This document shows, piece after piece, positions 1-53,359 of a stretch of DNA of 53,359 nt. Every line of letters begins with the position of its first letter. Position 1 is the first letter of the stretch. The translations under genes and the position numbers were made by a program. This DNA is from Actinomycetes bacterium. Its GTDB lineage: Bacteria; Actinomycetota; Acidimicrobiia; Acidimicrobiales; Bog-793. Where the stretch lies: NCBI GenBank assembly GCA_021838945.1, contig JAKCCH010000010.1, positions 1 to 53,359 of the forward strand, in the 5' to 3' direction. Below the pieces are notes generated by a model. The model did no database searches. It had not been told where the DNA came from and saw only the letters and a program-made list of their open reading frames with translations.

Positions 1-442
1 CGGCCCATCCGTCGCGGGCGAAGGACACGTTGTTCACCGGACCGGCGTTGTCCGGGTACTCGAAGTCGACCTTCGAGCCCGCCAGCCCGTGCAGCATCAC
101 GATCAGCGGGAACGGGCCCCTCCCGCTCGCGGGCAACGTCACGTCGGAATCGAGTGGCACACCGTCGAAGCTCGGCACCCGTTCGGTCGTCCCGTTCCCT
201 GCACAGACCCTCACGCCGTACTCCGGCTTGCAGGCGAGAAGGCCGAACGGCTTCGGAACGGCGGGCGGAAGCGGCTCGAGCGGCGTGGCCGGAGCGGCCA
301 CATGGGCCGAAGAGGTCGAAGTCCGAGGACTGGCACGCCCATGATCGACGGCGGTGCAGGCACTGAGGCCAAGGGCTGCGCAGATCGCCACGGCGAAGCC
401 TGCAGTGGTGAACAGCGAAAAAGCTCGAGCTCTCCGGCGCAT
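1..442 (-). CDS. Secreted alpha/beta hydrolase lipoprotein (S15/CocE-like), 3' end cut off by window edge
   Basis: Only the first 147 codons are present; the gene runs off the left edge. Reading leftward from ATG 440-442, the protein starts with an Arg-rich n-region (MRRRARAF), a hydrophobic core and a lipobox LGLSAC, so it should be a membrane-anchored lipoprotein. After a Ser/Thr/Pro linker comes a segment typical of X-Pro dipeptidyl-peptidase/CocE-type hydrolases: FDGVPLDSDVTLP, then the oxyanion-region strand PLIVMLHGLAGSK. The catalytic Ser, Asp and His lie beyond the window, so substrate and activity cannot be judged. A TAACGT box eight bases upstream of the ATG suggests leaderless transcription, divergent from the next lipoprotein gene. 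Confidence 0.75.
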   Translation of the reverse strand, partial: MRRRARAFSLFTTAGFAVAICAALGLSACTAVDHGRASPRTSTSSAHVAAPATPLEPLPPAVPKPFGLLACKPEYGVRVCAGNGTTERVPSFDGVPLDSDVTLPASGRGPFPLIVMLHGLAGSKVDFEYPDNAGPVNNVSFARDGWA

Positions 443-450
443 CGTCTCGT

Positions 451-456
451 ACGTTA
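451..456 (-). promoter_or_regulatory. Leaderless -10 box of the hydrolase lipoprotein
   Basis: On the minus strand TAACGT ends eight bases before ATG 442. It fits TANNNT; I see no clear -35. Confidence 0.45.
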
Positions 457-487
457 AGCCCGTCACGGATCACTGCGACGACAGGCG

Positions 488-493
488 TAGCCT
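488..493 (+). promoter_or_regulatory. -10 box of the small lipoprotein gene
   Basis: TAGCCT lies seven bases before codon ATC 501, which would begin a perfect lipoprotein signal peptide. It could equally give a short leader carrying GGAG for GTG 522. Confidence 0.45.
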
Positions 494-500
494 GGTCGTC

Positions 501-935
501 ATCGGAGCAAGACGGATCTTCGTGACGATCGTTGCGCTGGCCCTGCTCGCAGCGGCCTGCGGGCAGTCCTCCTCGCCCTCGGGCTCCGGACCGACGAGCC
601 CAGGCGGATCGGGGAGAGGCTCGGGCCTCGCCACCATCCACGGGCACGTCCAGGCGAGGCCGACCTGCCCCGTCGAGCAGGCGAATCATCCATGCCCGCC
701 GGCCGCGGTCAGTGACGCTGTGGTCGAGGTGTTGACCATGAACGGCCAGCATGTCAAAGCATCGACCCGGACAGATCGGCGAGGCGACTACTCCGTCCGC
801 GTCAGCTATGCCGGATTCATGCGGGTCGTCGTCACGACTGCTCGCACCTTTCCGCGCTGCAAGCCGAAGGACGTCCTCGTACGGCCGCCTGGCACGGTCC
901 GCGTCGATTTCACCTGCGACACTGGCATCCGGTAG
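501..935 (+). CDS. Small lipoprotein with carboxypeptidase-regulatory-like (Ig-type) fold
   Basis: A secreted protein of about 145 residues and unknown role. The N-terminus reads x-GARRIFVTIVALALLAAAC, a textbook lipoprotein signal with two arginines and lipobox LAAAC. The mature part has a Ser/Gly/Pro linker followed by a beta-sandwich pattern (IHGHVQA, then DAVVEVL, then TDRRGDYSVRVSYAGFM) like carboxypeptidase regulatory-like domains, with four cysteines that could form disulfides. The start is problematic. No ATG, GTG or TTG begins the arginine-containing n-region. The nearest canonical start, GTG 522, would leave a signal without positive charge, while ATC 501 lies seven bases after a -10-like TAGCCT. 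I place the start at 501 provisionally; 522 is the conservative choice. It is divergent from the hydrolase lipoprotein. Confidence 0.6.
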   Translation: MGARRIFVTIVALALLAAACGQSSSPSGSGPTSPGGSGRGSGLATIHGHVQARPTCPVEQANHPCPPAAVSDAVVEVLTMNGQHVKASTRTDRRGDYSVRVSYAGFMRVVVTTARTFPRCKPKDVLVRPPGTVRVDFTCDTGIR

Positions 936-1032
936 GCACCGAGCGAGATACCGGCTCGCTGACCGCAGGCACGACAACATGAAGTGCGCGGCTCGTACTC
1001 GCGTTTGCCGCGAACGGGCGCGCCTTCGGACT

Positions 1033-1038
1033 TAGGGT
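1033..1038 (+). promoter_or_regulatory. Leaderless -10 box of the GH3 lipoprotein
   Basis: TAGGGT ends six bases before GTG 1045, so transcription would start at the start codon. Confidence 0.55.
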
Positions 1039-1044
1039 GAGGCG

Positions 1045-2259
1045 GTGGACAGAAGACGGCGGCGGGGGTTCGCGTCAAGGGTCGCGATCCTGGTCTGCTC
1101 GTGCCTCGCCATCGCCGGCGCGGCCTGCTCCTCGACGCCCGGCGCGTCGCCGACGACGCGATCCTCCGGGACGGGCACCACGGGCGGGCCTGCCACGACG
1201 GCGGCGCCGACGACGGGCAGCACCACGACGTCCCCGCCGACGACGGGCAGCACCACGACGTCGCCGGCTTCGAGCACCACGCTGCCCGGCCACTGGACCG
1301 AGGAGGAGGAGCTTGCACAGCTCATCATGGTCGGCGCGGACTTCTCCGACCTGCCGGCAGCCTCGAGCGCAGTGCGCCAGGGCGTCGGAGGCCTCGTCTT
1401 GTTCGGCATGCCTTCCGCCGGTACTGGACCGTCGATCGTCGCCGGCCTCGCGGCTCTCCAGGCGGAGGCAAGGGTGCACGTGCTCATGGCGACCGATGAG
1501 GAGGGAGGAGGTGTCGCTCGCCTCGCCGACGTGATCGGCTCCATGCCGTGGCCGCGCCAGATGGCCGGGACGATGACGCCCGAGCAGGTGCGAACGCTCG
1601 TCACCGAGCGTGCGAAGGCGATGGCCGGCCTCGGGATCGACATGGACCTGGCTCCGGTGCTCGACACGGCGAGCAACTCGGACCCGGTCGACGAGGAGGC
1701 GCTCCGATCCTTCAGCGAGGACGGCTCGACGGCAGCCTCGTATGGCCTCGCCTTCATTGCGGGGCTGCGAGCCGGCGGCGTCATCGCCACGGCGAAGCAC
1801 TTCCCCGGACTCGGGCACGCCAACGCCGACACCGACCTCGGCCCCGCCACGGATCCACCACTGTCCGAGCTCGTTGGGAACGACCTCGTGCCGTTCCGGG
1901 CCGCCATCGCCGACGGGGTCGGCTCCGTGATGATGAGCAACGTGACGGAGCCCTCCTGGGGAAGCCTTCCGGCGTCACTCAACCCGAACGCTTACAGCTA
2001 CCTGCGGTCGCTCGGCTTCGGCGGCGTCATCATCACCGACGCACTCAACGCGGGAGCGATCCGCGACGCCGGCTACAGCGCACCGCAGGCGGTCGTGAAG
2101 GCGATCGAGGCGGGCGCCGACATCGCGATGGTTGCCGCTCTTTCGGACTTCGAGCCCGCGCTGGCCGACCTCGAACGAGCCGTCCAAGACGGCCAGCTCT
2201 CGATGACCCAGGTGACGAAGTCGGTCGAGCGCATCCTCCAGCTCAAGCACATGGCCTGA
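1045..2259 (+). CDS. GH3 family lipoprotein, NagZ/LpqI-like
   Basis: 404 residues, probably anchored outside the membrane and acting on cell-wall sugars. The N-terminus has a run of arginines, a hydrophobic core and lipobox IAGAAC, then a Thr/Ser/Pro linker from about residue 30 to 80 that contains a tandem repeat. The rest is a GH3 TIM barrel: ELAQLIMVG, GLVLFG, MATDEEGG, GIDMDLAPVLD, ATAKHFPGLG, and the nucleophile region GVIITDALNAGAI with its Asp. The NagZ signature KHFPGHG-x4-DSH is altered: after KHFPGLG the histidine position reads D-T-D. The His that serves as acid/base in NagZ therefore seems absent, as I recall for some other actinobacterial GH3 lipoproteins. Beta-N-acetylhexosaminidase activity is thus uncertain. 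Confidence 0.85.
   Translation: MDRRRRRGFASRVAILVCSCLAIAGAACSSTPGASPTTRSSGTGTTGGPATTAAPTTGSTTTSPPTTGSTTTSPASSTTLPGHWTEEEELAQLIMVGADFSDLPAASSAVRQGVGGLVLFGMPSAGTGPSIVAGLAALQAEARVHVLMATDEEGGGVARLADVIGSMPWPRQMAGTMTPEQVRTLVTERAKAMAGLGIDMDLAPVLDTASNSDPVDEEALRSFSEDGSTAASYGLAFIAGLRAGGVIATAKHFPGLGHANADTDLGPATDPPLSELVGNDLVPFRAAIADGVGSVMMSNVTEPSWGSLPASLNPNAYSYLRSLGFGGVIITDALNAGAIRDAGYSAPQAVVKAIEAGADIAMVAALSDFEPALADLERAVQDGQLSMTQVTKSVERILQLKHMA
1205..1264 (+). repeat. 30-bp tandem duplication in the GH3 linker
   Basis: Two adjacent, nearly identical 30-bp units (1205-1234 and 1235-1264) encode the TTGSTTTSPP-type linker repeat. A length-variable spacer between membrane anchor and enzyme is the likely meaning. 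Confidence 0.85.
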
Positions 2260-2290
2260 GGCGATAGCGGCGAGCCGGCGCGGCTCTGGC

Positions 2291-2320
2291 TTGACACTTC
2301 AGCCGGCGACCTGCTGCCAT
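2291..2320 (+). promoter_or_regulatory. Possible sigma70-type promoter of the amine catabolism genes
   Basis: A perfect TTGACA at 2291-2296 is followed after 18 bases by TGCCAT (2315-2320), a weak -10. It lies about 45 bases upstream of the strong GAGGGGGG ribosome binding site of the glutamine-synthetase-like gene. Confidence 0.35.
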
Positions 2321-2364
2321 GGTCGGAGGGCTGCACTCTCGTTCTCGAGCTGAGGGGGGTCGCG

Positions 2365-3729
2365 ATGAGCCTGACACGCGCCCGTCTCACCGTCACGCAA
2401 CTCGAAGAGGCAGTCGGCAGGGGCGCGATCGACACCGTGGTCGTCGCGATCACCGACATGCAGGGGCGGCTGCAGGGGAAGCGGTGCGACGCTCGTTTCT
2501 TCCTGGACGAGGTGATCGAGCACTCGACCGAGGGATGCAGCTACCTCCTCGCAGTCGACGTCGACATGAACACCGTGCCCGGTTACGACATGTCCTCCTG
2601 GGAGACCGGCTACGGGGATTTCGTCATGAAGCCCGACCTTGCGACTCTCCGGCTCATCCCGTGGCACGCGAAGACCGCGTTCTGCCAGGCGGACCTGTTC
2701 TGGGAGGACGGCTCGCCGGTCGAGCCGTCGCCACGCCGCATCCTGCAACGACAGAGCGCTCGCCTATCCGAGCGTGGATGGACAGGCCTGACAGGTACCG
2801 AGCTCGAGCTCATCGTCTTCGAAGACCGCTTCGAAGACGCCTGGCGGAAGGGCTACCGGGATCTCGTGCCGGCGAACACCTACAACGTCGACTACTCGAT
2901 CCTCGGCACCTCGCGCCTCGAACCACTCCTCGGACGGATCCGGCGCGAGATGAACGCCGCCGGCATGCCCGTCGAGTCGGTGAAGGGCGAGTGCAACCTC
3001 GGCCAGCACGAGGTGGCGTTCCGGTACGGGGACCTCGTGTTGAAAGCAGACGAGCACGTGCTCTACAAGACCGGGGCAAAGGAGATCGCGGCGCAGGAGG
3101 GCTGCTCGCTCACGTTCATGGCGAAGTACGACGCCCGCGAAGGCAACAGCTGCCACGTCCATCTCTCGATTCGAGACAGTGACGGTGAGCCCGTGTTCGC
3201 GGGTGGCGAAGAGTACGGGATGTCGGCTGTGTTCCGTCACTTCCTCGCCGGCATGATCGCGACGCTGCCGGACTTCACGCTGCTCCTCGCGCCGAACGTC
3301 AACAGCTACAAGCGATTCACCGAAGCCTCGTTCGCCCCGACTGCCGTCGCATGGGGTCGCGACAACCGAACCTGTGCCTTTCGCGTGGTCGGCCGCGGCC
3401 CGTCTCTCCGAGTCGAGTGCCGCGTGCCGGGCGGTGACGTCAACCCCTACCTCGCGCTCGCGGCCATCACCGCGGGCGGGTTGCACGGCGTCGAGAAGGG
3501 GCTGCCGCTCGAGCCGCCCTTCCCGGGCAACGCCTACACCGCCGACCTGCCCCGGATCCCACGGACGCTCCGGGAGGCCGCCGAGAGGTTCTCGTCGAGC
3601 GACCACGCCCGTGAAGCACTCGGTGACGACGTCGTCGACCACTACACGAACATGGCGCGAGTCGAGCTCGCGGCATTCGACTCGGCCGTGACCGACTGGG
3701 AGCGCTACCGCTGCTTCGAGCGCTTCTGA
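2365..3729 (+). CDS. Glutamine synthetase family protein, gamma-glutamylamine synthetase (GlnA3/GlnA4/PuuA type)
   Basis: 454 residues. ATP-dependent ligation of glutamate to an amine such as putrescine, another polyamine or ethanolamine is the likely reaction. The glutamine-synthetase fold is clear: the N-terminal beta-grasp DMQGRLQGKR, then ELELIVFE, ECNLGQHEVAF, the His loop NSCHVHLS, the nucleotide loop LAPNVNSYKRF, and RVECRVPGGDVNPYLALAA. The tyrosine-adenylylation motif of GSI is not seen, which argues against the main ammonium-assimilating enzyme. It starts at ATG after a strong GAGGGGGG site and heads a cassette with aldehyde dehydrogenase, SDR and gamma-glutamyl-GABA hydrolase. That is the same set as Rv2860c-Rv2857c (glnA4, amidotransferase, aldC, SDR) in M. 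tuberculosis. The exact amine cannot be read from the sequence. Confidence 0.85.
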   Translation: MSLTRARLTVTQLEEAVGRGAIDTVVVAITDMQGRLQGKRCDARFFLDEVIEHSTEGCSYLLAVDVDMNTVPGYDMSSWETGYGDFVMKPDLATLRLIPWHAKTAFCQADLFWEDGSPVEPSPRRILQRQSARLSERGWTGLTGTELELIVFEDRFEDAWRKGYRDLVPANTYNVDYSILGTSRLEPLLGRIRREMNAAGMPVESVKGECNLGQHEVAFRYGDLVLKADEHVLYKTGAKEIAAQEGCSLTFMAKYDAREGNSCHVHLSIRDSDGEPVFAGGEEYGMSAVFRHFLAGMIATLPDFTLLLAPNVNSYKRFTEASFAPTAVAWGRDNRTCAFRVVGRGPSLRVECRVPGGDVNPYLALAAITAGGLHGVEKGLPLEPPFPGNAYTADLPRIPRTLREAAERFSSSDHAREALGDDVVDHYTNMARVELAAFDSAVTDWERYRCFERF

Positions 3730-3764
3730 GCCATCCGGCTTGGAGTGCAGCAGGCTCCGTCAAC

Positions 3765-3770
3765 TACAAC
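3765..3770 (+). promoter_or_regulatory. Possible leaderless -10 box before the aldehyde dehydrogenase
   Basis: TACAAC ends six bases before GTG 3777. The last base departs from TANNNT, so this is a weaker match. It favours GTG 3777 over ATG 3792 as start. Confidence 0.3.
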
Positions 3771-3776
3771 AGTGAC

Positions 3777-5138
3777 GTGAGCCATGTTGTCATGAGCCCA
3801 GTCGACGAGACCGTCGTGGCCGAGATCGACCTCCTCGACGAGCCCGCCGTCGACGAGGCGATCGCCCGGGCCGCTCGCTCACACGCCGAGTGGGCCGCTG
3901 TCGCGCCAGGCGATCGGGCACGCCTGCTCCGGCGGGCAGCCGAGGCGGTGGACGGAGCGATCGAGGAGCTGGCGATGCTCGAGGTCCGCAACGCCGGCCA
4001 CACGATCTCCAACGCCCGTTTCGAGGCCGGGAACGTGCGCGACGTGCTCATGTACTACGCGGGTGCACCCGAACGTCACTTCGGGCGACAGATCCCCGTC
4101 CCCGGTGGGGTGGACGTCACCTTCCGCGAGCCTCTCGGCGTCGTCGGTGTCATCGTGCCGTGGAACTTCCCGATGCCGATCGCCTCCTGGGGATTTGCCC
4201 CCGCGCTCGCTGCGGGCAACTGCGTCGTGCTGAAGCCTGCCGAGCTGACTCCGCTGACGGCCATGCGTATCGCGGAGCTGTGTCACGAGGCCGGCATCCC
4301 CGAGGGCGTGTTCCAGGTCCTTCCCGGGAAGGGCAGCGTCGTCGGTTGGCGGTTCGTCACGCACGAGCAGGTGAGGAAGGTGTGCTTCACCGGCTCGACC
4401 GAAGTCGGCAGGAAGGTCATGGCGGGCTGTGCCGAGCAGGTGAAGCGCGTGACGCTCGAGCTCGGGGGGAAGAGCGCCAACATCGTCTTCGCCGACTGCG
4501 ACCTCGAGCAAGCGGCGGCGACGGCGCCGAGCGCGGTGTTCGACAACGCCGGCCAGGACTGTTGCGCGCGGTCGCGCCTCCTCGTCGAGCGGTCGGTGCA
4601 CGACCGCTTCCTCGAGCTGCTCGAGCCCGCAGTGACGTCGTTCCGTGTGAAGGACCCCGCCGAGCCCGACGCGGAGATGGGTCCGCTGATCAGCGCTGCG
4701 CGGCGCGAGGCCGTGGCGGCGTACGTACCAGATGGCGCCCCCGTCGCCTTCCGGGGCAAGGCGCCCACGGGTCCGGGCTTCTGGTTCCCGCCGACGGTGC
4801 TCGACCCGGTGACACCGGACGCGCCTGCTGCTCGCGAGGAGATCTTCGGCCCGGTTCTCACCGTCATCCCGTTCGAAGACGAGGCCGATGCGATCCGCAT
4901 CGCCAACGACACCTCTTATGGTCTGTCCGGTTCGATCTGGACGAGCGACGTCGGCCGGGCGTTTCGGGTCGCGCGAGCAGTCGAGACGGGAACGCTGTCG
5001 GTCAATTCGCACTCGTCGGTCCGCTACTGGACTCCCTTCGGGGGCATGAAGCAATCCGGTCTCGGCCGTGAGCTCGGCCCGGACGCCCTCGACGGGTTCA
5101 GCGAGGTGAAGAACGTGTTCATCAGGACGCTCGAGTGA
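3777..5138 (+). CDS. NAD(P)-dependent aldehyde dehydrogenase (AldC/PuuC-like)
   Basis: 453 residues, slightly short for the family but with all key elements: VPWNFP (the catalytic-site Asn), the cofactor segment VLKPAELTP, FTGSTEVG, general base Glu228 in LELGGKS, and nucleophile Cys262 in GQDCCA. The Glu-Cys spacing of 34 matches the family. It probably oxidises the gamma-glutamylated aminoaldehyde made from the amine to the matching acid (gamma-glutamyl-GABA if putrescine is the substrate). It lies 47 bases after the GS-like gene. The start is GTG 3777 or ATG 3792; neither has a good ribosome site, and a -10-like TACAAC six bases before the GTG favours the former. Confidence 0.88.
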   Translation: MSHVVMSPVDETVVAEIDLLDEPAVDEAIARAARSHAEWAAVAPGDRARLLRRAAEAVDGAIEELAMLEVRNAGHTISNARFEAGNVRDVLMYYAGAPERHFGRQIPVPGGVDVTFREPLGVVGVIVPWNFPMPIASWGFAPALAAGNCVVLKPAELTPLTAMRIAELCHEAGIPEGVFQVLPGKGSVVGWRFVTHEQVRKVCFTGSTEVGRKVMAGCAEQVKRVTLELGGKSANIVFADCDLEQAAATAPSAVFDNAGQDCCARSRLLVERSVHDRFLELLEPAVTSFRVKDPAEPDAEMGPLISAARREAVAAYVPDGAPVAFRGKAPTGPGFWFPPTVLDPVTPDAPAAREEIFGPVLTVIPFEDEADAIRIANDTSYGLSGSIWTSDVGRAFRVARAVETGTLSVNSHSSVRYWTPFGGMKQSGLGRELGPDALDGFSEVKNVFIRTLE

Positions 5139-5160
5139 ACCCCAGGAGGGGTGCGTGACG

Positions 5161-5934
5161 ATGGGACGCCTCGACGGCAAGGTAGCCGTCATCACGGGCG
5201 GCGCGAGCGGGATCGGCAAGGCCTCGGTCCGCCGCTTCGCGGCCGAGGGTGCCCGCGTGGTCGTCGCCGACCTCGACGAGGCCGGGGGGACCGACCTTGC
5301 CGCCGAGGTCGGCGGACTCTTCGTCCGGGCGGACGTGACGGAAGCCGCCGACGTCGCAGCCATGTACGACGCCGCCATCGAGCGCTTCGGCGGCCTCGAC
5401 GTCTGCTTCAACAACGCCGGGATCTCGCCCCCCGACGACGATTCGATCCTCACCACCGGTCTCGACGCGTGGGAGCGCGTCCAGCGGGTGAACTTGACGA
5501 GCGTCTACCTCTGCTGCCGCGAAGGCATCGCCCGGCTCCTCGACCACGGCGGGGGAAGCGTTGTCAACACCGCCTCCTTCGTCGCCCTCCTCGGGGCGGC
5601 CACCTCCCAGATCTCCTACACCGCCTCGAAGGGAGGCGTGCTCGCCATGACGAGAGAGCTCGGTGTCCAGTTCGCCCGCCGCGGCGTTCGGGTGAACGCT
5701 CTCTGCCCGGGCCCGGTGAACACGCCGCTTTTACAGGAGCTGTTCGCGAAAGACCCCGAGCGAGCAGCACGTCGCCTCGTGCACGTCCCGATGGGGCGCT
5801 TCGGCGAGCCGGAGGAGATCGCCGCGGCGGCGGCGTTCCTCGCCTCCGACGACGCCTCCTTCATCACAGCCTCCACGTTCGTCGTCGACGGAGGCATCCA
5901 CGCGGCGTATGTGACGCCGCTCGGGAACGAGTGA
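5161..5934 (+). CDS. Short-chain dehydrogenase/reductase of the amine cassette
   Basis: 257 residues, classical SDR: cofactor motif TGGASGIG near residue 12, an acidic residue after the second strand (VVADLDE, suggesting NAD(H)), NNAG, and the catalytic Tyr-Lys in YTASK with a Ser in TASFVALL. The C-terminus VVDGGIHAAYVTP is typical of 3-oxoacyl-ACP-reductase-like members. I start it at ATG 5161 because AGGAGGG (5144-5150) is 10 bases upstream; GTG 5155 would be only 4 bases away. Its substrate is unknown. Rv2857c is the positional equivalent in M. tuberculosis. No flavin amine oxidase or transaminase is present here, so it might act on an aldehyde or imine intermediate, but that is speculation. 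Confidence 0.85.
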   Translation: MGRLDGKVAVITGGASGIGKASVRRFAAEGARVVVADLDEAGGTDLAAEVGGLFVRADVTEAADVAAMYDAAIERFGGLDVCFNNAGISPPDDDSILTTGLDAWERVQRVNLTSVYLCCREGIARLLDHGGGSVVNTASFVALLGAATSQISYTASKGGVLAMTRELGVQFARRGVRVNALCPGPVNTPLLQELFAKDPERAARRLVHVPMGRFGEPEEIAAAAAFLASDDASFITASTFVVDGGIHAAYVTPLGNE

Positions 5935-5976
5935 TCGAGTGATCGACGAGACGAGTGCCGAGAGACAGGAGATCAC

Positions 5977-6735
5977 ATGACGGACGCGCTTGACCGGCCG
6001 GTCATCGGCATCACCTGCTACGAGGAGGAGGCCACCTGGAACAGCTGGCGGCGGGTGGCGGCTTTGCTCCCGGTGAGCTACATCCGGGCGATCGAGCGGG
6101 CCGGCGGCATCCCGGTGCTTCTGCCGCCGCAGCTGGTGACGGCAGAAGATGCCGACCGCCTGATCGAGCGCCTCGACGGGCTCGTCGTGGCCGGCGGCGA
6201 CGACGTCGAGCCCTCGCGGTACGGTCACGAGCCGCATCGAGCCACAGTCGTGGCCGGCGGCGAGCGCGATGCCCTCGAGCTGTCAGCCGTCGGAGCAGCG
6301 ATGGACGGCGGCCTTCCGACGCTCGCCATCTGCCGGGGCATCCAGGTCCTCAACGTGGCGCGAGGCGGCACCCTCATCCAACACCTGCCCGACGTCGTAG
6401 GCCACGACCGGCACTCGCCGACGCCCGGGACTCACGGGACGCACGAGGTCCGGGTCGAAGCCGGCACCCGGCTCTCGGAGGTGCTCGGCTGGGTCTCAGC
6501 CGATGTCCCGACTCATCATCACCAAGCCGTCGGCGAGCTCGGCCGGGGTCTCACGCCGGCCGCGTTCGCCGAGGACGGGATCGTCGAGGCGGTCGAGGAC
6601 CAGGGTGTGCCCTTCCTGATCGGGGTGCAGTGGCACCCGGAAGTGGGGGAGGACCCGGCCCTGTTCGAGGGCCTCGTCGCCGCCGCACGCGAGCGCCTGG
6701 CTACCAGGACCGTCTCACAGGACGGCCCCAACTGA
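5977..6735 (+). CDS. Gamma-glutamyl-gamma-aminobutyrate hydrolase-like class I amidotransferase (PuuD-like, peptidase C26)
   Basis: 252 residues. It should hydrolyse a gamma-glutamyl amide, releasing glutamate and the free amino acid, and so close the gamma-glutamylated amine pathway begun by the upstream GS-like enzyme. The nucleophile is Cys119 in LAICRGIQVLNV; the His-Glu pair is His220/Glu222 in GVQWHPE. The early motif VIGITCYEE and LVVAGGDDVEPSRYG are family hallmarks. ATG 5977 follows AGGAG. Length matches the family. Confidence 0.88.
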   Translation: MTDALDRPVIGITCYEEEATWNSWRRVAALLPVSYIRAIERAGGIPVLLPPQLVTAEDADRLIERLDGLVVAGGDDVEPSRYGHEPHRATVVAGGERDALELSAVGAAMDGGLPTLAICRGIQVLNVARGGTLIQHLPDVVGHDRHSPTPGTHGTHEVRVEAGTRLSEVLGWVSADVPTHHHQAVGELGRGLTPAAFAEDGIVEAVEDQGVPFLIGVQWHPEVGEDPALFEGLVAAARERLATRTVSQDGPN

Positions 6736-7190
6736 AGCTGCTCGTCGTCTCTCACTCGAGGGCCGGCCACACCGCCGAGCTCGCGTCGCTCGTGTTCGCG
6801 GCCGCCGAGGAGGCGGCCTCGCCGGGGAGCGAGGTCGCCATGCTGGACGCCTTCGTGGCGGACGCGGACGACCTCCTCTCGGCGAACGGCGTGATCCTCG
6901 GGACCCCGGCGCGCTTCGGCTACATGAGCGGAGCCATGAAGGACTTCCTCGAGCGCATCTACCACCCCTGCCTCGAGCGGACCGCCGGCATGCCATGGGC
7001 CCTGTTCGTGAAGGGCGACACCGACACCTCCGGTGCCGCACAGAGTGTGGAACGGATCGCCACGGGCTTGAGGTGGCGGCGCGTGCTGCCGATCCTCGAG
7101 GTCGTCGGAGCCATCGACCAGGAAGCACGGGACGCCGCAACCGAGCTCGGTGGCGCGTTCGCGGCCGGACTCGAGGCCGGGATCTTCTGA
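6732..7190 (+). CDS. Flavodoxin-fold / NAD(P)H-dependent FMN reductase-like protein with probable CTG start
   Basis: About 152 residues. The N-terminal strand-loop KLLVVSHSRAGHT is the FMN phosphate loop of flavodoxin/WrbA-type proteins. ILGTPARFGYMSGAMKDFLER contains the second FMN-binding loop of this family. A redox partner or quinone/FMN reductase role is inferred. The only ATG/GTG/TTG start in frame is GTG 6630, which would add 34 residues of low-complexity Gly/Arg/Pro sequence read inside the preceding gene. CTG 6732 begins exactly at the fold, overlaps the preceding stop as CTGA, and has AGGAC about eight bases upstream. I therefore propose CTG initiation by translational coupling. Confidence 0.75.
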   Translation: MKLLVVSHSRAGHTAELASLVFAAAEEAASPGSEVAMLDAFVADADDLLSANGVILGTPARFGYMSGAMKDFLERIYHPCLERTAGMPWALFVKGDTDTSGAAQSVERIATGLRWRRVLPILEVVGAIDQEARDAATELGGAFAAGLEAGIF

Positions 7191-7222
7191 GAGCACTCGT
7201 CGGCCCTGCCGGGGCGGCAACC

Positions 7223-7228
7223 TACACT
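7223..7228 (+). promoter_or_regulatory. Leaderless -10 box of the CDP-alcohol phosphatidyltransferase
   Basis: TACACT ends six bases before GTG 7235. Confidence 0.55.
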
Positions 7229-7234
7229 GAGGTC

Positions 7235-7897
7235 GTGGAGGCCGACGGAAGCCCCGTGGTTCCCGGAAGCCCGGATGCCGCGCTGGACCGCATCGCGACC
7301 GTCCCGAACCTGCTCTCCGCCGGGCGGATCGTGCTGCTCGGGTTCTTCGTCTGGGCGCTCTTCGGTCCCGACGACCGTGTGGCGGCAGTCGTGCTCCTCG
7401 CCGTCTGCGGCATCACGGACTTCGTGGACGGCTACGTGGCGCGCAGGTTCCACCAGGTGAGCACGATCGGCAAGGTTCTCGATCCGACGGCGGACCGCGT
7501 CGTGCTCGGCACGGGCGTCGTCTCGATCGCCGTCTACGGGGCAGTGCCGGGCTGGCTCGCAGGGGTCGTGCTCGGCCGGGAGATCCTCGTCTCGCTCGCA
7601 GTGCTCGGGCTCGCCGCGCTCGGAGCCAAGCGCATCGACGTGCTGTGGGTCGGCAAGGCGGGCACCTTCGGTCTCATGGGCTGCTTCCCGCTGTTCCTCC
7701 TCTCGGACACGACGGGCAGGTGGGCAAGCGTGTTGCGCGACGTGACCTGGGTGCTCGTGGTGCCGGCGCTCGCGCTCAGCTTCGTGGCTGCCGTCTCCTA
7801 CGTGCCTCTCGCCCGCAAGGCGCTGGCGGAGCGCAAGTCGCCGACCGATGAGTCCCCAACGGACCCGGTGGCTGCCGGAGGGGCGAGGCTGCGGTGA
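7235..7897 (+). CDS. CDP-alcohol phosphatidyltransferase (PgsA-like)
   Basis: 220-residue membrane enzyme that would transfer a phosphatidyl or related group from a CDP-alcohol, making a phospholipid such as phosphatidylglycerophosphate. The signature DG-x2-AR-x8-G-x3-D-x3-D is perfect (Asp65, Gly66, Ala69, Arg70, Gly79, Asp83, Asp87), and several hydrophobic helices surround it. The acceptor alcohol is not determined. GTG 7235 sits six bases after TACACT, which suggests a leaderless mRNA; GTG 7256 is an alternative. The 3' end overlaps the next gene as GTGA. In M. tuberculosis pgsA2 (Rv1822) lies just upstream of gcvH-garA, as here. Confidence 0.85.
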   Translation: MEADGSPVVPGSPDAALDRIATVPNLLSAGRIVLLGFFVWALFGPDDRVAAVVLLAVCGITDFVDGYVARRFHQVSTIGKVLDPTADRVVLGTGVVSIAVYGAVPGWLAGVVLGREILVSLAVLGLAALGAKRIDVLWVGKAGTFGLMGCFPLFLLSDTTGRWASVLRDVTWVLVVPALALSFVAAVSYVPLARKALAERKSPTDESPTDPVAAGGARLR

Positions 7898-10392
7898 AGG
7901 CGGTGATCATGGCCGGCGGCGAGGGCACCCGGCTGCGCCCGCTCACGGCCAACCAACCCAAGCCCATGCTCCCCGTGGTCAACCGCCCCATGGCCGAGCA
8001 CGTCGTGGGACTGCTGAAGCGGCACGGCTTCGACGAGATCGTGATCACCGTGGCATTCCTCGCGAACACGATCCGCACGTACTTTGGCGACGGCTCCGAG
8101 TTCGGCGTGGCGTTCCACTACGCCACCGAGGAGACGCCACTTGGTACGGCCGGCTCGGTACTGAACGCGAAAGAGCAATTGGACGAGCGCTTCCTCGTCA
8201 TCTCAGGAGACGTGCTCACCGACATCGACCTCACCGAGGTCGTCCAGTACCACGAGCAGCGTGGCGCAGTGGCGACACTCGCGTTGAAGGCGATGGAGAA
8301 CCCGCTCGAGTTCGGAATCGTGATCACCCGTGAGGACGGCCGCATCGAGCGGTTCCTCGAGAAGCCCGGTTGGGGAGACGTGTTCTCGGACACGATCAAC
8401 ACGGGCATCTACGTGCTCGAGCCGGAGGTGCTGGACTGGATCGCCGAGGGCCGGCCGGTCGACTTCTCCGGCGAGGTCTTCCCGGGGATGCTCGAGGCCG
8501 ATCGGCCGCTCTACGGCTTCGTCGCGAACGGCTACTGGGAGGATGTCGGGACGCTCGAGGCCTACCTGCGGGCTCACCGCGACGTGCTCGATCGGAAGGT
8601 CGAGCTCGACATTCCCGGCTTCCCCCTTCGCGACGGGGTCTGGATCGGGGAGGGGGCGGAGGTGCACCCGAACGCCATGGTGAAGGCTCCTGCGGTGATC
8701 GGCGGCAATTGCCGCGTCGCCGCCGGGGCCGAGATCGGCCCGTACACCGTCCTCGGCTCGAACGTTCGCATCGGCGAGAACACGATGCTCGAGCGGACCG
8801 TCGTGCACGACAACACCTATCTCGCGTCGAGCGTGACCGCGAGAGGCGCCCTCATCGCCCGGTCGTGCGACATCCGGCAAGGCGTGCACCTCGAGGACGG
8901 CGCCGTGCTCGGCGACGGGTGCCGCGTCGGTCGTCACGCCGTCGTGGGAGCGGGCGTGAAGATCTATCCGAACAAGACCATCGAGCAGGGCGCTGTCGTC
9001 AACTCGTCACTCGTCTGGGAGACGCGCGGCAGCCGGGGGCTGTTCGGTCGCCTCGGCGTGAGCGGCCTCGCCAACGTGGACCTCTCCCCGGAGCTCGCCA
9101 TGAAAGTCGCGATGTCGTACGCGACGACGCTTCCAAAGGGTGCGACCGTCGTGACGTCACGGGACTCGAGCCGCGCCGCGCGGGCGCTCAAGCGGGCGGT
9201 GATGGTCGGCATCACTGCAGCAGGCTGCAACGTCGACGACCTTGAGGCGGCGACCGTCCCGCTCACCCGCTTCCATGCCCGCACGGCAGCGGTCAGCGGG
9301 GGGGTGACCGTCCGGTTGTTGGCAGACGACCCGGAGTCGGTCTCCCTTCGCTTCTTGGACGCTGAGGGGGTGGACCTCGACGAACCGACCCAGCGGAAGG
9401 TGGAGCGCCTGCACGACCGGGAGGAGTCGCGGCGCGTGCTCGCCCGGGAGATCGGCGACATCTACTTCCCGTCGCGCACGATGGAGATGTACACCGCCGA
9501 GCTCGTGGCCGGGGTCGACCTCGACGCGATCCGGTCGGCGCGCTTCAAGCTCGTCCTTGACTACGCCTTCGGCACAACGAGCTTCGTGATGCCGAACATC
9601 CTCGCCAAGCTCGGATCGGACGTCCTCGTCATCAACCCGCACGTGTCGACTCCAGGCGTGCTGAGCTTCGACCGCGTCGTGCACGCAGGAAGGCTCGGCG
9701 AGCTCGTCCGATCCTCCGGCGCCCACCTCGGGGCCATGTTCGAGCCCGACGGCGAGCAGCTCACGCTCGTCGACGACACAGGCCGCATCCTCTCTGACGA
9801 GGAAGCGCTCTGCGCCATGGTGCGGATCGTCGCCGAGGACAACCCGAAGGGTGCCGTCGCCGTGCCGGTCGACGCACCGCGCGAGGTCGAGCGCATCGTC
9901 CAGGTGCACGGGATGGAGCTCGTGTGGACGAAGCTCGCCGCCGCCGACCTCATGGCATCGTCGAGCGGTAACGGCGTCGTGTTCGCCGGGAACACCCAGG
10001 GCGGGTTCATCTTCCCCGAGTTCCTCCCGGCCTTCGACGCTGTCGCCTCGTTCGTGCACCTGCTGTCACTGCTCGCGACGAGCGGGCGACAGCTCTCCGC
10101 AGTCGTTGCACTCAGCCGGCGACCGGAGGTCGTGCGCCTCGAGGTCCCCACTCCCTTCGAGTCGAAAGGACTCGTCATGCGGATGCTCCTCGAGCGCGCC
10201 GTTGCCCGCGAGGTCGCTCTCGTCGATGGCGTGAAGCTCGTGGACGACGACGGCTGGACGCTCGTGGTGCCCGACACCGAGGGACCTGCCACGATGGTGA
10301 CGGCGGAGGCTGACACCGCGCAGCGGGCCGAGGCGCGTGCCCGGGCGATGGCGGACCAGATCACCTGGATCCTCTCCGAGACCACCAGCTGA
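7894..10392 (+). CDS. Sugar-1-phosphate nucleotidyltransferase fused to a degenerate phosphomannomutase-like domain
   Basis: 832 residues. Residues 1-235 form a nucleotidyltransferase (MAGGEGTRLRPLT, PMLPVVNRP, GTAGSV, SGDVLTDIDL, FLEKPGWGDVFSDTINTGIYV), like mannose-1-phosphate guanylyltransferases. Residues about 245-370 are left-handed-helix hexapeptide repeats. From about 385 to the end is a phosphohexomutase-like region (TSRDSSRAARALKRA, AATVPLTRF), but the catalytic Ser-His loop (TASHNP type) is replaced by a segment around VTVRLLADDPESVSL. The metal-binding DxDxDR is replaced by EPDGEQ. The mutase part is therefore probably non-catalytic. Similar long fusions are known in Streptomyces. 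GTG start with a 4-bp overlap with the preceding gene. A role in GDP-mannose or other glycan precursor supply is inferred. Confidence 0.82.
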   Translation: MKAVIMAGGEGTRLRPLTANQPKPMLPVVNRPMAEHVVGLLKRHGFDEIVITVAFLANTIRTYFGDGSEFGVAFHYATEETPLGTAGSVLNAKEQLDERFLVISGDVLTDIDLTEVVQYHEQRGAVATLALKAMENPLEFGIVITREDGRIERFLEKPGWGDVFSDTINTGIYVLEPEVLDWIAEGRPVDFSGEVFPGMLEADRPLYGFVANGYWEDVGTLEAYLRAHRDVLDRKVELDIPGFPLRDGVWIGEGAEVHPNAMVKAPAVIGGNCRVAAGAEIGPYTVLGSNVRIGENTMLERTVVHDNTYLASSVTARGALIARSCDIRQGVHLEDGAVLGDGCRVGRHAVVGAGVKIYPNKTIEQGAVVNSSLVWETRGSRGLFGRLGVSGLANVDLSPELAMKVAMSYATTLPKGATVVTSRDSSRAARALKRAVMVGITAAGCNVDDLEAATVPLTRFHARTAAVSGGVTVRLLADDPESVSLRFLDAEGVDLDEPTQRKVERLHDREESRRVLAREIGDIYFPSRTMEMYTAELVAGVDLDAIRSARFKLVLDYAFGTTSFVMPNILAKLGSDVLVINPHVSTPGVLSFDRVVHAGRLGELVRSSGAHLGAMFEPDGEQLTLVDDTGRILSDEEALCAMVRIVAEDNPKGAVAVPVDAPREVERIVQVHGMELVWTKLAAADLMASSSGNGVVFAGNTQGGFIFPEFLPAFDAVASFVHLLSLLATSGRQLSAVVALSRRPEVVRLEVPTPFESKGLVMRMLLERAVAREVALVDGVKLVDDDGWTLVVPDTEGPATMVTAEADTAQRAEARARAMADQITWILSETTS

Positions 10393-10409
10393 CGCGCAAA
10401 GGAGACACG

Positions 10410-10787
10410 ATGAACGTTCCCGACGATCTTCGCTACACGAGCGACCACGAGTGGGCGGCGACCGAGGGCGGCCGGGTACGAGTCGGCATCACGGACTTCG
10501 CCCAGGACGCCCTCGGGGACGTGGTGTTCGTGCAGCTGCCTGACACGGGAACCACGCTCGAGAAGGGTGGACCCCTCGGCGAGGTCGAGTCGACGAAGTC
10601 GGTCTCGCAGATCTACGCACCCGTGAGCGGCACTGTCGTCGAGGTGAACACCGGGCTCGCGGACGCTCCCGAGCAGGTGAACGCCGAGCCGTACGGTTCG
10701 GGATGGCTCGTCGTGATCGAGCCGTCGGACCTCTCTCAGCTCGACGGCCTGCTCGACGCGGCGGGCTATCGCGCGGCGACCGCATAG
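10410..10787 (+). CDS. gcvH: Glycine cleavage system H protein
   Basis: 125 residues, normal length. It carries the lipoyl arm that shuttles the aminomethyl group between the P, T and L proteins. The lipoyl-accepting lysine is Lys63 in VESTKSVSQIYAPVSG; the flanking LRYTSDHEW, ITDFAQDALGD and NAEPYGSGWL motifs are typical. AAAGGAGA precedes ATG 10410 at good spacing. It is separated from gcvT-gcvPA-gcvPB by the garA/merR block, as in mycobacteria. No L protein (dihydrolipoamide dehydrogenase) is in the window. Confidence 0.95.
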   Translation: MNVPDDLRYTSDHEWAATEGGRVRVGITDFAQDALGDVVFVQLPDTGTTLEKGGPLGEVESTKSVSQIYAPVSGTVVEVNTGLADAPEQVNAEPYGSGWLVVIEPSDLSQLDGLLDAAGYRAATA

Positions 10788-10821
10788 CTCGGGACCAGGA
10801 GCATGCCTCCTTTGCAGCGAC

Positions 10822-10827
10822 TAGCTT
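10822..10827 (+). promoter_or_regulatory. Leaderless -10 box of the garA-like gene
   Basis: TAGCTT ends seven bases before GTG 10835. The preceding gene ends at 10787, so this is an intergenic promoter. Confidence 0.55.
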
Positions 10828-10834
10828 GGACGCC

Positions 10835-11302
10835 GTGTTCTGCAACAACTGCGGCCACCGCAATCCGCCCGACGCCAATTTCTGCTCCTCGTGCGGGAGC
10901 GCCCTCGCGACGGGTTCGGATGTGACGGTCTCCTTCGTGCCGGAGGAGCCGGGCGACTCCCAGGAGGTCGAGATGACGGTGCCGTTATCTGACATCCAGG
11001 CAGGCACAGGGCTGCTCGTCGTGAAGCGCGGCCCCGACGTCGGGACGAAGTACGTGCTCGGGCCGGAGGTGACCCGGGTCGGTCGCCACCCCGAGAGCGA
11101 GATCTTCCTCGACGACATCACGGTGTCACGACGCCACGCGGAATTCCTCCGCGACGGGATGGGCTACGTGGTGAAGGACGTCGGGTCCCTCAACGGCACC
11201 TACGTCAACCGCGAACGGATCGAGGAGGCTCGGCTCGCGAGCGGTGACGAGGTCCAGATCGGCAAGTTCAAGCTGGTCTTCCTCTCGACCGGCCAGGCCT
11301 GA
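10835..11302 (+). CDS. FHA-domain protein with zinc ribbon, GarA/OdhI-like
   Basis: 155 residues. In relatives this phosphopeptide-binding regulator switches 2-oxoglutarate and glutamate metabolism under Ser/Thr kinase control. Residues 3-20 hold a zinc-ribbon pattern (Cys3, Cys6, Cys17, Cys20), which GarA lacks. Residues 62-150 form an FHA domain with Arg84 in VGRHPES, Ser98 and His101 in VSRRHAEF, and SLNGTYVN. Ahead of it, EVEMTVPLSD (Thr48) occupies the place of the phosphorylated ETTSVFRAD segment of GarA/OdhI, but with a single threonine. Position between gcvH and a FtsR-type MerR gene matches Rv1826-Rv1828. Start GTG 10835 follows a leaderless -10 box. Confidence 0.85.
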   Translation: MFCNNCGHRNPPDANFCSSCGSALATGSDVTVSFVPEEPGDSQEVEMTVPLSDIQAGTGLLVVKRGPDVGTKYVLGPEVTRVGRHPESEIFLDDITVSRRHAEFLRDGMGYVVKDVGSLNGTYVNRERIEEARLASGDEVQIGKFKLVFLSTGQA

Positions 11303-11309
11303 GGACACC

Positions 11310-12401
11310 GTGGGCGAGCGGTCCTACCTCTCCATCGGCGACGTGCTCGCGCTGCTGCGTGAGGAATTCCCCGACATCACGATCTCGAAGATCCGCTTCC
11401 TCGAATCTCGCGGCCTGCTCGTCCCTGAGCGGACGCCGTCGGGCTACCGCAAGTTCTACGACCATGACGTGGAGCGCCTCCGCTGGATCCTGCGCCAGCA
11501 ACGCGAGCACTTCCTCCCGCTGAAGGTCATCAAGGGCCGGCTCGAAGGTGCCGAGGTGACGGCTGAACCTTCCTCGTTGTTCGACACCGCTGAGCCACCG
11601 CCAGCCGTCCTCGGACATCCGTCCAGGTCCGGTCTCGCGAGCGTCGGCGCAGGCGGCTCGCAAGCAAGGAACGGGACGCACCCGTCGACCGGGCACCTGA
11701 CCGAGCAGCACGAGCCCGCCTTGGCGTCTGCCAGAGTCGTGACGATGCAACGTCACGCCTCGGAGAAGGGCGACGCCGTGCAGTGGTCGAGTCATGCTGA
11801 TCGCGGCCCCTCCTTCGGCGAGGTGCGTGGTGCCGCCCCCGACGCGGGACAGGGTGACTCCCTCGGCGAGGCGGCGGGAGTACCAGATCCGGTACCACCG
11901 ACCGCTGCTGCGGCGCCTGTGACTCCTGGCACGGCGTCGGCACCTTCGGACCCTGATCGGCCTGCCTCTCCCGCGCCGCCGCGAGCTTCGGGGTCGCAGC
12001 TCGTCGATAGCGGGCTCGCAGGTGCCTCGCTCACGGTCGGGGAGCTTGCCCAGGCGAGCGGTCTGCGCGTCGACGAGGTGGAGGAGCTCGAGTCGTTCGG
12101 CCTCATCGAAGGGCGGGACGTTGCCGGGGTCCACTGCTTCGACGAGGAGGCGCTCGTTCTCGCCGGCCTCGCAGCAGCCTTCGCCCGCTACGGCGTCCAA
12201 GCTCGGCACCTGCGGATCTTCAAGCACGCTGCCGAGCGCCAGTCCGGCCTGTACTCCCAGGTCGTGATGCCACTTTTGCGCCAGCGCAACCCCACCGCGC
12301 GGGCGCGCGCGCACGAGGACCTAGCGAAGTTGGCCGAGCTTGGGACCTCGCTGCAGGCGTGCTTCTCCCGGGCGATCCTCCGCGACCTCACCGGAGGATG
12401 A
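11310..12401 (+). CDS. MerR-family regulator, FtsR (Rv1828)-like, with long linker
   Basis: 363 residues. Residues about 5-80 are a MerR-type winged helix (YLSIGDVLALL, ITISKIRFLESRGLL, GYRKFYDHDVERLRWI). Residues about 232-350 hold a second MerR-like region (LTVGELAQASGL, VEELESFGLI, CFDEEALVLAGLAAAFARYGV) followed by helices. This two-part build matches FtsR of corynebacteria and Rv1828. Between them lies a disordered Pro/Ala/Ser-rich stretch of roughly 150 residues; Rv1828 is about 250 residues in total, so the linker is a lineage expansion. The start is GTG 11310, eight bases after the garA-like stop, and the end overlaps the next gene as ATGA. Targets are unknown here. Confidence 0.82.
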   Translation: MGERSYLSIGDVLALLREEFPDITISKIRFLESRGLLVPERTPSGYRKFYDHDVERLRWILRQQREHFLPLKVIKGRLEGAEVTAEPSSLFDTAEPPPAVLGHPSRSGLASVGAGGSQARNGTHPSTGHLTEQHEPALASARVVTMQRHASEKGDAVQWSSHADRGPSFGEVRGAAPDAGQGDSLGEAAGVPDPVPPTAAAAPVTPGTASAPSDPDRPASPAPPRASGSQLVDSGLAGASLTVGELAQASGLRVDEVEELESFGLIEGRDVAGVHCFDEEALVLAGLAAAFARYGVQARHLRIFKHAAERQSGLYSQVVMPLLRQRNPTARARAHEDLAKLAELGTSLQACFSRAILRDLTGG

Positions 12402-12967
12402 GCGAGCCCGGCTCGACCGGGTCACTGGTGGTCTCCGGCGAGGAGCTCGCGGCCATCACCGACCGGCTCGGACGCGAGATCACAGAGGACCATCCCGAGG
12501 GCATCGTGCTCGTCGGGCTGTTGAAGGGCAGCGTCTGCCTGGCGGCAGACCTCGTCCGCAGCATCGAGGTGTCCTGCTCGATCGACTTCCTCTGCCTGAC
12601 GCCGTACGGAGCAGGTGGTCAACGCGTCCACCTGTCGAAGGACCTCGATGTCGACGTGACCGGCAAGGACGTCGTGCTCGCGGTCGACATCGTCGACCGC
12701 GGCCTGACCGTGAGCTACGTGCACCGCCTCCTCACCGAGCGTGGGGCTCGCTCTGTCGACGTGTGCGCGCTCCTCGACCGGCGTGTGAAGCGCCTGCTGC
12801 CGGTGGAGCTCCGCTACGTCGGGCGCACGATCGGCGAGGAGTACGTCGTCGGGTACGGCCTCGATCTGGACGAGCGCTTCAGGAACCTGCCGGACCTGCG
12901 CGTGATCGACCCTCAGCAGATGAAACATGCTCCTCCTGCGAGCGTGGAACTGCTCTTCGAGCGGTAA
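12398..12967 (+). CDS. Hypoxanthine/guanine phosphoribosyltransferase-like protein with altered PRPP loop
   Basis: 189 residues. The fold is that of HPRT: GLLKGSVCLAADLVRSI (KGS loop), IDFLCLTPYG, VDIVDRGLTVSYVHRLL (PRPP loop), VCALLDRRVKR, and the C-terminal EEYVVGYGLDLDERFRNLP. The PRPP loop normally reads EDIVDTGLT; here the Glu is Val and the Thr is Arg, changes at sites that help bind the ribose and phosphate of PRPP. Either catalysis is weakened or the protein has become a sensor; this needs testing. GGAGG directly abuts ATG 12398, which overlaps the merR stop as ATGA, so coupling rather than independent initiation is likely. An HPRT-like gene at this spot is not part of the mycobacterial garA cluster. 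Confidence 0.82.
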   Translation: MSEPGSTGSLVVSGEELAAITDRLGREITEDHPEGIVLVGLLKGSVCLAADLVRSIEVSCSIDFLCLTPYGAGGQRVHLSKDLDVDVTGKDVVLAVDIVDRGLTVSYVHRLLTERGARSVDVCALLDRRVKRLLPVELRYVGRTIGEEYVVGYGLDLDERFRNLPDLRVIDPQQMKHAPPASVELLFER

Positions 12968-12970
12968 GTT
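12965..12970 (+). promoter_or_regulatory. Leaderless -10 box of the bifunctional nuclease gene
   Basis: TAAGTT ends six bases before ATG 12977. Its TAA is also the stop codon of the HPRT-like gene. Confidence 0.55.
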
Positions 12971-12976
12971 TCACGC

Positions 12977-13480
12977 ATGGTCGAAGTTCGACTCTCAGCC
13001 GTTCGAGTCGATCTGCAGTCGAGCACCCCGGTCGTGCTGCTCGAGGAGACCGAGGGAGCCCATCGCTCCCTGCCGATCTTCGTCGGTGCGCCGGAAGCCA
13101 CCTCCATCGCGTTCGCCCTCCAGGGTGTGGAGCTGCCCCGGCCCATGACTCACGACCTCATGTCGCAACTGCTCACGACGTTCGGCGCCCGCCTCGAGCG
13201 CGTGGTCGTCACGAAGCTCGTCGAGTCCACGTTCTTCGCCGAGTTGCAGCTGAGCTCCGGTGGCGCGAGTCATGCCGTCTCCTGCCGTCCCTCGGACGGC
13301 ATCGCGCTCGCTCTGCGTGTGCACGCGCCTCTCTACGTCGCCGACGAGCTCATGGACGCCGAAGGGCTCATGATCGAGCCGGACGAGGACGACGTCTCGG
13401 ATCAGTCGAACCCTGAGGAGATCGTGGGGGAGTTCCGGGAGTTCCTCGACACGGTCCGCCCCGAAGACTTCACGGGCTGA
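12977..13480 (+). CDS. Bifunctional nuclease family protein (DUF151/BFN)
   Basis: 167 residues, the usual size. Family hallmarks are present: VVLLEETEGAHRSLPIFVGAPEA, IAFALQGVELPRPMTHDL, VVVTKLVESTFFAELQL, and SCRPSDGIALALRVHAPLYV. Plant BFN proteins have RNase and DNase activity; the bacterial members are structurally known but their role is unclear. It equals Rv1829, which sits between the two MerR genes in mycobacteria, and it holds the same place here. The start is ATG directly downstream of a leaderless -10. The acidic C-terminal tail is variable in the family. Confidence 0.87.
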   Translation: MVEVRLSAVRVDLQSSTPVVLLEETEGAHRSLPIFVGAPEATSIAFALQGVELPRPMTHDLMSQLLTTFGARLERVVVTKLVESTFFAELQLSSGGASHAVSCRPSDGIALALRVHAPLYVADELMDAEGLMIEPDEDDVSDQSNPEEIVGEFREFLDTVRPEDFTG

Positions 13481-13488
13481 CGCACGTC

Positions 13489-13626
13489 ATCACCGGTTCC
13501 GCCGTACCGAGACGATCGCGATCGCGAGCAGTCACGCCCAAGCGTCAAGCTCCGGTCGAGGTTCGGCCCTCGGCCTGATCGCGCCAGCAAGCACCCACCG
13601 GGCAACGGCAACTCCCAACCGGTGAT
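13489..13626. repeat. Paired 10-bp inverted repeat with ACCGGT core upstream of the second merR gene
   Basis: ATCACCGGTT at 13489-13498 and its exact complement AACCGGTGAT at 13617-13626 lie 118 bases apart in the 261-bp gap between the nuclease and merR genes. Each contains the palindrome ACCGGT. The second copy ends five bases before the -35 box. They could be regulator binding sites; the spacing is too long for a terminator hairpin. Confidence 0.5.
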
Positions 13627-13631
13627 CGACG

Positions 13632-13660
13632 TTGACTGTTGGCCTCCTGACCCTTAACCT
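13632..13660 (+). promoter_or_regulatory. Sigma70-type promoter of the second merR gene and downstream gcv genes
   Basis: TTGACT (13632-13637), an exact 17-base spacer and TAACCT (13655-13660). It is the clearest two-box promoter in the window, giving a leader of roughly 75 bases to ATG 13742. A TAACCTA...TAGTTA near-dyad overlaps and follows the -10, which could be a MerR-type operator. Confidence 0.6.
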
Positions 13661-13741
13661 AGTGACGCAGGTGTAGTTACGACGCTGTCGTCCGGATCTC
13701 CTCCTTCGGGGCGACCGGCAACCAAGGAAGTGGGGGCCGAG

Positions 13742-14263
13742 ATGCCAGGTGCAGGGTCCGAGCAGGGCTACCGGGGACCCCAGGTCTGCAAGATCGTCGG
13801 CATCACCTACCGGCAGCTCGACCACTGGGACCGCACCGGTCTGCTCCGCCCGTCTCTCGCGGCAGCGCGGGGCAGCGGCACCCAACGCCTCTACTCGTAC
13901 AAGGACGTCGTCGTCCTCAGGATCATCAAGCAGCTGCTCGATTCCGGGGTCACGCTGCAGCGGGCACGGAAGGCGATCGACTTCTTCCGCGACTCGGTCG
14001 GCGACGACCTCGCCTCGGCCAACCTCGTGCTCGGAGCGTCGGACTCGGTGCTCGCGAGGGACGGCGACGAGCTCCTCGACCTCCTCCGGGGCGGGCAGGG
14101 CGTCTTCAACGTGGTCCCGCTCTCGGGTGTCGTCGACGACGTCCGGCACCGCATCGTCGAGCTCGGCGCCGAGGCGCACGAGGCGACCGCCACCGCTGAG
14201 CCGGCTCCGGAGAGCACCCGCCAGCAGCACGGCCCGACGGATCGGCAGGCCCGAGCTCGTTGA
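13742..14263 (+). CDS. MerR-family transcriptional regulator (Rv1830-like)
   Basis: 173 residues. The N-terminal winged helix reads YRGPQVCKIVGITYRQLDHW, then DRTGLLRPS, RLYSYKDVVVLRIIKQLLDSGV and the dimerisation-helix start LQRARKAIDFF. The C-terminal half (VGDDLASANLVLGA, VFNVVPLSGVVDDV) matches the short regulators that follow the DUF151 gene in actinobacteria. AAGGAAG ends 11 bases before ATG 13742; GTG 13730 overlaps that site and is less likely. It is preceded by a good sigma70-type promoter and inverted repeats, so autoregulation is plausible. The stop overlaps the next start as TTGA. Confidence 0.85.
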   Translation: MPGAGSEQGYRGPQVCKIVGITYRQLDHWDRTGLLRPSLAAARGSGTQRLYSYKDVVVLRIIKQLLDSGVTLQRARKAIDFFRDSVGDDLASANLVLGASDSVLARDGDELLDLLRGGQGVFNVVPLSGVVDDVRHRIVELGAEAHEATATAEPAPESTRQQHGPTDRQARAR

Positions 14264-14595
14264 CGCAGTTCGCTCACGACGCCGAGCGTTTCTTTGCGGA
14301 GCTGCTCGACTACTACCAGGTCGCCTGGGAGTACGAGCCCGTCGAGTTCGTCCTTGCCTGGGCCCCCGACGGAACGCCGGCGGCGGGTTTCCGGCCAGAC
14401 TTCTACCTCCCGGCGCACGACATGTTCGTCGAGCTGACGACGCTCCGCCAGGACCTCGTGACCGACAAGAACCGGAAGGTGCGAGAGCTCGAGCGCCTCT
14501 ACCCGGGCGTCAACGTGAAGATCCTCTACCGGCGCGACGTCGAGGACCTGTTCGAAAAGTACCCGTGGTCCTGCCCCATTAGATTGGCCGGGTGA
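14260..14595 (+). CDS. Small protein with possible PD-(D/E)XK nuclease-like core
   Basis: 111 residues, function unknown. The central part, FRPDFYLPAHDMFVELTT followed by a helix with DKNRKVRELERL and a strand VNVKILYRR, has the strand-loop-strand-helix order of small DUF559/Vsr-type nuclease folds. The Pro-Asp and the downstream Glu are present, but the Lys of ExK is replaced (E-L-T). Catalysis is therefore uncertain. It starts with TTG overlapping the merR stop and ends in a GTGA overlap with gcvT, so it is embedded in the operon and probably co-translated. Confidence 0.65.
   Translation: MTQFAHDAERFFAELLDYYQVAWEYEPVEFVLAWAPDGTPAAGFRPDFYLPAHDMFVELTTLRQDLVTDKNRKVRELERLYPGVNVKILYRRDVEDLFEKYPWSCPIRLAG
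14580..14585 (+). promoter_or_regulatory. Internal leaderless -10 box before gcvT
   Basis: TAGATT inside the end of the preceding gene ends six bases before GTG 14592. It could allow gcvT-gcvPA-gcvPB to be transcribed separately. Confidence 0.5.
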
Positions 14596-15668
14596 GCCCG
14601 AAGCACAGTCCGCTGGCTGACGAGCACGCTGCGCTCGGGGCCAAGCTCGTCGACTTCGGCGGCTTCGAGATGCCGCTCTCGTACCCCGAGGGCACGATCG
14701 CCGAGCACCTCGCCTGCCGGCGCGCGGTTGCGGCCTTCGACGTGAGCCACCTCGGCACGGTGCGCGTCACCGGCGTTGCCGCCTTCGACCTCTTGCAGGA
14801 GAGCCTCTCGAACGACTTGCGCAAGGTCGCACCCGGTCGCGCGCAGTACACGCACCTGCTCGACGACGAGGGCGGCGTGCTCGACGACATCATCGTGTGG
14901 TGGGTCGACGAGGACCGCTTCGATGTGATGCCGAACGCCTCGAACACCGATCGGGTCCGGGCTGCCGTCGGTGGTGATGACGTCACGGCCGAGCGTGCCG
15001 TTGTCGCGGTGCAAGGCCCAGCCGCACGCGAGACGCTCGCGAAGGTGGCGCTGGAGGCGGCAGGGGTGAGGCGTTTCGGGGTTGTGGGGTTCGACTACGA
15101 AGGAGCTCGGTGCGTCGCCGCCGGCACGGGCTACACCGGCGAGGACGGCGTCGAGTGCGCCGTGCCGGCCGATGCCGCTCCGGCGTTCTGGCGCGCCGTG
15201 CTCGCTGCAGGCGCGCAACCGGCGGGCCTCGGTGCACGCGACACGCTCCGGCTCGAGGCCGGACTCCCGCTCCACGGCCACGAGCTCGGCCCGGGCATCA
15301 CGCCGCTCGAGGCGGGTCTCGGGTGGGTGATCGGCTGGGACAAGCCCACCTTCCGAGGCCGCGCCGCCCTCGAGCGCATCCGGTCGTCGGGTGGTCCTGC
15401 GCGCCGCCTCGTCGGGCTGCTCACCCACCAGCGGCGGCCGCCTCGCGAAGGCGACGTCATCCTCCGGGCGGGTTCCGCGATCGGCCGGGTCACGAGCGGG
15501 AACTACTCTCCCGTGCTGGAGCGGGGGATCGCACTCGGGTTCGTGCCGGCTGCAACGGCAGAGGGCGACGAGGTCGAGCTCGACCTTCGGGGCAACCCGG
15601 CTGCGGCCCTCGTCGTGAAGCCACCTTTCCAACGCCTCGATCCCGACACCGGAGCCCCTCGCACGTGA
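14592..15668 (+). CDS. gcvT: Glycine cleavage system T protein (aminomethyltransferase)
   Basis: 358 residues. Transfers the one-carbon unit from the lipoyl-bound aminomethyl group to tetrahydrofolate and releases ammonia. Landmarks are LVDFGGFEMPLSY, FDVSHLGTVRVTG, AQYTHLLDDEGGVLDD, NASNTDRV, GYTGEDGVE, GLGARDTLRLEAGLPLHGHEL and the C-terminal GRVTSGNYSPVLERGIALGFV. GTG 14592 overlaps the previous stop and lies six bases after a -10-like TAGATT, so both coupling and an internal promoter are possible. It overlaps gcvPA by 4 bp. Confidence 0.93.
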   Translation: MSPKHSPLADEHAALGAKLVDFGGFEMPLSYPEGTIAEHLACRRAVAAFDVSHLGTVRVTGVAAFDLLQESLSNDLRKVAPGRAQYTHLLDDEGGVLDDIIVWWVDEDRFDVMPNASNTDRVRAAVGGDDVTAERAVVAVQGPAARETLAKVALEAAGVRRFGVVGFDYEGARCVAAGTGYTGEDGVECAVPADAAPAFWRAVLAAGAQPAGLGARDTLRLEAGLPLHGHELGPGITPLEAGLGWVIGWDKPTFRGRAALERIRSSGGPARRLVGLLTHQRRPPREGDVILRAGSAIGRVTSGNYSPVLERGIALGFVPAATAEGDEVELDLRGNPAAALVVKPPFQRLDPDTGAPRT

Positions 15669-17029
15669 CCGCACCCTTCGTGCCGCACACCGACGCCGAG
15701 GTCGCCGCCATGCTCGGCGATCTCGGGCTCGAGAGCCTCGACGAGCTGTTCGCGACGATCCCGGCCGCCCTCCGCTTGGCGGGCGGCCTGGACCTGCCAC
15801 CGCAGCAGAGCGAAGCCGACGTCGTCGATCGGCTGGTCGATCTCGGCGAGCACAACCGGCCCGCCGGGCGGTGCGCCGGTGGCCTCGTGTGCTTCGCCGG
15901 CGCAGGCGCCTACGACCACGAAGTCCCCGCCGCCGTGCGCTCACTCGCCTCTCGCTCGGAGTTCGTGACGGCTTACACCCCCTACCAGGCCGAGGTGGCA
16001 CAAGGGGTGCTGCAGGCGCTCTTCGAGTACCAGACGATGATCGCCCGGCTGGCGGGTCTCGAGATCGCGAACGGCTCGCTCTACGACGGTGCCGCGTCGC
16101 TCGTCGAAGGGGTCAACCTCGCCGTGGCGGCGACCGGGGACCGGCGCGTGCTCTGCTCGGCCGGAGTCAATCCACGTTGGCGGGCTGTGCTCGCCACGTT
16201 CTCGAAGGGTTCGGGACACGATGTCGTGACCCTCCCGTTGCGCGACGGGGTCACGGACTGGTCGGCGGCAGTCGCTCGACCCGCCTCGGCCGGCGCCGTG
16301 GTCGTCGGCTTTCCGAACTACCTCGGTTGCATCGAGGACCTCGCTGCCGCCCGCGACCTGGCCGACCGCACGGGAGCGCGGCTCGTCGTGTGTGCCGATC
16401 CGATCGCGAGCGGGCTGCTCCGCACGCCCGGGAGCCTCGGTGCGGACGTCGTCGTCGGCGAGGGGCAGCCTCTCGGTATCGCGCTCGGCTACGGGGGGCC
16501 CTACCTCGGGCTGTTCGCGTGCCGCGCCGCCGACGTGCGGCGCCTCCCCGGTCGCCTCGTCGGCGAGACCGTCGACGCCGACGGGAAGCTCGCCTACGTC
16601 ACCACCCTGCGGGCGCGCGAACAGGACATCCGGCGTGAGAAGGCATCGAGCAACGTCTGCACGAACCAGACGCTGATGGCGGTGACCGCCGCCATCCAGC
16701 TCGGCTGGCTCGGCACCTCCGGCCTCCGCGAGATCGCGTTGCGCTCCGCCCGGGCCGCCCGCTACGCGCACGACAGCCTCGCCGCCATCGACGGCGTCGA
16801 GCCCCTCTCGCCGCATCCCTACCTCCGGGAGTTCGCTCTCCGCCTGCCTGTCGACGCCGAGGTCGCCATCGAGCGCCTCGTGGACGAGGGATACCTCGCC
16901 GGTGTCGCCGTCAGGGATGGCTTCGCAGGCACGGATGCAGAGGGCTGCCTCCTCGTCGCCGCCACCGAGCGTCGCACGCGAGGTGAGATCGACGGCTTCG
17001 CGGCAAGCTTGGAGAAGGCGATCCGATGA
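15665..17029 (+). CDS. gcvPA: Glycine dehydrogenase (decarboxylating) subunit 1
   Basis: 454 residues. N-terminal half of the P protein in its two-subunit form. Together with subunit 2 it decarboxylates glycine and loads the aminomethyl group onto GcvH. Family motifs: FVPHTDAEVAAMLGDLG, FAGAGAYDHEVPAAVRSLASR, YTPYQAEVAQGVLQALFEYQT, LYDGAASLVEG, and REKASSNVCTNQTLMA. Starts at GTG in a GTGA overlap with gcvT and ends in an ATGA overlap with gcvPB, so the three are translationally coupled. Mycobacterial gcvB is a single long P protein; the split form differs from that. Confidence 0.93.
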   Translation: MTAPFVPHTDAEVAAMLGDLGLESLDELFATIPAALRLAGGLDLPPQQSEADVVDRLVDLGEHNRPAGRCAGGLVCFAGAGAYDHEVPAAVRSLASRSEFVTAYTPYQAEVAQGVLQALFEYQTMIARLAGLEIANGSLYDGAASLVEGVNLAVAATGDRRVLCSAGVNPRWRAVLATFSKGSGHDVVTLPLRDGVTDWSAAVARPASAGAVVVGFPNYLGCIEDLAAARDLADRTGARLVVCADPIASGLLRTPGSLGADVVVGEGQPLGIALGYGGPYLGLFACRAADVRRLPGRLVGETVDADGKLAYVTTLRAREQDIRREKASSNVCTNQTLMAVTAAIQLGWLGTSGLREIALRSARAARYAHDSLAAIDGVEPLSPHPYLREFALRLPVDAEVAIERLVDEGYLAGVAVRDGFAGTDAEGCLLVAATERRTRGEIDGFAASLEKAIR

Positions 17030-18588
17030 GCAGTCAGACCGATCCCGCCTCGAACGGCCAGCCGGGCCCTCGGCCGATCAGCGCCGTGGCGGGCGGCCGC
17101 GCATCGAGCGCACCGGTCGTCGGGCGCGACACCGAGCCCACGCTCTTCGAGCTCTCGGTGCCCGGGCGCCACGCAGCGTCCTTCCGCACGACGCAGATCC
17201 CCGAGTGGGCGGCGGAGGAGCTGGTGCCGGCGCAGTACCTCGCCGAGACTCCGGTCGACCTTCCCGACGTCTCCGAGCGCGACCTCGTGGCGCACTTCAC
17301 GAGGCTCACCCATCGCCAGTACTCCGTCGACCTCGGGGCCTACCCGCTCGGGTCCTGCACCATGAAGTACAACCCGAAGGTCTGCGACGAGGCGGCGTCG
17401 GCGGCCGCCTTCGCGAACGTCCACCCGGCGGCGCCGCCTGCCTGCACCCAGGGATGGTTGGAGGTCCTCGTCGAGCTCGAGGAGAGCCTGTGCGCCATCA
17501 CGGGCATGTCGGCAGCCACGCTGCAGCCGGCGGCCGGCGCGGCGGGTGAGCTGACAGGGCTGTTGCTGATGCGGGCTTACCACGAGTCACGCGGCGAGGA
17601 CCGGACCCGCGTCATCATCCCCGACTCGGCCCACGGGACGAACCCGGCCTCGGTGACGCTCGGCGGCTACGAGGTGACGACCGTCGGCACGAACGACCGC
17701 GGCGGCGTCGATCTCGACAGCCTCCGTGCTGCCCTCGGCCCGGACGTCGCCGGGATCATGCTCACGAACCCGAACACGCTCGGCCTCTTCGAGGAGGACA
17801 TCGTCGAGATCGCGACGGCTGTGCACGAAGTCGGCGCCCTGCTCTACTACGACGGCGCCAACCTCAACGCGATCCTCGGGGTGGTGCGGCCGGGCGACAT
17901 GGGTTTCGACATCGTCCACCTCAACCTGCACAAGACGTTTGCGACCCCTCACGGCGGCGGCGGACCCGGAGCCGGACCCGTCGCCGTCAGCGCACGTCTC
18001 GCCGACTTCCTGCCCGGGCCACGCCCCGCTCGCCTCGACGACGGGAGGTTCGCCTGGGCGCAGCCGGCGGCCTCGATCGGTCGGATCCACGGCTGGCACG
18101 GCAACGCGCTCGTCCTGCTCCGTGCGTGGACCTACATCCGGCTGCACGGGGCCGAGGGGCTCCGGGGTGTGGCGGAGACCGCCGTACTCAACGCCAACTG
18201 GCTGAAAGAGAAGCTCCGCGGCACCTTCGACCTGCCCTACGACCGCCCGGTCATGCACGAGTGCGTCGTCTCCGCCGAGTCGCTCGACAAGGCGACCGGC
18301 CTGCGCGCGCTCGACGTCGCCAAGCGCCTCCTCGAGCTCGGCTTCCACTCCCCGACGGTGTACTTCCCCCTCATCGTCCACGAGGCCCTCATGATCGAGC
18401 CGACCGAGACCGAGAGCCCGCAGACGCTCGCCGCTCTCGCGGACGCACTCCTGCTCGTCGCACGGGAGGCGACCGAAGAGGGAGCGGCCGGCGAGGCGAG
18501 ACAGGCACCTCGGACGACGCCCGTCCGGCGGGTGGACGAGGCGAGAGCAGCGCGACGACTGGTCGCGACCTACGACCAGCGCTCCTGA
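17026..18588 (+). CDS. gcvPB: Glycine dehydrogenase (decarboxylating) subunit 2
   Basis: 520 residues. The catalytic PLP-binding half of the split P protein. The PLP lysine is Lys303 in HLNLHKTFATPHGGGGPG. Other marks are TQIPEWAAEELVP, YPLGSCTMKYNPK, LQPAAGAAGELTGL, IPDSAHGTNPASV, and LTNPNTLGLFEEDI. The C-terminus has about 25 extra Arg/Ala-rich residues after the usual end. The gene is the last of its operon; a small hairpin follows before the convergent aldolase gene. Confidence 0.93.
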   Translation: MSSQTDPASNGQPGPRPISAVAGGRASSAPVVGRDTEPTLFELSVPGRHAASFRTTQIPEWAAEELVPAQYLAETPVDLPDVSERDLVAHFTRLTHRQYSVDLGAYPLGSCTMKYNPKVCDEAASAAAFANVHPAAPPACTQGWLEVLVELEESLCAITGMSAATLQPAAGAAGELTGLLLMRAYHESRGEDRTRVIIPDSAHGTNPASVTLGGYEVTTVGTNDRGGVDLDSLRAALGPDVAGIMLTNPNTLGLFEEDIVEIATAVHEVGALLYYDGANLNAILGVVRPGDMGFDIVHLNLHKTFATPHGGGGPGAGPVAVSARLADFLPGPRPARLDDGRFAWAQPAASIGRIHGWHGNALVLLRAWTYIRLHGAEGLRGVAETAVLNANWLKEKLRGTFDLPYDRPVMHECVVSAESLDKATGLRALDVAKRLLELGFHSPTVYFPLIVHEALMIEPTETESPQTLAALADALLLVAREATEEGAAGEARQAPRTTPVRRVDEARAARRLVATYDQRS

Positions 18589-18613
18589 GGCGCTCTTCGA
18601 CGCGGGGCTACGC

Positions 18614-18627
18614 GGCCTGAGCAGGCC
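18614..18627. terminator. Short GC hairpin between convergent gcvPB and aldolase genes
   Basis: GGCCT, loop GAGC, AGGCC. A five-base stem with no T-run; only a weak terminator candidate. Confidence 0.25.
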
Positions 18628-18683
18628 TACCGCTCGGGCGAGATCCCGCCCATGTCGCGCACGGAGCATCCCGCTTGCCGGGC

Positions 18684-19448
18684 TCAGTCGAGCAGGTCGG
18701 GCTGCTCCCTCACGATGCGCTGGTAGAGCGGCTGGAAGCTGAACCACCCGGCCAGGTGCGAACCCACCTGGGACTGCGTGAGCTCGGCCATGTCGGCATC
18801 GATGAGCTTCGGGGTGCCGGCCGCTTCGGCCAGGAGCTGGACCTGGCACGACCGCTCCATCGTGATGAACCACCAGGCGGCCTCGTCCACGGAGTGCCCG
18901 ACCGTGAGCAGCCCGTGGTTGCGCAGGATGACCGCCTTGTTCTCACCGAGAGCGTGCGCGATGCGCTTGCCCTCCTCGATGTCGAGCACGACGCCGGTGT
19001 AGTCGTCGAAGACGGCGTGGTCCTCGTAGAAGGCGCACACGTCCTGGGTGATCGGGTCGAGGCGACGACCGAGCGTCGACCAGGCACGACCGTACGTCGA
19101 GTGAGTGTGCGCCGCCGCCACGACATCAGGACGGGCGGCGTGCACCTGGGAGTGGATTGCGAAGGCGGCACGGTTGAGCGGTGCGTCCTCTCCGATCACG
19201 TCACCGTTCTCGTTCACGAGGATGAGGTCCGAGACCCGGATGTGGCCGAAGTGCATGCCGAACGGGTTGACCCAGAAGTGGTCGGTGAGGATGGGGTCCC
19301 GCGCCGTGATGTGGCCGGCGACACCCTCGTCGAATCCGAAACGGGAGAACAACCGGTAGGCAGCCGCCAACTTCTGCTTGCGCTGGAGGCGCTCCTGCTC
19401 GAGGTCGGCCGCGCCCGGCTCGATCGGGACGTTCATCGACTCAGCCAT
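18684..19448 (-). CDS. Class II aldolase/adducin family protein
   Basis: 254 residues. A zinc-dependent fold used by fuculose-phosphate aldolases, dehydratases and decarboxylases. Visible motifs are FGFDEGVAGHITARDP, the metal-binding HTHS (in VAAAHTHSTYGRAWS), and the later histidine in VILRNHGLLTVG. The closest recognisable group is the uncharacterised class II aldolases of actinobacteria and proteobacteria, often near amine or aromatic catabolism. Substrate is unknown. A strong AGGAGG lies a few bases before ATG 19448. Confidence 0.82.
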   Translation of the reverse strand: MAESMNVPIEPGAADLEQERLQRKQKLAAAYRLFSRFGFDEGVAGHITARDPILTDHFWVNPFGMHFGHIRVSDLILVNENGDVIGEDAPLNRAAFAIHSQVHAARPDVVAAAHTHSTYGRAWSTLGRRLDPITQDVCAFYEDHAVFDDYTGVVLDIEEGKRIAHALGENKAVILRNHGLLTVGHSVDEAAWWFITMERSCQVQLLAEAAGTPKLIDADMAELTQSQVGSHLAGWFSFQPLYQRIVREQPDLLD

Positions 19449-19493
19449 CGGCTCCTCCTCGATCGCGTCTCACCGAGCTCGTGGCACACGAGG

Positions 19494-20219
19494 CTAATGC
19501 AAGATGTTCGCGACCCTCGCAACGACGATCGCGGCGGTGACGAGCGAGATCCCCGACTGCACGAGGAAGAGCATCTTCGCCCAGCGCGACAAGGGCATGG
19601 TGTCGGTGGGGCTGAACGCGGCTGCGTTCGTGAACGACGTGTAGAGGTAGTCGAAGAACTCCGGCTCCCAGTCGTGTGACGCCATGTCCGGGTTCACCTG
19701 CTGGGGGAACATCAAGTCGGGATGCGGTCGGAGGCCCGCCGCACGTCCGGCCGGGCCGCCGCGGTCGAACTCCCAGTACCAGAAGCCGAACACGATGACA
19801 TTCGTCCCCCAGATCGATGCACCCGACAGCAGCAGCGGACCCGCCTGGCCGACGCTGTGCTTGCCCTCGAGGAGGGCGTTCAACAAGAGGACGAGGGACC
19901 ACGCGTTCGCGATGCTGATTGCAGCGACCAGCATGAGGGTGACGATGCGCAGTGCCTGGGAACGCCGGACGATACGCCCTGGGTTCGCGACGACGAGCGC
20001 CACGAGGATCAGTCCCTCCAACACGGGCATGAGCCAGTGCGGCTGCATGCCCAGGTCCGACGGCAGCGCGATCTGCAGCCCGATCGCGACGAGGACGGCG
20101 ACCGCCATCTGCCCCCGGTGCTCGCCTCGTGTCTCGCGCCGCCAGGCGGGCAGGACGTGCGGATAGCCGTGATGGAGAGCTTGCGGGCGCTCCTCGGGCG
20201 TTGCCACGTCCCGCGACAC
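19494..20219 (-). CDS. DUF1345-like integral membrane protein
   Basis: 241 residues with about six hydrophobic helices. The C-terminal signature TSFTNAAAFSPTDTMPLSRW followed by a last helix and ARVANILH is characteristic of this family, whose loop resembles the selectivity region of ion channels. An ion-channel role has been suggested for relatives but is unproven. GTG 20217-20219 is six bases after a TACGCT box on the minus strand, so a leaderless start is likely. It is divergent from a pair of small membrane proteins. Confidence 0.72.
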   Translation of the reverse strand: MSRDVATPEERPQALHHGYPHVLPAWRRETRGEHRGQMAVAVLVAIGLQIALPSDLGMQPHWLMPVLEGLILVALVVANPGRIVRRSQALRIVTLMLVAAISIANAWSLVLLLNALLEGKHSVGQAGPLLLSGASIWGTNVIVFGFWYWEFDRGGPAGRAAGLRPHPDLMFPQQVNPDMASHDWEPEFFDYLYTSFTNAAAFSPTDTMPLSRWAKMLFLVQSGISLVTAAIVVARVANILH

Positions 20220-20225
20220 GACTGC

Positions 20226-20231
20226 AGCGTA
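20226..20231 (-). promoter_or_regulatory. Leaderless -10 box of the DUF1345-like gene
   Basis: On the minus strand TACGCT ends six bases before GTG 20219. Confidence 0.55.
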
Positions 20232-20289
20232 GGTGACGGGGGCGGGAAAGAGCAGGAGGGGTGGCTCGCCTACGGTCAGCAGAGGCCGG

Positions 20290-20295
20290 TAGCCT
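20290..20295 (+). promoter_or_regulatory. Leaderless -10 box of the small membrane protein gene
   Basis: TAGCCT ends seven bases before GTG 20303, back to back with the divergent DUF1345 promoter. Confidence 0.55.
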
Positions 20296-20302
20296 TGTCC
20301 CG

Positions 20303-20749
20303 GTGCGCGCCACCTGGCTCTCGACGCGGGCGATCAAGCTGCACGCGACCCTGATCGTGGTCGTCGCCGCCTGCCTCTTCCTCGGGTGGTGGCAGCTGTC
20401 GCGAGCGCTCGGCGGTAACGGCTTGAGCTGGGTCTACACGTTCGAGTGGCCCTTCTTCGCCCTCTACGCCTTCTACATGTGGTGGAAGCTGCTTCACGAA
20501 CCCCTCTCCGAGACGCGTGCCCCCGAACTTGCAGCCTCCCGGAAGCGGGAGGAGGCTCACCGCATGCTCGTCGATCAGCTCCTCATCGAGCGCCCGCTCG
20601 AGGACCGCGTGGAGGGGCTGGGCTTCGACCCGTACGACGAGTCGGATCCGGAGCTGGCGGCGTACAACCGCTATCTCGCCAGCCTGCACCAGGCCGATGT
20701 GAGCAGCCGCGGGCGCGCAGCGGCGAGTCGCCCGGCGGCCCAGTCGTGA
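20303..20749 (+). CDS. Small two-helix membrane protein of unknown function
   Basis: 148 residues. I do not recognise a characterised family. After a basic N-terminus there is one helix (LIVVVAACLFLGWWQL), a short loop, a second aromatic-rich helix (WPFFALYAFYMWW) and a charged cytoplasmic tail with EGLGFDPYDESDPELAAYNRYLASL. Such proteins often precede a DUF3817 gene in actinobacteria, as here, ten bases apart, so the two may form a complex. The start GTG follows a leaderless -10. Confidence 0.75.
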   Translation: MRATWLSTRAIKLHATLIVVVAACLFLGWWQLSRALGGNGLSWVYTFEWPFFALYAFYMWWKLLHEPLSETRAPELAASRKREEAHRMLVDQLLIERPLEDRVEGLGFDPYDESDPELAAYNRYLASLHQADVSSRGRAAASRPAAQS

Positions 20750-20759
20750 GCATCCGGTC

Positions 20760-21116
20760 GTGAACGCCCCGCGCGAGCTCCTCACGGACAGGGGCTTTTC
20801 GGGCGCGCTCTTCCGCTACCGGGTCATGGCCTACGTCGTCGGCGTGATGCTGCTGTTCCTCTGCGTCGTGGCGATCCCGCTCCAGTTCGCGGCAAACTCA
20901 CCTCAGGTCGCGAACGTCGGTTTCACGATCCACGGCATCCTCTACATCATCTACCTGCTGAGCGTGGCGGACCTCGCGAGGCGGGCGAAGTTCCGCCTCG
21001 GCGAGCTCGTCGCCCTCGTGTGTGCCGGATTCCTTCCAGGGCTGGCCTTCTATGTCGAGCACCGCACCGCCTCGCGGTTGCTCGCCCGGGACGAGTTCTC
21101 CGAGATCGACGCCTGA
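20760..21116 (+). CDS. DUF3817 family integral membrane protein
   Basis: 118 residues. Three hydrophobic helices. Family marks are FRYRVMAYVVGVMLLFLC, IHGILYIIYLLSVADLA and the C-terminal FLPGLAFYVEHRTASRLL. The function of DUF3817 is not known. It follows the preceding membrane gene by 10 bp and converges on the DNA ligase gene with a nested inverted repeat between them. Confidence 0.82.
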   Translation: MNAPRELLTDRGFSGALFRYRVMAYVVGVMLLFLCVVAIPLQFAANSPQVANVGFTIHGILYIIYLLSVADLARRAKFRLGELVALVCAGFLPGLAFYVEHRTASRLLARDEFSEIDA

Positions 21117-21145
21117 CCGCCGGCGCAGCCGCCGCGCAGGGTCAG
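21113..21145. terminator. Nested inverted repeat between convergent DUF3817 and ligase genes
   Basis: CTGACC (21113-21118) pairs with GGTCAG (21140-21145), and inside it CGGCG-CAGC-CGCCG forms a hairpin (21121-21134). Both stop codons fall in the arms. No T-run is present; possibly a bidirectional terminator. Confidence 0.4.
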
Positions 21146-22212
21146 CCGACGGTTCCGAACACCTCCGCCAGCTCCGAAGGGACCGCTGTCTCGAGCTGGT
21201 CATAGCGGCACGAGAGCGGGTCGCGGTCCGTTCGCCAGCGCAAGAAGGTGGTGGCGTGGCGGAACCTGTCGCCCTGCAGGTGGTCGTAGGCGACCTCGCA
21301 GACGAGATCGGGCCGGAGCGGCTCAAAGGAGAGGTCCTTCCCGGCGTTCCAGCGGCTGTGAGCACCGGGCACTCGCGACGGCGCGACCTCCGGGGGCTGC
21401 GCCCAGGCCCACGGATGCCCGTCGAAGTCGGCCATGCGGTAGGGCTCCAGCTCCTCGATGAGCTCGAGGCGCCGCGCGTCGGTGAACGACGACGTCACGC
21501 CGACGTGCTGCAGGCGACCGGCGTCGTCGTAGAGGCCGAGCAGCAGCGAACCGATGCGCCGCCCGGTCTTGTGCCACCGGAAGCCGGCGACGACGCAGTC
21601 CGCTGTCCGAGCGTGCTTCACCTTCGTCATCACGCGCTTGTCCTCGCAGTACTCGAGCGACTCGCTCTTCACGACGACCCCGTCCAGCCCCGCCCCCTCG
21701 AAACGCGAGAACCAATCCGCCGCCACCTTCACATCCCGGGTCGCCGGCGTGACGTGTACGGAGCCCCCGGCGCTCCCGAGGACGGCCTCAAGGCGGCGCC
21801 GGCGCTCCCCGAAGGGCACGCGGCGCAGGTCCTCGTCTCCGATCGCAAGCAGATCGAAGGCGACGAACGACGCCGGCGTCTCACCGGCGAGCTTGCGGAC
21901 CCGGGAATCGGCCGGGTGGATGCGCTGGAGGAGGGCGTCGAAGTCGAGGCCGTCGGGTCCGGCGATCACCACCTCGCCATCGACGACGCACTGGCCCGGC
22001 AGGCGCTCGAGCAGCTCGGCGACGAGCTCGGGGAAGTAGCGCGTGAGCGGCCGTTCGTTGCGGCTGCCGAGCTCGATCTCGTCGCCGTCACGGAACACGA
22101 TGCAGCGGAAGCCGTCCCACTTCGGCTCGTACACGAGCCCGGCTCCCTCGGGGAGCGTCTTCGAGAGCTTCGCCAGCATCGGTGCGACGGGGGGGTTGAC
22201 GGGGAGGTTCAC
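21142..22212 (-). CDS. ATP-dependent DNA ligase (LigC/LigD ligase-domain type)
   Basis: 356 residues. Seals nicks using ATP. The adenylated lysine is Lys31 in YEPKWDGFR. The other nucleotidyltransferase motifs follow: SRNERPL (III-like), VVDGEVVI, ASFVAFDLLAIG, DGVVVKS, and MTKVKHARTADCVVAGF. The C-terminal OB part contains IGSLLLGLYDD and the end VCEVAYDHLQGDRFRHATTFLRWR. No polymerase, nuclease or Ku gene is nearby, so this is a stand-alone LigC-type ligase, which in mycobacteria acts in backup end joining or base-excision repair. GTG 22210-22212 overlaps the SDR stop as GTGA. Confidence 0.9.
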   Translation of the reverse strand: MNLPVNPPVAPMLAKLSKTLPEGAGLVYEPKWDGFRCIVFRDGDEIELGSRNERPLTRYFPELVAELLERLPGQCVVDGEVVIAGPDGLDFDALLQRIHPADSRVRKLAGETPASFVAFDLLAIGDEDLRRVPFGERRRRLEAVLGSAGGSVHVTPATRDVKVAADWFSRFEGAGLDGVVVKSESLEYCEDKRVMTKVKHARTADCVVAGFRWHKTGRRIGSLLLGLYDDAGRLQHVGVTSSFTDARRLELIEELEPYRMADFDGHPWAWAQPPEVAPSRVPGAHSRWNAGKDLSFEPLRPDLVCEVAYDHLQGDRFRHATTFLRWRTDRDPLSCRYDQLETAVPSELAEVFGTVG

Positions 22213-22970
22213 CTCTCGCTCCTGCGGTGCACGGCGTGGACCCTTGCCTGGTCCCGCGGGCGGATCACGATGCGGTCGATGTCGACATGTGAGGGGCGTG
22301 TCACGACGAAGGCGATGCACTCCGCCACGTCTTCGGCCCGAAGCGGCGTCATCCCCTGGTACACGGCCTCGGCTCGTGCCTCGTCCCCGCCGAAGCGCAC
22401 GACGGAGAACTCCGTCTCCACCATTCCGGGGGCTATCTCGCAGACCCGCACCGGTTGGCCGAGCAGCTCGAGGCGGAGGACGTCGGTGAGGGCGCGGAGG
22501 GCGTGCTTGGCGGCGTTGTAGCCGCCGCCGCCCACATACGGCTCGAAACCCGCCACGGATCCGACGTTCACGACGTACCCGTCCCCCGAGGCGACCAGCT
22601 TCGGCAGCAACGCCTTCGTCATCCGGAGGGTACCCATCACGTTCGACTCGTACATCGAGCGCCACTTGGACTCGTCGGCCGCCTCGATCCGCTCGGCACC
22701 GAGGGCCCCGCCGGCATTGTTGACGAGGACGTCGCACCGTTCGACCGTCGCGCAGAAGTCGTCCACCGAGGCCGGATCGGCGACGTCGAGCCGGCGCGCC
22801 CGTGCCGTGGCGCCACCATCGCGCTCGAGCGCGAGCTCGGCCGCAAGGGTCTCGATTCGATCGACCCGGCGCGCCCCGAGCACGACCTCGAAGCCGTGCG
22901 CTGCGAGCAACCTTGCCGTCGCGGCCCCGATACCGCTCGAGGCCCCCGTCACCACTGCCGTGCGAGCCAT
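22209..22970 (-). CDS. SDR family oxidoreductase (YdfG-like)
   Basis: 253 residues, classical SDR: TGASSGIG, GARR after strand two (suggesting NADP), NNAG, Ser in NVGSVAGF, and YNAAK. The helix-strand pattern SNVMGTLRMTKALLP and ECIAFVVTRPSHVDIDRIVIRP is like serine/3-hydroxy-acid dehydrogenases of the YdfG type. It is the first gene of a two-gene unit with the DNA ligase, coupled by a 4-bp overlap. No functional link between the two is obvious. A TAGGGT box lies eight bases before ATG 22970. Confidence 0.85.
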   Translation of the reverse strand: MARTAVVTGASSGIGAATARLLAAHGFEVVLGARRVDRIETLAAELALERDGGATARARRLDVADPASVDDFCATVERCDVLVNNAGGALGAERIEAADESKWRSMYESNVMGTLRMTKALLPKLVASGDGYVVNVGSVAGFEPYVGGGGYNAAKHALRALTDVLRLELLGQPVRVCEIAPGMVETEFSVVRFGGDEARAEAVYQGMTPLRAEDVAECIAFVVTRPSHVDIDRIVIRPRDQARVHAVHRRSER

Positions 22971-22978
22971 AGGCGGCG

Positions 22979-22984
22979 ACCCTA
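22979..22984 (-). promoter_or_regulatory. Leaderless -10 box of the SDR-ligase unit
   Basis: On the minus strand TAGGGT ends eight bases before ATG 22970. Confidence 0.5.
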
Positions 22985-23015
22985 CCGCCCCCCCGCGCTG
23001 TCGAGAGGAACCCGT

Positions 23016-23606
23016 TCAGTGGGCAAGGGCAGTCGCCCCGTCGACGACGAGCTGGACGGCGATGGCGGCGAGCAGGAAACCGAAGATCCGGGTGAGGAAG
23101 TGCAGCGCGGCCGACGGGATCCATGTCGCGAGCTGCTCCGCGACGAGGAAGACGAGCGCGATCACGACGACCGTCGCGAGGATGCCGAGGTACACCCCGA
23201 CGTGCGCCCCGACGCCCGGCTGCTGGCGCACGAGCACCATCACCGTCGCGATGGCGCCCGGTCCGGCGAGGAGCGGCGTCGCAAGCGGAACGAGCGCGAT
23301 CCCGCCCTCGCCCTCGGGCGGCGTCCCGTGGCCCTGGAGCATCTCGAGGGCGACGAGCACGAGCAGCAACCCGCCGGCGATCGACAGGCTCGCGAGCGAC
23401 ACGTGCAGGTAGTTGAGGACCACCTGCCCGAAGAGGGCGAACACGAGCACGACGGCCATGGCGGCAAGCGACGCGGCGAGCGCGGCCCTCTGTGCCTGGC
23501 GGTGCGGCTGCTCGCGAGTGAGGGACAGGAACACCGGTGCCGTGCCGATCGGGTCCATCACGACGAACAGCGTCACGAACGTCTTGCCGAAGGCGGCCCA
23601 GCTCAC
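23016..23606 (-). CDS. MarC family integral membrane protein
   Basis: 196 residues, about six helices. FVTLFVVMDPIGTAPVFLSLT and the mirrored LVPLATPLLAGPGAIATVMVL are the two repeated MarC motifs. The family is widespread and of unknown transport function; the name does not imply drug resistance. The start GTG 23604-23606 has AGGAGG only one base upstream, too close for normal ribosome binding, while TAGACA lies six bases upstream, so a leaderless start is again plausible. Confidence 0.87.
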   Translation of the reverse strand: MSWAAFGKTFVTLFVVMDPIGTAPVFLSLTREQPHRQAQRAALAASLAAMAVVLVFALFGQVVLNYLHVSLASLSIAGGLLLVLVALEMLQGHGTPPEGEGGIALVPLATPLLAGPGAIATVMVLVRQQPGVGAHVGVYLGILATVVVIALVFLVAEQLATWIPSAALHFLTRIFGFLLAAIAVQLVVDGATALAH

Positions 23607-23673
23607 GCCTCCTGTCTAGTTCGCCTCTCGGCGGGCTCGCGGCTCCTGCCCGACCCGGTGAGCACGGCGAACC

Positions 23674-24501
23674 TCAGAGCCCGAGCACCGCCCGGGCGAT
23701 CCGGTCCTTCACAGCGGGAGGCGTGAGCGGCAACACCGCCGCCGCCAGGTACGCGTCCGGGCCGACGAGGTAGCGCGCCCGGGGGATCTTCGCCTGCAAC
23801 GCCCCTGCGATCACCCGCGCGCAGGCGGCCGGGTCGCCGAGCAGCGGAGCAGCCAGCTGGATCGCCTTGTGCACACGCTCGTACGCCGTGCGGTAGCGCT
23901 CGCTCGGGCTCGCTATCACCTGCTCTTCCCAGATCTCGGTCCGGAACCCTCCCGGCTCCACGAGGATCACGTGAACGCCGTCGCCCCCGACCTCGGCCCG
24001 CAACGCGTCGCTGAGCCCCTCGAGAGCGTGCTTGGCAGCCTGGTACCAGCCCGACAACGGCGTCGTGGTGCGGCCGTAGATCGAGGAGATGTTGACGATG
24101 CGGCCGCCCCCTGCGGCACGTAGGTGGGGAAGCGCCAGCCGGCAGAGCCGTGCCGGCGCGAGGACCATCGTCTCGAGGATCTTTCGCGCTTCGTCCTCCG
24201 AGGTGTCCTCGACCGCGCCACGAAGCCCGAAGCCGGCGTTGTTCACGAGCCCGTAAAGGGACCCGTGACCGTCGACGACCTCGTCGACGACCTCTGCACA
24301 GGCTTCGGCGTCTGTCACGTCGAGCCGCACGGCGTGCACCGACACGCCGGCGCCGTGTGCAGCTTCCTGCAGCGCTTCGAGCTTGTGCTCGGAGCGGTAC
24401 GTGCCCACCGAGTCGAAGCCACGCTTCGCGAGCTCGATCGCCGTCTCGAGGCCGATCCCGGAGGTGGCGCCGGTGGTGAGGACGACTTTTCGTGTGGGCA
24501 T
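23674..24501 (-). CDS. SDR family oxidoreductase
   Basis: 275 residues. TGATSGIG, NNAGFGLRG, the Ser in NISSIYG and the active-site YQAAK are intact. The length and the tail GPDAYLAAAVLPLTPPAVKDRI are typical of the 'extended tail' SDRs that resemble retinol or 17-beta-hydroxysteroid dehydrogenases. Substrate unknown. Start ATG 24499-24501; the longer upstream reading adds no signal or fold. A TACGGT box lies eight bases upstream on the minus strand. Confidence 0.85.
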   Translation of the reverse strand: MPTRKVVLTTGATSGIGLETAIELAKRGFDSVGTYRSEHKLEALQEAAHGAGVSVHAVRLDVTDAEACAEVVDEVVDGHGSLYGLVNNAGFGLRGAVEDTSEDEARKILETMVLAPARLCRLALPHLRAAGGGRIVNISSIYGRTTTPLSGWYQAAKHALEGLSDALRAEVGGDGVHVILVEPGGFRTEIWEEQVIASPSERYRTAYERVHKAIQLAAPLLGDPAACARVIAGALQAKIPRARYLVGPDAYLAAAVLPLTPPAVKDRIARAVLGL

Positions 24502-24509
24502 CACGATCC

Positions 24510-24515
24510 ACCGTA
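24510..24515 (-). promoter_or_regulatory. Leaderless -10 box of the SDR gene
   Basis: On the minus strand TACGGT ends eight bases before ATG 24501. Confidence 0.5.
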
Positions 24516-24568
24516 GGGCGAGAGGCGATGGCCCCTGGCAGAGCATGCCGCTCTCGCGCAAGGATCAC

Positions 24569-25399
24569 ATGCATGAGATGGCGAGTCGAGCGATGACGGG
24601 CGTCGAGGGGCTGCTGCCCGACCTGGTGGCCGAACACGAGGAGCTCGACGCCGTGGTCACTGACATCGAGCCCGAGGAGTGGGTGACACCGACTCCTGCC
24701 GAGGGATGGGCGATCCGCGACCAGATCAGCCACCTGACCTACTTCGACGCCTCGGCCGCTCTCGCCCTCGTCAACCCGGAGCGGTTCGAGGAGCACAAGC
24801 GGGCGCTGTTCGCGGGCGAGCTCGGGCCGACCCCCGACATCGCCCTCGGTCGTGAGGTGGAGCCGCAAGAGCTGCTCGAGCACTGGCGCACGGGACGGGT
24901 CGACCTCGTCGACGCCGCAGGCGCTGCCGAGCCCTCCGTTCGCGTGCCCTGGTACGGACCACCCCTCGGCCTTGCCAGCTTCATCACTGCCCGACTGATG
25001 GAGACCTGGGCACACGGCCAGGACATCCGCGACGCCATCGGCCTCCCCCCGTGCGTGAGCGACCGCCTCCGGCACATCTGCCACCTCGGTGTGGCCGCTC
25101 GGGCCTATGCGCACGCCGTGCACGGAGTCGAGGACGACGGCACCCCGGTCCGGGTCGAGGTCGTCGCGCCAAACGGGGCGATCTGGGCATGGGGACCCGA
25201 AGAGGCCGCCGACCGCATCGCCGGCAGCGCGCTCGGGTTCGCGCTCGTCGTGACCCAGCGACGCCATCTTGACGACACGGACGTGCGGGCACAGGGTCCG
25301 GCCGCCACCCGCTGGCTCGCGATCGCTCAGGCGTTCGCCGGACCGGCCGGCGCGGGGAGGGAGCCCGGGCTCGCCGTTCCCGGGCTCCGGAACGGCTGA
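24569..25399 (+). CDS. TIGR03084-type metal-binding protein (mycothiol-dependent maleylpyruvate isomerase / DinB-like)
   Basis: 276 residues. The N-terminal four-helix bundle has WAIRDQISHLTYFD and ETWAHGQDIRD, supplying the His, Glu and His expected to bind one metal ion. VPWYGPPLGLASFITARLMETW, VVTQRRHLDDTDV and LAIAQAFAGPAGAGRE are hallmarks of the actinobacterial TIGR03084 group. Relatives use mycothiol as cofactor; the reaction of this group is not known. Start ATG 24569 has AAGGA four bases upstream; ATG 24578 and ATG 24593 are alternatives. It ends nine bases before the acyl-CoA carboxylase operon and may be its first gene. Confidence 0.82.
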   Translation: MHEMASRAMTGVEGLLPDLVAEHEELDAVVTDIEPEEWVTPTPAEGWAIRDQISHLTYFDASAALALVNPERFEEHKRALFAGELGPTPDIALGREVEPQELLEHWRTGRVDLVDAAGAAEPSVRVPWYGPPLGLASFITARLMETWAHGQDIRDAIGLPPCVSDRLRHICHLGVAARAYAHAVHGVEDDGTPVRVEVVAPNGAIWAWGPEEAADRIAGSALGFALVVTQRRHLDDTDVRAQGPAATRWLAIAQAFAGPAGAGREPGLAVPGLRNG

Positions 25400-25408
25400 G
25401 CGGGCGAG

Positions 25409-27046
25409 GTGCCGGTCCTCAGGTCCTCACTCGACACGGCGAGCGAGGAGTTCCAGGCGAACGACTCGGCCATGCGCGAGATGCTGGCGGAGCTCCGCAG
25501 GCTGCTCGAGGAGGCGGAGGCCGGAGGCGGTCCGGACTCGACCGCGCGCCTTCGCAGCCGCGGCAAGCTGCCCGTGCGCGAACGGGTCGGGCTCCTCCTC
25601 GATCCTGATTCTCCCTGGCTCGAGCTCTCTGCTCTCGCCGGCAACGCGACGAACTACGCCGTCGGAGGCGGCCTGCTGCTCGGCATCGGCCTCGTGTCGG
25701 GCACCGAGTGCGTCGTGCTCGGCAACGACCCGACCGTGCTCGGCGGCGCGATGACTGCCGTGGCCTACCGCAAGATCGAGCGCGGGATCCAGGTCGCCCG
25801 CGAGAACCGCCTCCCGTACGTGCAGTTCGTGGAGTCGGCCGGCGGCGACCTACGTGGTGGCGGCGGCGGGGGAGGCGACCCGGAAGCGGCTCTGCGGGCG
25901 AACATGGGCCATTTCTCTGAGACCGGCAGCATCTTCCACGACATCACCGAGCTCTCGGGTCTGCGGATCCCCTCGGTGTCGGTCGTCTTCGGCAGCTCCA
26001 CGGCCGGAGGCGCGTACCAGCCCGGCTTGTCGGACTACAACATCTTCGTCAAGCGCCAGGCGAAGGTGTTCCTCGGTGGTCCGCCGCTCGTGAAGATGGC
26101 GACAGGCGAGGACTCCGACGACGAGGAGCTCGGCGGAGCCGAGATGCACGCCGCCGTGAGCGGCCTCGCCGACTACCTCGCCGACGACGAGCACGAGGCC
26201 ATCCGAATGGCCCGTGACGTGATCGCTCACCTCCACTGGCGAAAGCTCGGTCCCGGGCCGACCGAGCGGCCGGACGACCCGCTGCACGATCCCGAGGAGC
26301 TCCTCGGCCTCGTCTCACCCGATCTCCGGGCTCCCCTCGACGTGCGCGAGGTGATCGCGAGGGTCGTCGATGGCAGCCGTTTCGAAGAGTTCAAGCCCCT
26401 CTACGGGTCGACGCTCGTGTGCGGCTGGGCGTCCATCCACGGGTTCCCGGTCGGCGTGCTCGGCAACAACGGCGTGCTGTTCTCCGACTCCTCGCAGAAG
26501 GCGGCGCAGTTCATCCAGCTGTGCAACCAGATCGACACGCCGCTCCTGTTCCTGCAGAACATCACGGGCTACATGGTCGGCCGGGACTACGAGCGCGGCG
26601 GCATCGTGAAGCACGGGAGCCAGATGATCAACGCGCTCTCGAACTCGACGGTGCCGCACATCACCGTCATCCTCGGCGCGAGCTACGGCGCCGGGAACTA
26701 CGGCATGGGCGGGCGTGCCTTCGACACCCGCTTCGTCTTCCTCTGGCCGACGGCGAAGATCGCCGTGATGGGGCCCCGCCAGATGGCCGGCGTCATGTCC
26801 ATCGTCCGCCGCCAGCAGGCGGCGCGGCGCGGCGAGGAGATCGACGAGGCCGCCGAGGAGATGCGCACAGCCTTCGTCGAGCAGATGGCAGAGCGGGCCT
26901 CCCTCGCCATGTACGCCACGGGCCGCGTGGTCGACGACGGCGTCATCGACCCGCGGGACACCCGCCACGCCGTCGGCATGGCCCTGTCCGCATGCCACTC
27001 CAACGTCGTGCAGGGGGCCCGCAACTTCGGGGTGTTCCGGCTGTGA
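25409..27046 (+). CDS. Acyl-CoA carboxylase beta (carboxyltransferase) subunit, methylcrotonyl/geranyl-CoA type
   Basis: 545 residues. Transfers CO2 from biotin to an acyl-CoA. Both crotonase-fold halves are visible: GNDPTVLGGAMTAVAYRKIER and FGSSTAGGAYQPGLSDYNIFV in the first, then GNNGVLFSDSSQKAAQFIQLC, TGYMVGRDYE, and ASYGAGNYGMGGRAFDTRF in the second. The length and the last motif match the methylcrotonyl/geranyl-CoA carboxylase branch rather than acetyl- or propionyl-CoA carboxylase. The AtuA and hydratase genes downstream favour a branched or terpenoid acyl-CoA. A run of seven glycines sits near residue 152 in the loop between strand and helix. Start GTG 25409. Confidence 0.85.
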   Translation: MPVLRSSLDTASEEFQANDSAMREMLAELRRLLEEAEAGGGPDSTARLRSRGKLPVRERVGLLLDPDSPWLELSALAGNATNYAVGGGLLLGIGLVSGTECVVLGNDPTVLGGAMTAVAYRKIERGIQVARENRLPYVQFVESAGGDLRGGGGGGGDPEAALRANMGHFSETGSIFHDITELSGLRIPSVSVVFGSSTAGGAYQPGLSDYNIFVKRQAKVFLGGPPLVKMATGEDSDDEELGGAEMHAAVSGLADYLADDEHEAIRMARDVIAHLHWRKLGPGPTERPDDPLHDPEELLGLVSPDLRAPLDVREVIARVVDGSRFEEFKPLYGSTLVCGWASIHGFPVGVLGNNGVLFSDSSQKAAQFIQLCNQIDTPLLFLQNITGYMVGRDYERGGIVKHGSQMINALSNSTVPHITVILGASYGAGNYGMGGRAFDTRFVFLWPTAKIAVMGPRQMAGVMSIVRRQQAARRGEEIDEAAEEMRTAFVEQMAERASLAMYATGRVVDDGVIDPRDTRHAVGMALSACHSNVVQGARNFGVFRL

Positions 27047-29013
27047 TCCGGCGCCTCTTCGTCGCCAACCGCGGCGAGATCGCCCGACGCGTCATCCGCA
27101 CCGCTCATGCGATGGGGATGACGACGGCCGTGGCCTTCGCCGAGAGCGACGCGTCGGCGCCGTTCGTCGCCGAAGCCGGCACCGCCGTCGCCCTGGCAGG
27201 CCGCACCGCAGCCGAGACCTACCTCGACCAGTCGGCGCTCATCGAAGCGGCCCGGCGGGTCGGAGCGGACGCCATCCATCCCGGCTATGGCTTCCTCTCC
27301 GAGAACGCCTCCTTCGCCCGGGCGGTCGAGGGAGCGGGGCTCGTCTTCGTCGGGCCGCCGCCCGACGCGATCGAAGCGCTCGGGGACAAGATCACCGCAC
27401 GCGAAGCCGCCGCCGCGGCCGGTGTCCCCGTGCTGATGGCGGCGCCGGACGAGCACCTCGTGGCCCTTCCCGTGATCATCAAGGCGGCAGCAGGCGGCGG
27501 AGGCAAGGGGATGCGGATCGTCCGTCGCCGCGAGGACCTGGACGACGCTCTCGGCGCCGCCCGCCGGGAGGCGAGGTCTGCTTTCGGCGACGAGCGCGTC
27601 TTCCTCGAGCCGTACGTCGAGCGGGCTCGCCATGTCGAGATGCAGATCTTCGGCGACAGCCACGGCAACCTCGTCCACTGCTTCGAGCGCGAGTGCTCGA
27701 TTCAGAGACGGCACCAGAAGGTCATCGAGGAGGCACCCTCGAGCGTCGTCGACGAGGGGCTGCGCGAGACGATGGGCGAGGCCGCCCTCCGGATCGCGAA
27801 GGTTTTCGGCTACACGAACGCCGGGACGGTGGAGTTCCTGCTGGCAGAGGACGGACGCTTCTTCTTCCTCGAGGTGAACACCCGCCTCCAGGTCGAGCAT
27901 CCCGTCACAGAAGCGATCACGGGACTCGACCTCGTCCGCGAGCAGCTGCTCGTGGCCGAGGGAGAGCCGCTCTCGTTCGACCAGGGCGACCTTCGCATCG
28001 AAGGTCACGCCATCGAGGCGCGGCTGTACGCCGAGGACCCCGAGCACGGCTACCTGCCGGTCGCAGGCACCGTCGAGCTCTGGCGGCCAGCCACCGACCC
28101 GTTCGTCCGAGTGGACTCCGGCATCGCGACGGGCTCTGTCGTCGGGATCGAGTTCGACCCGATGCTCGCCAAGGTGATCGCGCACGCGCCGTCGCGCCGG
28201 GAGGCCGCCGCGCGCCTCGCTCTCGCCCTCGCCGGAACGAGCGTCCTCGGGCTCAGGACGAACCGGGACCAGCTGATCTCGATCCTCGGTGACGAGGCTT
28301 TCCTCGCCGGCGACACGACGACGGCATTCCTCGAGGAGCGCCCCGTCGCCACCCGGCTCCGCCCGGCGCGAGACGACGTGCGGCTCGCTGGCGTGGCTGC
28401 AGCCCTCGCCGCCGAGGTGGCATCGCTCGCCGAGCGCCGCCACCTCACGAGCCTGCCGAGCGGGTGGCGCATCAGCGCCATGCCGCCACAACGCCGGGTC
28501 TTCCGGGTCGACGGCTCGGACAGCGACCTGGCGGTCGACTACGCCCGCCGGCGGGACGGTCGATACGCCGTCACAGTGTCAGACGGTGCCGGCGAGAACA
28601 GCGAGTCGGACCACATCGTCGAGCGCCGTGAGTCCGGCCTCGTCGTCGACGGCCTGAGGCCGGCCATACGAGTCGATCGCCTGGCGGGGAACCGCACCGT
28701 CGTGAGCTTCGACGACGGCGCCTGGGTCGAACTCCACGAGCGCTCCCGCTTCCCCGAGCCGGAGACTCCGGAGTCACAGGGTGCGCTCGTGGCGCCGATG
28801 CCGGGCACCGTGCTGTCTGTCCATGCCGACGTCGGCGACGTCGTCGAGATTGGGACGCTCCTCGTCGTCGTCGAGGCGATGAAGATGGAGCACCGCATCA
28901 CCGCGCTCTTCGCCGGCACGGTCCGGGCAGTGCACACCGCGCCCGGCGCGCAGGTGGCGAGCGGAGACATCCTCGTGGCGATCGAGGCGCACGAGACGCG
29001 GGAGCATGCCTGA
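27043..29013 (+). CDS. Acyl-CoA carboxylase alpha subunit (biotin carboxylase plus biotin carrier)
   Basis: 656 residues. The biotin carboxylase domain has VANRGEIARRVIRTA, HPGYGFLSENASFA, the Gly-rich ATP loop AAAGGGGKGMRIV, ERECSIQRRHQKVIEEAPS and FLEVNTRLQVEHPVTE. A linker of about 150 residues follows. The C-terminal carrier domain carries the biotinylated Lys614 in VVVEAMKMEH, preceded by VAPMPGTVLSV. It starts at GTG in a GTGA overlap with the beta gene and overlaps the AtuA gene by 8 bp, so subunit stoichiometry is set by coupling. Confidence 0.9.
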   Translation: MIRRLFVANRGEIARRVIRTAHAMGMTTAVAFAESDASAPFVAEAGTAVALAGRTAAETYLDQSALIEAARRVGADAIHPGYGFLSENASFARAVEGAGLVFVGPPPDAIEALGDKITAREAAAAAGVPVLMAAPDEHLVALPVIIKAAAGGGGKGMRIVRRREDLDDALGAARREARSAFGDERVFLEPYVERARHVEMQIFGDSHGNLVHCFERECSIQRRHQKVIEEAPSSVVDEGLRETMGEAALRIAKVFGYTNAGTVEFLLAEDGRFFFLEVNTRLQVEHPVTEAITGLDLVREQLLVAEGEPLSFDQGDLRIEGHAIEARLYAEDPEHGYLPVAGTVELWRPATDPFVRVDSGIATGSVVGIEFDPMLAKVIAHAPSRREAAARLALALAGTSVLGLRTNRDQLISILGDEAFLAGDTTTAFLEERPVATRLRPARDDVRLAGVAAALAAEVASLAERRHLTSLPSGWRISAMPPQRRVFRVDGSDSDLAVDYARRRDGRYAVTVSDGAGENSESDHIVERRESGLVVDGLRPAIRVDRLAGNRTVVSFDDGAWVELHERSRFPEPETPESQGALVAPMPGTVLSVHADVGDVVEIGTLLVVVEAMKMEHRITALFAGTVRAVHTAPGAQVASGDILVAIEAHETREHA

Positions 29014-30787
29014 GATGGCGAGTGGGAGCGGTGCGGCGGCGCTGCGGGTGGCGAACTGCAGCGGCTTTTACGGAGACCGGCTCACAGCCGCCGAGGAGAT
29101 GGTGAACGGCGGCCCGATCGACGTCCTGACGGGCGACTGGCTCGCCGAGCTCACGATGCTGATCCTCGCCAAGAGCCAGATGAAGGACCCTGCTGCCGGT
29201 TACGCCCGCTCCTTCCTGACCCAGATGGAGCAGGTCATGGGCACCTGCCTCGACCGCGGCATCAAGGTCGTGTCGAACGCCGGCGGCCTCACGCCGGCAC
29301 GCCTCGCCGAGCGCGTGGAGGACCTCGCGGGTCGTCTCGGTCTAGAGCCCGTCGTCGCCTACGTCGAGGGCGACGACCTGCTCGGCAGGCTCGCCGACCT
29401 GCGGGACGCGGGTCACGATATGCGCAACCTCGACACCGGGGAGTCGATCGGCGAGCGCCAGATGATCACGGCCAACGCCTATCTCGGTGGCTACGGGATC
29501 GCGGAGGCGCTCGCGAAGGGGGCGGACATCGTCGTCACCGGGCGGGTCACCGACGCTGCCCTCGTGGTCGGGCCGGCGGCATGGCGCCACGGCTGGAAGA
29601 GGGACGACTACGACGCCCTCGCCGGCGCCGTCATCGCAGGTCACGTCATCGAATGCGGGCCACAGGCGACCGGCGGGAACTACTCCTTCTTCGAGGAGGT
29701 GCCGGGCCTCGAGCACCTCGGCTTCCCGATCGCGGAGGTGGAGCCCGACGGCTCCTCGGTCATCACGCTGCATCCGGGCCACGGCGGGCTCGTCTCCGTC
29801 GAGACGGTCACGGCTCAGCTGCTGTACGAGATCGCGGGACCGCGATACGCGAACCCGGACGTGACGGCGCGCTTCGACTCGGTCGAGCTGACCGAGGACG
29901 GCCCGAACCGGGTCCGCATCACGGGCGCCCGCGGGGAGCCGCCGCCGACGACCGCCAAGGTCGCGATGAACTACGTCGGCGGCTACCGGACGACGCTCAC
30001 GATGATGATCACCGGGCTCGACGTCGAGGCCAAGGCCGCCGCGTTCGAACGGGCGCTGTGGCAGTCCGTTCCCGGAGGAAGGTCTGCGTTCGCCGACGTC
30101 GACGTGCAGCTGCTCCGCACCGACCGGGAGGACCCGCCGAGCAACGAGTCGGCGATGGCGCAGCTGCGGATCACAGTGAAGGACGCCGACGAGCGCAAGG
30201 TCGGGCGGGCATTCTCCTCGAAGGTGACCGAGCTCGCCCTCGCGAGCTACCCGGGGCTGTTCGGCGGCGGTTCGCAGACACAGGCGTACGGCGTCTACTG
30301 GCCCGCAGCGATCCCCGCCGAGCTCGTCTGGCAGGAGGTGGTGATCGGGACGGAGCGCCACCTCGTCGAGTCGGTGCCCGGCGCGACTCCGGAGCCCCAG
30401 CGCGAGAACCCTGCCGCCTCGCAAGGGTCACCCAGCGGGGTCGAGACGGAGGAGACGGCGGCGATCCCGCTCGGGCGCATCGCCGGTGCGCGCTCGGGGG
30501 ACAAGGGCGGCAACGCCAACGTCGGTGTCTGGGCACGCACCGACGCCGTCTACCCCTGGCTGCGGACGTGGCTCTCGACCGAGCGGCTCCAGGCGCTCCT
30601 CCCGGAGACCGCCCCGCTTCGCGTCGACCGGTACGAGCTCGGCAACCTGCGGGCGGTCAACTTCGTCATCCACGGCCTCCTCGGCGAAGGGGTCGCCGCC
30701 TCCTCGCGGGTCGACGCGCAGGCAAAGAGCCTCGGCGAGTACCTGCGGGCGAAGGTCGTCGATGTCCCGAAGGAGCTCCTCTCGTGA
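29006..30787 (+). CDS. AtuA-like protein (DUF1446) with C-terminal AtuA ferredoxin-like domain
   Basis: 593 residues. The DUF1446 part (about 1-455) opens with VANCSGFYGDRLTAAEEMV and contains LTGDWLAELTML, VSNAGGLTP, ANAYLGGYGIAEAL and VTGRVTDAALVVGP. The C-terminal part (about 485-590) has GRIAGARSGDKGGNANVGV and LRAVNFVIHGLLGEGV. AtuA is required for citronellol/geraniol use in Pseudomonas, but its reaction is unknown. Here both parts are on one chain, as in many relatives. Together with the carboxylase upstream and the hydratase downstream it argues for an acyclic-terpene or related branched acyl-CoA pathway. No oxidases or dehydrogenases of that pathway are in the window. Confidence 0.85.
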   Translation: MPEMASGSGAAALRVANCSGFYGDRLTAAEEMVNGGPIDVLTGDWLAELTMLILAKSQMKDPAAGYARSFLTQMEQVMGTCLDRGIKVVSNAGGLTPARLAERVEDLAGRLGLEPVVAYVEGDDLLGRLADLRDAGHDMRNLDTGESIGERQMITANAYLGGYGIAEALAKGADIVVTGRVTDAALVVGPAAWRHGWKRDDYDALAGAVIAGHVIECGPQATGGNYSFFEEVPGLEHLGFPIAEVEPDGSSVITLHPGHGGLVSVETVTAQLLYEIAGPRYANPDVTARFDSVELTEDGPNRVRITGARGEPPPTTAKVAMNYVGGYRTTLTMMITGLDVEAKAAAFERALWQSVPGGRSAFADVDVQLLRTDREDPPSNESAMAQLRITVKDADERKVGRAFSSKVTELALASYPGLFGGGSQTQAYGVYWPAAIPAELVWQEVVIGTERHLVESVPGATPEPQRENPAASQGSPSGVETEETAAIPLGRIAGARSGDKGGNANVGVWARTDAVYPWLRTWLSTERLQALLPETAPLRVDRYELGNLRAVNFVIHGLLGEGVAASSRVDAQAKSLGEYLRAKVVDVPKELLS

Positions 30788-31596
30788 CGACGCCGGCGCC
30801 GACGCGCTACGAGCTGCACGACGGCATCGCGACGATCACCCTCGACCAGCCCGAGAGCCGGAACGCACTCTCCGTCGCGCTCGTCAATTCGCTCGGCGAC
30901 CACCTCGTCGAGGCCGCCGAAGACTCCCGGTGCCGCCTCGTCCTCCTCACGAGCAGCGGACCGGCCTTCTGCGCCGGCGCCGATCTCAAGGGTGGGACGT
31001 CCTCTGACACTCCCCGTCACAGCCTCGTCAGCATCCTCACCGCCATCCTCGACCACCCGCGACCGGTCATCGGCCGCATCGCCGGGCACTGCATGGGCGG
31101 CGGCGTCGGCCTCGCGGCAGCATGCGACATCTCGGTCGCGTCGAGCGAGGCGCGTTTCGGCTTCACCGAGGTGCGGATCGGGGTTGCTCCGGCCATCATC
31201 TCGGTGGTCTGCCTGCCGAAGCTCAGTGCAGGCGACGCCCTCGACCTCTTCCTCTCCGGCGAGCGGATCAGCGCCGAGCGGGCGGCCGAGGTCGGTCTCG
31301 TCAACCGGGCCGTGCCTCCCGATCGGCTGGACGAGGCCGTGGCTGCCGTCGTCGACGCGGTGCTGCAGGGCGGCCCGGGAGCTCTCACGGCGGCCAAGCA
31401 GCTGGTCCGCCGCGTCCCGGGCCTCACCCGCGACCAGGGGTTCGAGTGGACCGAGCAGCTGTCCGGCGAGCTGTTCCGCTCTGCCGAAGCATCAGAGGGC
31501 ATGGCGGCCTTCCGCGAGAGACGGCGGCCGAGCTGGGTCCCGAACGGCACGGATGGAGTAGGGCCAGGCGGGGGAGGCGCGGGGGGAGGCTCGTGA
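30784..31596 (+). CDS. Enoyl-CoA hydratase/isomerase family protein
   Basis: 270 residues, crotonase fold: ITLDQPESRNALS, the oxyanion-hole segment FCAGADLKGG, RIAGHCMGGGVGLAAACDISVAS, and RFGFTEVRIGVAP with the catalytic-site Glu. The partner reaction would be hydration of the carboxylated enoyl-CoA made by the upstream carboxylase (methylglutaconyl- or isohexenylglutaconyl-CoA type). The C-terminus ends in a Gly-rich tail (GPGGGGAGGGS) whose coding DNA also supplies the GGGGGGAGG ribosome site of gpsA. GTGA overlaps occur at both ends. Confidence 0.87.
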   Translation: MTTPAPTRYELHDGIATITLDQPESRNALSVALVNSLGDHLVEAAEDSRCRLVLLTSSGPAFCAGADLKGGTSSDTPRHSLVSILTAILDHPRPVIGRIAGHCMGGGVGLAAACDISVASSEARFGFTEVRIGVAPAIISVVCLPKLSAGDALDLFLSGERISAERAAEVGLVNRAVPPDRLDEAVAAVVDAVLQGGPGALTAAKQLVRRVPGLTRDQGFEWTEQLSGELFRSAEASEGMAAFRERRRPSWVPNGTDGVGPGGGGAGGGS

Positions 31597-32582
31597 ACGT
31601 CACGGTCCTCGGAGCGGGCTCATGGGGTACGACGATGGCCTCTCTCATCGCTCCCCGCCGTCCGACGATCCTCTGGGCGCGGGACGAGGACGTGGCCGCC
31701 GAGATCCGCCACCACCGCACGAACGACCGGTACCTGCCTGGCTTCTCTCTACCGAAGGAGCTTCACGCCACGCACGATCTCGCCGGGGCGGTCGCCGACG
31801 CCGACATGCTCGTGGTCGGCGTGCCGACGAAGGGCTTTCGCGAGGTGCTCGTGGCGGCCAAGGAGTCGGTGCGGCCGTGGATCCCGATCGTGTCGCTCGC
31901 GAAGGGTTTCGAGCAGGAGACGTACCTGCGCATGACGCAGGTGATCCGCGAGGTGTTCCCTGGTCACCCCGCCGCCGCGCTCACCGGGCCGAACATCGCC
32001 CGCGAGATCATGGAGGGCAAAGCGGCAGCCGCCGTCGTGGCGACCGAGGACCTCGAGGTCGCCGCTCAGCTGCAGAAGGTGCTCACCCGGGGTGTCTTCC
32101 GCGTCTACGTCAACCACGACGTGATCGGCTGCGAGGTCGGTGGCGCGCTCAAGAACGTCATCGCCATCGCAGCAGGCATCGGGCAGGGGCTCGGCGTTGG
32201 CGACAACACCAGGGCCGCCGTCATGGCCCGCGGCCTGGCGGAGCTGACCCGCCTCGGGGTGGCGATGGGCGCCGAGCAGCCGACGTTCGCCGGACTGGCC
32301 GGCATGGGCGACCTCGTCGTGACGTGCATGAGCCCCTACTCCCGTAACAGGCTGGTCGGCGAGCGCCTCGGGCGAGGCCAGAGACTCGACGAGATCCTCG
32401 CCGAGATGCACATGGTTGCCGAGGGCGTGAAGACCGCCGAGCTCGTCCTCGACCTCGCAGAGCGCTACGGGCTCCAGCTGCCCATCTGCCAGGTGATCCA
32501 CCAGGTCGTGATCGGCGAGATCGAGCCGAGCGGCGCCTACTGGGGCCTGCATCCAGCCGGACACGAGCTCGACCCGGGCTGA
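31593..32582 (+). CDS. gpsA: Glycerol-3-phosphate dehydrogenase [NAD(P)+]
   Basis: 329 residues. Reduces dihydroxyacetone phosphate to sn-glycerol-3-phosphate for phospholipid synthesis. Motifs: VTVLGAGSWGTTMA (cofactor), VGVPTKGFREVL, LAKGFEQET, LTGPNIAREI, the catalytic Lys in GCEVGGALKNVIAIAAGI, and the substrate loop LAGMGDLVVTC with NRLVGERLG. Its start overlaps the hydratase stop, so this lipid gene is the last member of the acyl-CoA operon, an unusual neighbour. Confidence 0.93.
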   Translation: MNVTVLGAGSWGTTMASLIAPRRPTILWARDEDVAAEIRHHRTNDRYLPGFSLPKELHATHDLAGAVADADMLVVGVPTKGFREVLVAAKESVRPWIPIVSLAKGFEQETYLRMTQVIREVFPGHPAAALTGPNIAREIMEGKAAAAVVATEDLEVAAQLQKVLTRGVFRVYVNHDVIGCEVGGALKNVIAIAAGIGQGLGVGDNTRAAVMARGLAELTRLGVAMGAEQPTFAGLAGMGDLVVTCMSPYSRNRLVGERLGRGQRLDEILAEMHMVAEGVKTAELVLDLAERYGLQLPICQVIHQVVIGEIEPSGAYWGLHPAGHELDPG

Positions 32583-32596
32583 ACCCCTCGATCCGG

Positions 32597-32602
32597 TAAT
32601 CT
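32597..32602 (+). promoter_or_regulatory. -10-like TAATCT upstream of the HelD/HelR-like gene
   Basis: TAATCT just after the gpsA stop would give a 5' leader of about 90 bases that contains the perfect hairpin at 32649-32675. Confidence 0.35.
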
Positions 32603-32648
32603 GGCAGACCACCTTTTTCCTGATCGCCGTTCGCTGTTCTGCGCCACC

Positions 32649-32675
32649 TGCCGCCCGAGCCGGCTGGGGGCGGCA
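32649..32675 (+). terminator. Perfect 8-bp hairpin between gpsA and the HelD/HelR-like gene
   Basis: TGCCGCCC, an 11-base loop, GGGCGGCA. No T-run follows. It may terminate the gpsA operon, or act as a leader structure for the helicase-like gene, whose GTG start is 21 bases downstream. Confidence 0.45.
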
Positions 32676-32696
32676 TGTAGTTGAGGCAGGGGAGAC

Positions 32697-35156
32697 GTGA
32701 TCCACCCAGAAGTCGAGTCCGAGCAGGCCTACCTCGATCATGCTCACGAGCGCCTCGATGCCATGCGCGAGGCCGCACGAGCGTTGAGCGCCGAGGTGGT
32801 GGGGGAGGGCGCCGGCGGCACGTTCGCCAACCGGGTCGAGCGCGACATCAGGGTCGAGCTCTCGGGACGGCGGCTTGCCCAGCTCAACATCGGCGACGCC
32901 TCGGTCTGCTTCGGGCGGCTCGACTACCTGGACGGACTGACTGCCTACATCGGCCGCATCGGGGTCTCCGACGAGAACGGCGACCAGCTCGTGATCGACT
33001 GGCGAGCTCCGGTCGCCGAGCCCTTCTACCGCGCGACGCCCGCCGAGCCGCTTGGCGTGGGACGCCGGCGTCACTTCCTCTTCCGCGGCCGCACGATCGT
33101 CGGGATCGACGACGAGCTGCTGTCGCGCGAGGCGGCCGGCGAGCTGGTCCTCGTCGGGGAGGGGGCGCTGCTCGCAGGTCTCGAGCGGGCGCGCACCGGC
33201 CGCATGCACGACATCGTCGCCACGATCCAGCAGGAGCAGGACGCCGTCATCCGCTCGGACCTTGCGGGGATCCTCGTGGTCCAAGGCGGTCCGGGGACCG
33301 GCAAGACGGCGGTGGCCCTCCACCGGGCTGCCTACCTGCTCTTCACGTACCGCCAACGCCTCGAGCGGGACGGGGTCCTGCTCGTCGGTCCGAACAACGT
33401 CTTCCTCCGCTACATCGAGCAGGTGCTGCCCTCGCTCGGCGAGCACACGGTCGCGCTCGCGACACCGGCGGAGCTCTACGCCGGCCCCGCCCGCGCGAAG
33501 GCGACGGAGCCGGGAGCGGTCACCGAGATGAAGGGCGACCTTCGCATGGCGGCGGTGCTCGCCAACGCCGTGGCGACGCGTGAGCGGCCGCTCCGCCACC
33601 CGCTCACGATCCGGTACGGGCGACATGACCTCACCATCGGACCGGGTGAGATCCGGCGCATCGTCGAGACGGCGCGCGAGCGTGGCGGGACTCACAACGC
33701 CCGTCGATCACTCGTCGAGCGAATGCTCGCGCGGGCAGTCGTCCGGGTGTGGCGACAAGCCGAGGACCGTGCCGCCCGCGCTGGAGCTCGCCGCCCCGTC
33801 GAAAAGGAGGAGCACGCGCAGGTCGCTGCTGGCATGGCCGCCGAGCTCCGGAGGGATGTGGTGACCCGCCAGGCCCTCGACCGGGTCTGGCCGATCCTCA
33901 CACCCGAGGAGCTGCTGCACGACCTCTTCGGTGCCCCCGCGCTCCTGCACGACGCCGGGAAGGGGGTCCTCACACCCGAGGAGGAGACGCTCCTTTCTCG
34001 GCCCCGCTCAGCATCGCCCGCTGAAGTCCCCTGGACCGAGGCCGACATCCCGCTCCTCGACGAGGCGGCGCAGCTTCTCGGCCCTTCTCGGCGTCCCGGT
34101 CGCGGTAGGGGGCGCCACCGCGACGCCAGCGCCGAGGAGGCCGACGCCTGGATGCTCGATCGCATCGTCGACGAGGTCATGCCGGACTGCCCCGCCTGCG
34201 GGGCGCCGCTCGAGCTGACCGGAGGCGAGCGTCCCTGGCACTGCGAGCGCTGTGACCGCCGCTGGCGCGAGGACCAGGTGAGCGGCGCGGTCGACGTCAA
34301 CACCTATGCCACCCTGCGCAGCCGCCTCGCGGCCTTCACGAGCCAAGCCGGCCCGATCCTCGAGAAGGGCGCCCGCGTCTACGGCCACGTCGTCGTCGAC
34401 GAGGCACAAGGTGTCTCGCCGATGCAGTGGCGCGCTCTCTCGCGCCGTTGCCCGGCGGGATCCTTCACGGTCGTCGGAGACCTCGGTCAGGCGAGCTCGG
34501 TACGCGCGCCGGCCGACTGGCCGGAGGCACTGTCCGAGCTCCGGAGCCGCTCCGGCCTTCGCGTCGAGGAGCTGACCGTCAACTACCGGACGCCGGCAGA
34601 GGTGATGCGGCTCGCGGCGGCAGTGCTCGCCGAGGCAGCGCCGACGCTCAAACCGCCGAGCTCCGTGCGTGAGGCGCACCAGCAACCTGCCGTCATCCGG
34701 GCCGACCCAGACGAGCTCCTCGCGCGCTGCGTCGCCACGAGCGTCGCGGAGCGGTCCGCCATGACGGCCGCGGTCGGGTCGGAGCAGGGAAAGCTCGCGG
34801 TCATCGCCCCCGTGGCGCTCCTCGACGAGCTTGCCGAGCGCCTCGGGGCACCCGCCGCCGGCAGCCATGGCGGCCTCAGCTCGGCGGACGCCCGCAGGCT
34901 CCTCGACGCTCCACTCGCGGTGCTCGGCCTCGACGCGGCCCGCGGCCTCGAGTTCGACTGCGTCGTGCTCGTCGAGCCGTCTGCTCTCGTCGCCGAGCAC
35001 TCACACGGCCTCCGGGCGCTCTATGTCGCGCTCACGCGCACGACGAGGCGTCTTGTCGTCGTCCATGCCGATGCCCTACCGAAGAGCCTCGAGCGCGGGA
35101 TCAGGCAGATGGAGCTGGCCGAGCAGGCTGCTGCGAACGGCTCCGGCGCTTCCTAG
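32697..35156 (+). CDS. HelD/HelR-like RNA polymerase recycling motor protein (UvrD-like ATPase)
   Basis: 819 residues. Relatives bind RNA polymerase, remove it from stalled complexes, and in actinobacteria (HelR) can displace rifamycin. The N-terminal arm (1-60) is helical and charged. The 1A domain has Walker A GGPGTGKT at 197-204 after VATIQQEQDAVIRSDL; Walker B is VVVDEAQGVSP; motif IV-VI segments include SFTVVGDLGQASS, ELTVNYRTPAEV, ARGLEFDCVVLVEP and LYVALTRTTRRLVVVH. An apparent zinc knuckle, Cys498-x2-Cys501 and Cys516-x2-Cys519, lies ahead of the Walker B motif. GTG 32697 follows GGGGAGA. The protein stands alone between gpsA and a convergent hydrolase. Confidence 0.87.
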   Translation: MIHPEVESEQAYLDHAHERLDAMREAARALSAEVVGEGAGGTFANRVERDIRVELSGRRLAQLNIGDASVCFGRLDYLDGLTAYIGRIGVSDENGDQLVIDWRAPVAEPFYRATPAEPLGVGRRRHFLFRGRTIVGIDDELLSREAAGELVLVGEGALLAGLERARTGRMHDIVATIQQEQDAVIRSDLAGILVVQGGPGTGKTAVALHRAAYLLFTYRQRLERDGVLLVGPNNVFLRYIEQVLPSLGEHTVALATPAELYAGPARAKATEPGAVTEMKGDLRMAAVLANAVATRERPLRHPLTIRYGRHDLTIGPGEIRRIVETARERGGTHNARRSLVERMLARAVVRVWRQAEDRAARAGARRPVEKEEHAQVAAGMAAELRRDVVTRQALDRVWPILTPEELLHDLFGAPALLHDAGKGVLTPEEETLLSRPRSASPAEVPWTEADIPLLDEAAQLLGPSRRPGRGRGRHRDASAEEADAWMLDRIVDEVMPDCPACGAPLELTGGERPWHCERCDRRWREDQVSGAVDVNTYATLRSRLAAFTSQAGPILEKGARVYGHVVVDEAQGVSPMQWRALSRRCPAGSFTVVGDLGQASSVRAPADWPEALSELRSRSGLRVEELTVNYRTPAEVMRLAAAVLAEAAPTLKPPSSVREAHQQPAVIRADPDELLARCVATSVAERSAMTAAVGSEQGKLAVIAPVALLDELAERLGAPAAGSHGGLSSADARRLLDAPLAVLGLDAARGLEFDCVVLVEPSALVAEHSHGLRALYVALTRTTRRLVVVHADALPKSLERGIRQMELAEQAAANGSGAS

Positions 35157-35170
35157 CCCGCCGCTCGGGG

Positions 35171-36085
35171 TTACGCGCTGACCGTCCGGTCCTCGATCCG
35201 TCTCTCATCGCCGGCAGCGGCAGTCGCGGCGACTTCGTCGGCGATGCGCGACCAGAGAGGCCGAGGGAGGTCGTGTCCCATCCCGGGCAACCCGACGAAA
35301 CGAGCACCCGGTATCGCCCTCGCCAGTGCCCTCCCACCGCTCGGGTTGACGAGCGGATCCGCCAGCCCGTGGATCACCACGGTCGGCACCCGGACGCTCT
35401 TCAAACGCACCGTCCGGTCGGACTGCCTGAGGACGGCACCCATCTGCCGGTAGAGGCCCTGCGGGTCGTAGGACCGGTCAAAGGAGCGGCCGGCCAGCTC
35501 ACGGAGGCGTGCCTCGTCGAAGGGATAGCCGGACGAGCCGATGAGCCGGGAGACGCTCAGCACGACTTCGATCGCCTCCTCGCGCCCGGCGGTGCGGCGG
35601 TCGCGGGCAAGGAGGGGGATGAGCCGCACCTTCGGACGTCCCACCCGGAACGAACCCGTTGAGGTCATGATGAGGGCCAGGCTCCGCACCCGCTCCGGGC
35701 GGCGGATGGCGATCACCTGGGCGATGAACCCACCCATCGACGCCCCGACGACGTGGGCGCTCCCGATCCCGAGGGCGTCGAGCAACCCTATGGCGTCCGC
35801 TGCCATGTCGCCGAGGCGGTAAGGAGGTCGCTCACGGCGCAGCATGAGCCGCACCGGGTCCGGGGTCCTCACGTCGAGGTGGCTCGAGCGACCGACGTCC
35901 CGGTTGTCGAACCGGATGACGAAGTACCCGCGCGAGGCCAGGTCCCGGCAGAAGTCGTCGGGCCAGGCGATCATCTGGGTCCCGAGCCCCATGACGAGCA
36001 GGAGCGGCGCCGCCTCGGACGATCCGAAGGTCTCGTAGCAGATCTCGATGCCGGTGCTCGGGACGAGCGTCAGTTGCTCAGCCAT
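35171..36085 (-). CDS. Alpha/beta hydrolase
   Basis: 304 residues, no signal peptide. Oxyanion-region LLLVMGLGTQMIAWPDDF, FDNRDVGRS, nucleophile Ser116 in GASMGGF, acid Asp in HGLADPLVNP, and the His in GMGHDLPRPLW. The pattern matches the cytoplasmic esterases common in actinobacteria (LipG/LipV-like). Substrate unknown. Start ATG 36083-36085: the upstream open frame continues but antisense to rpiA, and the ATG is seven bases after TACGCT. It converges on the HelD/HelR-like gene with a 14-base gap. Confidence 0.87.
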   Translation of the reverse strand: MAEQLTLVPSTGIEICYETFGSSEAAPLLLVMGLGTQMIAWPDDFCRDLASRGYFVIRFDNRDVGRSSHLDVRTPDPVRLMLRRERPPYRLGDMAADAIGLLDALGIGSAHVVGASMGGFIAQVIAIRRPERVRSLALIMTSTGSFRVGRPKVRLIPLLARDRRTAGREEAIEVVLSVSRLIGSSGYPFDEARLRELAGRSFDRSYDPQGLYRQMGAVLRQSDRTVRLKSVRVPTVVIHGLADPLVNPSGGRALARAIPGARFVGLPGMGHDLPRPLWSRIADEVAATAAAGDERRIEDRTVSA

Positions 36086-36092
36086 CGCCTGG

Positions 36093-36098
36093 AGCGTA
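36093..36098 (-). promoter_or_regulatory. Leaderless -10 box of the alpha/beta hydrolase
   Basis: On the minus strand TACGCT ends seven bases before ATG 36085. Confidence 0.55.
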
Positions 36099-36143
36099 GA
36101 GCGGGCGCCGAAGCTGCAACAGGAACGCTTCCTGGGGCAGCAT

Positions 36144-36827
36144 GTGGCCGTGGATGCCCACGCAGCAGAGAAACGAGCCGCCGCCGAGCACGCCGCCGGG
36201 ATCCCCGAGCCCGGGATGACGCTCGGGCTCGGTACGGGGAGCACCGTGGCCTTCCTGCTCCCGGCGCTCGCCCGCCGGCAGTTGGACGGCCTCGTCTGTG
36301 TGGCGACCTCTCCGGCTACCGAGCAGGCGGCGCTGGCGCTCGGCATCGACGTCCGCCCGTTCGACGAGATCGATCGGCTCGACCTCGCCATCGACGGAGC
36401 GGATCAAGTCTCTCCGGGCAGCTGGATCGTGAAGGGTGCCGGAGGTGCGCACGTGAGGGAGAAGGTGGTAGCGAGCGCGGCGGAGCGTTTCGTCGTGATC
36501 GTGTCACCGGACAAGCTCGTCGAGGCTGTGCGTGCTCCGGTCCCGGTCGAGCTGCTCGAGTTCGGGCTTCGCGCGACGATCCGCTCCCTCGGCGACGTGC
36601 GCCTTCGGGTCGGAGCACCGCGAAGCCCCGACGGCGGGCTCATCGCGGACTGGTGGGGGAGTGGAGGTGCGGGCGCCGGCGCCGAGCTCGACGTCGACCC
36701 GGCCGAGCTCGCAGTAGCGCTCGACCGCGAGGCAGGCGTCATCGGGCACGGCCTCTTCCCACCCGAGCTCGTCCACGACGTCATCGTCGGCTACGCGGAC
36801 GGGCGGACCGAGACCCTCTTCGGGTAG
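36144..36827 (+). CDS. rpiA: Ribose-5-phosphate isomerase A
   Basis: 227 residues, normal RpiA length. Interconverts ribose-5-phosphate and ribulose-5-phosphate in the pentose phosphate pathway. Motifs: GLGTGST (28-34), DEIDRLDLAIDGADQV with the catalytic Asp, and VKGAGGAHVREKVVA with the conserved Lys and Glu. C-terminal GVIGHGLFPPELVHDVIVG is typical. I start it at GTG 36144, six bases after GGGG; GTG 36150 is an alternative, and an upstream ATG at 36048 would overlap the divergent hydrolase gene and add unrelated residues. Confidence 0.87.
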   Translation: MAVDAHAAEKRAAAEHAAGIPEPGMTLGLGTGSTVAFLLPALARRQLDGLVCVATSPATEQAALALGIDVRPFDEIDRLDLAIDGADQVSPGSWIVKGAGGAHVREKVVASAAERFVVIVSPDKLVEAVRAPVPVELLEFGLRATIRSLGDVRLRVGAPRSPDGGLIADWWGSGGAGAGAELDVDPAELAVALDREAGVIGHGLFPPELVHDVIVGYADGRTETLFG

Positions 36828-36891
36828 TACCGATGGGTTCACCGTGATCCAGCTCGGTACCGACGGCGGCCCGTTGTAGTAGGCGTAAGGC

Positions 36892-38763
36892 ATGGATATC
36901 CGCCAGCTCCTCGAGAGCCGCTCCGCACGCGCCCTCGACGAGGACGACGCCGGTCGCGTCCTCATCGCCTCCGATCTCACCGGAACGTTCCAGCTCTACG
37001 AGCTCGACACGACGGCCGACGGGTCCGGCCAGCTGCGCAAGCTCACGGACTTCGCCGAACCGGTCTCCGGACTGTACGTGCCGAGCACGAGGCAGGTCGT
37101 CGTGATGATGGACAGCGGTGGCAACGAGCGCCATCAGCTCTTCCTCATGAGCGCAGAGGAGCCCCCGCTCGACGATCCCGACTCGCTCGTCCCGGTCACC
37201 CGGTCGCCCGAGCATGTCCACCGTCTGATCGGTGTCCGACAGGACGGGCGCCAGCTCGCCTTCTGCTCGAACAAGCGCAACGGGGTCGATTTCGACGTCC
37301 ACACCTACGACCTCGAGAGCGGCGCCGTCAGCACGGTCTACGACGGCGGCGGCTGGGTGCAGGAGTCGTCGGGCTTCTCGCCATGCGGCCGGTACCTGGC
37401 CTTCGGGGTCCCAGGCCCGCGCCCGCTCGACATGGACCTCGCCTTGGTCGACCTCGAGACGGGCGCCACGTTGCATCCCCTGGCGCACCCCGACGAGGCC
37501 GCACTCGTCGGTGATCCCTCATGGATCGGCGACGACGCCTTCGTCGTGACCTCCAATGTCGGGCGCGACCGGGTCGCTCTCGTGGCGCACGACATCACGA
37601 GCGGCGAGTCGTCGACGGTGCTCGAGGCTGATTGGGACCTCGAGTGCTTCGCAAGCGGCGACGGTTCCATGCTGCTCGTCGTCGCGAACGCCGGCGGGGC
37701 GTCGGAGGCGAGCTGGAACGAGATCGGCCGGGACGCCGAGGGGCGAGTCACGCTGACCCGGCTCGGTGCAGTCGCGCTCCCGGGCCGCGGCGTGATCTCC
37801 GGCTCCCTCCTCACTCCGCGGCCGATCGTCAGCCGGGACGGGCGTCACGTCACCTACACGTTCACCTCGCCGACGGTTCCCGGCGACGTCTGGCGCGTCC
37901 AGCGCGGAGTCGCTGCTTCCCAGAGGCTCACCACGAGCCCGGGTCCGGACCCTGCCGAGGATCGCCTGGCAGAACCGACCGTCGGATCGCTCAGGAGCTT
38001 CGACGGCGAGGAGGTGGCGGTGTTCACCTACCGGCCCCGCCATGGGCGTGACGACGCCCTCCCCGCCGTCCTCTACGTCCACGGGGGGCCGGAGAGCCAG
38101 TCGATGCTGACCTGGAACCCGGTCGTGCAAGCTCTCGTGGCGCGGGGGTTCGGTGTCGTCGTCCCGAACGTCCGCGGATCGACCGGCTACGGGAAGCGCT
38201 TCGCCTCGCTCGACGACACCACCCGGCGACTCGACTCGGTCCGCGACCTCGCCGCCATCCACGACTGGCTGTCGAGTGCCGGGTTCGACCCGGGGCGTGC
38301 CGCCTTGTTCGGCGGCTCGTACGGCGGCTACATGGTTCTCGCCGGCGTGGCGTTCCAACCCGATCTGTGGGCAGCGGGGGTGGACATCGTCGGGATCTCG
38401 GACCTGGTGACGTTTCTCGAGAACACGTCTGCCTACCGGCGCTCCCACCGGGAACGCGAGTACGGCTCGCTCGCGCTGGACCGCGAGTTCCTCGAGCAGG
38501 CCTCACCGTTGCGCCGGGCGGACGACATCCGTGCACCGCTGTTCGTGATCCACGGCGAGAACGACCCGCGCGTGCCGGTCTCCGAGGCCCGCCAGCTCGT
38601 CGCCTCTCTCGAACGTCGTGGGATCGCGCACGAGCTGCTCGTCTTCGACGACGAGGGACACGGGCTCGCCAAGCTCAAGAACCGCCTCGTCGCCTACCCG
38701 AAAGTGGTCGAGTTCCTCGAACAGCACCTGGGGGTCGCCGGTCCCGACGCGTCACGGGTCTGA
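36892..38763 (+). CDS. S9 family (prolyl-oligopeptidase-type) peptidase
   Basis: 623 residues, cytoplasmic, no signal. The first 370 residues are WD40-like beta-propeller blades (for example VTRSPEHVHRLIGVRQDGRQ). The C-terminal alpha/beta hydrolase has LYVHGGPESQS, nucleophile Ser476 in FGGSYGGY, Asp558 in HGENDPRVPV and His590 in DDEGHGL. It is an acylaminoacyl-peptidase or DPP-like enzyme that trims small peptides. Converging next to it is a tricorn protease gene, another large peptide-degrading enzyme; the two may cooperate downstream of the proteasome, which is inference. Confidence 0.9.
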   Translation: MDIRQLLESRSARALDEDDAGRVLIASDLTGTFQLYELDTTADGSGQLRKLTDFAEPVSGLYVPSTRQVVVMMDSGGNERHQLFLMSAEEPPLDDPDSLVPVTRSPEHVHRLIGVRQDGRQLAFCSNKRNGVDFDVHTYDLESGAVSTVYDGGGWVQESSGFSPCGRYLAFGVPGPRPLDMDLALVDLETGATLHPLAHPDEAALVGDPSWIGDDAFVVTSNVGRDRVALVAHDITSGESSTVLEADWDLECFASGDGSMLLVVANAGGASEASWNEIGRDAEGRVTLTRLGAVALPGRGVISGSLLTPRPIVSRDGRHVTYTFTSPTVPGDVWRVQRGVAASQRLTTSPGPDPAEDRLAEPTVGSLRSFDGEEVAVFTYRPRHGRDDALPAVLYVHGGPESQSMLTWNPVVQALVARGFGVVVPNVRGSTGYGKRFASLDDTTRRLDSVRDLAAIHDWLSSAGFDPGRAALFGGSYGGYMVLAGVAFQPDLWAAGVDIVGISDLVTFLENTSAYRRSHREREYGSLALDREFLEQASPLRRADDIRAPLFVIHGENDPRVPVSEARQLVASLERRGIAHELLVFDDEGHGLAKLKNRLVAYPKVVEFLEQHLGVAGPDASRV

Positions 38764-38771
38764 GAGAGGAG

Positions 38772-38791
38772 CGGCACCGGCCTCGGTGCCG
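38772..38791. terminator. Bidirectional terminator between the S9 peptidase and tricorn genes
   Basis: CGGCACCG, loop GCCT, CGGTGCCG: a perfect 8-bp stem lying in the 30-base gap between the two converging stop codons. No long T-run, as is common in GC-rich actinobacteria. Confidence 0.6.
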
Positions 38792-38793
38792 GT

Positions 38794-41700
38794 TCAGCCT
38801 CCCGGGCGTGGCGGCAGCGGAGGAGGCGTCCGGCTCGGACGGGTTGCCAGGTCTGGTGGCACCGCAGCCGGCCGCTCCTCGAGCAGGCCGAGCACGACTT
38901 CGATCGCCCTGTCGAGCTGCGGATCCCGGTCCGCCGCCCAGTCCTGAGGCGGCATGCGGACCTCGATGTCGGGGTCGACGCCGTAGTTCTCCACATCCCA
39001 GCCGAACCCGTAGAACCAGAACGCGTAACGGGGCTGAGTCACGGCCGTGCCGTCGACGAGCTGGTAGCGACCGTCGATGCCGATCACGCCTCCCCAGGTG
39101 CGGGTCCCGATGACGGGCCCGAGCGCGCGCTGGCGGAACCCTGCCGTCACGATGTCGCCGTCCGAGCCCGCCTGCTCGTTCGTCACGAGCACACGAGGGC
39201 CGCGGGGCGCACCCTGCGGGTAGGTGTCCGACCCGAGGTGGCGGGCGACCTCCCACGCGTAGACGATCCGGCCGAGCTTCTCGAGCACGAGCTGGGAGAC
39301 ATGGCCGCCTCCGTTGTCGCGGACGTCGACGATCAAGGCCTCGCGGGCCACCTCCACCCTGAGGTCACGGTGCAGCTGCGCCCAGCCGGCACCCATCATG
39401 TCGGGGATGTGGATGTAGCCGATGCGGCCGCCCGTCGCCTCGTGCACGGCGTGCCGGCGGCCGGCTACCCACGCCTGATATCGCAGCGGCCGCTCGTCCG
39501 GCAGCGGCTCGACGACGACCTCGCGGGCCTCGGAGCCTCCGGCGGGTCGCACCGTCAGCTGCACCGGCTTGCCGGCCGCGCCGACGAGGAGCGCCGCCGG
39601 CCCGATCTCCGCCGGAACCGGCCGCCCGTCGACTGCGAGGATTGCGTCACCGGCACGGACTTGGACGGCGGGAGCCGAGAGCGGCGATCGTGCGCTCGGT
39701 ACCGAAGACTCGCCCGGGAGCACCCTCACGACCCGCCAGGTGCGGTCCTCGCCTCGCTCGAAGTCGGCTCCGAGGAGGCCGAGCCGCCGCTCCGCCTCGA
39801 CCGGCCGCTCGGGCGGCATCTCGTAGGCATGGGAGGAGCCGAGCTCACCCTGTACCTCCCAGAGCAGCTCGGAGAGGTCATCACGTGTCGCGATGCGTTC
39901 GAGCCATGGGCGGTAGCGCTCGACGACCGCATCCCAGTCGACGCCCGCCATGTCCGGCACCCAGTAGTGGTCGCGCATGAGCCGGGCGGCCTCGTCGTAC
40001 ATCTGCGTCCACTCGGCAGGCGGATCGACTTCCACCCTGAGACGCTGCAGGTCCACCTCGACGCGCTCCGACGGGTCGGGCTCGGCCCCGGGACCGGGAC
40101 CGGCCTTGTGGTCGGCCGGCAGCGCGAGGAGCTGATCCCGGTCGCGGACCACGATGGTGTTCCCGTCGCCGCTCACCTCGTAGGTATCGAGCGCGTCGAC
40201 GAGATCGGCCTCCCGCTCCTTTGCGAAGTCGAGGCGGACGAGCCGCGGCCGCACCGGTTCTGAGCCCGGCCGAGGCAGCTGCTCTCCGAGCACCCCGCTG
40301 AGCGGCTCCGCCAGCCAGCAGAAGCCACCCTTCGCGGCTCGAAGCCGTGAATAGCGTCCGGCGGCCACCGGAAATGGCACGACCCGCTCGGAGATGCCGT
40401 CGACGTCGATCGAGACCTCGGGCCGGCTGTCGCCTCCGCCGCCTCCGCCCCCTCCATCCTCCTTGTCGTGTTCCGCCTTCGCACCGGGGCGTGGCCGTCC
40501 GCCGAGCTCGGCATCGAACGGCGACGGCGTGGATGCCGCGAGCGGCACGAGATAGGGCCGGGCGCCGGCCTGGAACGACATGTCGAAGATGTGGACGTCG
40601 TAGACGGGGTCGAACGTCCTCACAGACAGGAAGGCGAGGTACTTGCCGTCAGTGCTGAACACCGGGTCCGTGTCGCGGAAGCGGAGCGGCGTGACGTCGA
40701 TCTCGAGGCCGGCCGAAGCATCGACGGCGGCGAGCTTGATGTGGCGAAGCGGCTCTGGTTCCATGCCACCCGCGCCAGGCTGTGACCAGGCGAGATACCT
40801 GGAGTCCGGCGAGAAGCACAGCCCGCTCGCGTCCCCGTGCGCCGACTCGCCGATCGTCCTCGCGGAGCCGTCTTCGAGATCCACGAGCAGCACGCGACCG
40901 TCGTGGGTGGCGACGGCTGCATGCGAGCCGTCGGGGGAGCCGGCGAGGTCGAGCACACGGCCGATCTCGCCGGTCGCAAGGCGCCGCGACGCTGCCTCCC
41001 GGCCTGCTCCGATCGGCACGACCTCGAGAGCGTCCTCTCCCTCTGCGTCCGTCACGAACAGCACGAGCGGCTCTTCGGCCGAACCGACGATCCGCGGGAG
41101 CCTCGCCCGCGAGCCGCGGCCGCCCCCCAGGTGCCGGGACGGTCCCTTTGCGTGCGTCAGCCAGTGGACCTCCCCGCGTAGCTCGACGGCGCTCGCGCGC
41201 CCGGTCACGTCGGGGGCGAACTCGCCGAGAGACTCGCTTGCCTTCAGCACACGACGCGACCGCCCGCTCCGGGGCGCCCCGAGCTCGACCTCGATCCGAG
41301 TCGGTACCGAATCGGGAGTGAGAGCTCCGACGCGGTAGATCTCGCCGGCGCACTGGTAGACGATCGTCTCGCCGTCGCTCGAGGCTGCTCGTGCGTAGAA
41401 GTCCGCATGATCGCTGTGCCGGCGAAGATCCGTCCCGTCCACCCGCGCGGAGTACAGGTTGCCGACGCCCTCGTGGTCGGACACGAACGCGATCCGGTCC
41501 CCGACGAACATTGGATCCTCCAGCTGGCCACGGAGATCGGTGAGGAACGGGCGGAACTCCCCTGAACCGTCGGGGTCGATCCAGAGAGCGGCAGACGTCC
41601 CGCCTCGGTAGCGCTTCCACGACGCGCCTCGCGACCTGCTCTGGTTGACGCCGAGGACCACGGCGCCGGCGGCCCCGCGGGTGACGGCCGTGACCGGACC

Positions 41701-42099
41701 GTACGCCAGCCGCTCCGGCGGCGCACCGTCGGGCGAGATCGCGTAGGCCCACGTACGGCTGCGAAAGGGCTCGCCGGCGGACGAGATCGCCAACACACGC
41801 CCGTCCTCGGTCCATCCGATCGTGCGGGTCGACCGGTCGCCGAAGTAGCTGAGCCGCTCGAGGACGCTGCCGTCGGTCGCCGCGAGGAAGACTTCGGGGA
41901 TGCCGTCCTTCTGGCTCGTGTAGGCGACGAGAGCGCCGTGCGGCGACAGGCGCGGCCAGGCGGCCGGAGCACGGTCGCTCGTGAGGCGGCGTGCCGTCCC
42001 GCCGCCGACGGGCACGAGCCACACGTCGTCGTCGGCGACGAAGGCGACCTCATCGCCACGGACGGATGGGAACCTGAGGTAGCACGGCTCGGCAGGCAT
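38794..42099 (-). CDS. Tricorn protease homologue (S41 family, tri)
   Basis: 1101 residues, close to archaeal tricorn (about 1070). It would degrade oligopeptides released by the proteasome or other proteases. Two beta-propeller regions (about 1-300 and 330-650) open with YLRFPSVRGDEVAFVADDDVW and SPDG-type blades. A PDZ-like region follows (AGDAILAVDGRP). The S41 core has His757 in GSSHAYE and nucleophile Ser979 in NEQAGSDGD. A charged, Gly-rich insert with eight consecutive glycines sits near residue 550. ATG 42099 is seven bases after TACGGT; the open frame continues upstream for 429 codons but only as the antisense of the next gene. Confidence 0.9.
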   Translation of the reverse strand: MPAEPCYLRFPSVRGDEVAFVADDDVWLVPVGGGTARRLTSDRAPAAWPRLSPHGALVAYTSQKDGIPEVFLAATDGSVLERLSYFGDRSTRTIGWTEDGRVLAISSAGEPFRSRTWAYAISPDGAPPERLAYGPVTAVTRGAAGAVVLGVNQSRSRGASWKRYRGGTSAALWIDPDGSGEFRPFLTDLRGQLEDPMFVGDRIAFVSDHEGVGNLYSARVDGTDLRRHSDHADFYARAASSDGETIVYQCAGEIYRVGALTPDSVPTRIEVELGAPRSGRSRRVLKASESLGEFAPDVTGRASAVELRGEVHWLTHAKGPSRHLGGGRGSRARLPRIVGSAEEPLVLFVTDAEGEDALEVVPIGAGREAASRRLATGEIGRVLDLAGSPDGSHAAVATHDGRVLLVDLEDGSARTIGESAHGDASGLCFSPDSRYLAWSQPGAGGMEPEPLRHIKLAAVDASAGLEIDVTPLRFRDTDPVFSTDGKYLAFLSVRTFDPVYDVHIFDMSFQAGARPYLVPLAASTPSPFDAELGGRPRPGAKAEHDKEDGGGGGGGGDSRPEVSIDVDGISERVVPFPVAAGRYSRLRAAKGGFCWLAEPLSGVLGEQLPRPGSEPVRPRLVRLDFAKEREADLVDALDTYEVSGDGNTIVVRDRDQLLALPADHKAGPGPGAEPDPSERVEVDLQRLRVEVDPPAEWTQMYDEAARLMRDHYWVPDMAGVDWDAVVERYRPWLERIATRDDLSELLWEVQGELGSSHAYEMPPERPVEAERRLGLLGADFERGEDRTWRVVRVLPGESSVPSARSPLSAPAVQVRAGDAILAVDGRPVPAEIGPAALLVGAAGKPVQLTVRPAGGSEAREVVVEPLPDERPLRYQAWVAGRRHAVHEATGGRIGYIHIPDMMGAGWAQLHRDLRVEVAREALIVDVRDNGGGHVSQLVLEKLGRIVYAWEVARHLGSDTYPQGAPRGPRVLVTNEQAGSDGDIVTAGFRQRALGPVIGTRTWGGVIGIDGRYQLVDGTAVTQPRYAFWFYGFGWDVENYGVDPDIEVRMPPQDWAADRDPQLDRAIEVVLGLLEERPAAVPPDLATRPSRTPPPLPPRPGG

Positions 42100-42106
42100 G
42101 GGCGCC

Positions 42107-42112
42107 ACCGTA
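42107..42112 (-). promoter_or_regulatory. Leaderless -10 box of the tricorn gene
   Basis: On the minus strand TACGGT ends seven bases before ATG 42099. Confidence 0.55.
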
Positions 42113-42192
42113 ACCCAAGCCAACGACGTGAACCTCTGCCGGCGGTGACCCAGCTTCCGAGCGCCTCGGTGGGGACGATGGCACCGCCGCCG

Positions 42193-42198
42193 TACGCT
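42193..42198 (+). promoter_or_regulatory. -10 box of the metallo-beta-lactamase/Rieske gene
   Basis: TACGCT ends nine bases before ATG 42208; a leaderless or near-leaderless mRNA is expected. It is divergent from the tricorn promoter within a 108-base gap. Confidence 0.45.
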
Positions 42199-42207
42199 GG
42201 CGGCCGC

Positions 42208-43800
42208 ATGAAGATCACGTCCACCGGCCATGCCGGGCTGTTCGTCGAGACTCGAGCCGGCTCCGTCCTCTGCGACCCGTGGCGGAACCCGGCGTACTTC
42301 GCCTCGTGGTTCGTGTTCCCGGACAACTGGGACGTCGACTTCTCGTCCCTCCGACCGGACTACCTCTACGTCTCGCACCTGCACCGCGACCACTTCGACG
42401 CCGCCCTGCTCCGCGACGCGATCCCGAAGACCACGACCGTCCTCCTCCCGGACTATCCGACGGCCGACCTGCGGGAAGCCCTCGAGGCGCTCGGTTTCTC
42501 GAAGTTCGTGGAGACGAGGTGCAACGTGCCGGTAGAGCTGGACGGGCTGCGGATCATGCTCGACACGATGTCGTCGCCGGCCGACGGCCCGCTCGGGGAC
42601 TCTGCCCTCGCGCTCGACGACGGCGAGCACCGCATCCTCAACCAGAACGACAGCAGGCCCCGCGACCTTCAGCCGCTGCGCGACTTCGGCCACTTCGACG
42701 CGCACTTCCTTCAGTTCTCCGGCGCGATCTGGTGGCCCGTCGTATACGACCTCGCCGAGGCCACGAAGAGCGCGCTCGGCAAGCGCAAGCGCGAGAACGG
42801 GATGGCGAGGGCGATGCGTTTCGTCGAGGAGATCGCCGCAAGCCACGTGTTCCCGAACAGCGGGCCGGCCGCCTTCCTCGACGACGACCTGTTCGCCTTC
42901 AACGACCTCGACGGCAGCGACGACAACCCCTTCCCGGACCAGCAGGTGTTCATCGACTACCTGGCCGCGAACGGCCACGGCAACGCCAGGCTGCTGATCC
43001 CGGGCAGCTCGGCCGCTCTCGAGGGCACCCGGTGCACGATCGAGCACCCGATCCCCGACGACGAGGTCGGCCGGATCTTCACCGACAAGCGGGACTACCT
43101 CTCCGCCTACGCCTCCCGCCAGCGAGCTCGGATCGAGGAGGAGAAGGCGAGCTTGCCACGGTACGGGGGTGACCTCGTCGAGGCACTGGCCGACTGGTTC
43201 GAGCCCCTCCTCGCCCTCGCCGACCGCATCGGCCCGGGGGTCGGTGGCCCGATCCAGCTCGATGTCGGTGACGAGCAGATCATCGTGGACTTCACGGAAC
43301 GACAGGTGCGACGGCGCACCGACGAGGAGTGCCGCTACGCCTTCACGATCGATCGCCCGCTCGTCGAAGCACTCGTGGCCGAGCACCAGATCGACTGGGT
43401 GAACAGCCTCTTCCTCTCACTGAGATTCCGTGCCTGGCGGCGAGGGCAGTACAACGAGCACATCTACACCTTCTTCAAGTGCCTTGCGCCCGACCGCCTC
43501 TCGTATGCCGAGGGCTGGTACGCGGAACAGGAGCCGGTCGAGTACGTGCAGATCGGGGACTACATGGTCCAGCGGCGCTGCCCGCACTTGAAGGCGGACC
43601 TCACCCGTTTCGGCGAGCTGCACGGCACCGTCCTCAAGTGCTGCATGCACGGGTGGCAGTTCGACCTCTCGACCGGCAACTGCCTCACGTCCGACGCTCA
43701 CCGGATCGACTGCCACCCGATCGCGGGGTCCGGCGGGTCCGCCGGGTCCGCCGGGTCGGCCGGTGACGAGGTGGATGCGGCGGAGGAGCGGGTGGGGTAG
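42208..43800 (+). CDS. Metallo-beta-lactamase fold protein fused to a C-terminal Rieske [2Fe-2S] domain (CMAH-like)
   Basis: 530 residues. The N-terminal domain (1-300) is an UlaG-like metallo-beta-lactamase fold with the metal motif HLHRDH at 57-62, after TGHAGLFVET and LCDPWRNPAY. The middle (300-440) is a helical region with no known motif. The C-terminal Rieske site uses Cys458-x-His460 and Cys478-x2-His481, as in NADH-independent Rieske oxygenases. CMP-N-acetylneuraminate hydroxylase (CMAH) combines the same two folds, so a hydroxylase is plausible. No sialic acid genes or reductase are near, so the substrate is unknown. The protein ends in a Gly/Ser/Ala repeat tail. Confidence 0.8.
   Translation: MKITSTGHAGLFVETRAGSVLCDPWRNPAYFASWFVFPDNWDVDFSSLRPDYLYVSHLHRDHFDAALLRDAIPKTTTVLLPDYPTADLREALEALGFSKFVETRCNVPVELDGLRIMLDTMSSPADGPLGDSALALDDGEHRILNQNDSRPRDLQPLRDFGHFDAHFLQFSGAIWWPVVYDLAEATKSALGKRKRENGMARAMRFVEEIAASHVFPNSGPAAFLDDDLFAFNDLDGSDDNPFPDQQVFIDYLAANGHGNARLLIPGSSAALEGTRCTIEHPIPDDEVGRIFTDKRDYLSAYASRQRARIEEEKASLPRYGGDLVEALADWFEPLLALADRIGPGVGGPIQLDVGDEQIIVDFTERQVRRRTDEECRYAFTIDRPLVEALVAEHQIDWVNSLFLSLRFRAWRRGQYNEHIYTFFKCLAPDRLSYAEGWYAEQEPVEYVQIGDYMVQRRCPHLKADLTRFGELHGTVLKCCMHGWQFDLSTGNCLTSDAHRIDCHPIAGSGGSAGSAGSAGDEVDAAEERVG
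43725..43760 (+). repeat. 9-bp tandem repeat coding a Gly-Ser-Ala tail
   Basis: Four copies of a 9-bp unit (CGGGTCCGC with small changes) encode GSGGSAGSAGSAG at the C-terminus of the Rieske protein. Length change by slippage would be in frame. Confidence 0.8.
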
Positions 43801-43846
43801 CGGACGGCGGTCGCGTCTGTGACCTCGGCAGTGGAGCTAGAAGGAC

Positions 43847-45415
43847 TCAGTGAACCGGCGATCCGATGGGGCACGCCCGCGGGTCGTAGGGCGGTAGCCC
43901 CTGGCGAGAGGAGCTCACCGGCCGAAGGATCGGGAACGGGTTGCTCGAAGCGGACGTGTGGTGGTGCCCAGCGTTGTGCTTGTGCGTCGCCGGCAGCACC
44001 ACATGAGCGTTCGTGCCGGTGACGACGGTGACGTCGGCGCCGTCGAGAGTCGGGCCCTCGGCCATCGAAGCCATGCCCCAGAGCGACTGCATCACCCGCT
44101 CGGCCTGCCGCAGGTGACCGCGCGAGTAGTAGACGTAGGTCTCGGAGATCGGGCCGACGGGCGTCGTCGATCCGGTGCCCGTGACGTGGTAGCCGAGCGT
44201 CGTGAGCCTGCTGGCGAACGTCGCTGCATTCGGAGTGGTCGTCCCGTTCTCGACCGAGACCGTGATCGATCCCGGTGCGAGCGTCGAGCCGGGAGGACGC
44301 GACCAGCCCTCGAACTGATCGATCGCTGCTTGATCCTGCGGATAGGAGGGAAACACGACCGACCCGAAGTCGATCCCGTTCCAGGAGTAGAGCTGCGTGT
44401 CCTCGATGTTCGGCATCGTGAGCTGTGGCTGGCTCGCGGCGTTGACCCCGTGCAGCGACAGCACGAGATTCACCATGTCGCTCAGTGACAGGCTCGAGTC
44501 GATCGTGAGCTGCGGCGCGAGGGCGCCGATGAGCGCGTTGTCATGGAATGGGTTGGAGAGGCCGCGCTGCTGCAGAGTCGTGGCCAGAACCCTGAGGAAC
44601 TCGTGCACGCGGATGATCCGCCCGAGGTCGCCAGAGCCGTCGTACTGCCACGTGTTGCCGACCTTGTACCAGAGATGGCGTGCCCGGACGACTGCGAGCG
44701 CCTCGAACCCGTTCAAGTGGTAGCAACCAGCCGTCTTGATGTGAAGCGAGGAGTAGTCGTCGTACTCCGGGTACGGGAAGTACATGTTCACCCCGCCGAG
44801 CGCGTTCACGACGTTCTGGAAGCTGTCGAAGTTGAGCTCGGCGAAATGGTTGATCGGGATCCCGAAGTCCTGTTCGATGACGTTCACGAGCTGGCTCGGC
44901 CCTTGCGCCAGCGCTGCATCGATCTTGTAGAAACGCTGCTGGTCCTGCCTCACGTTCTCGAGCACCATGTCCCGCGGGATCGACAGGATCGAGATCGTGT
45001 GGGTGGCCGGGTCCGCCCGCAACAGCATCGTGACATCGGAGTTCACACCGGTGATGCCTTGCTGGCACGTGCCGAACGCTTGGCTCTGGTGTGCGAGCGC
45101 ACAACGTGACGTCGATCCGATGAGGAGGAAGGTCTGGACTCCGACGTCAGGGCCCTTCGTCGCCACCTGAGAAAGGTGTTTGACGGCGATCCGGTGGATC
45201 TGGTGGTTGCGGTAGGCGAGGTAGATGGCCTCGGCGCCCACGAGTGCGACGATGAGCGCGACGACGACACCGAGGCTGATGAGGGAGCGCCGCAACCATC
45301 GGCGGCGCTTCGGTCTGGTTCCGGCGGACTCCTGACCGGCCGGGTCCTGCGCGGCCGGGACGGCGGCGCCCGGTCGAGGGGATGCTGACCTTCTCCAGGC
45401 GCGCCGAGGTCTCAT
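43847..45415 (-). CDS. LytR-CpsA-Psr (LCP) family cell-wall ligase with LytR_C domain
   Basis: 522 residues. LCP proteins attach glycopolymers such as arabinogalactan or teichoic acids to peptidoglycan. A long basic cytoplasmic N-terminus (to about 40) precedes one transmembrane helix (LISLGVVVALIVALVGAEAIYLAY). The LCP domain has NSDVTMLLRADP, ISILSIPRDM, FYKIDAALAQGP, FPINHF-like IPINHFAELNFDSF, NALGGVNMYF and VRARHLWYK, so the key Asp, Arg and Lys are present. The usual GSDSR reads GSTSR. A LytR_C domain follows (ITVSVENGTTTPNAATFASRL), then a His-rich tail. No ribosome site is obvious before ATG 45415. Confidence 0.87.
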   Translation of the reverse strand: MRPRRAWRRSASPRPGAAVPAAQDPAGQESAGTRPKRRRWLRRSLISLGVVVALIVALVGAEAIYLAYRNHQIHRIAVKHLSQVATKGPDVGVQTFLLIGSTSRCALAHQSQAFGTCQQGITGVNSDVTMLLRADPATHTISILSIPRDMVLENVRQDQQRFYKIDAALAQGPSQLVNVIEQDFGIPINHFAELNFDSFQNVVNALGGVNMYFPYPEYDDYSSLHIKTAGCYHLNGFEALAVVRARHLWYKVGNTWQYDGSGDLGRIIRVHEFLRVLATTLQQRGLSNPFHDNALIGALAPQLTIDSSLSLSDMVNLVLSLHGVNAASQPQLTMPNIEDTQLYSWNGIDFGSVVFPSYPQDQAAIDQFEGWSRPPGSTLAPGSITVSVENGTTTPNAATFASRLTTLGYHVTGTGSTTPVGPISETYVYYSRGHLRQAERVMQSLWGMASMAEGPTLDGADVTVVTGTNAHVVLPATHKHNAGHHHTSASSNPFPILRPVSSSRQGLPPYDPRACPIGSPVH

Positions 45416-45616
45416 TCGAGCCGATCATGGCTATCGAACCTGAAGGTTTGATGAAACCCCGCTGAAGCTCAGCCGTTTGTGGCCGGCGCGTGCCGCACGT
45501 CGGACTCGTCGAGAGTGCGGGTCCAGGCGGCGAACTCGAGCAGGATGCTCGCACTCGCTCCTCGACGTTGTCCCACTCGAGGCGGCAGGAGCCGGCTCTG
45601 GCAGCGGTAGAGGGCG

Positions 45617-47170
45617 TCAAACGATCGCAGTCGCGTGGCCGGCCCAGTACTTGTCCCGGAGCAGCCGCTTGTAGAGCTTCCCGGTCGGCAGCCTCGGCAA
45701 CTCGTCCACGAAGTCCATCGACCGCGGGCACTTGAAGTGGGCAAGGTGCTCTCTGCAGTGGGCGATGAGCTCGCGCTCGAGCTCAGGGCCGGGCTGGACG
45801 CCCGGCGCCGGCTGCACGACGGCCTTCACTGCTTCACCGAGGTCGTCGTCGGGCACGCCGATCACGGCCGCGTCGAACACCTTCGGGTGTGTGACGAGCA
45901 GGTTCTCGGTCTCCTGCGGATAGATGTTCACGCCTCCGGAGATGATCATGTAGCTCTTCCGGTCGGTGAGGTAGAGGTAGCCCTCGTCGTCGAGATAGCC
46001 GACGTCGCCGACCGTGGACGTGTCTCCGATGTCGTTTCTTGACTCGGCAGTCGTTACAGGATCGTTGAAATATTCGAAGTTGGTCGCACCTTTGAACCAG
46101 ACGGTCCCCGGCTCCCCGGTGGGGCAGGGTTCACCGTTCTCGTCCAGGATCAGCAGCTCTCCTACAAGGGCTCGGCCCACGGTCCCCTCGTGCCGCAGCC
46201 AGTCCTCGGAGTCGACGAACGTGAAGCCGTTCGCCTCGGTGGCGGCGTAGTACTCGATCAGGACCGGGCCCCACCATTCGATCATCTGGCGCTTCACCGG
46301 GACCGGGCAGGGGGCTGCGGCGTGGATCACCACCTCGAGCGAGGAGGTGTCCGCGCTGACCCGCACCTCCTCGGGCAGCTTGAGCAGGCGCGAGAACATC
46401 GTTGGGACCATCTGTGTGTGAGTCACCCGGTGCCGAGCGACGAGATCGAGGAACCCGGCCGGGTCGAAGTGCTCCATCACGACCACCGTCGCCCCGAGCC
46501 GGAGGGAGATGGCAACGCTCGCCTGCGGCGCGGAGTGATAGAGGGGAGCGGGGTTGAGGTAGACCATGCCCTCCCGGAGGCGCCACAGGAACCTGAGCCC
46601 CTCCATGACGGGGATGTTGTCGCTCGGTGCCGCCTCCGGCAGCGGGCGAAGGATGCCCTTCGGGCGCCCGGTCGTGCCCGACGAGTACAGCATCGGGGTG
46701 CCGAGCTCTTCATCGGGTATCGGCGTCGTGGGGTAGGGGTCGAGGGCCTCGTCCCAGTCCTCGTAGCCCTCGTGCGCGGCGGTGCCGGCATCCACCATCA
46801 GCCAGCGTTTCACGCTCGGGCAGAGCGCCGGGAGCTGAGATGCCACCTCGGCCTTGGCGGCGGTCGTCATGACGACCTCGGACTCGGAGTCGTTGATGAT
46901 GTATGCAGCCTCCTCTGCCGAGAGGTAGGAGTTGACGCACGTGTAGTACAACCCGCAGCGCTCGGCGCCACCCTCCGAGATGAGCATGCGGTGATCGTTG
47001 CTCATGAAGATCGCCACGTGGTCCTGGCGCTGCAGACCGATGTCGCGGAGCAGGTGCGCGACCTGGTTGGAGCGTGCCTCGTACTCGGCGTACGTCACGA
47101 CCTTGCCCCCGCTCGCCATCACGATGGCGGGCTTGTCAGGAGTCTCTGCAGCGTGGCGGGCGGCGTACAT
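45617..47170 (-). CDS. Fatty acyl-CoA ligase / AMP-dependent synthetase (FadD-like)
   Basis: 517 residues. Activates a carboxylic acid to its CoA thioester through an acyl-adenylate. The P-loop motif is LYSSGTTGRPKG; YYAATEANGF and the TVGDVGYLDDEGYLYLTDR hinge region follow, and the catalytic lysine is in RLPTGKLYKRLL. The overall pattern is like the mycobacterial fatty acyl ligases near sterol or lipid genes (FadD4/FadD12 group); the acyl substrate cannot be told. ATG 47168-47170 lies six bases after TACGGT, a leaderless start. It is divergent from the SRPBCC gene. Confidence 0.87.
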   Translation of the reverse strand: MYAARHAAETPDKPAIVMASGGKVVTYAEYEARSNQVAHLLRDIGLQRQDHVAIFMSNDHRMLISEGGAERCGLYYTCVNSYLSAEEAAYIINDSESEVVMTTAAKAEVASQLPALCPSVKRWLMVDAGTAAHEGYEDWDEALDPYPTTPIPDEELGTPMLYSSGTTGRPKGILRPLPEAAPSDNIPVMEGLRFLWRLREGMVYLNPAPLYHSAPQASVAISLRLGATVVVMEHFDPAGFLDLVARHRVTHTQMVPTMFSRLLKLPEEVRVSADTSSLEVVIHAAAPCPVPVKRQMIEWWGPVLIEYYAATEANGFTFVDSEDWLRHEGTVGRALVGELLILDENGEPCPTGEPGTVWFKGATNFEYFNDPVTTAESRNDIGDTSTVGDVGYLDDEGYLYLTDRKSYMIISGGVNIYPQETENLLVTHPKVFDAAVIGVPDDDLGEAVKAVVQPAPGVQPGPELERELIAHCREHLAHFKCPRSMDFVDELPRLPTGKLYKRLLRDKYWAGHATAIV

Positions 47171-47176
47171 GAGCGA

Positions 47177-47182
47177 ACCGTA
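47177..47182 (-). promoter_or_regulatory. Leaderless -10 box of the acyl-CoA ligase
   Basis: On the minus strand TACGGT ends six bases before ATG 47170. Confidence 0.55.
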
Positions 47183-47236
47183 GCCTGTCGCCTGTCTGCG
47201 GGTCCGCGAGGTGGGCGGATGTGCTGAACTCGGTCC

Positions 47237-47695
47237 ATGACTGGAAGGCTGGAGATCTCGCGCGACATCGCCGCCCCGCCGGAGGCGGTCTATGCGGCCA
47301 TCTCGGATGTGACCCGCATGGGCGACTGGTCAGTGGAGTGTTACGCGTGCGAGTGGCACGACGGTTATGACAGCCCTGTTGTCGGAGCCACCTTCGACGG
47401 TCACAACCGTCACGGTGAGCGCGAGTGGACCACTCAGGGCAAGGTGATCGAGGCGGATCCCGGGCGCGCCTTCGTGTTCGAATGTTCGCTGTTCGACTTC
47501 CACTACGCGACCTGGGGGTACCGCATCGAGCCGGCGGAGTCCGGCTGCCGCGTCACGGAGTGGAGCGAGGACTTGAGACCGGAGGCGACCCGTGAGATGA
47601 GTGCGCAGATCTCGGGGATCGACGACCGCGCAGAGCGCAACCGGCAGACCATGAGCGGCACCCTCGAGCGTCTCGCCGCAGCGCTGGAAGGTTGA
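47237..47695 (+). CDS. SRPBCC (START/Bet v 1-like) family protein
   Basis: 152 residues. The helix-grip fold is visible: LEISRDIAAPPEAVYAAISDVTRMGDW, FDGHNRHGEREW, and the long C-terminal helix NRQTMSGTLERLAAAL. Such proteins bind hydrophobic ligands or act as cyclases; members in actinobacteria are often near lipid genes, as here with the divergent FadD-like ligase. Ligand unknown. ATG 47237 has no ribosome site; a weak TGAACT is six bases upstream. Confidence 0.82.
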   Translation: MTGRLEISRDIAAPPEAVYAAISDVTRMGDWSVECYACEWHDGYDSPVVGATFDGHNRHGEREWTTQGKVIEADPGRAFVFECSLFDFHYATWGYRIEPAESGCRVTEWSEDLRPEATREMSAQISGIDDRAERNRQTMSGTLERLAAALEG

Positions 47696-47774
47696 TCGAG
47701 ACAGCCTCACCGAGAGTTGTATACGTCCAGGAGTCGGTCACGATGCCATGGAAGGGGTTGATACACCCTCTTGT

Positions 47775-47780
47775 CATACT
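47775..47780 (+). promoter_or_regulatory. Leaderless -10 box of the DUF222/HNH gene
   Basis: CATACT ends six bases before ATG 47787. The first base departs from TANNNT. Confidence 0.4.
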
Positions 47781-47786
47781 GACTCC

Positions 47787-48935
47787 ATGAGCGTGACGAA
47801 GCTGCGGGGGGCGCTGGACGAGCTGATCGAGCGGGCCGACTCGTACTGCGACGCCGAGTCGGTCACCGCCTTTTACAGGGAGCTCTCACGCCTCGAAGCC
47901 TTCGTGACAAAGATCACCGCCGGCTTCGACGCGAGCGGGGACTGGGCGACCGCAGGCGCCCGCAACTGCGCCGCTTACCTCGCGACCGAGACGCGCCTCC
48001 CGATGCGCGAGAGCAGGCGGCGGGTCCGCACCGGTCGGCGCCTGCGGGAGATGGCGCAGACGGCAGAAGCCTTCGAAGCGGGCGAGATCAGCCCCGCCCA
48101 CGTGGAGGTGTTGTGCTCGGTGCGCAACGAGAGGACCGAGAAGCACTTCGAGCGGGACGAGACGATGCTCCTCGAGCAGGCCAGGAGGCTTCGTTTCTCG
48201 CAGTTCGCACGTCTCGTCTCCTACTGGGAGCAGCACGCCGACGAGGACGGGACGAACGATGCGGCAGAAGCTCGCCGGACGCGCCGTGACGTCTCGCTCC
48301 AGGCGAGCTACGACGGGATGTTCCTCGGCAGGATCATCCTCGATCCGGTCTCGGGGGCGATCGTGCACGGCGAGCTCGACCGCCTCGAGCGTGAGCTCTT
48401 CGAAGTGGACTGGGCCGAAGCAAAAAGGCGCCTTGGACGCGACCCGATGTCCTCTGAGCTCGCCCGTCGCCCCGAGCAGCGGAGAGCCGACGCCCTCGTC
48501 GAGATGGCGACCCGCTCGCGCACGGCTCCGCACGACGGTAGGCGGCCGGCACCTTTGTTCAGCGTCTTCGTCGACTTCGAGACCCTGTCGGGGCGCATCC
48601 TCGAGCTCGCCAGTGGCATCGTCCTCACCCCTTGTGACCTCGCCCCCTTCCTCAGAAGGGCAGATCTCGAGCGTGCCGTCTTCACTCCCGAGCGGCGCGT
48701 CGAAGTGGGGCAAAAGAGCCGCTTGTTCACCGGCGCCACGAAGCGGGCGATCGAGCTTCGCGACCGGTGCTGCACCCATCCGTACTGTGAAGAGCCGCTC
48801 GATCGCTGCCAGGTCGACCACATCCTGCCCTACAGCCAAGGTGGCGAGACGACCCAGGAGAACGGGCGGCTCCTCTGCGGCTTCCACAACCGGCTGCGGG
48901 TGACGAGCCCGGCGAGGGGCGACCCGGGCGGTTGA
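47787..48935 (+). CDS. DUF222 and HNH-endonuclease domain protein (13E12-repeat-like family)
   Basis: 382 residues. Residues about 10-260 are the DUF222 helical domain (NCAAYLATETRLPMRESRRR, EAFEAGEISPAHVEVL). The C-terminal HNH part has CTHPYCEEPLDRCQVDH, then QGGETTQENGRLLCGFHN, with zinc-binding cysteines and the catalytic His. The family occurs in many copies in actinobacterial genomes and is often called a repetitive or mobile-like element, but no flanking repeats are seen. I start it at ATG 47787, six bases after CATACT; ATG 47748 is possible but lacks support. Confidence 0.87.
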   Translation: MSVTKLRGALDELIERADSYCDAESVTAFYRELSRLEAFVTKITAGFDASGDWATAGARNCAAYLATETRLPMRESRRRVRTGRRLREMAQTAEAFEAGEISPAHVEVLCSVRNERTEKHFERDETMLLEQARRLRFSQFARLVSYWEQHADEDGTNDAAEARRTRRDVSLQASYDGMFLGRIILDPVSGAIVHGELDRLERELFEVDWAEAKRRLGRDPMSSELARRPEQRRADALVEMATRSRTAPHDGRRPAPLFSVFVDFETLSGRILELASGIVLTPCDLAPFLRRADLERAVFTPERRVEVGQKSRLFTGATKRAIELRDRCCTHPYCEEPLDRCQVDHILPYSQGGETTQENGRLLCGFHNRLRVTSPARGDPGG

Positions 48936-49015
48936 GGTCGGCCGTCGTGTCGAGCCTGCAGGGTGATGTGCGTCAGCCCAGGCTGGGACAGCGAGTTCGC
49001 GCCGCCTGCGGCAGG

Positions 49016-49026
49016 ACAAGGCTTGT
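49016..49026. promoter_or_regulatory. Small palindrome upstream of the four-gene oxidative cassette
   Basis: ACAAG-G-CTTGT, about 50 bases before ATG 49077, just ahead of GGCACAAT. It may be an operator or part of a promoter; no certain -35/-10 pair was found. Confidence 0.25.
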
Positions 49027-49076
49027 GGCACAATCTTGACAGGAGGGGAAACCGTCCCTTCGGAGAGGGGCTGTAG

Positions 49077-49958
49077 ATGGGCCAGACGCCGTTCGACTCG
49101 CTGTTCCCCCCGTTGCCGGAGGGGTTCCTGATGCCGTTTTGGTACGCCTCGCTGCAGTCGTTGTGGGTCTACTACCCCGTGGAGCCCGACCTCCTCCGGG
49201 AGCGCATCCCCGTGCTCGACGGAGAGATGGCTCTCGAGCCAGCCCTGTTCGACATCGGGGGGAGTCGGCTCGGCCTCGCGTCGGTCGACTTCCAGATCTA
49301 CACGAGCCATGGTGGGACCTATCTCGCCACTGTTCGAGAGGTCGAGTTCAACGTCTACACCTACCCGAAGGCGCGCGAGCCACTGGTCCCGCGCATGACC
49401 CTCGACCAGTACCTCGCCGGCGAGGACCAGACGAAGTCGATCGGCGGTCTGCGCCTGCACGTGCCGTGCGACAACCCCATCGCGGTGCAGGCGGGGCAGA
49501 AGCTCTTCGGCGAGCCGAAGTACCCGGCGATCTTCACGTACACCGCTCCGACCTTGAACGATCCGAGCGTCACGTCCTGGCAGTACTCCGTCTACCAGGA
49601 CGATCAAAGCAAGCAGGGGGACCTCATCTGGTCGATGTCGGTGGAACTCGGCTCGGTGCCCGTCGTCCAGGACAACCCTTCGCCGCTCGTCGAATACGGC
49701 GTCGTGCTCGAGACCGGTGGTGTGCGCCGGCTCGTGGGCAACGAGTGGAGCTTCTACGGGCCGTTCCAGGGCTACCGGTTCGACAGCGCGAACCAGCCGC
49801 CGATCACGATCGACTACGGCAACCCCGCGACCGACCCGACGAACACCATCGCCGACCTCCAACTGCTCATCGGCCAGACGCAGCCGGTCGCAGCACAGGC
49901 GTTCCAGTCTGCTCCCGTCTCCTCCGAGTGCCGCGCCACCTATGCGGTGCCGGCATGA
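49077..49958 (+). CDS. Acetoacetate decarboxylase-like protein
   Basis: 293 residues, cytoplasmic. The fold is suggested by WVYYPVEPDLLRERIPVLDG, FDIGGSRLGLASVDFQIYT, and NPIAVQAGQKLFGEPKYPA, which parallels the GRExxGxPKK segment of acetoacetate decarboxylase that bears the Schiff-base lysine. Known acetoacetate decarboxylase has two adjacent lysines there; here only one (K-Y), so the pKa-shifting neighbour is lost and decarboxylation is uncertain. Relatives include aldolase-dehydratases that use the same lysine. Strong GGAGAGGGG precedes ATG 49077. The stop overlaps the next ATG, making it the first gene of a coupled four-gene unit. Confidence 0.75.
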   Translation: MGQTPFDSLFPPLPEGFLMPFWYASLQSLWVYYPVEPDLLRERIPVLDGEMALEPALFDIGGSRLGLASVDFQIYTSHGGTYLATVREVEFNVYTYPKAREPLVPRMTLDQYLAGEDQTKSIGGLRLHVPCDNPIAVQAGQKLFGEPKYPAIFTYTAPTLNDPSVTSWQYSVYQDDQSKQGDLIWSMSVELGSVPVVQDNPSPLVEYGVVLETGGVRRLVGNEWSFYGPFQGYRFDSANQPPITIDYGNPATDPTNTIADLQLLIGQTQPVAAQAFQSAPVSSECRATYAVPA

Positions 49959-50449
49959 ACCCGGTTCAGACCTTCCTCCAGCTCTCGGTCCACTTGACCG
50001 GGTTCAGCGAGACGGAGCTGCTCGGTAGCGGGCAGGCTCAGCCGTTCCTCGACGAGATCACGTCCATCGCAGGCGAGCGCGCCGCCGGGCAGCTGCTCGG
50101 TGTGGCCGGTCGGATCCTCGAGCAGGGCGGTGACCCGAACCAGGCGATTCAGGTCGAGATCATGAAGGACCCCTATCTCGGTCCCCTTGCTCGCAACGTC
50201 ATCGTGATGTGGTACCTCGGGCAGTGGGACCAGCTCCCGCGAGCCTGGCGGGACGCCTACGGCGCCAACCCCTCCGACATCACCCACATCGTGTCTGACG
50301 CCGCATATCGCTCCGGACTCGTCTGGGTTGCGATCGGCTCGCATCCCTCTGGGGCCAAAGCACCGGGATACGCCTCCTGGGCACAACCGCCGGCGGCGTC
50401 GCCGGCACCCCCCACCGGACCGGTCGCCTCGAGCTCGTCTCGCCCATGA
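49955..50449 (+). CDS. Sorbitol/fructose-dehydrogenase-type small subunit (FAD-SLDH family)
   Basis: 164 residues. The helical N-terminus FLQLSVHLTGFSETEL and the C-terminal VSDAAYRSGLVWVAIGSHPSGAKAPGYASWAQPP are the family's hallmarks. Such small subunits stabilise or escort the GMC-type flavoprotein subunit of membrane dehydrogenases for sorbitol, fructose or glucose. No Tat or Sec signal is visible, unlike the known exported members. It ends in a Ser/Pro-rich tail. It overlaps both neighbours by 4 bp, so it is co-made with the flavoprotein. Confidence 0.82.
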   Translation: MNPVQTFLQLSVHLTGFSETELLGSGQAQPFLDEITSIAGERAAGQLLGVAGRILEQGGDPNQAIQVEIMKDPYLGPLARNVIVMWYLGQWDQLPRAWRDAYGANPSDITHIVSDAAYRSGLVWVAIGSHPSGAKAPGYASWAQPPAASPAPPTGPVASSSSRP

Positions 50450-52242
50450 CGGACTACGACGTCGTGATCGCCGGTGCCGGGCCGGTCGGCGCGATCCTCG
50501 CCCGTCGCTTGACCAGAGCGGGCGTCTCGGTGCTCGTGCTCGAGGCCGGCGCCGCAACCGGAGCCACCTGGGAGGGCTACCAGGGCAACGTGCTCACGCA
50601 CCAGTCGGCCATCGCGAAGGTGCCCAACTCGCCGTGGCCCGACAGCCCGTTCGCACCAGAGCCGTCGGTGCTCGACATCGCGAAGATCCCGCCGGGTGGA
50701 GTCGACGCCAACCACTACCTCGTGCAGGCAGGTCCGATGCCCTTCGGGAGCGACTACACGAAGACGAGCGGTGGCACCACCATGCACTGGCTCGGCACCT
50801 CCCTGCGAATGGTGCCCGCAGATTTCGAGCTCCGCTCCCGCTACGGCCAAGGGGTCGACTGGCCTCTCTCCTATGACGACCTCGAGCCCTACTACCGCCA
50901 GGCTGAGCTCGAGCTCGGCATCGCCGCCAACGTAGAGGATCAGCGCTATCTCGGCATCTGGTTCCCGGACGACTACGTCTACCCCATGTTCCGCATCCCG
51001 CCCAGCTTCAGCGACCAGGTCTTCGCCGCTCAGTTGGACGGGTACACGATCTCGCTCGACGGCACGACCTGCGCGCTGCAGGTCACGAGCACCCCGCAGG
51101 GCCGGAACTCCATGCCCAACCCGGCCTACGACGGCGGACGCGGATACGAGCCACTGGGAGCGGTGGGGAACCCGCACCGCGGCCTTCGCTGCGAGGGGAA
51201 CGCGAGCTGCATCCCGATCTGCCCGGTGCAGGCGAAGTACAACGCGCTGAAGACGCTGGCGGCAGCGGCGGCCGAACGGATGGATCTCGTCACCCAGGCC
51301 GTCGTCTCGAAGGTGCTCCTCACGTCAGACGCCAAGCGCGTGTCAGGGCTCGTGTACCAGACCTACGACGGCTCGGGTCCCGGATCCACGCCCGTCACGG
51401 TGACGGCCGACGTCTACGTCCTTGCGACGAGCGCGATCGAGAACGCGAAGATCCTGCTCGCCTCGAACGCTGCCAACAGCAGCGGCCAGGTCGGGCTCAA
51501 CCTGATGGACCACCCGTTCGTCATGACCTGGGCGCTCATGGGGGAGAACATCGGCGCCTACCGGGGCCCCGGCTCGACCTCGGGGATCGAGATCCTGAGA
51601 GACGGGGCGTTCCGCAAGGACCGGGCTGCGTTTCGGGTGGAGCTCGCCAACTGGGGCTGGGACTTCCCGGCCTTCGGGCCGTATCTCCAGCTCGAGGAGG
51701 CGGTCGCGGGGGGAGCCTTCGGGCCGAGGCTGCGCCAGCAGATGGCAGAGGACGTGCCGCGCCAGATCCGCTTCGGTTTCGTGACAGAGCAGCTCCCGTC
51801 GCCGGCGAACAGGGTCGAGATCTCGAACGCGTGGACCGACGCCCTCGGCAACCCGCGGCCGGTCATCCACTACCAGCTCGACGACTATGTCCTGAAGAGC
51901 TTCAAAGCGGCCCGGCAGCTCAGCTCGCAGGCGTTCTCCCGGCTCGGTGCCATCGAGATGACTTCCTACAGCCCGCTGTCGCCGACCTGGATCACCTACG
52001 ACGGCCAAGGGTACTCGTGGAACGGCGCGGGACACGTGATGGGCACCCACCGCATGTCGGACCGCGCCGACCAAGGAGTCGTCGATCCCGACCAGCGGAG
52101 CTTCGACCACGACAACCTCTTCGTCGCCGGTGGCGGCTCGATGCCCACGTCCTCCGCCGCGAACCCGACGCTCACCATCGCCGCGCTCGCGTGCCGGACA
52201 GCCGACCGGATCACGGCAGATCTCGGCCGAAAGGCGTCCTGA
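50446..52242 (+). CDS. GMC family FAD oxidoreductase with three-cysteine Fe-S motif
   Basis: 598 residues. FAD-binding IAGAGPVGAILARRLT at the N-terminus, then the GMC signature GGTTMHWLGTSLRMVP. Three cysteines, Cys249-x5-Cys255-x3-Cys259 in RCEGNASCIPICPVQ, match the [3Fe-4S] site of bacterial FAD-glucose and fructose dehydrogenases. His530 in GAGHVMGTHRM and Asn573 in AANPTLTIAAL are the catalytic pair. It should oxidise an alcohol or sugar and pass electrons through the cluster. The electron acceptor is not in the window; no cytochrome c is visible. No signal peptide. It overlaps the small-subunit gene by 4 bp and the next gene by 1 bp. Confidence 0.9.
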   Translation: MTDYDVVIAGAGPVGAILARRLTRAGVSVLVLEAGAATGATWEGYQGNVLTHQSAIAKVPNSPWPDSPFAPEPSVLDIAKIPPGGVDANHYLVQAGPMPFGSDYTKTSGGTTMHWLGTSLRMVPADFELRSRYGQGVDWPLSYDDLEPYYRQAELELGIAANVEDQRYLGIWFPDDYVYPMFRIPPSFSDQVFAAQLDGYTISLDGTTCALQVTSTPQGRNSMPNPAYDGGRGYEPLGAVGNPHRGLRCEGNASCIPICPVQAKYNALKTLAAAAAERMDLVTQAVVSKVLLTSDAKRVSGLVYQTYDGSGPGSTPVTVTADVYVLATSAIENAKILLASNAANSSGQVGLNLMDHPFVMTWALMGENIGAYRGPGSTSGIEILRDGAFRKDRAAFRVELANWGWDFPAFGPYLQLEEAVAGGAFGPRLRQQMAEDVPRQIRFGFVTEQLPSPANRVEISNAWTDALGNPRPVIHYQLDDYVLKSFKAARQLSSQAFSRLGAIEMTSYSPLSPTWITYDGQGYSWNGAGHVMGTHRMSDRADQGVVDPDQRSFDHDNLFVAGGGSMPTSSAANPTLTIAALACRTADRITADLGRKAS

Positions 52243-53234
52243 TGCCGATCGACAACCTCGACCAGCTCATCGAGCACTTGCAGCTCGCGATCGAGATCGA
52301 GCACGTCACCATCCCTCCTTATCTGTGCGCCCTCTGGTCGATCCCCGAGGGACGCAACGTCGAAGCGGCCGTGGTCATCCGCGAGGTCGTCATGCAGGAG
52401 ATGCTCCACATGACCCTCATGGCGAACGTCATGAACGCCCTGGGCCACCACCCGAAGATCGCCGAGCGTGCCGTCGTCCGCGACTACCCCACCACACTGC
52501 CTCACAGCGACAAGTCCTTCCTCGTCGACCTCGCTCCATTCAGCCGCGACACCCTGGAGAGCTTCCGCAGGATCGAGCAGCCCGAGGCGATCTGCGCTCC
52601 GCCCGAGGCCGACGACTACCGGACGATCGGCCAGTTCTATGCCGCCGTCGCCGATGGACTCACGCAGTTCGCGAGCGACCCGTCGGTCTGGAAAGGCGAC
52701 CCCGCGTGGCAGGTGCTGCCGGGGACGTACTTCTACGGCGGTGGCGGCGACGCGATCCGCGTCGAGGGGCTCGAGAGCGCCCAACAAGCGATCGAGACCG
52801 CTCGCTGCCAGGGCGAAGGCATGCTCGTCGATGTCTGGGAGAACAGCCCGTCGAGAGAGGTCGCCCACTACTTCGCCTTCGACGAGCTCTGGCGCGGTCG
52901 CATGTACGTGGACGGTGACACCTATGACACCGGGCCGAGCGGGCCATATCTCTACGTCGACTACGACTGCGTGAGCCCGATGCATCCGAACCCGAAGGCG
53001 CGGGACTATCCCGTCGGGAGCTCGCAACGCGAGCTGACCGAGGTCTGCAACCGCACCTACACGAGCCTGCTCCAGCAGCTCGATGCCGCCTTCAGCGGCA
53101 CGCCGTCAGCGCTCATCGAGACGGTCCCGACGATGAAGCAACTGGAGTACGAAGCCCTTGCCCTCATGCAGATGCCCTACGGCGACGGCGAGCACGTCGC
53201 AGGCCCGGCCTTCGAGTGGAGCGACGGGCCCTAG
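52242..53234 (+). CDS. Ferritin-like di-iron protein (VioB/RebD C-terminal type, PF12902)
   Basis: 330 residues. The four-helix bundle is recognisable: Glu20 in AIEIEHVTIPPYL, Glu53-x2-His56 in VVMQEMLHMTLM, then further metal-ligand candidates Glu206-x2-His209 in REVAHYF. Together they could bind two irons or a heme-related site. The family includes the C-terminal half of VioB and RebD, which couple indole-pyruvate imines in violacein and rebeccamycin synthesis. No tryptophan oxidase or other indolocarbazole gene lies nearby. ATG 52242 shares one base with the preceding stop (TGATG), so coupling is near-certain. A C-terminal low-complexity end follows. Chemistry unknown. Confidence 0.82.
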   Translation: MPIDNLDQLIEHLQLAIEIEHVTIPPYLCALWSIPEGRNVEAAVVIREVVMQEMLHMTLMANVMNALGHHPKIAERAVVRDYPTTLPHSDKSFLVDLAPFSRDTLESFRRIEQPEAICAPPEADDYRTIGQFYAAVADGLTQFASDPSVWKGDPAWQVLPGTYFYGGGGDAIRVEGLESAQQAIETARCQGEGMLVDVWENSPSREVAHYFAFDELWRGRMYVDGDTYDTGPSGPYLYVDYDCVSPMHPNPKARDYPVGSSQRELTEVCNRTYTSLLQQLDAAFSGTPSALIETVPTMKQLEYEALALMQMPYGDGEHVAGPAFEWSDGP

Positions 53235-53250
53235 CCCGCCTGTTTCACGC

Positions 53251-53292
53251 CGAGCCCACGAGTCGGCTCGAACCAACAAAGCACCGCGGTGC
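53251..53292 (+). terminator. Two hairpin-forming sequences downstream of the oxidative cassette
   Basis: CGAGCC-N8-GGCTCG (53251-53270) and the 12-base palindrome GCACCGCGGTGC (53281-53292) lie 17 and 47 bases after the last stop. Either may terminate the operon. The remaining bases to the window end hold no open frame that I can support. Confidence 0.4.
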
Positions 53293-53359
53293 GGTGCGTG
53301 CGGAAGGTCGGCGATCGTCGCGTACCCGCTTTGAGGCGCGAGGCATCAGAGGTCTGCCG

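What the first reader, a model, noticed from the sequence alone, without database searches (positions are those of the whole stretch)
49077..53234. Four-gene coupled cassette: acetoacetate-decarboxylase-like, sorbitol-dehydrogenase small subunit, Fe-S GMC flavoprotein and VioB/RebD-type di-iron protein
The four stop/start overlaps (4, 4 and 1 bp) show one translational unit. Seen directly: GMC with Cys249/255/259, His530 and Asn573; small subunit lacking an export signal; ferritin-like ligands E20, E53xxH56, E206xxH209; and an ADC-like protein with only one of the two neighbouring lysines. From family knowledge, the flavoprotein oxidises an alcohol or sugar, and the PF12902 group includes enzymes that couple imines. 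The pairing suggests a dedicated small-molecule or cofactor pathway: oxidation, then di-iron chemistry, then Schiff-base chemistry. I know of no described pathway with this set.
Basis: partly seen in the sequence, partly recalled or inferred. Interest (0 to 1): 0.75.

Follow-up and report, generated by a model that had tools for sequence, protein, structure and literature searches.

The report
Widespread unstudied oxidation operon in bacteria
Four overlapping genes encode a flavin/iron-sulfur dehydrogenase with its small partner, a di-iron protein and a Schiff-base-type enzyme; relatives of this set lie side by side in at least eight bacterial phyla, so it is a real conserved system, but its substrate and product are unknown.

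Summary
Four open frames at 49077-53234 overlap by 4, 4 and 1 bp (three junctions, not four). A scan of 84,980 genomes using only the ADC-like protein returned 63 loci. Of 67 loci with an intact ADC-like gene (window and plasmids included), 64 have the GMC gene beside it, nearly all with the small subunit; 25 also have the PF12902 protein. They span at least eight phyla, in several gene orders, at about 30% identity. Predicted active-site residues are invariant.

Assignments: PF12902 is firm. The GMC belongs to the FAD/[3Fe-4S] glucose/fructose dehydrogenase family. The ADC and small-subunit assignments fail Pfam's cut-offs for the window proteins but hold by fold and profile. 'VioB/RebD-type' is not supported.

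Most likely, a cytoplasmic GMC complex oxidises a polyol, sugar or cyclitol hydroxyl to a ketone, and the ADC-like protein forms a Schiff base with that product and eliminates or cleaves it. The di-iron protein is optional. Rhizobial relatives carry GH15, IolE, TIM-barrel and TPP enzymes in place of ADC, which points to a sugar- or cyclitol-like substrate.

The cassette was found in none of 247 other genomes of the order, so transfer is likely. No description turned up in open-access literature.

The parts
49077..49958 (+). ADC-superfamily protein, 293 aa; K148 = Schiff-base lysine (K115 of C. acetobutylicum ADC), E88 = E76; second lysine (K116) replaced by Y149
49955..50449 (+). Small subunit of the GMC dehydrogenase (FAD-SLDH / fructose dehydrogenase small-subunit type), 164 aa, no export signal
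50446..52242 (+). GMC oxidoreductase, 598 aa, with predicted [3Fe-4S] cysteines C249, C255, C259 and catalytic H530/N573
52242..53234 (+). PF12902 ferritin-like protein, 330 aa; predicted iron ligands E20, E53, H56, H209, probably E112; E206 variable
49062..49069 (+). GGAGAGGG, probable ribosome-binding site of the first gene, 7 nt before its ATG
   Evidence: read from the sequence; not tested
49955..49958 (+). ATGA stop/start overlap, ADC-like to small subunit
50446..50449 (+). ATGA stop/start overlap, small subunit to GMC
52240..52244 (+). TGATG stop/start overlap (1 bp), GMC to PF12902 protein

Best explanation
A horizontally spread operon for oxidising a hydroxylated small molecule in the cytoplasm and processing the resulting ketone. 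Step 1: the GMC flavoprotein, stabilised by its small subunit, oxidises a secondary alcohol of a polyol, sugar or cyclitol-like substrate. FAD electrons leave through a surface [3Fe-4S] cluster, as in Burkholderia glucose dehydrogenase and Gluconobacter fructose dehydrogenase, but without export and without the multihaem cytochrome. Step 2: the ADC-like enzyme forms a Schiff base through K148 with the keto product and catalyses elimination or carbon-carbon cleavage, not acetoacetate decarboxylation, because the second lysine and the arginine of true decarboxylases are missing. Step 3, optional: the di-iron PF12902 protein, present in 25 of 67 loci including this one, either takes the electrons and reduces O2 or oxidises the product further. 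Shown here: the conserved unit, the families, and the conserved residues and folds. Inferred: cluster type, cytoplasmic site, substrate class, Schiff-base chemistry, order of steps, role of the di-iron protein.
For: ADC-only scan returns loci with GMC beside ADC in 64 of 67. Most small-subunit-to-GMC and GMC-to-ADC junctions overlap or are short. Pairwise distances of the four families correlate, Mantel r 0.62-0.88, 0 of 2000 permutations as high, one locus per genus. GMC matches glucose dehydrogenase 6a2u at E 2.5e-76 and fructose dehydrogenase at 2.9e-61; its cysteines align with Cys212/218/222, which bind the [3Fe-4S] cluster (PMC6719666). Small subunit: fructose dehydrogenase small subunit by profile (E 0.003) and fold (probability 0.99); no signal peptides. 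ADC fold, K148/E88 equivalence and loss of K116; fold hits include MppR and Swit_4259, which from memory are aldolase-dehydratase-type, not decarboxylases. In Rhizobium and Pseudoalteromonas the related GMC-small-PF12902 set sits with GH15, IolE, TIM-barrel and TPP enzymes instead of ADC, and GMC trees mix the two kinds.
Against: No substrate or activity is known. The sugar/cyclitol hint comes from relatives that lack the ADC-like gene. Most loci lack the di-iron protein, so it cannot be the universal electron acceptor. The K115 alignment to a single ADC sequence has low hhalign probability (5%), although the motif match is clear and the fold match strong. Secreted CXXCH proteins near some loci could mean that electrons do reach the periplasm.
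Confidence: 0.45

Rival explanations
1. Small-molecule biosynthesis: GMC makes a ketone or aldehyde, the PF12902 protein carries out oxidative coupling as in violacein and rebeccamycin pathways, and the ADC-like protein closes a ring by Schiff-base chemistry as MppR does in enduracididine synthesis.
For: PF12902 and ADC-fold proteins occur in known biosynthetic pathways (MppR is the best fold hit); one ADC-like gene sits among glycosyltransferase, DegT and TauD genes on a Nocardia plasmid; many hosts are Streptomyces.
Against: No synthetase, carrier or tailoring gene recurs beside the unit; the Streptomyces form lacks PF12902; VioB similarity is marginal; the recurrent neighbours in relatives are sugar and inositol enzymes.
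Confidence: 0.25
2. True decarboxylation: GMC oxidises a beta-hydroxy acid to a beta-keto acid, and the ADC-like enzyme decarboxylates it.
For: ADC fold with the Schiff-base lysine and E76 equivalent kept; a dehydrogenase next to a decarboxylase makes simple sense.
Against: The second lysine is Y or F here, and the region of Arg29 is not conserved as arginine.
Confidence: 0.15
3. The PF12902 protein is an unrelated hitch-hiker (iron storage or detoxification) that happens to lie in the operon.
For: Absent from 42 of 67 ADC-like loci; apparently solitary on a Streptomyces plasmid.
Against: It recurs beside the same GMC and small subunit in many phyla and in two different operon types, and its distances track those of GMC (r 0.88).
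Confidence: 0.15

Closest known systems
FAD-dependent glucose dehydrogenase (Burkholderia cepacia, 6a2u) and fructose dehydrogenase (Gluconobacter, 7w2j/8jej)
   Same: GMC catalytic subunit with three aligned [3Fe-4S] cysteines plus a small subunit of the same fold
   Different: small subunit has no export signal; no multihaem cytochrome gene in the operon; ADC-like and PF12902 genes added
Acetoacetate decarboxylase superfamily (ADC, MppR, Swit_4259)
   Same: fold; Schiff-base lysine K148 and glutamate E88
   Different: second lysine and Arg29 missing; 10-14% identity in fold hits; below the PF06314 cut-off
PF12902 ferritin-like proteins (Caulobacter 3hl1)
   Same: about 330-aa stand-alone protein; E20, E53, H56 region aligned
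   Different: found beside a GMC dehydrogenase; function of 3hl1 unknown to me
VioB / RebD
   Same: weak similarity over about 100 residues
   Different: 20 bits against a cut-off of 1250; the VioB model is about 1000 positions long
Rhizobial GH15-GMC-PF12902-small subunit-IolE-TIM barrel-MBL-TPP cluster beside AHL synthase genes
   Same: same GMC, small subunit and PF12902 families
   Different: no ADC-like gene; inositol-type enzymes instead; also not described as far as I could find

Membership tests
FAD/[3Fe-4S] GMC dehydrogenase complex (GDH/FDH type) | GMC subunit with the three-cysteine cluster loop | tested here: met
   C249, C255, C259 invariant in 65/65, aligned to 6a2u Cys212/218/222
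FAD/[3Fe-4S] GMC dehydrogenase complex (GDH/FDH type) | small subunit of the same fold | tested here: met
   window protein alone is below the PF12318 cut-off
FAD/[3Fe-4S] GMC dehydrogenase complex (GDH/FDH type) | Tat-type signal on the small subunit for export | tested here: not met
   no signal in the window or in 62 relatives, by inspection of N-termini
FAD/[3Fe-4S] GMC dehydrogenase complex (GDH/FDH type) | multihaem cytochrome c subunit in the operon | tested here: not met
   none in the window up to the contig end 125 bp past the cassette; single-CXXCH secreted proteins near some relatives only
Acetoacetate decarboxylase superfamily | ADC fold | tested here: met
   14 of 14 PDB hits below E 1e-3 are ADC superfamily; model pLDDT 93.6
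Acetoacetate decarboxylase superfamily | Schiff-base lysine (K115) and glutamate (E76) | tested here: met
   K148 and E88 invariant in 67/67 and aligned
True acetoacetate decarboxylase | Lys116 and Arg29 | tested here: not met
   Y/F at 149; no arginine at the aligned position
PF12902 ferritin-like | profile match over the cut-off | tested here: met
   182.6 vs 22.3 bits
PF12902 ferritin-like | di-iron centre | not testable with these tools
   ligand pattern present; metal binding needs experiment
VioB/RebD imine-coupling enzymes | full-length family match | tested here: not met
   20 of 1250 bits, 101 residues

The most novel reading that the evidence does not exclude
A cytochrome-free, cytoplasmic redox unit in which a GMC flavoprotein hands electrons through its surface [3Fe-4S] cluster to a di-iron ferritin-like protein that activates O2, coupled to an ADC-fold enzyme that breaks down or rearranges the keto product.
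Probability: 0.2. Interest if true: 0.75.

Novelty: new variant of a known kind. Interest (0 to 1): 0.55.

Why it matters
The same enzyme set recurs in soil, marine and symbiotic bacteria of at least eight phyla, which implies a common chemical task nobody has named. It also shows a form of the [3Fe-4S] GMC dehydrogenase, a family used in glucose sensors, that appears to work inside the cell, and it gives a defined context for two poorly understood families, PF12902 and the non-decarboxylating ADC fold. The substrate can be sought directly by expressing the genes and screening alcohols.

Tried and rejected
Pfam and NCBIfam alone do not place the ADC-like and small-subunit proteins of the window; profiles and folds were needed. 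The first phylum search with the single window ADC sequence found only itself, and the more sensitive alignment added two weak partial hits in 396 genomes, so close relatives of the host are uninformative. All-against-all clustering of neighbours found no further gene shared by all loci; most large minus-strand clusters were antisense frames. Contamination of the contig was considered and judged unlikely: two neighbouring genes have 80% and 63% identical relatives in the same family and G+C is even. VioB/RebD membership was rejected. Paper searches for the gene combination found nothing; most subscription journals are not held.

Full report
What is there. Four plus-strand genes fill 49077-53234: an ADC-like protein (293 aa), a small protein (164 aa), a GMC oxidoreductase (598 aa) and a PF12902 ferritin-like protein (330 aa). 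They overlap by 4, 4 and 1 bp. The window is contig C147 of a 3.04-Mb, 178-contig genome that is about 81% complete, and the contig ends 125 bp after the last gene. Neighbouring genes have 80% and 63% identical relatives in the same family and base composition is even, so the contig is native.

Family assignment. PF12902 passes its cut-off (182.6 vs 22.3 bits) and the GMC passes PF05199 and PF00732; PF06314 (15.1 vs 29.8) and PF12318 (15.0 vs 24.2) do not pass for the window proteins. For the ADC-like protein, 14 of 41 relatives match PF06314 weakly (best E 1.2e-5). A confident model (pLDDT 93.6) finds only ADC-superfamily structures below E 1e-3: MppR, several ADCs and Swit_4259. Profile alignment places DNPIAVQAGQKLFGEPK over DNEPAIAVGRELSAYPKK of C. 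acetobutylicum ADC, so K148 corresponds to the Schiff-base lysine K115 and E88 to E76, while K116 is replaced by tyrosine or phenylalanine and Arg29 has no arginine counterpart. The roles of these residues in ADC, and the aldolase-dehydratase activity of MppR and Swit_4259, are from memory. For the small subunit, 12 of 35 relatives match PF12318 (best E 1.4e-6); the alignment profile finds the fructose dehydrogenase small subunit (E 0.003) and more weakly the glucose dehydrogenase gamma subunit; the model (pLDDT 91.2) matches fructose dehydrogenase small subunits as its three best hits. The GMC matches glucose dehydrogenase 6a2u over its full length (E 2.5e-76); the paper on that structure assigns the [3Fe-4S] cluster to Cys212, Cys218 and Cys222 and describes the small subunit as a hitchhiker carrying the export signal (PMC6719666).

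Conservation of the set. A plasmid search with the ADC-like protein gave four records, among them Ruegeria with the same four genes in the same order. Only ADC-like sequences were then used to scan 84,980 genomes; 63 loci came back. Own profiles for the four families and a tally show GMC beside ADC in 64 of 67 loci with an intact ADC-like gene (two of these have the GMC in pieces). The exceptions are a Skermanella gene beside a gene that reads like thiC, a Nocardia plasmid gene and a locus cut at its edge (L065). PF12902 is present in 25. The orders are small-GMC-ADC (37 loci, mostly Streptomyces and Kitasatospora), small-GMC-PF12902-ADC (11), ADC-small-GMC-PF12902 (8, window and Roseobacter) and small-GMC-GMC-PF12902-ADC (3). 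Phyla: Actinomycetota, Acidobacteriota, Bacteroidota, Pseudomonadota, Cyanobacteriota, Melainabacteria, Myxococcota, Bacillota. Distances of the four families correlate (Mantel r 0.62-0.88; 0 of 2000 permutations; one locus per genus). On the ADC tree the window groups with the Roseobacter loci that share its gene order (SH-aLRT 96, but long branches).

Residues. Invariant: ADC K148, E88, E90 (67); GMC C249, C255, C259, H530 (65); small subunit W86, Y87, G89, W91, W124 (62); PF12902 E20, E53, H56, E112, H209 (25), with E206 E or D in 21 of 25. No small subunit carries a visible export signal, which separates this family from the periplasmic dehydrogenases.

Relatives with other partners. The small subunit, GMC and PF12902 families are far commoner on plasmids than the ADC-like one (102, 626 and 166 records against 4). 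In Rhizobium, Pararhizobium, Pseudoalteromonas and Gloeothece they lie with GH15 proteins, and in most of the first three also with IolE- and TIM-barrel-type enzymes (in some with TPP-dependent and MBL-fold enzymes), beside AHL synthase genes in several Rhizobium plasmids. The GMCs of these loci fall among those of the ADC loci; the PF12902 proteins form their own supported group. A different, distant GMC with PF12902 occurs in Rhizobium johnstonii and Methylorubrum beside a CXXCH-type or hypothetical protein.

Mechanism. The common denominator is an alcohol-oxidising flavoprotein followed by an enzyme that handles the ketone: an ADC-fold Schiff-base enzyme in one kind of locus, IolE/TIM-barrel enzymes in the other. 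I therefore propose oxidation of a sugar, polyol or cyclitol-like hydroxyl, then Schiff-base elimination or cleavage. The di-iron protein is an optional partner, either electron sink or further oxidant. The chemistry is inferred.

Distribution and novelty. None of 247 other genomes of the order has the ADC-like gene, and in 395 other genomes of the phylum there were only two weak partial hits, so the cassette was probably acquired horizontally; loss elsewhere is not excluded. Open-access literature searches for the combination returned nothing. The parts belong to known families; the combination and the apparently cytoplasmic form are new to my knowledge.

Noticed in passing
L078 2373-12248; L079 5419-15280; L083 3002-9231: On Rhizobium plasmids the GMC family lies with GH15 proteins beside LuxR and AHL synthase genes, in two of them with PF12902, iolE, TIM-barrel, MBL and TPP genes, suggesting a quorum-controlled sugar or cyclitol pathway.
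   Followed up: partly
L007 10810-13672; L009 11549-12997; L013 10967-12427; L010 16416-18095; L074 4526-5839: Proteins of about 480 aa, several with an N-terminal export-like stretch and one CXXCH near the C-terminus (weak cytochrome P460 match in one), recur near these operons in several phyla.
   Followed up: partly
L006 4188-14221: Nocardia plasmid: a divergent ADC-like gene sits among glycosyltransferase, DegT aminotransferase and TauD dioxygenase genes, without GMC.
   Followed up: no
L003 6562-9879: In Ruegeria and Shimia a guanylate-cyclase/AAA protein of about 1100 aa lies directly upstream of the operon in all six loci, a possible regulator.
   Followed up: no
L076 7284-8993: Bradyrhizobium elkanii plasmid: the annotated GMC gene is only 240 nt long beside an intact PF12902 gene.
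   Followed up: no
window 47748-48935: Protein with a C-terminal HNH-like motif (CTHPYCEEP...CQVDHILPYSQGG), read by eye; just upstream of the cassette and probably unrelated.
   Followed up: no
L013 8361-9908: Chryseobacterium loci have a 515-aa protein without Pfam match between the PF12902 and ADC genes.
   Followed up: partly
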